A stretch of 32,257 nt of DNA, from NCBI GenBank assembly GCA_020248265.1, contig JADCHX010000029.1, positions 1 through 32,257 on the forward strand, read 5' to 3'. A model generated the notes under the pieces. That model was not told where the DNA came from, made no database searches, and saw nothing but the letters and a program-made list of their open reading frames with translations. Both the position numbers and the translations under genes were made by a program. This DNA is from Rhodocyclaceae bacterium. Lineage in GTDB: Bacteria; Pseudomonadota; Gammaproteobacteria; Burkholderiales; CAIKXV01. Of the stretch, positions 1 through 32,257 are shown piece by piece. Position 1 is the stretch's first letter. Each line of letters starts with the position of its first letter.

Positions 1-383
1 AGGGTAGGGCAGCCTGATCGCAGTCAGGGTCGAGCGTTTGAGTTGCATGTGCGAAGTGCCTGTCTCAGGTTCCTGAAGGTACCGGGATCATTCGGGCTTG
101 ATCCCGGTCTCCTGCGCAACCTTGCGCCAGCGGTTGATCTCTTTGGGGGCGCAGCGCTGGAACGCCTTGCCGCTCATCGTCGCTGGTTGCGCGCCATCAT
201 CCCGACAAAGGTGAAGTCGGCGATCGGTTCGCAGGGCAGCCTCGATCGGTAACCTCCGCGTCGCACGCACGCACGCGGGGTCCTGGCGCCCGCTACACCC
301 GTTTTTACCGGATTCCCCTGCCATTGGCGATCCGTCGCTCGGTCAGTCGCCATCCGCGGCGCAGCAGGGTGGATGCCCGTCGA
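1..383. other. Window-edge region without an intact gene
   Basis: No complete gene is convincing here. The only recognisable coding trace is the Bug-type C-terminus at 88-171 on the minus strand, listed separately. A short GCAC repeat lies near 263-276. The rest reads as decayed or non-coding sequence downstream of the cardiolipin synthase gene. Confidence 0.5.
88..171 (-). pseudogene. C-terminal remnant of a Bug/TctC periplasmic receptor
   Basis: The last 27 codons before the TGA at 88-90 read like the end of a tricarboxylate-transporter receptor, closing with NRWRKVAQETGIKPE. Intact Bug proteins in this window end similarly, for example RWTKVIRDAGIKLP. Upstream of about 171 the reading frame stays open to 324 but has no Bug-like content, and no neighbouring frame restores the family. 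I read it as a broken gene of which only the C-terminus remains recognisable. The match is short, so chance resemblance is not excluded. Confidence 0.5.
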
Positions 384-1883
384 CTACAGCAACGGCGACA
401 CCAGCCTCGCCACCCCGAACAGCAACCGCTCTCCGATCGGGCGCTTCCCCGTCGGCGGCTTGTAGCGCACGGCGCTGCGCAGGTCGCGATCGAAGATCGC
501 GCCGAGCTGCCCGGCGGCAGCCGCGTCATACACCACCGCGATCACCTCGAAGTTGAGGCGGAAGCTGCGGTTGTCGAGATTGGCGGTCCCCACGACCGCG
601 ACGGTGTCGTCGATGACCATCGTCTTGGCGTGCAGCATCGCCGGACCGTACTCGAAGAGCACGACCCCGGCTGCGACCAGTTCGTCGTAGTAGCTGCGCC
701 CGGCTGCCGTCACCAGCTTCGAGTCACCCTGCTTCGGCACCAGCAAGCGCACGTTGACACCCCGAAGTGCCGCAGACTTCATCGCCGAGAGTGTCGCTTC
801 GTCGGGCACCAGGTAGGGCGTGGTGATCGAAAGCGACTGCCGGCTGCTCGCGATGGCGGCGAACTTGAACTGCTGGATCGCGAACACCGAGTCGTCCGGT
901 CCCGAGGCGATGATCTGCACGCTCGGGCCGGTCGGGTCGCGCTTGCTGGCCGGGAAGTGCGTCGGTTCCACCTTGCACGTGCCGAAGGCGAACGCCCAGT
1001 CATCCAGGAACACGCGCTGCAGCGCGCCCACCGGTGCGCCGACGATACGCATGTGGGTATCGCGCCATTCGAGCGTATTGTCCTTGGCGCGCGTGCCGGA
1101 GAATGTCGACACTTCGCTCGACTGCACGTCACTCACGTTCATGCCGCCGATGAAGCCGATCCTGCCGTCGACCACCACGATCTTGCGATGGGTGCGGAAG
1201 TTGAGCAGCGTCGGCCGGAACCGCGACACGCGCAGCGGGTTGAACCAGGCGAGCTCGCCGCCCGCGCGGGTCAGTGTCGCGAAGTAACCGTCGCTCGCGC
1301 CGTCCGAGCCGACGTCATCGAGCAGCAGCCGCACCTTCACGCCGGCCCTGGCGCGTTCGGCGAGTGCGTCGCGTAACCGGTCGCCGGCGCGGCCCGGCTC
1401 CCAGAGGTAGTACTCCAGGTGCACGTGATCGGTGGCGGCGCAGATCGCCGCCTCGATCGCCGCGTAGCAGTCGTCGCCGTCGATGTAGAGCGTCACCGGT
1501 TCGTCGGCACGCAGCGGTGCCGGTTGCCCGAGTTCGGTGGCCAGGCGCGCGAGCTGGCGGTAGCGCACCCGGATCGCCTCGCCCATGACGCCGCCGTCCG
1601 TCGCGCCCAGCCCCGGCGCGACCTGTCTGATCTGGCGCCGCGCACGCGCGTAGCGCAGCTTCTTGCGGTACAGCCGACGCGGGCCGAAGAAGAGGTATAC
1701 CGCCGCGCCGACGTATGGCAGGGCAAGCAGCGCGAGCGTCCAGGCCAATGTGGCCGACGACGAGCGCCTGGCGAGAATGAGTCCGACGACTACGGCGACC
1801 GCCCACGCGAGGTAGGCGATCGTGAGGATCAGCTTCCAGTGCGCGGCGAGGAATGCACCGGATTCGGCGAATGCGGACGACAT
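384..1883 (-). CDS. cls: Cardiolipin synthase (phospholipase D family)
   Basis: This 499-residue protein is an inner-membrane phospholipase D-superfamily enzyme. By family it joins two phosphatidylglycerol molecules into cardiolipin and glycerol. Two hydrophobic N-terminal helices (about residues 14-37 and 45-66) are followed by two catalytic HKD motifs: H232-R-K234 with D239 ahead of GFIGGMN, and H418-A-K420 with D425 ahead of VGTANLDNRS. Both motifs are intact, and length and layout match bacterial ClsA-type synthases (about 480-510 aa). No strong ribosome binding site precedes ATG 1883, but the N-terminal helices make this start sensible. It stands alone, divergent from the FAH-family gene. 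A related PLD-type phosphatidyltransferase is the main alternative. Confidence 0.88.
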   Translation of the reverse strand: MSSAFAESGAFLAAHWKLILTIAYLAWAVAVVVGLILARRSSSATLAWTLALLALPYVGAAVYLFFGPRRLYRKKLRYARARRQIRQVAPGLGATDGGVMGEAIRVRYRQLARLATELGQPAPLRADEPVTLYIDGDDCYAAIEAAICAATDHVHLEYYLWEPGRAGDRLRDALAERARAGVKVRLLLDDVGSDGASDGYFATLTRAGGELAWFNPLRVSRFRPTLLNFRTHRKIVVVDGRIGFIGGMNVSDVQSSEVSTFSGTRAKDNTLEWRDTHMRIVGAPVGALQRVFLDDWAFAFGTCKVEPTHFPASKRDPTGPSVQIIASGPDDSVFAIQQFKFAAIASSRQSLSITTPYLVPDEATLSAMKSAALRGVNVRLLVPKQGDSKLVTAAGRSYYDELVAAGVVLFEYGPAMLHAKTMVIDDTVAVVGTANLDNRSFRLNFEVIAVVYDAAAAGQLGAIFDRDLRSAVRYKPPTGKRPIGERLLFGVARLVSPLL

Positions 1884-1934
1884 GGGCGGAAGCTTACCCT
1901 CGCCGATCTACGCTGGCCGTTCGGATGCAAAACT

Positions 1935-1976
1935 CAAGACCTGACCCCGAACCTCCAAGACCTGACCCCGAACCTC
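1935..1976. repeat. Two tandem 21-bp units with GACCTGACCCC core
   Basis: Positions 1935-1955 and 1956-1976 are identical 21-bp units beginning CAAGACCTGACCCC. They are preceded by ATGCAAAACT at 1925-1934. From memory, this ATGCAAAA-TCAAGACCTGACCCC string recurs between genes of many proteobacteria, often near RAYT/REP-associated transposases. That link is recollection, not a search result. Confidence 0.6.
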
Positions 1977-2010
1977 CCCACCGGCCTCCCCGGCCTCCGG
2001 CCTCCGGCGT

Positions 2011-2039
2011 TTGCGAATGCCCGCGGCTTGCACTACGCT
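2011..2039 (+). promoter_or_regulatory. Candidate sigma70 promoter for the FAH-family gene
   Basis: TTGCGA (2011-2016) and TACGCT (2034-2039) are spaced by exactly 17 bp, about 75 bp upstream of ATG 2114. The -10 lies inside the second copy of the 14-bp direct repeat, so the repeat insertion may have reshaped this promoter. Confidence 0.4.
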
Positions 2040-2113
2040 GGCCGTTTGCCGCGCGGGTTCGCGCGCGCACAACACGGGCACCGCGAAGGCCTGATCCAGG
2101 GGGAGAAGCAGCG

Positions 2114-3046
2114 ATGAAACTGATGGTATTCAACGATGATCGCGTGGGCGTGGTCCGCGGCGATTCCGTGGTCGACGTGACGGCGGCGGTCGAGGGCGTC
2201 CCGCACACCGACGCGGGCAACCTGATGAGCGCGGTGGTGGCGCGCTTCGCGGACCTGCGCGCGCCCATCGAACGCGCCGCAGCCGCTGGCGCCGGCCTGC
2301 CGCTCGCGCAGGTGCGCATCCGCCCGCCGCTGCCGCGGCCGAACAATGTGGTCTGCATGGCAGTCAACTACATGGAAGACGGCACGCGCAAGGAGCCCGC
2401 GCCGATCAACGCCTTTCTGAAGACGCCCAACTGCATCATCGGCAACGGCGACACCATGGTGCTGCCCGACGCGCCGGCAGCCCTCTTCGAGGGCGAAGCC
2501 GAGATGGCGCTGGTCATCGGCAAGCGTGCGAGCAACGTGCCCGCCGCGCGCGCGATGGAGTACGTGTTCGGCTACATGAACTTCATCGACGGTTCGGCGC
2601 GCGGACTCAACCCGCCCGGGAACACGTTCTATCAGATGAAGTCCCGCGCCACCTTCGCGCCGATCGGCCCGTGGCTGGTGACCGCCGACGAGATCGCCGA
2701 TCCGCAGAAGCTGCAGGTGCGTCTGTGGGTCAACGGCACGGTCAAGCAGAACTACAACACCGATGACATGGCGCACAAGATCCCGCGCTGCATCGAGTGG
2801 GTGAGCTCGATCCACGCCCTCGAGCCCGGCGATATCCTCGCCCTGGGCACCAACCACCGCGGTCTGTCCGGCTTCCAGGACGGCGATACCATCGAACTGG
2901 AAACCGAGGGGCTCGGACGGCTGCGCGTGAGCGTGCGCGACGAACTGAAGCGCACCTGGTCGAGGGAGACACGGCTCGAGCGCCAGCAGCGCGGGCTCGA
3001 CGGCCTCACGCCGCAACTCACCGGCAAGTACGCCGCCAAGGGCTGA
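2114..3046 (+). CDS. Fumarylacetoacetate hydrolase-family protein
   Basis: The 310-residue protein belongs to the FAH superfamily, whose members cleave or hydrate 2-oxo acids such as fumarylpyruvate, acylpyruvates or 2-oxohept-3-ene-1,7-dioate in aromatic ring degradation. The metal-binding pattern is visible: E128-A-E130 in FEGEAEMALVIGKR, and D159 in NFIDGSARG (the usual NDxSAR block). An N-terminal cap of about 75 residues precedes the catalytic fold. Length is typical of 2-keto-4-pentenoate hydratase/FahA-like enzymes. The frame is open upstream, but ATG 2114 is chosen because GGGAGAAG sits just before it and the fold begins with MKLMVF. The substrate cannot be told from sequence; neighbouring receptors and a VOC protein suggest aromatic or oxo-acid catabolism. 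Confidence 0.85.
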   Translation: MKLMVFNDDRVGVVRGDSVVDVTAAVEGVPHTDAGNLMSAVVARFADLRAPIERAAAAGAGLPLAQVRIRPPLPRPNNVVCMAVNYMEDGTRKEPAPINAFLKTPNCIIGNGDTMVLPDAPAALFEGEAEMALVIGKRASNVPAARAMEYVFGYMNFIDGSARGLNPPGNTFYQMKSRATFAPIGPWLVTADEIADPQKLQVRLWVNGTVKQNYNTDDMAHKIPRCIEWVSSIHALEPGDILALGTNHRGLSGFQDGDTIELETEGLGRLRVSVRDELKRTWSRETRLERQQRGLDGLTPQLTGKYAAKG

Positions 3047-3048
3047 GG

Positions 3049-3109
3049 CGTCCGGGTCGGTCCTGCGAGCGGCCGGGATGAACCCGCGCCCTCCAGGTTC
3101 GCCCGGACG
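3049..3109. terminator. Possible hairpin between convergent genes
   Basis: CGTCCGGG (3049-3056) and CCCGGACG (3102-3109) are perfect 8-bp inverted arms around a 45-nt GC-rich loop in the convergent gap. No T-run follows on either strand, so termination is only a guess from position. Confidence 0.2.
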
Positions 3110-3122
3110 TGCCTGTTCGGCG

Positions 3123-3644
3123 TCAGCGCACGGGGACTGGCGGGCGCGGCTGGGACAGCAGGCGCTCGATGTCGTCTACCCGTCGAACAGACTCCCAGGA
3201 CTGCTCCGCGGCGAGGGTCAAGATGCCGTCGTTCATCGCGGCGAAGACGACGCGCGTCTCGCCCACGCGAGGGGCCGATGCCGAGGGGGTATAGCGAGGG
3301 GCGGCGAACGAAACGCCTCCGTTCCGCCGCGCACGTATCCGACAGTCCTGGGCAGCGGTGACATTGACCAGCACCCGCAGGCGCACGGCACCCGATGCCG
3401 TGTTCGCGGTTGGCGCCTTCAGCACCCGGTCGACCCGCAGCGGCCAGTGCACCAGAGAGCAGCCCCGTCCGTCCTTCGTCGTCTCCTCGGGCGCGTCGAG
3501 CGTCGCCACGATCACCCAGTCGGCGCGCGCAGCCAGGGTGGGCAGGGGCCATTCCTCGATGACCGGGCGTCCGGCGAGGCAGGCTACCGGCAGGCCGAGG
3601 GTCAGCGCGGCGAGGGCGTGCACTGGACGGATGCCTACCCTCAT
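3123..3644 (-). CDS. Hypothetical secreted protein
   Basis: I do not recognise a family for this 173-residue protein. Its N-terminus is a plausible Sec signal peptide: MRVGIR, a hydrophobic stretch (ALAALTLGLPVAC) and cleavage near CLA-GRP, about residue 24. The mature part has alternating hydrophobic strands (WVIVATLDAP, RLRVLVNV, RVVFAAMND) and Cys residues near CSLVHW and DCRIR that might pair in the periplasm. ATG 3644 overlaps the TGA of an 11-codon reading frame (ATGA), which suggests translational coupling. The frame stays open further upstream, but that stretch lacks a signal sequence. It is convergent with the FAH-family gene and divergent from the Bug gene at 3842. Confidence 0.6.
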   Translation of the reverse strand: MRVGIRPVHALAALTLGLPVACLAGRPVIEEWPLPTLAARADWVIVATLDAPEETTKDGRGCSLVHWPLRVDRVLKAPTANTASGAVRLRVLVNVTAAQDCRIRARRNGGVSFAAPRYTPSASAPRVGETRVVFAAMNDGILTLAAEQSWESVRRVDDIERLLSQPRPPVPVR

Positions 3645-3673
3645 CGGCCAGCGGCCTGAAGCTGCACGGTCAT
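3641..3673 (-). CDS. Possible 10-residue leader peptide
   Basis: MTVQLQAAGR followed by TGA. Its ATG (3673) has a good ribosome binding site, GGAAAGG, 7 nt upstream, whereas the main gene's ATG 3644 has none of its own. Stop and start overlap as ATGA (3644-3641). This suggests the downstream secreted protein is translated by reinitiation. Confidence 0.35.
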   Translation of the reverse strand: MTVQLQAAGR

Positions 3674-3841
3674 GGATGACCCTTTCCGGTGTGGCAGGTG
3701 ACTTGCAAAGTCTATCGCAACGACCGCTTTCCACCAGCAACAAGCCTGACGCGTTCGTGTCCGAGGCCGGCCCCGGACGCGGACGCGCCCCCTCACAATG
3801 ACGGTACCATCTCGTTCGACTCGCACCCAGGAGGAGCACCG

Positions 3842-4825
3842 ATGCGCACAGCCACCCCACCGAAGGGTCCTCTCGCCCTCGCAGCGAGCCTGCTCGCCGC
3901 CCTCGCGCTTGCCGCACCCGTCCTGGCGCAGACGGACTATCCCAACAAGCCGGTGCGCATCATCAACCCGTTTGTCGCCGGCAGCACCACCGACGTGCTC
4001 GCGCGGGCGCTGGGCGCGGGCCTGGCGAGCCGGCTGGGCCAGCCGTTCGTGGTCGAGAACCGGGGCGGCGCCGGCGGTGCGATCGGCACCGCCGCCGTCG
4101 CCCGCGCCGACGCGGACGGCTACACGCTGCTGTTCGCGCCCGCGCTCGTGCTGTCGGTGCATCCGCAGGACCGCGCCGATACCGGCTACCGCACCGACTC
4201 GCTGGTGCCGATCTGCCAGACCTTCATCAATGCGATGGCGCTGGTGGTGCGCCCCGAGTCGCCGATCCGGTCGGTGGCCGATCTCGTCGCCGCCGCGAAG
4301 GCCAAGCCCGGGGCGCTCAACTACGGACACCAGGGCAGCATGACCATCCCGCACCTGGCGATGGAGGAATTCCTGATCGCCGCGAACCTCGACATCCGCG
4401 ACATCCCGTTCCGAGGCGAGCCGCTGGTCATCGCCGACGTGCTCGGCGGGCGCCTTGACGTGGCCTCGATCGTGCTGGGCTCGGCCGTGGGACAGAACGT
4501 GCGCGTGATCGGTGTCTTCGGCGAATCGCGGCACCCCGGCTTCCCCGACGTGCCCACGGTTCGCGAGCAGGGCTACGACGTCAGTCCGGCGAGCTTCGGC
4601 GGCCTGATGGCCCCTGCCGGCACGCCGGCACCGTTGCTCGCGCGGCTGTCCGAGGCCTGCACGGCGGCGGCGAACGACACGGCCTACCGGGCAGTGGCCG
4701 AGCGCGCCGCCCAGCCGCCGAACTTCTTCGACAACGCCGCCGGGTTCCGCGCGCGCCTGGAGCGCGACATCTCCGCCAAGGCACGCGTGCTGGCGCGACT
4801 CAAGGCGCGACCGGCGGCGAAGTAA
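3842..4825 (+). CDS. Bug/TctC-family periplasmic receptor
   Basis: The 327-residue protein is an extracytoplasmic solute receptor of the tripartite tricarboxylate transporter type. Such receptors bind small carboxylates or similar ligands in the periplasm. An N-terminal signal peptide (hydrophobic residues 10-28, cleavage near VLA-Q) is followed by the family opening YPNKPVRIINPFVAGSTTDVLAR. The family's VVENRGGAGGAIGT and ADGYTLLFAP blocks and the late EQGYDVSPASFGGLMAPAGTPAP block follow. ATG 3842 is chosen for the strong AGGAGGAG just upstream and the signal peptide directly behind it. No TctA/TctB genes are in the window, so it is an orphan receptor. Ligand unknown. Confidence 0.9.
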   Translation: MRTATPPKGPLALAASLLAALALAAPVLAQTDYPNKPVRIINPFVAGSTTDVLARALGAGLASRLGQPFVVENRGGAGGAIGTAAVARADADGYTLLFAPALVLSVHPQDRADTGYRTDSLVPICQTFINAMALVVRPESPIRSVADLVAAAKAKPGALNYGHQGSMTIPHLAMEEFLIAANLDIRDIPFRGEPLVIADVLGGRLDVASIVLGSAVGQNVRVIGVFGESRHPGFPDVPTVREQGYDVSPASFGGLMAPAGTPAPLLARLSEACTAAANDTAYRAVAERAAQPPNFFDNAAGFRARLERDISAKARVLARLKARPAAK

Positions 4826-4879
4826 CGCCGACGATGCGCGGTACGGCCCAGCGGTGGCGTCGCTACGATCCACCCGAAC

Positions 4880-4914
4880 GCCTCGCGCGCCGGCACTCCG
4901 CCCGCTCGCGAGGC
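4880..4914. terminator. Possible hairpin between convergent genes
   Basis: GCCTCGCG (4880-4887) and CGCGAGGC (4907-4914) are perfect 8-bp inverted arms around a 19-nt loop in the 99-bp gap between the convergent Bug and VOC genes. There is no U-tract, so this is a weak terminator candidate. Confidence 0.25.
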
Positions 4915-4924
4915 CGCGCGCAAC

Positions 4925-5461
4925 TCAGTGGGCGATGCCCTCGCGCGCGAACTGCTCGCGCTGCTTTTCGTACGACGCCTGGTCTATGTGCCCCTCGGCG
5001 CCGTGGCGCTTCACGTCCGCCTCGACGTCGGCCAGGATCTCGGCCACCGGTCGATTGACGTCTATGGCCACGCTGTACGGCTGCTTCGCCTCGAACGGCG
5101 TGGACCAGTAGACCTCGCAGCGGTTGCCCTCGGGATCGAAGAAGTAGATCCCCACTGCATTGCCGTGGGAGGTCACGCGCGAGAAGCGCACGCCATGCTG
5201 CTTGAAGTGCTGGTAGTAGTCGACGATGTCCTCCAGCCGTTCGCAGTTGAAGGAGATCTGCTGGACGCTGGTGACCTGGTCGGGCTCGCGCGAGCGGAAC
5301 ACCGCGAACTCATGGTGTTCGCGCTTGGGGTCCGAACTCATGAAGGCCACGTTCGGTGTCTCGTCGCTGATCTTCAGGCGCACGACCCGCGAGTAGAAGT
5401 CGCGCATCGTCTCGAAGTCCTTCGCCCAGATTCCAACGTGACCGAGCTTTCTGATCGCCAT
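4925..5461 (-). CDS. VOC-superfamily (extradiol dioxygenase-like) protein
   Basis: This 178-residue protein carries paired beta-alpha-beta-beta-beta modules of the vicinal oxygen chelate superfamily (glyoxalase I, type I extradiol dioxygenases). Likely metal ligands are H8 (LGHVGIWAKD), H50 (HHEFAVFR) and E116 (GNRCEVYW), the His-His-Glu set of the superfamily. FFDPEGNRCEVYW is the classic closing motif. After residue 130 comes a charged helical tail. ATG 5461 is chosen because GGAGGAG lies just upstream; an in-frame extension to 5518 is Arg-rich and unlikely. It is last in the minus-strand series Bug, enolase-superfamily, Bug, VOC, which suggests a ring-cleavage or isomerase step. The exact reaction is unknown. 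Confidence 0.8.
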   Translation of the reverse strand: MAIRKLGHVGIWAKDFETMRDFYSRVVRLKISDETPNVAFMSSDPKREHHEFAVFRSREPDQVTSVQQISFNCERLEDIVDYYQHFKQHGVRFSRVTSHGNAVGIYFFDPEGNRCEVYWSTPFEAKQPYSVAIDVNRPVAEILADVEADVKRHGAEGHIDQASYEKQREQFAREGIAH

Positions 5462-5542
5462 CACCGCTCCTCCAGCCTGCCGACTGCCTCTCGCCCGGCG
5501 CCTGCTCGACGCACGCACGGCAGCAGCGCCGCGCAGGTCGCT

Positions 5543-5617
5543 TCAGTCGGACGGCCGAATGTTAGCGCCCTTCATCACCGCGGTCCATTTCGCGGCCTCG
5601 GCCGTCAGCCGAGGCTC
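5543..5617 (-). pseudogene. C-terminal remnant of a Bug receptor
   Basis: The 24 codons before the TGA at 5543-5545 end AAKWTAVMKGANIRPSD, a typical Bug C-terminal helix. Nothing upstream between 5617 and the next complete Bug gene (stop at 5742) resembles the family in any frame. I take it as the tail of a deleted receptor gene, within the 280-bp gap between the VOC gene and the intact Bug gene. That gap holds nothing else I recognise. Confidence 0.55.
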
Positions 5618-5741
5618 TCGAAGCCGGGGATCGGCTCGCCGACCGCCGGCTCTTGCTCTGTCGGTGGATGTCTTCCCCACCCGGCGCGAGAACCGCATAC
5701 CGCTACGGTGACGACCTTGCGACACCGGTCGCCGAGGGAGA

Positions 5742-6716
5742 TCAGTCGGGCTTCGCGCCCGACAGCTTCACGATCTTCGCGTACTTCTCGACCTCGGCGG
5801 CGAGGAACGCGGCTGCCTCGGCCGGCGAGCTGCCCACGGGTTCCGAGTTCTCGCGCTGCATCCAGCCCTTCACGTCCGGGTGCTGCAGCGCGGCCACCGC
5901 CTCCGCGTGCAGGCGACCGACGATCGGCGTTGGCGTGCCGGCGGGTGCGAACAGCACGTACCACTGATCTACGTTGAACCCCGGATAGACCGCGGCGACC
6001 GTCGGCACCTCCGGCAGCGCGGCGATGCGTCGCTCGGTGGTCACTGCGATCGGCCGCAGCTTGCCCGACCGGATGAACGGCAGCACGCTGGTGGTGGCCT
6101 GGAAGCCGAGAACCACTTCGCCCGCGACGAGGGCCCCCACCGCCGGATTGGCTCCCTTGTAAGGGATATGGGTGAGCGGGGTACCAGCCATGTGCTCGAA
6201 CATCACGCCAGCCAGATGCGAGCCGGTCCCGCTGCCGTTGGAGCCATAGTTCAGGCCGCCCTTTTCCTTGCGCGACAGCGCAACCAGATCGCGCACGCTG
6301 CGCACCGGCAACGACGGATGCACCACCACGACGATCGGCGAGCGCGCGAACTGCGTGATGGCGACGAAGTCCTTGCGGATGTCGAAGGCGAGCTTCGAGT
6401 AGAGCGTGGCGTTGATCGCGGTGGAGGTGGTGGAGAACAACAGCGTGTAGCCGTCCGGTGGCGCCTTCGCCACGATTTCGGCGCCGAGGTTGCCACCTGC
6501 GCCCGGACGGTTGTCCACCATCGCCGTCTGGCCGAACACATCGGTGTAGCGCTGGGCCAGCAGCCGCGCCAGCAGGTCGGTACCGCCGCCGGCCGCAAAC
6601 GGCAGCACGATGCGCACCGGGCGCGTCGGATAGGACTGTGCAGCCACCGGCAGCACGCCGCACAGCACAGCCGCGCCCATGACGATCGCCGCCCACCGCG
6701 TTGCCTGCCGGTTCAT
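5742..6716 (-). CDS. Bug/TctC-family periplasmic receptor
   Basis: This 324-residue receptor of the tripartite tricarboxylate family has a signal peptide (MNRQATRW, then AAIVMGAAVLCGVLPVA, cleavage near VAA-Q). The canonical SYPTRPVRIVLPFAAGGGTD follows. The family's NRPGAGGNLGAEIVAKAPPDG and IPYKGANPAVGALVAGEV blocks are intact, and it ends KIVKLSGAKPD. Three in-frame ATGs compete (6767, 6734, 6716). I chose 6716 because GGGAGGAGAC is ideally placed before it and the signal peptide starts there. It lies 52 bp downstream of the enolase-superfamily gene on the same strand, so it may deliver that enzyme's substrate. Confidence 0.9.
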   Translation of the reverse strand: MNRQATRWAAIVMGAAVLCGVLPVAAQSYPTRPVRIVLPFAAGGGTDLLARLLAQRYTDVFGQTAMVDNRPGAGGNLGAEIVAKAPPDGYTLLFSTTSTAINATLYSKLAFDIRKDFVAITQFARSPIVVVVHPSLPVRSVRDLVALSRKEKGGLNYGSNGSGTGSHLAGVMFEHMAGTPLTHIPYKGANPAVGALVAGEVVLGFQATTSVLPFIRSGKLRPIAVTTERRIAALPEVPTVAAVYPGFNVDQWYVLFAPAGTPTPIVGRLHAEAVAALQHPDVKGWMQRENSEPVGSSPAEAAAFLAAEVEKYAKIVKLSGAKPD

Positions 6717-6768
6717 TGTCTCCTCCCGGTTCATCGTCTTCCCCCGGTTCCGCGGCGTGGACGTCATG

Positions 6769-7878
6769 TCAGCCGACTCGATACTTGCGGATCATCGCCG
6801 GGTCCAGTTCGAGCCCGAACCCTGGCCGTTGCGGAATGTCGATCATGCCGTCCACCGGCATCGGCCGGTTGGTGATCAGGTCCTTCCAGACCGGATCGCG
6901 CAGCGGATCGGCGAAGCACTCGACATACGTGCCGTGCGGCACCGCGCCGAGCATGTGCATCGACAGATGCGGCTCTTCGTGGTGCGCCATCTTGACGTCG
7001 AACACCGAGCACATCCCGGCTACCCGCTGCCATTCGGTGATGCCGCCCGATTCGGACGCATCGAAATTGACGAAATCCACCGCGTCGGCCTGGATCAGCC
7101 GCCGCACGCCCTGCGCGGTGTACTCCGACTGCCCGGCATTGATCGGGATGCGGGTCGCACGCCGCACCTTGCCCATCAGGAATGCATCGTCGTGCCACAG
7201 GCAGGGCTCTTCGAACCAGCCGATGTCGAGGTGCTCGATCAGCCGGGAGAACCGGATCGCGTCCTCCGCGCTCCAGCCGCGGTTCGCGTCCACGACCAGG
7301 ATGAAATCCTCGCCACCCCCCTCGCGTGCGGCCGCCACCCGCTTCGCGTCTTCCTCCGGCGACAGGCCGCCGACCTTCACCTTGCAGCCGGCCATCCCGA
7401 CACTGCGGATCCACTCCATCTCGCGCGAGAGATCGGCCAGCGTCTTGCCCTGCTCGTAGTAGCCGGCGATGGTGATGATCGGCAGCCGGGTGCGATAGCC
7501 CCCGAGCATCTGGCACACGCTCAGGCCGCTGGCCCGGCCCACCAGGTCCCACAGCGCCGTGTCGACGCAGGCGATGGCCTCCAGCGCGAGCTTGCGGTCG
7601 CGGTTCCAGTCGGTGATCGCGTGCATGGTCTCCCACAGCCGCTGGATCTGGCGCGGATCCTGGCCGACGATACGCGGGGCGAGCTCTTCCAGGATGATCT
7701 TCGCGATCTCCGGCGAGTGGTCGCGGTTGTCGCCGTTGTAGACCTCGGCCACCACCCCGTCGTCGGTGCGGATACGCGTGATGACGGTGCAGCGCTTGAG
7801 CACGTGGTAGGTGCTGCCGCCGAAATCCTTCTGCAGCGGGATCTCGATGGGAATGGCTTCGATCGACTGGATGCGCAT
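6769..7878 (-). CDS. Mandelate racemase/muconate lactonizing-family enzyme
   Basis: The 369-residue protein is an enolase-superfamily member. Such enzymes abstract a proton alpha to a carboxylate (racemases, sugar-acid dehydratases, cycloisomerases). A capping domain (about 1-125) precedes the barrel. Visible catalytic residues are the K166-V-K168 pair, metal ligand D197 in VVDANRGW, E223/E224 in WFEEP, the third-ligand region AGQSE (249-252), D273 to ESGGI, and H299/H300 in KMAHHEEPH. The KxK plus late His arrangement favours the mandelate racemase subgroup over enolase proper. The third ligand is normally a Glu directly after Gly; here it is Q250 or E252, which is mildly unusual. ATG 7878 has GGAGA upstream. 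It lies between two Bug genes on the same strand, suggesting hydroxy-acid or sugar-acid catabolism. Confidence 0.85.
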   Translation of the reverse strand: MRIQSIEAIPIEIPLQKDFGGSTYHVLKRCTVITRIRTDDGVVAEVYNGDNRDHSPEIAKIILEELAPRIVGQDPRQIQRLWETMHAITDWNRDRKLALEAIACVDTALWDLVGRASGLSVCQMLGGYRTRLPIITIAGYYEQGKTLADLSREMEWIRSVGMAGCKVKVGGLSPEEDAKRVAAAREGGGEDFILVVDANRGWSAEDAIRFSRLIEHLDIGWFEEPCLWHDDAFLMGKVRRATRIPINAGQSEYTAQGVRRLIQADAVDFVNFDASESGGITEWQRVAGMCSVFDVKMAHHEEPHLSMHMLGAVPHGTYVECFADPLRDPVWKDLITNRPMPVDGMIDIPQRPGFGLELDPAMIRKYRVG

Positions 7879-8008
7879 GCGTGTCTCCGGTGTGGCGAGG
7901 CCCGGCACGCTCAAGGCGCCCCGTCGCCTCGAGGGATTGTGCCGCACGGGCGTCACCGCCGCCAGCACATGCCCGGCCACCCGGCGCGGCCTCGACCGGC
8001 GCTGCAGG

Positions 8009-9004
8009 CTATTCCACGGTCACGCCATGCTGGCGGATCAACCGGCCCCAGCGCTCGGTCTCGGACTTGAGAAAAGCCTCCTGCTGCGCGGCGGGTACGG
8101 ACATCACCCGCCCGCCGGCCTGCACGACGCGTGCGCCGAAGTCGGCATCGGCCACCACGTCGAGCAGCAGCGCGCGCAGGCGATCCACCACCGCGGGCGT
8201 CGTGGCCGAGGGCGCGAACAGCGCCATCCATGACTCGCCGTCGAAGGCCGCGACCCCGCTCTCGGTGACGGTGGGCACCTGCGGCAGCGAAGGCGCGCGG
8301 CGTGCGGGCGACACCGCCAGTGCCTTCAGTCGTCCGGACTCGATGTGCTTGAGCGACGCGGACAGGTTGTCGAACATCAGGTCGATGCGCCCGGCCATCA
8401 TGTCGGGATGCGCCATCGAGGCGCCCTTGTAGGGCACGTGGATCAGGTCGAGCCCCATGGCCCGGAACAGGATCGTCGCCCACACATGCTGCAGGCTGCC
8501 CGATCCGGCCGATGCATAGGTGAGCCGGCCCGGACGTTCCTTCGCGTAGCGCGCGAACTCCGACAGCGTGTTCGCCGGAAGGTCGGGGCGCGCCACCAGC
8601 ACGAAGGGATAGGCGGCAACGAACCCGGTCACCACGAAGTCGCGTGCCGAGTCGTAGGCGAGGTTGCGATAGAGGAACGGGTTCATCACCATCGAGCTGC
8701 CGCTGCCGAAGAGCAGCGTGTGCCCGTCGGGCGGCGCTTTCGCCACGAAGCCGGTGCCGGTGGCCGACCCCGCTCCGGGGCGGTTCTCGACGTAGGCCGC
8801 CACTCGCAGCGCCTCTGACAGCGTGCGTGCGACGTTGCGCGCAGTGAGGTCTGTCCCGCCGCCCGGACCCGAGGCCACCACCAGCCGCAGTGGCCGCGAA
8901 GGAAACTCCTGGGCGAGGGCCGGCGCAGCCACTGCGGCCAGCAGCGCGACCATGCCGATCCAGTGCAGGCGCTGAACGCGCCCGGTGCGTCCCTGCTCCG
9001 ACAT
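8009..9004 (-). CDS. Bug/TctC-family periplasmic receptor
   Basis: A 331-residue receptor with a signal peptide (hydrophobic residues 14-30, cleavage near ALA-Q), then EFPSRPLRLVVASGPGGGTD. The family blocks VENRPGAGSATGTGFVAKAPPDG, VPYKGASMAHPDMMAGRIDL and LPQVPTVTESG are all present. ATG 9004 follows an excellent GAGGAGGAGG site. It heads the presumed minus-strand operon leading to the enolase-superfamily enzyme 130 bp downstream and is divergent from the SnoaL-like gene at 9178. No membrane TctAB partner is nearby. The ligand is unknown but plausibly matches the downstream enzyme. Confidence 0.9.
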   Translation of the reverse strand: MSEQGRTGRVQRLHWIGMVALLAAVAAPALAQEFPSRPLRLVVASGPGGGTDLTARNVARTLSEALRVAAYVENRPGAGSATGTGFVAKAPPDGHTLLFGSGSSMVMNPFLYRNLAYDSARDFVVTGFVAAYPFVLVARPDLPANTLSEFARYAKERPGRLTYASAGSGSLQHVWATILFRAMGLDLIHVPYKGASMAHPDMMAGRIDLMFDNLSASLKHIESGRLKALAVSPARRAPSLPQVPTVTESGVAAFDGESWMALFAPSATTPAVVDRLRALLLDVVADADFGARVVQAGGRVMSVPAAQQEAFLKSETERWGRLIRQHGVTVE

Positions 9005-9094
9005 TCCTCCTCCTCGGCGACGATCCTTCGACGATCGCCTGCCCCTCCACGAGCCGGCCCTGCCGGTGCGCGCACTGCGGCGCGTGCTTGCAGC

Positions 9095-9100
9095 TATAGT
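9095..9100 (+). promoter_or_regulatory. Possible -10 element before the SnoaL-like gene
   Basis: TATAGT lies 78 bp upstream of ATG 9178 in the 173-bp divergent gap. No convincing -35 box is found 16-18 bp upstream, so this is tentative. Confidence 0.25.
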
Positions 9101-9177
9101 GTCATCCGGATGCCTGCCGCGTCCAGCCCGGGAACGCGCGGCTCCGAATCGCGCATCGCCACCGAGGAGCCGCGCCC

Positions 9178-9792
9178 ATGTCGTCCGAACCGTCGTCCGC
9201 CGCCATCAGTACCCTGCTCGCGCGGCAGGAGATTGCCGACCTCGCCCAGCACTGGGGGCGTGCCCGCGACCAGGGACGCTGGGAAGATCTTGCCCGCACC
9301 TTCCATCCCGGGGGCAGGATCAAGGTGATGTGGTTCGAAGGCACGCACGAGGACTTCATCGCGGCGTGCGCGAAGCGATTCGTGCCGGGGCGTGGCACCA
9401 CCAAGCATTTCTTCGGCGTGTCGGTGGTCGAGGTCAACGGCGAGCGCGCGCTCGCCGAGACGCCCGCCGCGCTGTCGCAGGCGGGCGAACTGCACGGCAC
9501 GCGGTTCACTTCGCTGTCCTTCCTGCGCTTCCTCGACCGCGTCGAGCGCCGCGACGGGCACTGGCGGATCGTGCAGCGCGATGCGATCTACGAGGGCGAC
9601 CGCTTCACGCCGGAGACCCCGGTCGAACTCGATCCGGCCATCCTCGACCTGTATGCCCCACCGTTCAAGTACCTCGCCTACCGCCAGCATGTGGCAGGCC
9701 TGCCGAGCGACCGGCAGACGCCGATGGACGGAAGCGAGTCGCTCGCGCGGCTGATGAGTGCCGCGCGGAGCTGGCTCGGCACGCCGGCGTGA
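9178..9792 (+). CDS. SnoaL-like (NTF2-fold) protein
   Basis: The 204-residue protein begins with the pattern of SnoaL_4-type NTF2-like proteins: SSAAISTLLARQEIADLAQHWGRARDQGRWEDLARTFH in which a helix leads to a D/W-rich turn. Strands with KHFFGVSVVEVNGERALAE, FLRFLDRVERRDGHWRIVQRDAIYEGD and a C-terminal helix complete a cone-shaped fold. Relatives include dehydratases, isomerases and ring-hydroxylating dioxygenase small subunits; catalytic residues are not certain here. ATG 9178 is preceded by GAGGAG. It is divergent from the Bug gene at 9004 and convergent with the Bug gene ending at 9818, fitting a small catabolic cluster. The reaction cannot be assigned. Confidence 0.75.
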   Translation: MSSEPSSAAISTLLARQEIADLAQHWGRARDQGRWEDLARTFHPGGRIKVMWFEGTHEDFIAACAKRFVPGRGTTKHFFGVSVVEVNGERALAETPAALSQAGELHGTRFTSLSFLRFLDRVERRDGHWRIVQRDAIYEGDRFTPETPVELDPAILDLYAPPFKYLAYRQHVAGLPSDRQTPMDGSESLARLMSAARSWLGTPA

Positions 9793-9817
9793 GTACCCTG
9801 CTGAGCACGACCGAGCG

Positions 9818-10810
9818 CTACGGCAACTTGATGCCGGCGTCGCGGATCACCTTCGTCCAGCGCGCGATCTCGCCATTCACGTAGGCCTCGGTGTCGGGAA
9901 GCGTCATGTCGAGCACCCGGCCGCTGCCGTTCTCGAACCGGCTGACCACCTCGGGCATCGCCATCGTCTTTTCGAACGCGGCACGTAGCCGCGCCACGAT
10001 GGGCTGCGGCGTATCGCGGCGCACGAACGGGCCGAACCAGGTCTCCATCTCCAGCTTGCCGACCCCCGTCTCGGCGACGGTGGGCACGTTCGGCAGGAAG
10101 GACAGGCGCACCGGGCTTGAGGTGGCGAAGACCTTGACCGCGCCTTTTTCGATATGGGCGCGCGCCGTCTGGATGTTGTCGAAGTACAGGTCGAGGCGCC
10201 CGCCCAGCAGGTCCTGGTGCACCGCGGTCGCGCCCTTGTAGAAAATGCTGAGCGCATCGACCTTCGTCTGCGCGAAGAGGGCGACGGTGGCGACATGCTG
10301 TCCGGTTCCGGGTGCGCCGCCGAAGGTGAGCTTGCCAGGATGCGCGCGGCCGTATTCGATCACCTCTTTCAGCGTGTTCGCCGGAAGGTCGCGGCGGCCG
10401 ATCAGCGTGTACGAGTACGACACGGCCAGCCCGACCGGACGGAAGTCATGCGGGTCGTAGCTGAGGGCCGGGTGCAGTCCCGGATTGAGCGCGATGTTCG
10501 ACAGCCCGCCGACCAGTACCGTATGGCCATCGGCTGGCGCCTTCGCGACCACCTCGGTGCCGCCGATCGTCCCGGCGATCGCGCGATTCTCCACCACCAT
10601 CTGCACGCCCAGCAGCGGGCCCATCTTCTCGGAGAGCACGCGCGCGGTGACATCGAAGCCGCCCCCGGGCAGCGAGGGCACGATCATCCGGATCGGCCTG
10701 GAGGGGTAGGACTGCGCGAAGACCGGCGCCGCCAGCGGAGTGGTCACCTGCGCGGCCACCAGCGCGGCGGCGAGCGCCGCGAGCGGGCGCGAGAAAGTGG
10801 GTCTGGCCAT
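9818..10810 (-). CDS. Bug/TctC-family periplasmic receptor
   Basis: This 330-residue receptor has a long Ala-rich signal peptide (cleavage near VFA-Q, about residue 33) and SYPSRPIRMIVPSLPGGGFD. Further family blocks are VVENRAIAGTIGGTEVVAKAPADG, IFYKGATAVHQDLLGGRLDL and LPNVPTVAETG, with the typical end RWTKVIRDAGIKLP. ATG 10810 is preceded by CTGGAGGAG. It stands alone on the minus strand, ending 25 bp from the convergent SnoaL-like gene. The GGG to GGF change at the ligand loop (PGGGFDVTA) is within family variation. Ligand unknown. Confidence 0.9.
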   Translation of the reverse strand: MARPTFSRPLAALAAALVAAQVTTPLAAPVFAQSYPSRPIRMIVPSLPGGGFDVTARVLSEKMGPLLGVQMVVENRAIAGTIGGTEVVAKAPADGHTVLVGGLSNIALNPGLHPALSYDPHDFRPVGLAVSYSYTLIGRRDLPANTLKEVIEYGRAHPGKLTFGGAPGTGQHVATVALFAQTKVDALSIFYKGATAVHQDLLGGRLDLYFDNIQTARAHIEKGAVKVFATSSPVRLSFLPNVPTVAETGVGKLEMETWFGPFVRRDTPQPIVARLRAAFEKTMAMPEVVSRFENGSGRVLDMTLPDTEAYVNGEIARWTKVIRDAGIKLP

Positions 10811-11324
10811 CGGGCTCCTCCAGCAGTCGGGTGTCCGGGCGTGGCCCGTCCCCTGATATGGACGCAGTCGATCGTCTGCGCGATCCGGAAGGATGATAAG
10901 GCGTGCGGATCATGCCGGCGACATCCATCGAATCCTCGTCTGACCGATGCGGGGCGTGGGCAACGATATGGTTACGCAGCCTGCCGAGGCCATGGGATGG
11001 CTCCCGTGATGTAAGCAGCCCCGGCGAATTCCGCTTCTCGATACCGCTGGCAATGCCTGCCTCGATCAGCCCAAATTGAACCTGCCGCGACCTCGCCGCG
11101 ATGGCTGGCGTCGCCCACTGCACTGCGGGATGGGTCATCCCGATCTGGGGCGAAGAGCCGGCCGCTGCGGAAATCGAGTCGACGCGCCCATTCGCCGACC
11201 AGCTGGACATTTGCGGCCAGCCGAGTAGCGGAGGCTCTGGCGCAGTCGCAACGTGACCGTAACATGCATGACGTAGCCTGCCAGCCAACGCGTCCGATTC
11301 GCGCCGTACCACTGGAGGATATTC
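10811..11324. other. Intergenic region without a recognisable gene
   Basis: This 514-bp gap separates the divergent Bug gene and ABC operon. It contains a perfect inverted repeat, CGGGATG (11126-11132), GGT, CATCCCG (11136-11142), possibly an operator. A weak -10-like TAACAT lies at 11260-11265. Open frames on the minus strand show no recognisable domain. It probably holds both divergent promoters. Confidence 0.45.
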
Positions 11325-12341
11325 ATGCAACGACGTCATTTCGTGCAGGCCACCGCCGCACTCAGCGCAGCCGGATTCGCGCTGCCCGCCGCCCTGGCGC
11401 AGCAGCAGCGTGCCATCTGCTACAACTGCCCGCCCGAGTGGGCCGACTGGGGCGGCATGCTGCGCTTGATCAACCAGCGCATCAACGTGTCGGTGCCACC
11501 GGACAACAAGAACTCCGGGCAGGCGATGGCAGCCCTGACCGCCGAACGCGCGAATCCGGTGGCCGATGTGGTCTATCTCGGTGGCCAGTTCGGCCCGCAG
11601 GCTCGCGAATCCGGCCTCGTCGCCCCGTTCATGCCGCAGCGCTTCAAGGAAGTCCCGGACAGCCTGAAGGACAAGGACGGCTTCTGGTTCACCATCCACT
11701 CCGGCACGCTGGGCCTGTTCGTCAACACCGCCGCGCTGCGCGGACGGCCGGTGCCCAAGACCTGGAAAGACCTGCTCAACCCGCAGTACCGCGGCATGGT
11801 CGGCTACCTGAACCCGGCGAGCGCGGCAGTCGGCCAGGTGGGCGTCGTCGCTGTCAACCTCGCACTGGGCGGCAGCTACGACAACTTCGATCCGGCGATC
11901 GCGTTCTTCAAGGCGCTGCAGGCTAACCAGCCTGTCGTGCCGACGCAGACCGCTTACGCGCGCGTGCTCTCGGGCGAGATTCCGATCCTGCTCGACTACG
12001 ACTTCAACGCCTACCGCGGCCAGTACTCGGACAAGGCGCCGGTGCAGTTCGTGATCCCGGGCGAAGGCACGCAGGCGCTTCCCTACATCATGGCGCTGGT
12101 CGCCAAGGGACCGAACCCGGACAGCGGCCGGCGCATACTCGACTTCGTGCTCTCCGACGAGGGGCAGCGGCACTGGGCGAATGCCTACCTGCGCCCGGTG
12201 TTTCCGCAGGCAATGAGCGCCGAAGTTCGCGCGCGCTTCCTGCCGGATGCGGAGTACAGGCGCTCGACGCCGCTCGACGTGTTCCGGCTCGCCGCAGCGA
12301 CCAAGGTGATTGCCGAGCGCTACCAGAAGGAAGTCGGTTGA
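11325..12341 (+). CDS. ABC transporter substrate-binding protein (Tat-type signal)
   Basis: The 338-residue protein is a periplasmic family-1 solute-binding protein (iron/polyamine/phosphonate-like fold). The N-terminus MQRRHFVQATAALSAAGFAL has a twin-arginine motif (RRHFVQ) and an ALA cleavage site near residue 25, so export may use the Tat pathway. Hinge and lobe segments typical of the fold are visible: ADVVYLGGQFG, FWFTIHSGTLGLFVNT, VPKTWKDLLNPQYRGMVGY, and the conserved ILDFVLSDEGQRHWANAYLRPV near the end. GGAGG precedes ATG 11325. It is the first gene of a four-gene importer operon followed by a GpdQ-like phosphodiesterase, suggesting a phosphodiester ligand. Ferric iron or polyamine are the family alternatives. 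Confidence 0.85.
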   Translation: MQRRHFVQATAALSAAGFALPAALAQQQRAICYNCPPEWADWGGMLRLINQRINVSVPPDNKNSGQAMAALTAERANPVADVVYLGGQFGPQARESGLVAPFMPQRFKEVPDSLKDKDGFWFTIHSGTLGLFVNTAALRGRPVPKTWKDLLNPQYRGMVGYLNPASAAVGQVGVVAVNLALGGSYDNFDPAIAFFKALQANQPVVPTQTAYARVLSGEIPILLDYDFNAYRGQYSDKAPVQFVIPGEGTQALPYIMALVAKGPNPDSGRRILDFVLSDEGQRHWANAYLRPVFPQAMSAEVRARFLPDAEYRRSTPLDVFRLAAATKVIAERYQKEVG

Positions 12342-12357
12342 TCGGGGCTGCACGCTG

Positions 12358-13179
12358 ATGGGTGGCCGCGAACGCCTGTTGCTGCTGGCGCTGATGGCGC
12401 CGGCTGCCATCGTGTTCGCGGCCTTCTTCCTGCTGCCGCTGGCACGCCTGTTCGTGATCGGCGGTACCGGCCCCACCGGCTGGAGCGCGTACCTGGCGAT
12501 CGTCACCGATGCGCGCTACTTCCGCAGCCTGGTGTCGACGGTGCTGCTGTCGGCATCGGTGACTGCCGCCACGCTGGTGATCTCGGGCATCGCCGGGGTG
12601 TTCCTCGAACGCAACCGCTTTCGCGGCCGGGCGCTGGTCACCGCCATGCTCACCCTGCCGCTCGCCTTCCCCGGCGTGGTGATCGGCTTCATGGTGATCA
12701 TGCTCGCCGGCCGCCAGGGACTCATTCCGGAGATCACCGATGCGCTGTTCAACGAGCGGCTGGTGTTCGCCTACTCGATGGCCGGGCTGTTCATGGGCTA
12801 CGTGTATTTCTCGATCCCGCGCACCATCCTCACCGTGATGGCTTCAGCCGAGAAGCTGGACCCGCGGCTGGAGGAGGCCGCACGCTCGCTCGGCGCACGG
12901 CCGTGGCGGGTGGTCACCGATGTGATCGTGCCCGGGCTCAAGCCGGCGTTCATCTCCGCCGGAGCAATCTGCTTTGCCACCGCGATGGGTGCGTTCGGCA
13001 CCGCGTTCACGCTCGCCACCCGGATCAACGTCCTGCCGATGGTGATCTACACCGAGTTCACGCTGCAGGCGAACCTGGTGATGGCTTCGGCACTGTCGTT
13101 CGTTCTCGGCGCAATCACCTGGGCAGCGCTGGCGCTGGCGCGCAGCTTCGCCGGCAGTTCGGTGGCGGCGGCGGGATGA
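12358..13179 (+). CDS. ABC transporter permease (first)
   Basis: This 273-residue inner-membrane permease has about six predicted helices, starting at LLLLALMAPAAIVFAAFFLLPL. The cytoplasmic EAA loop that contacts the ATPase is clear at about 172-195 (EEAARSLGARPWRVVTDVIV followed by PGLKP). It is of the PotB/CysT-like type. ATG 12358 lies 16 bp after the binding-protein stop. A CGGGG stretch is a modest ribosome site, and a longer in-frame start at 12310 overlaps the previous gene and lacks support. It should form a heterodimer with the next gene's product. Confidence 0.85.
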   Translation: MGGRERLLLLALMAPAAIVFAAFFLLPLARLFVIGGTGPTGWSAYLAIVTDARYFRSLVSTVLLSASVTAATLVISGIAGVFLERNRFRGRALVTAMLTLPLAFPGVVIGFMVIMLAGRQGLIPEITDALFNERLVFAYSMAGLFMGYVYFSIPRTILTVMASAEKLDPRLEEAARSLGARPWRVVTDVIVPGLKPAFISAGAICFATAMGAFGTAFTLATRINVLPMVIYTEFTLQANLVMASALSFVLGAITWAALALARSFAGSSVAAAG

Positions 13180-13228
13180 GTCTGCACCTCGCCCACCACG
13201 GCGCTCATCGCAGCGGGAGCGCGCGGCA

Positions 13229-14116
13229 GTGACCCGTCGCCGCCACAGCGGCTGGTTCTGGGCGCAGCTGGCGTTCACGTTGCTGGTGTGCGCATTCCTG
13301 ATCGTGCCGGTCGTCATGTCGATGCTCGCCGGCGTCACCAAGAACTACTTCATCGGCATCCAGAGCGGCGTGACGCTCGAGTGGGTGGTCAAGGTGTGGA
13401 CCGACTACCGGCACACGATCTTTCTCTCGGTCAAGATCGCACTTGCCTGCCTCGCCTGCACGCTGCTGATCGGCGTGCCGGCCGCCTACGTCCTGGCGCG
13501 CACGCAGAACGCGTTTACCCGCACGATCGAGGAACTGCTGGTGATGCCGATCGCGGTGCCGGGACTCGCGACCGCGCTGGCGCTGATCGTCACCTATGGC
13601 ACCTTCGGCGACTTCCGCCGCAGCTGGCTGTTCATCCTGGTCGGGCATGTGCTGTTCACGCTGCCGTTCATGGTGCGCTCGGTGCTGGCCGTGCTGTCCT
13701 CGATCGACCTGCGGACGCTGGAGGAAGGTGCACGCAGTCTCGGTGCCTCGTTCAGCCAGCGCTTCTTCGGCATCGTGCTGCCGAACTGCCGCTCTGGCAT
13801 CGTCGCCGGTTCGCTGATGGTGGTCACGCTGTCGCTGGGCGAGTTCAACATGACGCTGCTGCTGCACACGCCGCTGACCCAGACTCTGCCGGTCGGTCTT
13901 GCCGACAGCTATGCTTCGCTTCGACTGGAGGTGGGTAGCGCCTATACGCTGATCTTCTTCGTCATCATCATCCCGCTGCTGATCGCGCTGCAATGGGCAT
14001 CGGCGCCACGCGCCGCGCAGCGGCCACCCTCCGACGACGTCGACTTCGACGCCGGTTCGCCGCCGCACCCGGCACAACCCTCGCATCGGGCTGCTCCCGC
14101 ACATGTCCGCTCCTGA
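13229..14116 (+). CDS. ABC transporter permease (second)
   Basis: A 295-residue inner-membrane permease of the PotC-like type, pairing with the preceding permease. Hydrophobic segments include WAQLAFTLLVCAFLIVPVVMS and YTLIFFVIIIPLLIALQ. The EAA loop lies at about 165-186 (LEEGARSLGASFSQRFFGIV). The start is GTG 13229 with GGGAG upstream; the N-terminus MTRRRH followed by a helix fits a positive-inside start. The last 40 residues are Pro/Ala-rich and hydrophilic, and their coding end overlaps the ATPase start by 14 bp, implying translational coupling. Confidence 0.85.
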   Translation: MTRRRHSGWFWAQLAFTLLVCAFLIVPVVMSMLAGVTKNYFIGIQSGVTLEWVVKVWTDYRHTIFLSVKIALACLACTLLIGVPAAYVLARTQNAFTRTIEELLVMPIAVPGLATALALIVTYGTFGDFRRSWLFILVGHVLFTLPFMVRSVLAVLSSIDLRTLEEGARSLGASFSQRFFGIVLPNCRSGIVAGSLMVVTLSLGEFNMTLLLHTPLTQTLPVGLADSYASLRLEVGSAYTLIFFVIIIPLLIALQWASAPRAAQRPPSDDVDFDAGSPPHPAQPSHRAAPAHVRS

Positions 14117-15152
14117 CGGCATACCCATTCGGCTGGAACGCGCCGGCAAGACCTTCGACGACGGCACGCGTGCACTCGAGCCCACCGATCTGACGATCGA
14201 AGCCGGCGAGACGCTGGTGTTCCTCGGTCCGTCGGGCTGCGGCAAGACGACGACGCTGCGCATCGTGGCTGGCCTGGATCAGCCCGATGCTGGCGGCCGT
14301 GTCTGGTTCGGCAACGACGACGTGACCGAGGTGCCGATCGAGCGGCGCAACGTCGGCATGGTGTTCCAGAGCTACGCGCTGTTTCCGAACATGAGCGTGG
14401 AGGACAACGTCGCCTATGGCCTGAAGGTACGGCGCGTCGACGAGGTCGAGCGGCGCGACCGCGTGGCGCAGCTGCTGGAGATGATGCACATCACTGAACT
14501 CGCGCACCGGCGCATCGATCAGCTCTCCGGCGGGCAGCGCCAGCGCGTAGCCCTGGCCCGCGCGATCGCGCCGCGCCCTCGGGTGTTGCTGCTCGATGAA
14601 CCGTTGACCGCGCTCGATGCGAAGCTGCGCGAGATTCTGCGGGTGGAGATCGACCGGTTGCTGCGCAGCCTCGCCATCACCACGGTCTATGTCACCCATG
14701 ATCAGGCCGAGGCGATGGCGCTGGGCGACCGCATCGCAGTGATGCAGAAGGGCCGTATCGCGCAGATCGGTACGCCGCGCGAGATCTACCAGCACCCGAG
14801 CAGTGCGTTCGTGGCCGGCTTCATCGGCGCGATGAATCACGTGTCGGTCCGCGCAGACAATGGCTACCTGATCGGATCGGGCACACGCATTCCGTGGCGC
14901 GGTAGCGCGCCGGGTGGGCGGATCATGTTCCGGCCCGAGGATGTGAACATTCACGACGGCGGCGCTGCCCCAGCCGCCATGGAAGGGCGGATCATTTCGG
15001 CGTTTTTCCTGGGCGATCACACTCGCCTCAGCGTCGATCTCGGCGCAGGCGATCCGATCACGGTACGCACCGAGGCCCGGTGCAGATTCGCCGCTGGCGA
15101 CGCCGTGCGGCTGACGCTGCCTGCCGAGCGCATCCTCTGGCCGGAAGCCTGA
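14103..15152 (+). CDS. ABC transporter ATP-binding protein (PotA/UgpC-like)
   Basis: The 349-residue ATPase energises the importer. The nucleotide-binding domain shows Walker A GPSGCGKT (42-49), Q-loop Q89 in VFQSYALFP, signature LSGGQ (141-145), Walker B VLLLDEP with D165/E166, and switch H199 in THD. A C-terminal TOBE-like domain starts near 235 (FIGAMNHVSV, FRPEDV), typical of MalK/PotA/UgpC/FbpC importer ATPases. All catalytic residues are intact. It overlaps the second permease by 14 bp, completing an SBP-permease-permease-ATPase operon. The phosphodiesterase gene follows after 88 bp. UgpC-like glycerophosphodiester import is a guess from that neighbour only. Confidence 0.9.
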   Translation: MSAPDGIPIRLERAGKTFDDGTRALEPTDLTIEAGETLVFLGPSGCGKTTTLRIVAGLDQPDAGGRVWFGNDDVTEVPIERRNVGMVFQSYALFPNMSVEDNVAYGLKVRRVDEVERRDRVAQLLEMMHITELAHRRIDQLSGGQRQRVALARAIAPRPRVLLLDEPLTALDAKLREILRVEIDRLLRSLAITTVYVTHDQAEAMALGDRIAVMQKGRIAQIGTPREIYQHPSSAFVAGFIGAMNHVSVRADNGYLIGSGTRIPWRGSAPGGRIMFRPEDVNIHDGGAAPAAMEGRIISAFFLGDHTRLSVDLGAGDPITVRTEARCRFAAGDAVRLTLPAERILWPEA

Positions 15153-15240
15153 ACCTACTGCACGGCCGCGCTGGGGACCGCTTCGAGCCTCGCACGCAAC
15201 GCGGGTATGCTCTCTCGAAACAGGGGACCTAGCTTCGATC

Positions 15241-16056
15241 ATGCTCATCTGCCAGATCAGTGACCTGCACATCAAGGCGGGGCGCAAGCTCGCCTACCAG
15301 CGCGTGGACACTGCTGCCGCGCTCGAGCGCTGCGTCGATGCGCTGCGCGCGCTCGATCCCCAGCCCGACGTGATCGTCGTCACCGGCGACCTGGTCGATT
15401 TCGGCCGGCCCGACGAGTACGCGCTGCTTGCCGAACTGCTGGCGCCGCTGCGCCAGCCCGTGTATCTGATTCCGGGCAACCACGACAAGCGCGAGGCGCT
15501 ACGCGCGGGCTTTCCCGCCCATGACTATCTGCGCCAATGGACGCCCTTCGTGCAGTACGCGATCGAAGACTGGCCGCTGCGCATCGTCGCCCTCGACACG
15601 GTGATCCCGATGGCCAGCGGTGGCGAGCTTTGCGCGCAGCGGCTGGACTGGCTCGATCGCACGCTGGCGCAGTCGCCCGACAAGCCGACCGTGGTGATCA
15701 TGCATCACCCGCCGTTCGTCACCGGTATCGGTTTCATGGATGGCGTCGGATTCGCCGACCCGGCGCCGCTCGCCGCCGTGATCCGCCGCCACCCGCAGGT
15801 CGAGCGTCTGATGTGCGGCCATCTGCACCGGCCGATCTTTCAGCGCTTTGCCGGCACCGTAGCCACCACCTGCCCGAGTCCCGCGCATCAGATCGCACTG
15901 GAACTCCGGCCCGGCGGCGGCGACGGCTATCGCCTGGAGCCGCCCGGATACCAGCTCCACTGGTGGAACGGAACCGCGCTGGTCACGCACACGGCGGTGC
16001 TGGGCGACTGGCCGGGACCGTTTCCGTTCCGCGAGGGCGGCGAACTGATCGACTGA
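15241..16056 (+). CDS. GpdQ/CpdA-like metallophosphodiesterase
   Basis: This 271-residue calcineurin-fold enzyme carries a complete binuclear metal site: D8-L-H10, GD50, GN80-H81-D, H155/H156 in MHHPP and GH194-L-H196. Spacing nearly matches what I recall of Enterobacter GpdQ (D8, H10, D50, N80, H156, H195, H197). The segment PDVIVVTGDLVDFGRPDEY then YLIPGNHD also follows GpdQ more closely than CpdA/Icc. Family members hydrolyse glycerophosphodiesters, other phosphodiesters or cyclic AMP. It is on the same strand as the ABC importer, so the pair could import and split a phosphodiester. A -10-like TATGCT (15206-15211) may give it its own promoter. ATG 15241 has only a distant GGGGA. Confidence 0.85.
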   Translation: MLICQISDLHIKAGRKLAYQRVDTAAALERCVDALRALDPQPDVIVVTGDLVDFGRPDEYALLAELLAPLRQPVYLIPGNHDKREALRAGFPAHDYLRQWTPFVQYAIEDWPLRIVALDTVIPMASGGELCAQRLDWLDRTLAQSPDKPTVVIMHHPPFVTGIGFMDGVGFADPAPLAAVIRRHPQVERLMCGHLHRPIFQRFAGTVATTCPSPAHQIALELRPGGGDGYRLEPPGYQLHWWNGTALVTHTAVLGDWPGPFPFREGGELID

Positions 16057-16323
16057 GTCGCGGGACTCGGGCACGTGCACCGGCCGGTCTCCAGCCTGTG
16101 GAACGGCATCGCATTCGCCGGAACGCCCTCCACGGTGCAACAGGTGGCCCTCGAGCTGGGCCCGCAGCCCGAGCTTCACCTCAACTTCAACCATGAGCCG
16201 CCCTGCTACGCGATCCTGGACATCAGCGGCGCCGGCGTGATCGGCCATCAGCAGCGCTACATGCACAACTGGGACGTGCTGCCGCGCCTCGGGCCGCTGT
16301 CGAGAACGGCGGTAAGCGCCTGA
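16057..16323 (+). pseudogene. Second phosphodiesterase C-terminal fragment in tandem
   Basis: Directly after the TGA of the GpdQ-like gene, and in the same frame, the sequence reads VAGLGHVHRPVSSLWNGIAF, then GTPSTVQQVALELGP, then EPPCYAILDI, to a stop at 16321-16323. This aligns with the C-terminal third of the intact gene: GHLHRPIFQRFAGTV, then CPSPAHQIALELRPG, then EPPGYQLHWW. Only the last metal motif (GHxH) and the C-terminal region remain; the first 185 or so residues are missing. No ribosome binding site precedes the GTG at 16075. It looks like the relic of a tandem paralogue joined by deletion. Readthrough would add about 88 residues to the intact enzyme. Confidence 0.7.
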
Positions 16324-16369
16324 AGCAACCGACCGTGGGTATCGGGCGGGTTGCAGCCGCAGCCCGCAC

Positions 16370-16846
16370 TCATCCGGGGGATGCCAGCAGCGTAACGATG
16401 ATCACCAAGATCCCGAGGGACAGGTTCATCGACACCCAGGTGCGGATCTTCGCCAGGGCCACGCCGCCAGCCGGCCAGTCGCATCCGGCGACCGCACGAT
16501 CCAGTCTGCGGTAGAGGGCGAACCGGATGTGAAGGAAGATCGCGACCATGGCCACGCCTGCCACCGCCATCAGCGTCCAGGCCAGCGGCATCTCGAAGCG
16601 GCCGCCTGACTGGACGACCTGCTTCGCGACGCGCCCGATCATCCAGATCCCGCTGGCCAGCGCGAGCAGCGAAGCCACCAGTACCACTCGGAAGAAACGT
16701 CCGAGCACCTCGTGCATCAGGCGCAGTCTTGCCGGCGGCTCGAGCTGTGCGAGTGCGGGGCGCAGGAAGAAGTGCGCGAAGACCATGCCGCCGATCCAGA
16801 CCACGATGGACAGCAGGTGGAGGGTCTTGAGTACTGCGTAGATCAT
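16370..16846 (-). CDS. CopD-family integral membrane protein
   Basis: The 158-residue protein is a four-helix inner-membrane protein. It opens KTLHLLSIVVWIGGMVFAHFFLRPAL, the typical start of the CopD-like (copper resistance D) fold with a His and Trp in helix 1. Helices follow at about 50-70, 88-108 and 132-155. It is shorter than full CopD (about 300 aa) and corresponds to the single-domain subgroup of unknown role, perhaps haem- or metal-linked. AAGGATG precedes ATG 16846. It lies 24 bp after the CaCA antiporter gene on the same strand, so the two are probably co-transcribed. Confidence 0.75.
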   Translation of the reverse strand: MIYAVLKTLHLLSIVVWIGGMVFAHFFLRPALAQLEPPARLRLMHEVLGRFFRVVLVASLLALASGIWMIGRVAKQVVQSGGRFEMPLAWTLMAVAGVAMVAIFLHIRFALYRRLDRAVAGCDWPAGGVALAKIRTWVSMNLSLGILVIIVTLLASPG

Positions 16847-16870
16847 CGATTCATCCTTGCAAGCGAAGGT

Positions 16871-17953
16871 TCAGTCACGGCTCGCCGATGCGGCCGGACG
16901 GCGGATCAGCACCACTACCAGGGTCACGATGGTGAGGGGCACCACGAAACCGAGCATGACCGCAGAGAAGGCGGGCAGCGCATCATGCTGTTGGGCAGCG
17001 AGTATCAGGTAGGCCGCGTACGCGATGTAATAGACCAGGAACAGCCCGCCTTCCCAGCGCGCGATCTCGCGGCCGCTCAGGAAAACCGGCAGGCAGGCCA
17101 GCGCGACCGCCAGCATCACCCAGATGTCGAACGCAATCAGCGAAGGTGCCAGGACCAGGCCGAGGTTGCCCGAGAACAGGCCCGAAAGGCCGAGGCAGCC
17201 GAGGATATTGAAGGTGTTGCTGCCGACCACGTTGCCCACCGCGATGTCGCGCTCGCCCTTGATCGCTGCCGTGATGCTGGTGGCGACTTCCGGCATGCTG
17301 GTGCCGGCGGCGACGATGGTGAGTCCGATCACCAGGTCGCTCACGCCCATCGCGCGCGCGAAGCCGACCGCAGCCTGAACCAGCAACTCCGACCCGAACA
17401 CCAGCGCTGCGAGGCCGACACCGATCAGGAGCAGTTGCATCGGCAGCCGGCTGTCCCAGCCGCCGGTACCGGAAGGCACGGCCCCTTCCGCGTACTCGTC
17501 GCGGGCCGCCTGCGACTCGCGCCTCGACTGCACGATCAGGAATGCCGTGTAGACGAAGAGCAACGCGAACAGGAAGCCGCCGTCCAGGAAGGACAGGCGG
17601 CCGTCGAGCCCGAGGGCCAGCAGCAGCAGGCTGGCACCCAGCATGATGGGCACTTCCTGGCGGATCAGCTGGATGTTGACCACTAGCGGCGCGATCAGCG
17701 CACTCAGGCCCAGGATGAACAGCACGTTGAAGATGTTGCTCCCGACGACGTTGCCGACGGCGATGTCGGTCCTGCCATCGAGCACTGCACCGACGCTGAC
17801 CGCGACCTCCGGTGCGCTGGTGCCGAAGGCCACGATCGTGAGGCCGACCACGAGCGGGCTGATTCCGAACGACAGCGCGAGCCGCGATGCGCCGCGCACC
17901 AGCAGGTTTGCGCCGATGACCAGCAGGGCGAGGCCGCCGATGAACATGAGCAT
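16871..17953 (-). CDS. CaCA-family calcium/sodium antiporter (YrbG-like)
   Basis: The 360-residue membrane protein has two inverted Na_Ca_ex repeats. Repeat one carries GTSAPEVAVS and GNVVGSNIFNVLF; repeat two carries GTSMPEVATS and GNVVGSNTFNILG. These alpha-repeat motifs form the cation-binding centre, and the Glu residues in both PEV motifs are present. About ten hydrophobic segments fit the YrbG-type K-independent exchangers. ATG 17953 is chosen because a helix begins at once (MLMFIGGLALLVIGANLL) and AGGA lies about 10 bp upstream. The longer frame to 18061 adds a Pro/Gly-rich stretch with no support. Likely operon with the CopD-like gene. The exchanged ion is inferred from family only. 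Confidence 0.9.
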   Translation of the reverse strand: MLMFIGGLALLVIGANLLVRGASRLALSFGISPLVVGLTIVAFGTSAPEVAVSVGAVLDGRTDIAVGNVVGSNIFNVLFILGLSALIAPLVVNIQLIRQEVPIMLGASLLLLALGLDGRLSFLDGGFLFALLFVYTAFLIVQSRRESQAARDEYAEGAVPSGTGGWDSRLPMQLLLIGVGLAALVFGSELLVQAAVGFARAMGVSDLVIGLTIVAAGTSMPEVATSITAAIKGERDIAVGNVVGSNTFNILGCLGLSGLFSGNLGLVLAPSLIAFDIWVMLAVALACLPVFLSGREIARWEGGLFLVYYIAYAAYLILAAQQHDALPAFSAVMLGFVVPLTIVTLVVVLIRRPAASASRD

Positions 17954-18052
17954 GTAGGAGGCATCCTGATCGGGTGGGAAGAAACCAGGGCCGGGCAGCG
18001 GGCCCCGGGTGGCGCCGCATCCCCGGGCGATGCGTGGCCACCATGACGTTTG

Positions 18053-18064
18053 AAAGTACACTTT
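18053..18064. promoter_or_regulatory. Small palindrome upstream of the antiporter gene
   Basis: AAAGT (18053-18057), AC, ACTTT (18060-18064) is an AT-rich inverted repeat about 100 bp upstream of the antiporter start, in an otherwise GC-rich 174-bp gap. It could be an operator or part of a promoter. Confidence 0.25.
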
Positions 18065-18127
18065 TTGCTTTCCCGATACACGCAGAAAGCCCGAAGCAGT
18101 GAGCAGATGGCACCTGCCCTCGGTGCT

Positions 18128-18760
18128 TCAATCCTCGCCCTTGGCACCCCGCCCGAACCGACTCACCCACTTTGTCCCCGCCTCGATCTTCGGCGCAGGC
18201 TGATCCACCCACCAGTCTGACCTGAAATTCGGCCGCTGGTGCTGGATACGCATGCGGACCTCTGCGGCTGACGGCAGGACGCCAGCCTGCTCGAGGCCAT
18301 CGAGAAACGCTGCCGTCGAAAGCAGGTGGATATTGCCGGGTACGGCGTAGGTGTTGGCAGTGAACCAGTCGTCTTCGATCAGCACCAGCGTGGGGTCCCC
18401 GGGGTTGGCGGTACGCAGCGAGATCACGACGTTCACGATCGACAGTTCGCCGATGTCCTTGGGCATCTGGGCGGACTCGCCCTGATCCAGCCTGCGGCGC
18501 ATGTCCGGCAAGGCCATCTGCCCGATCGTCGTCGGCAACACTTCGATCCGTTGCGCATGATCCATCAGGAACTGTCGGATCTTCGCGCCGTCGACATACT
18601 CGTCCGCGCGCCGCGTCGCTTCAAACTCGACCATGTCGGTCAGCACGATCCGCACGTCTTCGCGCGCGAGCAGCAACAGGTCCAGCGCGTCACCGGCTGC
18701 CAACGAGATCAATGGGCCGGTGTCGGGAATGACCAGCCGGATCGGCCGCCTCGCAGTCAC
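18128..18760 (-). CDS. PIN-domain protein, probable toxin
   Basis: The 210-residue protein starts with a PIN-nuclease core: D13 in VIPDTGPLISLA, acidic residues D42/E45/E47 in LTDMVEFEATRR, E105 in DIGELSIVNVV, and D130/D131 in LIEDDWFTANTY. These fit the Mg-binding acidic set of PIN ribonucleases. After about residue 160 comes a 50-residue basic, Trp-containing tail (FRSDWWVDQPAPKIEAGTKW) that ordinary VapC toxins of about 130 aa lack. Its ATG overlaps the upstream ribbon-helix-helix gene by 4 bp (ATGA), the usual toxin-antitoxin coupling. RNA target unknown. Confidence 0.75.
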   Translation of the reverse strand: MTARRPIRLVIPDTGPLISLAAGDALDLLLLAREDVRIVLTDMVEFEATRRADEYVDGAKIRQFLMDHAQRIEVLPTTIGQMALPDMRRRLDQGESAQMPKDIGELSIVNVVISLRTANPGDPTLVLIEDDWFTANTYAVPGNIHLLSTAAFLDGLEQAGVLPSAAEVRMRIQHQRPNFRSDWWVDQPAPKIEAGTKWVSRFGRGAKGED

Positions 18761-19116
18761 GCCTGCGTGGCTTGCGCCGCGAGCACCTTGCCCAGTGCGT
18801 CGGCCATCTGCCGGCGCGTGCTCATTGGCACGATCGGGTGCGGTAGCCCGGCCGCGTTGAGCAGCCGCAGGAAGACCCCGTAATCACTGATGCCGAGCGC
18901 CTGCATCGCCACCGCGCGTGGCCGACTGCCCGCCGAGTATTCCAGTAGTTCCTGCAGTACGCCCGAAGCCGTGCCCGCACCCGAGTCGCCACCGCCCAGC
19001 GCCACCTGATGCTCGAGAGCACTGCGCACGAGCGCGTTCACCGACGTGTTCTGGCGCGCAGCCAGCGACTTGGCCGCCGCCACGAGCGCGTCATCCAGAG
19101 CAAACGTGATGTTCAT
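18757..19116 (-). CDS. Ribbon-helix-helix protein, probable antitoxin
   Basis: The 119-residue protein begins with a ribbon-helix-helix DNA-binding module (MNITFALDDALVAAAKSLAA, then RQNTSVNALVRSALEHQ), as in antitoxins that bind their own promoter as dimers. The remaining 75 residues, including LQALGISDYGVFLRLLNAAG-like helices, are longer than in VapB-type antitoxins and could wrap the toxin. It precedes the PIN gene with a 4-bp overlap. A perfect 20-bp inverted repeat lies 16 bp before its start codon, the expected autoregulatory operator. Confidence 0.7.
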   Translation of the reverse strand: MNITFALDDALVAAAKSLAARQNTSVNALVRSALEHQVALGGGDSGAGTASGVLQELLEYSAGSRPRAVAMQALGISDYGVFLRLLNAAGLPHPIVPMSTRRQMADALGKVLAAQATQA

Positions 19117-19132
19117 GGACGGAGTCTAGCAG

Positions 19133-19152
19133 CGACACATGAATATGTGTCG
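19133..19152. promoter_or_regulatory. Operator-like inverted repeat of the toxin-antitoxin pair
   Basis: CGACACAT (19133-19140), GAAT, ATGTGTCG (19145-19152) is a perfect inverted repeat 16 bp upstream of the antitoxin start (19116) and just after the MFS gene stop (19157). Its placement fits binding of the ribbon-helix-helix protein over the promoter. No T-run follows, so a terminator role is less likely. Confidence 0.6.
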
Positions 19153-19156
19153 TCGC

Positions 19157-20404
19157 TCAGTGCCCCGGCGGCCGCTGCGGATCGTCCGGCAGCATCGCGG
19201 CGCAGATCGTCGTGCAGACCGCGACCGCTGCCATCACGTAGAGCATCGCGGTGAAGCCGGCGGCCTTCACCGACGGGCCCAGCAGCCCGACCACGACCGA
19301 ACTCACGCCGAACGCGATGAAGAAGCGCATGCCGGTCACGCGCGAGCGCATGCGGTCGTCGACGAAGCGCACGACCATCGTGTCGGTGAACGGGATCGCG
19401 CCGAACACGAACACCATCAGCGCCGTGAGCACCCCGTAGAACGCCCAGCCGTCGGTATTCGCGGCGAGGATGAACAGCGGCACCTGAAGGCCGACGATCG
19501 GTGCCATCACCTGCCTCACGTGGAACCGGTCGAGCAGCGTGCCGACGGCTACCTGGGCGAGCGAGGCGATCACGTAGACGGACGCAAGCAGTGCCCCGAG
19601 CGTGGCGGGACTGTCGCCTAGCCACTGCAGCCGTTCGCGCAGCAATTCCAGGTTGCCGTTGGTGGTGAAGTTGAAGACGATCGTGCCGAAGATCGCCGTG
19701 CCGGTCATCAGCGCCACCACGCGCACCAGCACGCCCCTGGGCACCTCGATGGGCTTCTTCACCGGACGCTTCGCCGGCGAGCCCGCTTCCTTCGGGATGA
19801 GCAGCGCGAACGCGATGCCGCACGCGATCGCGACCAGTCCCGGCACCACGAACGCCGAGCGCCATCCGGCGTACTGGATCAGCAGCCCGGTGGACACCGC
19901 GGCCGCCGCGATGCCCAGGTTGCCGGCCAGGCCATTGATGCCGATGGTGAGGCCGGCATTCTTCGAGTCGCGCACAAGCATCGGGATGCCGATCGGATGG
20001 TAGATCGCAGCGAATACCCCGACCAGCGTCAGCGCCGCGGCAAGCTGCCACTCGTCGTTGGCCAGGCCGACCAGCGTCGCCGCGCCGCCGATGCCGAAGA
20101 AGAACAGCAGCATCATCTGCCGCCGGCCCCACTGGTCGCCCAGCCGGCCGGCGGGCAGTGAGCAAAGCCCGAACGTCACGAACGCGCCGATGGTGTAGGG
20201 CATCAGGTCTTCCCAGCGCGCGAAGCCGAACTCGGCCGCGATGGCCGACACCGCGGTGGCGAAGATCAGCAGCATCAGGTGGTCGATCAGGTGGCCGGCA
20301 TTGATCAGCAGGCCGAGCGCGCGGCGCGAGCCGCTGTCCTGACCCGCCGGTGCCTCGGACGGACCGGTGGCGGCGGGATGGGTGGCAAGGTTCGGCGGCG
20401 GCAT
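19157..20404 (-). CDS. MFS transporter
   Basis: The 415-residue protein is a 12-helix major facilitator. The first helix pair starts LGLLINAGHLIDHLMLLIF; the loop 2-3 motif appears as GRLGDQWGRRQMM; the midpoint loop carries IPKEAGSPAKRPVKKP. LVGVFAAIYHPIGIPML resembles the fosmidomycin-resistance (Fsr)-like branch with its conserved His-Pro, but the substrate is unknown. ATG 20404 is preferred because upstream codons to 20638 are Arg-rich and lie over the divergent promoter region; no strong ribosome site is visible. It is divergent from the Ldh2-type dehydrogenase and could move that pathway's substrate. Confidence 0.85.
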   Translation of the reverse strand: MPPPNLATHPAATGPSEAPAGQDSGSRRALGLLINAGHLIDHLMLLIFATAVSAIAAEFGFARWEDLMPYTIGAFVTFGLCSLPAGRLGDQWGRRQMMLLFFFGIGGAATLVGLANDEWQLAAALTLVGVFAAIYHPIGIPMLVRDSKNAGLTIGINGLAGNLGIAAAAVSTGLLIQYAGWRSAFVVPGLVAIACGIAFALLIPKEAGSPAKRPVKKPIEVPRGVLVRVVALMTGTAIFGTIVFNFTTNGNLELLRERLQWLGDSPATLGALLASVYVIASLAQVAVGTLLDRFHVRQVMAPIVGLQVPLFILAANTDGWAFYGVLTALMVFVFGAIPFTDTMVVRFVDDRMRSRVTGMRFFIAFGVSSVVVGLLGPSVKAAGFTAMLYVMAAVAVCTTICAAMLPDDPQRPPGH

Positions 20405-20463
20405 GGGCTGGGTTCTCGGCAGGCGTTCGACGGGGCTGCGCAACGGCGGTGAAGGTCGATGAT

Positions 20464-20480
20464 ACGACCGCACTGCGGTC
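20464..20480. promoter_or_regulatory. 17-bp palindrome in the MFS/dehydrogenase divergent region
   Basis: CGACCGCA (20464-20471), C, TGCGGTCG (20473-20480) is a perfect inverted repeat in the 193-bp gap between the divergent MFS and Ldh2-type genes. It is a good candidate operator for a regulator, not encoded here, controlling both. Confidence 0.5.
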
Positions 20481-20597
20481 GGCGTGCCCCGCCCGCTGCC
20501 GGACATTCGCCGGCCGACGGCGTTGCGGTACCCTTCGTGCTGTCCGCCGAATGCCCCAAGCATTCCCCACCGCGTCCAGCATCGAGGAGCGTTTCCC

Positions 20598-21647
20598 GTG
20601 AGCCAGGTTTTCAGCGTCGACCAGCTGGTCGACTTCATGACCCGTACCTATGTCGCCTGCGGCGTGCCGGCGGCCGATGCGCGTTCGACCGCAGAGATGA
20701 TGATCGAGGCCGACCTGCTCGGGTCCGACGCGCACGGCATCTTCCGGCTGCCGCAGTACGTCAAGCGCATCCGTGCCGGCGGGTTCAACCTGCACCCGCA
20801 GATCCGCATCGAGCGCGAGACGGTCGCCACGGCGCTGATCGATGGCGACAACGCCATGGGCCATCTGGTCATGCGCTTCGCCGCCGAGACCGCGATCGCC
20901 AAGGCGAAGGTGGCCGGGGTGGCCTGGGTCGGCCTGCATCACGGCAACCATGCGGGCGCCGGCGCGGTCTACGCGCGCATGCCGCTCGCGCACGACATGG
21001 TCGGCATCTACGGCGCGGTCGGCAGCGCCAACCACCTGCCGCCCTGGGGGGGCATCGAGATGCTGCTGTCGACCAACCCGCTGGCGATCGCGGTGCCTGC
21101 CCACGAAGAGCCGCCGGTGGTGCTCGACATGGCGACCACCGTCGCGTCCTACGGCAAGATCAAGGCGCGCGCGCAGCGCAGCGAGATGATGCCGGAGGGC
21201 TGGATGATGGGCAACGACGGCAAGCCGCTGCTCGATCCGAAGCGCGCGTCCGAAGGCTTCCTGATGCCGATCGGCGGGCACAAGGGCTATGGCCTCGCGC
21301 TGATCATCGGCCTGCTCGGGGGTTCGCTCAACGGCGCCGCGATGGGCCGCGACGTGGTCGACTTCAATGCCGACTCGAAGAGCGTGACCAATACCGGGCA
21401 GTGCATCGTCGCCGTCAGCCTGTCGGCGTTCGGCGACCCCGACACCATCAAGCGCGATGTCGATCGCGTGTCGCGCGAGATGCGGTCGGCGCAGAAGATG
21501 CCGGGCGTGGACCGGATCCGCGTGCCGGGCGAGGACAGCCATCGCCGCCATGCCCAGCAGTCGAAGGACGGCATCGCGCTGCCCGCGCCACTGCTCGACA
21601 TCCTGGGCAACCTCGCCGACGATCTGTCGATCGCGCGCCTGTCCTGA
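20598..21647 (+). CDS. Ldh2/malate-lactate dehydrogenase-family oxidoreductase
   Basis: The 349-residue protein belongs to the Ldh2/YlbC family of NAD(P)-dependent oxidoreductases (malate, ureidoglycolate, sulfolactate and delta1-piperideine-2-carboxylate enzymes). Family landmarks are SDAHGIFRLPQYV with likely catalytic H46, HHGNHAGAGAVYA, STNPLAIAVPA, VVLDMATT, and GGHKGYGLALIIGLLGG. The start is GTG 20598, supported by GAGGAGC 8 bp upstream; an in-frame extension to 20484 overlaps the palindrome and is unlikely. The PLP-enzyme gene follows 27 bp downstream, so both probably act on the same 2-oxo or hydroxy acid. Substrate not deducible. Confidence 0.88.
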   Translation: MSQVFSVDQLVDFMTRTYVACGVPAADARSTAEMMIEADLLGSDAHGIFRLPQYVKRIRAGGFNLHPQIRIERETVATALIDGDNAMGHLVMRFAAETAIAKAKVAGVAWVGLHHGNHAGAGAVYARMPLAHDMVGIYGAVGSANHLPPWGGIEMLLSTNPLAIAVPAHEEPPVVLDMATTVASYGKIKARAQRSEMMPEGWMMGNDGKPLLDPKRASEGFLMPIGGHKGYGLALIIGLLGGSLNGAAMGRDVVDFNADSKSVTNTGQCIVAVSLSAFGDPDTIKRDVDRVSREMRSAQKMPGVDRIRVPGEDSHRRHAQQSKDGIALPAPLLDILGNLADDLSIARLS

Positions 21648-21674
21648 GCCGGCGACCACGCAAGGACTTCCCGC

Positions 21675-22877
21675 ATGCAGAATCCGAACGGCAGTTCAGG
21701 CGCCGCTGCAGCACCGGTGCTCGGACGCAGCGCATCCGTGCCGGCACCGGCGCGTATCGGTGACCCGATCTCCGAAGTCGATACTCCGGCCCTGATCGTC
21801 GAGCTGGACGCGTTCGAACGCAACCTCGCGCGTATGGCCGCGAAGGTCGCCGCGATGCGTGCGTCCGGCGGCAACCCGGCGCTCCAGTTGCGGCCGCACG
21901 CCAAGACGCACAAGTCGCCGGACATCGCCGCGCGCCAGGTGGCGGCCGGCGCGGTGGGCGTGTGCGTGCAGAAGGTGGCCGAAGCCGAGGCGTTGGTCGA
22001 TGGCGGCATCACCGATGTGCTGGTCAGCAACGAGGTGGTCGGCCGATCGAAGCTGGCACGGCTGGCTGCGCTGGCGCGGCGCGCGACGCTGTCGGTGTGC
22101 GTCGACCACCCGGCCAATGCGCGTGCGCTGTCCGAGGCGATGGTGGCCGCCGGTGCGACCATCGACGTGCTGGTCGAGATCGACGTCGGCGCCGGGCGCT
22201 GTGGCATGCCGCCGGGCGAGCCCGCCGCGGCGCTCGCGCAGCAGGTGGCGGCATTGCCCGGCCTGCGCTTTGCCGGGCTGCAGGCCTACCACGGCTCGGC
22301 ACAGCACCTGCGCACTGTCGCCGAGCGGCAACAGGCGATTGCCGGTGCGGTGGCGAAGGCTGCGTCGACGCGTACCCTGATCGAAGCGCTCGGCATCCCG
22401 GTGCCGAAGGTCACTGGGGCAGGCACCGGCACCTTCGAACTGGAGGGTGCGAGCGGCCTCTACAGCGAACTGCAGGCAGGCTCCTATATTTTCCTGGATG
22501 CCGACTATGCGCGAAACCAGGCGGCCAGCGGCAGCACCTTTGCCGAGTTCGAACACAGCCTGTTCATCCTTTCGACGGTGATGAGCCGTCCGGTACCGGA
22601 GCGTGCGGTCTGTGACGTCGGCCACAAGGCCTCGTCATCCGACTCGGGCTATCCGACCGTGCCGGACATCGAAGGCGCCAGCTACGTCGGTGCGTCCGAC
22701 GAGCACGGCGTGTTGCGGCTCGGGCGGCCGGAGGTCGAACTGGCGATCGGCGACAAGGTCCGCCTGATTCCCGGTCACTGCGATCCGACGGTCAACCTGC
22801 ACGACTGGTTCGTCGGTGTTCGCAACGGCCGCGTCGAGGCGCTGTGGCCGGTCAGCGGGCGCGGCCCCGGCTTCTGA
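21675..22877 (+). CDS. PLP-dependent D-threonine/3-hydroxyaspartate aldolase-like enzyme
   Basis: The 400-residue fold-type III PLP enzyme resembles DSD1/D-threonine aldolase and beta-hydroxyaspartate aldolase. The Schiff-base lysine is K77 in RPHAKTHKS. Other family blocks are LVEIDVGAGRCGMPPG, GLQAYHGSAQH, GAGTGTFELEG, ELQAGSYIFLDADY and GHKASSSDSGYP. The C-terminal metal-binding H368-C-D370 in PGHCDPTVNLHDWF is intact. Aldol cleavage to glycine plus an aldehyde or oxo acid, or D-serine dehydration, are the family reactions. AAGGA precedes ATG 21675. The first 30 residues are an extra flexible extension. Probably co-transcribed with the Ldh2-type gene. Confidence 0.85.
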   Translation: MQNPNGSSGAAAAPVLGRSASVPAPARIGDPISEVDTPALIVELDAFERNLARMAAKVAAMRASGGNPALQLRPHAKTHKSPDIAARQVAAGAVGVCVQKVAEAEALVDGGITDVLVSNEVVGRSKLARLAALARRATLSVCVDHPANARALSEAMVAAGATIDVLVEIDVGAGRCGMPPGEPAAALAQQVAALPGLRFAGLQAYHGSAQHLRTVAERQQAIAGAVAKAASTRTLIEALGIPVPKVTGAGTGTFELEGASGLYSELQAGSYIFLDADYARNQAASGSTFAEFEHSLFILSTVMSRPVPERAVCDVGHKASSSDSGYPTVPDIEGASYVGASDEHGVLRLGRPEVELAIGDKVRLIPGHCDPTVNLHDWFVGVRNGRVEALWPVSGRGPGF

Positions 22878-22898
22878 ACCGGCCGGCAGCGGCCGAGG

Positions 22899-22914
22899 AC
22901 CCCGTGACCGGGGT
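22899..22914 (+). terminator. Short hairpin after the aldolase-like gene
   Basis: ACCCCG (22899-22904), TGAC, CGGGGT (22909-22914) is a compact perfect hairpin 22 bp after the stop codon. There is no U-tract, so it is only a weak terminator candidate. Confidence 0.25.
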
Positions 22915-22946
22915 GGACGGCAGCGACAATCCCGGACCCGCAAGCC

Positions 22947-23942
22947 GTGATCAGTGAAGCGCGCCGTCGGCTGGGCCTCTCGGCATTGTTGGTGGCCTCC
23001 AGCGGTCATGCCGCTGCGTCGAGCGGGCTGCTTCTGCTGCCTTTCCTGCCCTCCGGCCCCACCGAAATCGTCGGCACCGTTCCTTCGAGCCGTATCCAGC
23101 GTGCGATGCAGTCGGCGTCCGGCTCGGCATTGTCCGACGCCGTGGCGCGCGCGGTCGCCCGCATTGCGGAGGGGCATCTCGGGCACCGGCTTGCGGTGGA
23201 GCGGATGCCGGCGGCAGGCGGGCAGCGAGCGGTCGAGCAGATGGTCGGTCAGTCGGCGGACTCAGGCAGCCTGCTGCTCGCGAGCGAGGCACTGTGCGTG
23301 CACGCGGCGCTCGAGCGCCCGGCGCTGGCTGCGCTGCTCGATCGCCTGCAACCAGTGGCATCCTGCGTTGCGGTGCCGTACCTGCTGCTGCACGGCGCGG
23401 CGCTGGCCGATTGTGTGATCGGCAGCGCCGGCCACGGCGGCCGGTCTGCAGCGCTCGCGCGCAGCCTGGCGGCGCAGCGCCGGGCCGGTAGCGCGGCACC
23501 GATGTGCCGGGAAGTCGCGTTCAACGGCGGGGCGGCCGCGCTGCAGGCGCTGCTCGGCGGCCAGATACCCATGGCCGTGCTGCCGCGGGCCCTGGCGGGC
23601 ACCTGGGTCGAGCGGGGCGTGCTGCGCGCAGAGCCGGTGATGTCGGATACCGAGGGGCCGCCCTCGGAAGGCTGGTTCGGCGTGTTCGCACCCTCCAGCT
23701 GGGTGGCGCGGCGGGTGACCGCGCTTGGCGAGGCTCTGCAGGCGGGATTCTCCGATCCGGTGCAGCAGGCGTGGCTCGAGCGGCTGGGGTTGCGAGCGAT
23801 GCCGGAGTCCGGATCAGCGCTGGGAAACCGCATCCGCGAGGAGCGTGACAGCCTGCGCGACCAGAAAAAGCGGGCAGGCTTTTCGGCCTGCCCGGAAAGA
23901 GGCAACAGAAGAGGAGGGGGGTCTGTTGCTTGGATTCTTTAG
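22947..23942 (+). CDS. Divergent Bug-like periplasmic protein
   Basis: The 331-residue frame has weak but ordered resemblance to Bug receptors: an N-terminal hydrophobic segment (LGLSALLVASSGHAAA), AVERMPAAGGQRAVEQMVG where others have the NRPGAGG block, GSLLLASEALCVH, FNGGAAALQALLGGQIPMAVLP (the YKGG block) and WFGVFAPSSW. It lacks the canonical YPxRPVRxxVP opening. The start GTG 22947 has no clear ribosome site. The last 25 codons run through a terminator hairpin and the minus-strand sRNA candidate, giving an odd tail (QKKRAGFSACPERGNRRGGG). It may be a decaying gene or a truly divergent receptor. Confidence 0.5.
   Translation: MISEARRRLGLSALLVASSGHAAASSGLLLLPFLPSGPTEIVGTVPSSRIQRAMQSASGSALSDAVARAVARIAEGHLGHRLAVERMPAAGGQRAVEQMVGQSADSGSLLLASEALCVHAALERPALAALLDRLQPVASCVAVPYLLLHGAALADCVIGSAGHGGRSAALARSLAAQRRAGSAAPMCREVAFNGGAAALQALLGGQIPMAVLPRALAGTWVERGVLRAEPVMSDTEGPPSEGWFGVFAPSSWVARRVTALGEALQAGFSDPVQQAWLERLGLRAMPESGSALGNRIREERDSLRDQKKRAGFSACPERGNRRGGGSVAWIL
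23861..23894 (-). terminator. Intrinsic terminator on the minus strand
   Basis: On the minus strand CGGGCAGGC (23894-23886), loop CGAAAA, GCCTGCCCG (23879-23871), then CTTTTTCT. A 9-bp GC-rich stem plus a T-run makes this a good Rho-independent terminator for leftward transcription. On the plus strand there is no T-run after the stem. Confidence 0.75.
23862..23941 (-). ncRNA. Candidate small RNA with CCUCCUC loop (minus)
   Basis: Read on the minus strand, a 7-bp perfect stem GCAACAG/CTGTTGC (arms at 23931-23925 and 23910-23904) presents a 14-nt loop, ACCCCCCTCCTCTT. AAAGA and TCTTT outside could extend the stem. It is followed at once by a strong terminator hairpin. An exposed CCUCCUC loop is complementary to Shine-Dalgarno sequences and is the hallmark of cuckoo/CcsR-type and similar Neisseria sibling sRNAs; that comparison is from memory. 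Predicted length is about 80 nt. It is antisense to the 3' end of the divergent Bug-like frame. Exact ends are inferred. Confidence 0.6.
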
Positions 23943-23945
23943 CGA

Positions 23946-23972
23946 CTTGAAGCGCGCAGGACTTTAGGTTCC
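23946..23972 (-). promoter_or_regulatory. Possible sigmaE-type promoter of the minus-strand sRNA
   Basis: On the minus strand GGAAC (23972-23968), 17 bp, TCAAG (23950-23946) resembles the ECF/RpoE pattern (GGAAC near -35, TC-rich -10). Transcription would start around 23940, just before the sRNA hairpin. No convincing sigma70 boxes were found in this interval. Confidence 0.3.
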
Positions 23973-24028
23973 GATGGCGATTCCAGGCCGGATCTACAGG
24001 GCTGCACGGGTCGTCGGTCGGTGGATTT

Positions 24029-24048
24029 GTCCAATCGATTGATTGGAC
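24029..24048. promoter_or_regulatory. Inverted repeat between the two sRNA candidates
   Basis: GTCCAATC (24029-24036), GATT, GATTGGAC (24041-24048) is a perfect 8-bp inverted repeat. It sits about 60 bp upstream of the minus sRNA promoter and 130 bp upstream of the plus promoter, so it could be a shared operator. No T-run follows it. Confidence 0.45.
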
Positions 24049-24175
24049 TGGCGAACCAGATGTGTCCGTCGTCAGGTCCAGACGACAGGCGACCGCCTGC
24101 CGGTGATCGATCCCGCCGGCATCTGGCATTTTCGCTGTGTCGCGCTTCGACAATGACGCACCGCACAATCAATGC

Positions 24176-24204
24176 TTGATTTTGTCAGCGCATCGGCGTA
24201 CCAT
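24176..24204 (+). promoter_or_regulatory. Sigma70 promoter of the plus-strand sRNA
   Basis: TTGATT (24176-24181) and TACCAT (24199-24204) are separated by exactly 17 bp. A start near 24211 would give an RNA of about 90 nt ending at the strong terminator at 24274-24301. Confidence 0.5.
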
Positions 24205-24210
24205 CCTTTC

Positions 24211-24301
24211 CGTGCCAGACGTTAACAGCGTCTCGCATAATCCTCCGAAACCTCCTCCTTTGGTGGATTTTCAGCGGAACCGACAGGTTCCGCTTTTTTT
24301 T
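24211..24301 (+). ncRNA. Candidate small RNA with CCUCCUCC loop (plus)
   Basis: Three hairpins follow the promoter. Hairpin one is AGACG/CGTCT (24217-24221, 24229-24233). Hairpin two pairs AATCC-T-CC (24239-24246) with GG-T-GGATT (24262-24269), with one T-T mismatch, and displays GAAACCTCCTCCTTT in its loop, including CCTCCTCC at 24251-24258. The third is the terminator with eight T residues. No reading frame here has a ribosome site or recognisable domain. An anti-Shine-Dalgarno loop between a 5' hairpin and a terminator is the architecture of cuckoo-type/CcsR sRNAs. Function would be translational repression of mRNAs, possibly with Hfq; this is inference. Confidence 0.65.
24274..24301 (+). 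terminator. Strong Rho-independent terminator
   Basis: GCGGAACC (24274-24281), loop GACA, GGTTCCGC (24286-24293), then eight T residues (24294-24301). A textbook intrinsic terminator on the plus strand with no protein gene directly upstream, which supports a small RNA gene ending here. Confidence 0.9.
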
Positions 24302-24451
24302 GCCCGATCGCCGTTCCTCGCGTACCGCTTGTGTTTGCCGTGTTGCACAAGAAGGTGCCCCGTTCAGGCGCGCATGAAGCGGCCCCGTGCGACCAGGGGC
24401 GCTGGTGCACGAGCGGGCGCCCGAAAAGGGCTGCAGTGATGGGTCTCGGCC

Positions 24452-24465
24452 TTGTCCATGGACAA
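24452..24465. promoter_or_regulatory. Perfect 14-bp palindrome TTGTCCATGGACAA
   Basis: A perfect palindrome lies about 60 bp downstream of the ABC transporter stop, in the gene-poor stretch 24302-24527. Its TTGTCCA half-site also occurs at 24028-24034, in the inverted repeat between the sRNA candidates, hinting at one binding protein. No gene is evident between 24302 and 24527. Confidence 0.3.
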
Positions 24466-24501
24466 ATGAAGCGAGCCAGCGTCCGGTGGCGCAACCGGCA
24501 T

Positions 24502-24521
24502 CCCGCGCTTTCCTGCGCGGG
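24502..24521 (-). terminator. Hairpin after the ABC transporter gene
   Basis: CCCGCGC (24502-24508), loop TTTCCT, GCGCGGG (24515-24521) lies 7 bp beyond the stop codon at 24528. The stem is strong but lacks a U-tract on the minus strand, so it may be a weak terminator or an RNA-stabilising stem. Confidence 0.35.
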
Positions 24522-24527
24522 CCAGGG

Positions 24528-26330
24528 CTAACGGCCTGACGGCGACAGTGGCGCGAGCTCCCAGAGTCCGTGTCCCATGGAAGACAACCTGTTGCGGTGC
24601 CAGCGCCAGAGCGTGCGCCGGTGCCCGACACTGACGATCGTGGTGTCTGGCAGCGCCTGCACGAGCAGTCCATGCAGCGCTTCCTCCGACGGCTCATCCA
24701 GCGCCGAGGTGGATTCGTCGAGGAACAGCAGCGTCGGCTCGAGCAGGAGCGCACGGGCGAAGGCCACCCGCTGCTGCTCGCCGCCCGAGAGTACCTGCGC
24801 CCACAGGTCGGACTGGTCGAGGCGGGCAGTGAAGTGTCCGAGGCCGCATCGTTCCAGCACGGACTCGAATCGGGGATCGTCGGCCGGCACCGCGGCGCCG
24901 GGATAGCAGAGGGCCTCGCGCAGCGTGCCCGATGGCAGATAGGGCTTCTGTGGCAGGAACAGTACCTCGCCGCGCGGCGGCAGCGTCACTTCTCCCTGCC
25001 CATAGGGCCAGATGCCGGCCAGTGCGCGCAGGAGCGTGCTCTTGCCGGAGCCGGACGGCCCGCTGACCAGCAGCGCGTCGCCTGCGCGGATGTCTAGATC
25101 CAGCCTGGCGACCAGGAGACGGCCATCGGGCAGGGCCACGTCCAGCCCGCGTACGCTCAGCACCGGCACGGCGCTGGCCTGCCCGGTGCCTGCCTCCGGC
25201 TGAGCACTGACCGTCGTGCGCGCGCCCTCGCAGAAGAGAAACCGGTCCGCGCGGCGGGTGCGCTGTTCCGAGTCCAGCATCCGCTGCTCGAAGCCGGTGA
25301 GTCGGTCCACCGTCGCCTTCCATGCGGCAATCGCCGGGTAGGCATTGATCAGGTACGACAGCGCACCGTGTACCTGTCCGAAGGCGGAGGAGATCTGCAT
25401 CAGGCCGCCGAGCTGTATCTCCTTCGCGAAGTAGCGCGGCGCGGAGACCACGAAGGGAAACACGGTGGCAAGCTGGTTGTATCCGTTGCTGAACCAGGTG
25501 AGCTTCTTCTGCCGTCGCATCAACTGCCAGTAGTTGGCGAACACGGCGCCGAACCGCGCGCCCAGCCGTGCGCGCTCGCCTGCTTCGCCCCGGTACAGGG
25601 CGACGCTCTCGCTGTTCTCGCGCAGGCGCATCAGGCCATAACGGAAGTCGGCCTCATGCCGCTGCTGCTCGAAGGTGAGCCTCGCCAGCGGGCGCCCGAT
25701 CAGGTTGGCGAGCCAGGTGCCGATCGCCGCGTAGGCCACGGCCGCCCAGACCATGTACCCCGGGACGGTCAGTTCAATGCCCCCGATCGACACGGTGGCC
25801 GGGCCGGACAGCGACCACAGCACCACGACGAACGACGCGAGCGTGACGATCGCGTTCATCAGGCCGAGCCCGATCTCCAGCGTCTGGTCGCACATCAGGC
25901 GCAGGTCTTCGCTGATGCGCTGGTCCGGGTTGTCGGTGCCGGCACCGGTGCCGGCATCGAGCAGTTGCACCCGGTAATAGGCCTGTCCGGACAGCCACCG
26001 TTCGATGTAGCGGGTGGTCAGCCAGCGCCGCCAGCGGACCTGCAGCATCTGGTTCAGGTAGAGCTGGTACACGACGATCAGGATGTAGACCGCTGCCAGC
26101 AGCAGGAAGTACCAGAGCAGGGCCACGAAGCCCGGCCGGTCGTAGTCCTGGATCGCGTTGTAGAAGCTGTTGTACCAGGCGTTGACCTGCACCAGCATGA
26201 AGACCGAGGCCAGGTTGAGCGCTACCACCGCGCACAGCAGCAGCCACGCCATGCCGCGTTCCTCGGACTTCCAGTAGGGGCATGCGAGGCGCCAGAACAG
26301 GCGCAGGAATTCGAGCAATCGCGTCGGCAT
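24528..26330 (-). CDS. SbmA/BacA (YddA)-type ABC transporter, fused permease-ATPase
   Basis: The 600-residue protein fuses an N-terminal SbmA/BacA-like membrane domain (about 1-330; six helices, with WYNSFYNAIQDYD and LTFEQQRHEADFRYGLMRLR family motifs) to an ATPase domain. The ATPase shows Walker A GPSGSGKST, Q-loop LPQKPYLPSGTLREAL, signature LSGGEQQR, Walker B LLFLDEST and switch GHR. Relatives such as YddA and Rv1819c-like proteins move peptides, cobalamin or similar hydrophilic compounds. ATG 26330 is preferred, with GGAG 10 nt upstream; an in-frame TTG at 26375 would add 15 residues. It is a half-size transporter expected to dimerise, and has no partner gene here. Confidence 0.88.
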   Translation of the reverse strand: MPTRLLEFLRLFWRLACPYWKSEERGMAWLLLCAVVALNLASVFMLVQVNAWYNSFYNAIQDYDRPGFVALLWYFLLLAAVYILIVVYQLYLNQMLQVRWRRWLTTRYIERWLSGQAYYRVQLLDAGTGAGTDNPDQRISEDLRLMCDQTLEIGLGLMNAIVTLASFVVVLWSLSGPATVSIGGIELTVPGYMVWAAVAYAAIGTWLANLIGRPLARLTFEQQRHEADFRYGLMRLRENSESVALYRGEAGERARLGARFGAVFANYWQLMRRQKKLTWFSNGYNQLATVFPFVVSAPRYFAKEIQLGGLMQISSAFGQVHGALSYLINAYPAIAAWKATVDRLTGFEQRMLDSEQRTRRADRFLFCEGARTTVSAQPEAGTGQASAVPVLSVRGLDVALPDGRLLVARLDLDIRAGDALLVSGPSGSGKSTLLRALAGIWPYGQGEVTLPPRGEVLFLPQKPYLPSGTLREALCYPGAAVPADDPRFESVLERCGLGHFTARLDQSDLWAQVLSGGEQQRVAFARALLLEPTLLFLDESTSALDEPSEEALHGLLVQALPDTTIVSVGHRRTLWRWHRNRLSSMGHGLWELAPLSPSGR

Positions 26331-26387
26331 CGAGAGGGGGCTCCGGTGGGCTCGGCGCACAGTATCATCCTGCAAGAGGCGTGCTGA

Positions 26388-26600
26388 TCCGCAGACCCGT
26401 CATCATGGCTTGCCGCGTCGAGCGCGCTGTCCGGAGCGCTGCCGGTGAGCCTGCCGGTGCTCCTGCCGGTGTGCGCGATCGGCGTGCTGGCGGGCGGCAG
26501 GCTGGTCGAGCGTCTGTCGCGCGAAAGGCTGCTGCGCGTGATCGCCGCCGTGCTCACCGTGAGCGGTGCGTTGTTGCTGGCGAGGGTCGTGGCCTCCTGA
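26388..26600 (+). pseudogene. C-terminal remnant of a TauE/SafE-type permease
   Basis: The frame opened by the TGA at 26385-26387 reads ALSGALPVSLPVLLPVCAIG, then VLAGGRLVERLSRERLLRVI, then AAVLTVSGALLLARVVAS and stops at 26598-26600. Two hydrophobic helices joined by GxRLxxRLSxxxLRxxIxxxL match the end of TauE/SafE anion exporters (DUF81). No start codon with a ribosome site and no upstream helices exist, since the divergent ABC gene begins at 26330. I take it as a 70-codon relic of a permease of about 250 residues. Confidence 0.55.
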
Positions 26601-26679
26601 ACATCCGGTTGCAGCGTCCGTGCGCCGATGTCAAGCACGATCATTCGGTGCCGGATGCTGCGCGCTGCCGTCCGCTCAC

Positions 26680-26685
26680 TATAAT
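26680..26685 (+). promoter_or_regulatory. Consensus -10 box TATAAT upstream of parE
   Basis: A perfect TATAAT in very GC-rich surroundings. The -35 position (26657-26662, GCTGCG) does not match consensus, so activity may depend on an activator. It would transcribe toward parE. Confidence 0.4.
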
Positions 26686-26901
26686 TGCGCCGCGTAGGTG
26701 CATGCCGTGCGGCCTGCCCATCGCCTAGATCGCAGCATCGAAAGCGGACACGAATCGACTGCCCGACGTCAAGTCTTGACAGGGCGGCGTGCTTCGAGCA
26801 AGCAGCTAGCGGTCACGCGATCGCGCAGGCTGGTGCCTGTTATGGAGGCAACCCGGTCGATCGCAAGCAACGGTGCGGGCTGCGGGGCGGACGGAGCGCG
26901 G

Positions 26902-26910
26902 TTATCCACA
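26902..26910 (+). promoter_or_regulatory. DnaA-box consensus TTATCCACA before parE
   Basis: An exact match to the DnaA-binding consensus, 50 bp upstream of the parE start codon. A single box can mediate DnaA control of a promoter; chance occurrence is possible. Confidence 0.4.
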
Positions 26911-26960
26911 ACAGGTGTGAATTGTTTTCGGCGCCAAACCAGGTTTCTTGAACGGATCGA

Positions 26961-28940
26961 ATGGCCAACTCTCGTTACGATGAAGGTTCGATTCGGGTCC
27001 TGAAAGGGCTCGAGCCGGTAAAGGAACGCCCGGGCATGTACACCCGGACGGGCGATCCGGGGCACATCATTGCCGAGGCGATCGACAACTGCGTCGACGA
27101 GGCCCTGGCGGGACATGCGAAGAAGATCGAGGTGACGCTCTACGCCGATGGCTCGATCGGCGTCGCGGATGATGGCCGGGGTATCCCGGTCGGCCCGCAC
27201 CCCGAAGAGAAGGTGCCGGTGGTCGAACTGGTGTTTACCCGACTGCATGCGGGCGGCAAGTTCAACAAGCGCGCCGGCGAGGCATACTCGTTCGCCGGCG
27301 GGCTGCATGGCGTCGGCGTGTCGGTGACCAACGCACTGTCCCGGCGGCTCGATGTCGAGGTGCGCCGTGAAGGCGCGCTGTGGCAGATCGGCTTTGCCGA
27401 CGGCGACGTGGTCAGCAGGCTCCGGAAGGCGGGCGATGCCGGCCGCGAGACGGGCACGCGCCTGCGCATCTGGCCGAACCCGAAGTACTTCGACCAGCCG
27501 AAGGTGCCGCTGGACGAACTCGAACGGCTGCTGCGCTCGAAGGCTGCCTTCCTGCCGAACGTGGCGGTGACGCTCGCCACCGAGAAGGCCGGGGGTACCT
27601 TCGAATCGCGCACCTGGCGCTACAAGGGCGGCATCAACGAGTACCTCGAGGAACTGCTTGGCGGCGCCCAGACGCTGACGCCCATCTTTACCGGCGAGAA
27701 GTACGCCGGCAAGCCGGCCGAGAACGACAGCTTCGCCGAGGGCGAGGGTGCCGCCTGGGCGATCACCTGGGCCGAGGATGGCTCGGTGGTGCGCGAGTCC
27801 TACGTCAACCTGATCCCGACCGCCGCGGGAGGCACGCACGACAGCGGGCTGCGCGAAGGGCTGTTCAATGCGGTGAAGAATTTCATCGACCTGCACAACC
27901 TGCTGCCCAAGGGCGTCAAGCTGCAGCCGGAGGATGTGTTCGGACGCGCCTGCTACATCCTGTCCGCGCGCGTGCTCGACCCGCAGTTCCAGGGGCAGAC
28001 CAAGGAACGCCTGTCCTCGCGCGATGCCGTGCGGCTGGTATCCACGATGGTGCGCGACCCGTCCGATCTCTGGCTGAACGAGCACGTCGAGTATGGCCGG
28101 GCGATCGCCGAACTGGCCATCCGCCAGGCGCAGCAGCGGATGCGCTCCGCGCAGAGCCGGGTCGAGAAGAAGAAGGGTTCCGGGGTCGCGGTTCTACCTG
28201 GGAAACTCACCGACTGCGAATCGTCGGATCCGCGCGACAACGAGGTCTTCCTGGTGGAGGGCGACTCGGCCGGCGGTTCCGCCAAGCAGGGCCGCGACAA
28301 GAACCTGCAGGCGATCCTGCCGCTGCGCGGCAAGGTGCTCAACTCATGGGAGCACGAGCGCGACCGGCTGTTCGCGAACAACGAGATCCACGACATCGCG
28401 GTGGCGATCGGCGTCGACCCGCACGACCTCGACGCGCCCGACGCGGTGGTCGAGAACCTGCGCTACGGCAAGATCGCGATCATGGCCGACGCCGATGTCG
28501 ACGGCTCGCACATCCAGGTGCTGCTGCTGACGCTGTTCCTGCGCCATTTCCCGAAGCTGGTCGAGCGGGGCAACGTGTACATCGCCAAGCCGCCGCTGTA
28601 TCGGGTCGACGTGCCCGGCCATGGCAAGCGCCTCGCGCGGAAAGTCTATGCGCTAGACGATGCCGAACTCGTGTCCATCGAAGACAAGCTGCGCAAGGAA
28701 GGCGTGCGCGACGGGTCCTGGCAGGTGCAGCGATTCAAGGGCCTGGGCGAGATGAGCGCCGAGCAGCTGTGGGAGACCACGATGAACCCGGCGACGCGCC
28801 GATTGCTGCCGGTGGCGATGACCCGTGCCGAACTGGCCGAGACACACAAGGTATTCACGATGCTGATGGGCAAGGGGGAGGCGGCTTCACGCCGCGCCTG
28901 GATGGAACGGCACGGCAACGAGGTGGAAGCGGATGTCTGA
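26961..28940 (+). CDS. parE: DNA topoisomerase IV subunit B
   Basis: The 659-residue ATPase subunit of topoisomerase IV decatenates daughter chromosomes together with ParC. GHKL ATPase motifs are clear: [13 protein letters not shown] with the catalytic Glu, [24 protein letters not shown], and [12 protein letters not shown]. The TOPRIM domain follows with [25 protein letters not shown] and [11 protein letters not shown], then [20 protein letters not shown]. The opening [18 protein letters not shown], the [21 protein letters not shown] stretch and the short length separate it from GyrB (about 800 aa). ATG 26961 follows GAACGGA. parC starts 36 bp downstream, forming a parE-parC operon. Confidence 0.95.
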
Positions 28941-28976
28941 CCGGTTCAGCCTGGAGTATGAGCGGAGGGGCACTCG

Positions 28977-31391
28977 ATGAGCGGCAACGCAGACCAGCCG
29001 GACCTGTTCGGCAGCGGGCGCGACGTCGCCGTCGTACCCGAGCCTGCCGTGGCGGTGGCAGCCGGTGCCGGGGGTGTGCCACCGCGCGCGCCGGGCGCAC
29101 TGCCGGCAATGCCCGACGGCGATGCGCTGCCGCTATCGCTGTTCGCCGAACATGCATACCTGTCGTATGCGATGTCGGTCGTGAAGGGGCGCGCGCTGCC
29201 CGATGTCTGCGACGGCCAGAAGCCGGTGCAGCGCCGGATCCTGTTCGCGATGCGCGAGCTCGGACTGACGTCGACCTCGAAGCCTGTGAAGTCGGCGCGG
29301 ATCGTCGGCGAGGTGCTGGGCAAGCTGCACCCGCATGGCGACCAGTCCGCGTACGACGCCATGGTGCGGCTGGCGCAGGACTTCACCATGCGCTACCCGC
29401 TGGTCGACGGCCACGGCAACTTCGGGTCGCGCGACGGCGACGGCGCGGCGGCGATGCGCTACACCGAAGCGCGGCTGGCGCCGATCGCCGAACTGCTGCT
29501 GTCCGAGATCGAACAGGGCACGGTCGATTTCGTGCCGAACTACGACGGGGCGTTCCGTGAGCCGACGCTGCTGCCGGCACGGTTGCCGATGCTGCTGCTG
29601 AACGGCGCATCCGGCATCGCGGTCGGCATGGCCACCGAGGTACCGTCGCACAACCTGCGCGAGGTCGCCTCGGCCGCGGTCGCGCTGATCCGCAACCCCA
29701 AGCTCGATGTCGATGCGCTGCGCGGCTTCGTGCCGGGGCCGGACTTCCCGGGTGGGGCGCAGATCATCTCCCCCGACGATGACCTGCGCTCGGCCTACGA
29801 CACCGGGCGTGGCTCGCTCAAGGTGCGGGCACGCTGGGCATTCGAGGAACTGGCGCGCGGGCAATGGCAGGCGGTGATCACCGAGCTGCCGCCCGGCGTT
29901 TCGGTGCAGAAGGTCCTCGGCGAGATCGAGGAACTCACCAACCCGAAGGTGCGCGCGGGCAAGAAGACGCTGACTCAGGATCAGGCTCAGCTCAAGCAAC
30001 TGACGCTGTCGGTGCTCGAGAAGGCCCGCGACGAGTCGAGCAAGGATTCACCGGTGCGGCTGGTACTGGAGCCGCGCAGTTCGCGCCTGGACCGCGACGA
30101 GTTCATCAACACGTTGCTCGTGCACACCAGCATGGAGTCGAGCGTGTCGGTGAACCTCGTCACCATCGGCCGGGATGGCCGGCCGCAGCAGAAGTCCCTG
30201 CGCGGGGTGCTCGCCGAGTGGATCGACTTCCGTTTCGATACCGTGCGCCGTCGCTGCGAACACCGGCTGGCCCAGGTCGACGAGCGCATCCACGTGCTCG
30301 AAGGCCGGATGCTGGTGCTGCTCAATGTCGACGAAGTGATCCGGGTCATCCGCAATTCGGACGAACCGAAGCTGGAGCTGATGGCCGCGTTCAAGCTGTC
30401 CGAGCGGCAGGCCGAGGACATCCTCGAGATGCGGCTGCGCCAGCTGGCCAGGCTCGAGGCGTTCAAGGTCGAGCAGGATCTCGAGGCCAGGCGCGGCGAA
30501 CGTGCCGAGCTGCTCGAACTGCTCGAGAACCCGGCGTCGATGAAGAAGCTGATCATCAAGGAGATCGAGACCGACGCGAAGCAGCATGGCGACGCGCGCC
30601 GTACGCTGATCAAGGCGTCCGAGCGGGCCAGCGTCGAGGCAGCGGTGGTCGACGAGCCGGTGACGGTGATCTTCTCGACCAAGGGCTGGGTGCGCGCGCG
30701 CAGCGGCCATGGCCACGACTGGAGCCAGTTCACGTTCAAGGAAGGTGATGCGCTGCAGTATGCGCGCGAGGTGCGCACCGTCGACCAGGCGGTGTTCCTC
30801 GATACACGCGGCCGCGCCTACACGGTCCCGGTCGCCCAGCTTCCGGGCGCGCGCGGCGACGGTGTGCCGGCGCCTTCGCTGCTCGATGTGCAGGAGGGTG
30901 CGCGCATCACCCAGATGGTCGCCGGGCGGCCGGAAGAGTGCGTGATGCTCGGCGGCACCGGTGGCTATGCGTTCTGGTGCACGCTCGGCGACATGCAGTC
31001 GCGGATCAAGGCCGGCAAGCAGTTCATGGGGCTCACTCCAGACGAAGAGCCGGTCAAGCCGATGATCTTCCAGGCGGCGTCGACGCCCTCGGTCGCGGCG
31101 GTGTCGGGCGCCGGCCGCCTGCTCGTGTTCCCGATGGAAGAGTTCAAGCAGTTGTCGGGCGGTGGTCGCGGCGTGATCGCGATCGGCCTCGATGACGGGG
31201 AACGGCTGGTCGCGATCGGCCCCTGCAACGGAAAGTCGCTGCGGCTGGGCGGCACTGCCCGCATGGGAAAGGTCGGGGACATCGAAATCCGCGGCGCCGA
31301 ACTCGCAGACTACAATGGCCGCCGTGCGCGCAAGGGGTTGCTGCTGCCCCGGAAGTTCCGCGCCGACGAGGTGCTGCCCGGGCCTGCGTGA
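28977..31391 (+). CDS. parC: DNA topoisomerase IV subunit A
   Basis: The 804-residue breakage-reunion subunit has catalytic Y162 in AMRYTEARL. Surrounding motifs are [40 protein letters not shown] and the C-terminal beta-pinwheel repeats (for example [20 protein letters not shown]). The quinolone-determining residues equivalent to E. coli ParC S80 and E84 are Q123 and D127. About 45 residues of Ala/Pro/Val-rich extension precede the catalytic core ([17 protein letters not shown]), longer than E. coli ParC. GGAGGGG stands upstream of ATG 28977. Pairs with parE to form the ParC2ParE2 enzyme. Confidence 0.95.
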
Positions 31392-31411
31392 GCGTTTGGT
31401 TCAATCAGCAA

Positions 31412-31440
31412 TTGACAAGCGCCCCGGTCAGCGCCAAAAT
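31412..31440 (+). promoter_or_regulatory. Promoter of the tRNA-Tyr gene
   Basis: A consensus TTGACA (31412-31417), 17 bp, then CAAAAT (31435-31440). It is positioned 17 bp before the tRNA-Tyr gene and just after the parC stop, and may drive the whole tRNA-tuf locus. Confidence 0.65.
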
Positions 31441-31457
31441 CCGCGATTCGCATTTTT

Positions 31458-31542
<85 letters not shown>

Positions 31543-31825
31543 CGCTTTCCCAGCAGTTCCCGCATCCGCGGCAGTACCCGCCGCGTCAGATGTTCTGTCA
31601 ACGAATCAAGCATCTGGTCAATTGATTTACCCAGTTCATGCATCGCAGCCGGCTCCTACGGATGAACCGAAGCCGGCGGTCGAATCCGCCCCTCGACCAG
31701 GTGATGCCGTCTTCACCCAGGCCGGTACCCGCGTCCGGAGTCAGGATGCGGATGTCGTGTCCGCGTCTGGCCGTTCCGGAGGTTCTGGCAGGGCTGCCAG
31801 GGCAGGCGGTTGGTCGGAAGCACGC
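31543..31825. other. Long spacer between tRNA-Tyr and tRNA-Gly
   Basis: This 283-bp spacer has no clear gene. It contains inverted arms CAGATG/CATCTG (near 31588-31618), GCCGGC at 31648-31653 and 31672-31677, and a T-arm-like GGCGG-TCGAAT-CCGCC (31676-31691) followed by CCTCGACCA. The last may be a relic of a lost tRNA. Confidence 0.35.
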
Positions 31826-31899
31826 GCGGGTGTAGCTCAATGGTAGAGCCATAGCCTTCCAAGCTAAAGACGAGGGTTCGATTCCCTTCACCCGCTCCA
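31826..31899 (+). tRNA. tRNA-Gly (TCC)
   Basis: A 74-nt tRNA. Acceptor GCGGGTG pairs with CACCCGC, the D arm is TAGCTCAATGGTAGAGC, the anticodon loop in GCCTTCCAAGC holds TCC, the T arm is GAGGGTTCGATTCCCTT, and CCA is encoded at the end. Confidence 0.95.
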
Positions 31900-31972
31900 G
31901 AATGTCTCGCGTCACCCGAATATCCCGAACCCCCCCGAATACGCAGCACCCGCCACGCGTCACCCCGTTTTC

Positions 31973-32047
31973 GCCCATGTAGCTCAGTGGCAGAGCACTC
32001 CCTTGGTAAGGGAGAGGTCGCCCGTTCAATCCGGGCCATGGGCACCA
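31973..32047 (+). tRNA. tRNA-Thr (GGT)
   Basis: A 75-nt tRNA. Acceptor GCCCATG pairs with CATGGGC, the D arm is TAGCTCAGTGGCAGAGC, the anticodon arm CTCCC-TTGGTAA-GGGAG holds GGT, the T arm is GCCCGTTCAATCCGGGC, and CCA is encoded. It lies 75 bp upstream of tuf, the common bacterial arrangement. Confidence 0.95.
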
Positions 32048-32122
32048 TCATCAAGGCCGCAGGCCCCGCCTCACAAGCCCAATCGTTCAAACCCACTCGC
32101 ATCCGCAGCAGGAGCTCCAGTC

Positions 32123-32257: not shown

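Follow-up and report, generated by a model that had tools for sequence, protein, structure and literature searches.

A short segment on the minus strand of the DNA studied here probably is a genuine small RNA (sRNA) gene with a FliA-type promoter, and its product would act through an anti-Shine-Dalgarno (anti-SD) loop and with Hfq to repress translation at ribosome-binding sites, as the sigma-28 branch of a small RNA family. The DNA analysed is a stretch of 32,257 nucleotides (the window), which is contig C29 of a genome of 4.55 Mb in 33 contigs (G000). The element is situated between a TctC-like open reading frame (ORF) and an SbmA/BacA-like ABC transporter gene (24528-26375 -).

Table 1. Positions of the elements discussed; numbering is that of the window unless a contig is named.
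Feature	Position	Strand	Remarks
Predicted sRNA	23865..23934	-	about 65-70 nt; 5' end placed from the promoter
Hairpin 1	23902..23929	-	7-bp stem GCAACAG/CTGTTGC; anti-SD loop ACCCCCCTCCTCTT at 23909-23922
Intrinsic terminator	23865..23894	-	9-bp stem 23871-23894, then CTTTTT 23865-23870
Sigma-28 (FliA)-type promoter	23939..23966	-	TAAAGT-N14-GTCGCTAA; same offset in G005 and G009
GGAAC-N17-TCAAG motif (stress-sigma site of the initial annotation)	23946..23972	-	window only
TctC-like ORF	22947..23942	+	PF03401 26.4 bits, just under the cut-off of 27; 3' end overlaps the sRNA hairpin
Sibling sRNA gene	24176..24301	+	promoter TTGATT-N17-TACCAT 24176-24204; anti-SD hairpin 24240-24268; terminator 24273-24294
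Third candidate	G000:C11:330235-330290 (L145 10235-10290)	+	CATCCTCCTCCTTTGGAT plus terminator; 7 genus loci

Structure and conservation of the minus-strand element

The sequence supports an sRNA gene with an anti-SD loop on the minus strand. The perfect 7-bp stem with its loop, the 9-bp terminator stem and the CTTTTT run described in the initial annotation are all present (Table 1), and an eighth pair, A-U, is possible in the hairpin 1 stem. The terminator was said to follow the hairpin directly, which is only nearly right because a spacer of 7 nt parts the two. The interval originally proposed (23861..23972) folds with z -2.68, 3 of 200 shuffles being equally good, and for 23855-23945 (-) the value is -3.82 (1 of 200 shuffles). 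In both the MFE and the centroid fold the anti-SD loop is unpaired, and it contains CCTCC in the window and in both orthologues (G005 and G009), which is the unpaired CCUCC-type loop of an anti-SD sRNA. A scan with criteria modelled on the element (perfect 7-bp stem, CCTCC in a loop of 8-16 nt, terminator within 25 nt) gave a single match in 432 kb of the own genome, the element itself, and none in ten Markov-1 randomisations. An Rfam search at E up to 10 gave only two matches on the element: its terminator with CC0196 at 21.3 bits, below the cut-off of 35, and, on the plus strand, a chance match of 8.5 bits.

A DNA search (E up to 0.001) of the own genome and 40 relatives, 41 genomes in all, found the element in the window, G005 and G009. 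The latter two belong to the same genus and carry the sRNA at the syntenic place, beside the same ABC gene. Comparative folding, which the initial annotation had called for, gave a near-identical stem-loop: the loop of G009 has two additional C and the outermost pair varies, the three copies being otherwise identical. In the terminator helix three pairs are altered on both sides among the three orthologues. Paired cells amount to 94.4%, compared to 35-48% when the partners are slid, for three sequences and a structure drawn from the same three. The stem of hairpin 1 is almost invariant and therefore says little on pairing. The 3' U tract is T8 in G005 and G009 and T5 in the window.

Alternatively, the segment could belong to the TctC-like gene on the plus strand, as its 3' end, and evolve as coding sequence. 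In the window the ORF indeed spans both the hairpin and the terminator, as expected for an element described as antisense to a gene end. In G005 and G009, however, the plus-strand ORF ends short of the hairpin, though it crosses part of the terminator, and in G007, G003 and G010, which are without the sRNA, the ORF ends no more than a few residues away from RDSLRDQ of the window. The overlap thus stands for the window but looks incidental, because in neither orthologue does the ORF reach the hairpin. The paired nature of the terminator changes also argues against coding. Evolution of the segment as plus-strand coding sequence, which the initial annotation had named as evidence against an sRNA, was looked for and was not seen. 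A coding origin was rejected on these grounds and retains only a very slight probability; most likely the element is a lineage-restricted sRNA gene. As a separate observation, the TctC-like ORF and four others of the window (3689-4825, 5742-6767, 8009-9004 and 9818-10810) resemble tricarboxylate (Bug/TctC) receptors by eye.

The syntenic site could be read in seven genomes, and the sRNA is absent from it in four: the close relative G007, which retains TAAAG at the -35 position, and G003, G010 and G001. The site was beyond reach in G008, of which the contig ends before it, and in G002 and G006, where the contigs end inside the ABC gene; the ABC gene was not found in G004. On a tree of the ABC protein, with midpoint root only and several forks unsupported, the 'present' state takes three changes. 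These absences would agree with a decaying relic, or with a terminator that has a hairpin upstream by chance, the loop having no regulatory role. The ORF that runs through the element in the window, the short U tract and the departure of the -10 element from GCCGTTAA point in the same direction. Yet the additional hairpin is near-identical in three genomes in which the neighbouring TctC-like protein is only 34% (partial) to 62% identical, and the promoter stands at a fixed distance from it. We consider a relic unlikely, although it has more in its favour than a coding origin. A functional sRNA gene, the preferred reading, may nevertheless be on its way out in the lineage of the window, since there the -10 element is the furthest of the three from GCCGTTAA and the U tail the shortest, and G007 lacks the gene.

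A model built from the three copies (R1) scores these at 90-94 bits by construction. In 399 genomes of the order, searched with 12 candidates scored per genome and stricter filters, 144 had a match with an E value of 0.1 or less, and the best match outside the training set was 37.8 bits among the matches listed. In the eight other genomes of the genus the best was 25.3 bits (G002) among the matches listed; G003 gave one at E 0.047 only and G001 and G006 none among those listed. Thirty R1 loci were read, including the three used for training; many resemble ordinary terminators and some resemble other anti-SD hairpins. An exact-pattern scan of a contig collection (genome_contigs) yielded two contigs of metagenome-assembled genomes, equal in length to the contigs of G009 and G005. 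Two loci from other families of the order can be mentioned here. In G388 (L065 1501-1574) a long stem presents AACCUCCUCCUC and is followed by a terminator. In G096 four R1 matches fall within 1.6 kb (G096:C8:62352-63885), of which the one that was read (L066) resembles an ordinary terminator.

The promoter of the minus-strand sRNA

All three orthologues have a FliA-type site at a distance of 35-36 nt upstream of the hairpin, as expected of a sigma-28-dependent sRNA. When the upstream regions are aligned on the hairpin, they show TAAAGT (TCAAGT in G005), 14 nt (13 in G005) and then GTCGCTAA in the window and GTCGTTAA or GCCGTTAA in the others. The FliA consensus of E. coli is TAAAGTTT-N11-GCCGATAA, which the predicted promoter resembles. 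Compared to fliC, the spacer has 1 nt more in the window and in G009.

The resemblance was quantified with a matrix, for which the FliA-like sites that precede fliC in eight genomes of the genus were used. These sites were chosen with a relaxed FliA-like pattern, which located one in 8 of 9 fliC loci, G004 having a poor match only. Two further matrices (fliC+mcp and all3) are partly circular, since they include sites from a search whose pattern was modelled on the sRNA promoter; for that reason the fliC-only matrix is relied on. The background comprised 305,424 strand-bases, or 910,116 placements; the sRNA sites themselves are part of it, that of the window two times (in the window and in L031), as are loci that had been collected for a weak similarity to the sRNA. 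Placements scoring as high as the sRNA site, own sites counted, numbered 11 for the window, 5 for G005 and 3 for G009 out of the 910,116.

With slightly different pseudocounts and spacer penalties than in the background scan, the same matrix was run over 432 kb of the own genome, where the sRNA site ranks 11th. Ten of the 20 own-genome stretches had been chosen for motility genes, pattern matches or the C11 RNA described below (four of C19, C15, C2:140001, two of C11, C5:40001 and C24:40001); outside these, in ten others and the window (232 kb), it ranks 3rd. Four of the ten sites above it precede fliC, a Tar/HAMP chemoreceptor gene, flgK and a second flagellin gene, the own fliC ranking first by construction because it is in the training set. 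The other six have no motility label: an unassigned site in L140, an ORF without Pfam match, an RpoH-like sigma-70-family protein, a cNMP-binding protein and two sites without a gene. The promoters of fliD and of a PAS/HAMP protein rank below the sRNA site. In L157 (10253-10279 +) a FliA-like site is present 52 nt before a sigma-70-family gene resembling rpoH. The pattern TAAAGTN13-14GYCGWTAA has 15 matches in 11 genomes of the genus, compared to 1 for the reversed control; one of these belongs to the G009 sRNA, and eight lie before copies of the chemoreceptor gene, which were recognised by eye at the start of the protein.

FliA itself was detected above the cut-off in 9 of the 11 genomes, and FlhA was matched in 9, in 8 of them above the cut-off. 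No FliA scored above the cut-off in G009. The contig with flhA breaks off there 400 bases after this gene, possibly at an assembly gap; in the own genome the distance from flhA to fliA on that side is about 2.6 kb.

The initial annotation had suggested stress-sigma control on the basis of GGAAC-N17-TCAAG, and a real sRNA gene that is read by RpoE or RpoH via this motif should be considered. The motif is present in the window as claimed. Scanned in the form GGAAC-N15-18-TC[AT], the sole form used, the stress-sigma motif was found in one of the three orthologues, and within 60 nt upstream of the hairpin GGAAC-N15-18-TC is absent from both G005 and G009. An RpoE/RpoH promoter was rejected and has little probability, because its motif is confined to the window whereas FliA-type elements at a shared offset are common to all three. 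Recognition by FliA is the better supported assignment.

Sibling RNAs and their promoters

The initial annotation placed a divergent sRNA candidate about 240 bp away. This arrangement was confirmed: seen from the minus-strand hairpin, the predicted -35 element of the plus-strand sibling starts 247 nt off and its hairpin 311 nt off. The sibling was found in all 8 genus loci read and is more widely kept than the minus-strand RNA. TTG-N20-TAnnnT occurs in 7 of 7 loci scanned (all but G001). It scores 27.2 bits with RF02278 (cut-off 50) and 27.0 bits with NmsRb (cut-off 52), both below threshold, and carries CCTCCTCCTTTGG, which the minus-strand loop does not.

A third candidate lies on contig C11 (Table 1), again with scores below threshold (RF02278 25.4 bits, NmsRb 28.4 bits). 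Upstream of it, at 59-62 nt, TGGCAC-N7-GC is present in 7 of 7 loci, where 0.004 would be expected per 110 nt. We take this element to be the sigma-54 -24/-12 form; it was first noticed by eye, after which GG-N10-GC matched in 7 of 7 loci. The pattern CCTCCTCCTTYGG gave 19 matches and its reversed control 3; seven of the 19 are plus-sibling loci, seven are of the C11 type and five are neither. The two best partners of the C11 candidate in a crude duplex prediction are leaders of ORFs that by eye resemble tricarboxylate receptors.

The idea of siblings with the same loop motif and split promoters thus holds in part. Different promoter types are indicated by the sequences, but the loops merely share a CCUCC core and do not have the same motif. 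The best reading would be a single family of anti-SD sRNAs that is split between three sigma factors, in which a sigma-70-type plus-strand RNA of the toxic sRNA/S17/NmsR kind and a sigma-54-type C11 candidate would be the other branches beside the sigma-28-type minus-strand RNA. That sigma-70, sigma-54 and sigma-28 indeed each read the RNA so assigned is a tentative proposal, to which we give somewhat less than even weight. Each promoter type recurs in orthologues of the genus, and consequently the housekeeping, the motile and the enhancer-dependent state would each deliver a repressor of its own. If this is true, three state-specific repressors act on overlapping ribosome-binding sites, and the set would be a natural test case for how siblings with similar seeds are kept apart by their time of synthesis.

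Some palindromic sequences were seen in the same region. Between the two divergent sRNA promoters, at 24029-24048, the window has GTCCAATC-GATT-GATTGGAC, and beyond the ABC gene, at 24452-24465, it has TTGTCCATGGACAA. Forms of the type GTCCA...TGGAC recur in several relatives, by eye, and a regulator site is possible. A near-palindrome TGGCGCAnYGCACCA, also noticed by eye, lies upstream of the plus-sibling promoter (about 24150-24170) in several relatives and is less clear in the window.

Proposed function and comparison with known systems

Leftward transcription from the FliA-type promoter would produce an RNA in which a 5' hairpin presenting ACCCCCCUCCUCUU is followed by an intrinsic terminator at the 3' end. 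Since Shine-Dalgarno regions rich in purines are complementary to the loop, base-pairing at ribosome-binding sites is the most likely mode of action. The RNA would pair there with the help of Hfq, and translation would be repressed for as long as FliA is active. Hfq (TIGR02383) was detected above the cut-off in all three sRNA-bearing genomes (G000, G005, G009). A search for AAGAGGAGG-N3-10-ATG in the three genomes gave 4 matches and the reversed control 10, hence no excess of candidate targets. RNAduplex predictions over 321 heuristic ORF starts, chosen by length and SD strength without a gene caller, were dominated by G-rich, partly spurious ORFs. In a crude prediction of this kind ORFs of the flagellar cluster (32 from two stretches, several spurious or not flagellar) were not preferred over the 263 others (p = 0.34).

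The RNA could alternatively work mainly by titration or mimicry, as a sponge that takes up SD-rich leaders or ribosomes, and not as a repressor of specific mRNAs. The 16S anti-SD core CCUCC in its loop would suit this role, and the prediction of specific targets was uninformative. On the other hand, S17 of Bordetella pertussis (PMC11722255, a preprint) and NmsR of Neisseria (PMC5362039), which are of similar build, repress at the ribosome-binding sites of specific mRNAs according to the available text of these sources. The anatomy of the minus-strand RNA fits repression as in these two cases, and a titrator seems rather improbable, less so than stress-sigma control but more so than a relic.

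Betaproteobacteria are known to have anti-SD sRNAs, and E. coli and Campylobacter to have sRNAs driven by FliA. If the proposed repressor is real, an anti-SD hairpin RNA with a flagellar promoter joins both kinds, and motility is tied directly to translational repression. The combination of a loop that mimics the ribosome tail with what appears to be a flagellar sigma switch means that swimming and the regulation of protein synthesis may be connected through the minus-strand sRNA. No betaproteobacterial FliA-dependent anti-SD sRNA was among the matches listed in the literature searched.

In E. coli UhpU, MotR, FliX and FlgO are sRNAs expressed under sigma-28, which for the minus-strand RNA is only predicted; as described in the available part of PMC10578931, they differ in being derived from UTRs, and MotR and FliX pair inside coding sequences. 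The term 'Shine-Dalgarno' is absent from the main text of that paper. FliA-dependent sRNAs are also established in Campylobacter (PMC4626219, PMC11187230). The pair CjNC1/CjNC4 of Campylobacter jejuni, apparently identical to CJnc10/CJnc170, with CJnc170 being FlmR, is according to the accessible text of both papers short and FliA-dependent, with predicted pairing at ribosome-binding sites. Like the minus-strand RNA, these RNAs have a conserved pairing stretch and a variable terminator. Their pairing region, however, precedes a single hairpin instead of forming a hairpin loop, and they are aimed at sigma-54 flagellar genes, whereas no flagellar target was found for the minus-strand RNA; the bacteria are also distant.

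The closest likeness in build is to S17, the bdhR1/toxic sRNAs (RF02278) and NmsR (RF02877), which as far as the available text describes them are also short, with a C/U-rich anti-SD loop and a 3' intrinsic terminator. The minus-strand RNA had no RF02278 or NmsRb (RF02877) match at E up to 10 (cut-offs 50 and 52 bits), and none was obtained for the orthologues of G005 and G009 with a limit of E 0.1. The occurrence of siblings within one genome is a further shared trait in the portions of PMC11722255 and PMC5362039 available. S17S, which has a fully conserved 5' region of 27 nt, is described there as an RNase E processing product (PMC11722255), whereas the minus-strand RNA is a predicted primary transcript. 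Its loop, ACCCCCCUCCUCUU, also differs from the CCUCCUCCUUUGG of the betaproteobacterial anti-SD sRNAs, and while these are described, in the text available, with promoters of the sigma-A/sigma-70 type, the minus-strand RNA would be read from one of the sigma-28 type.
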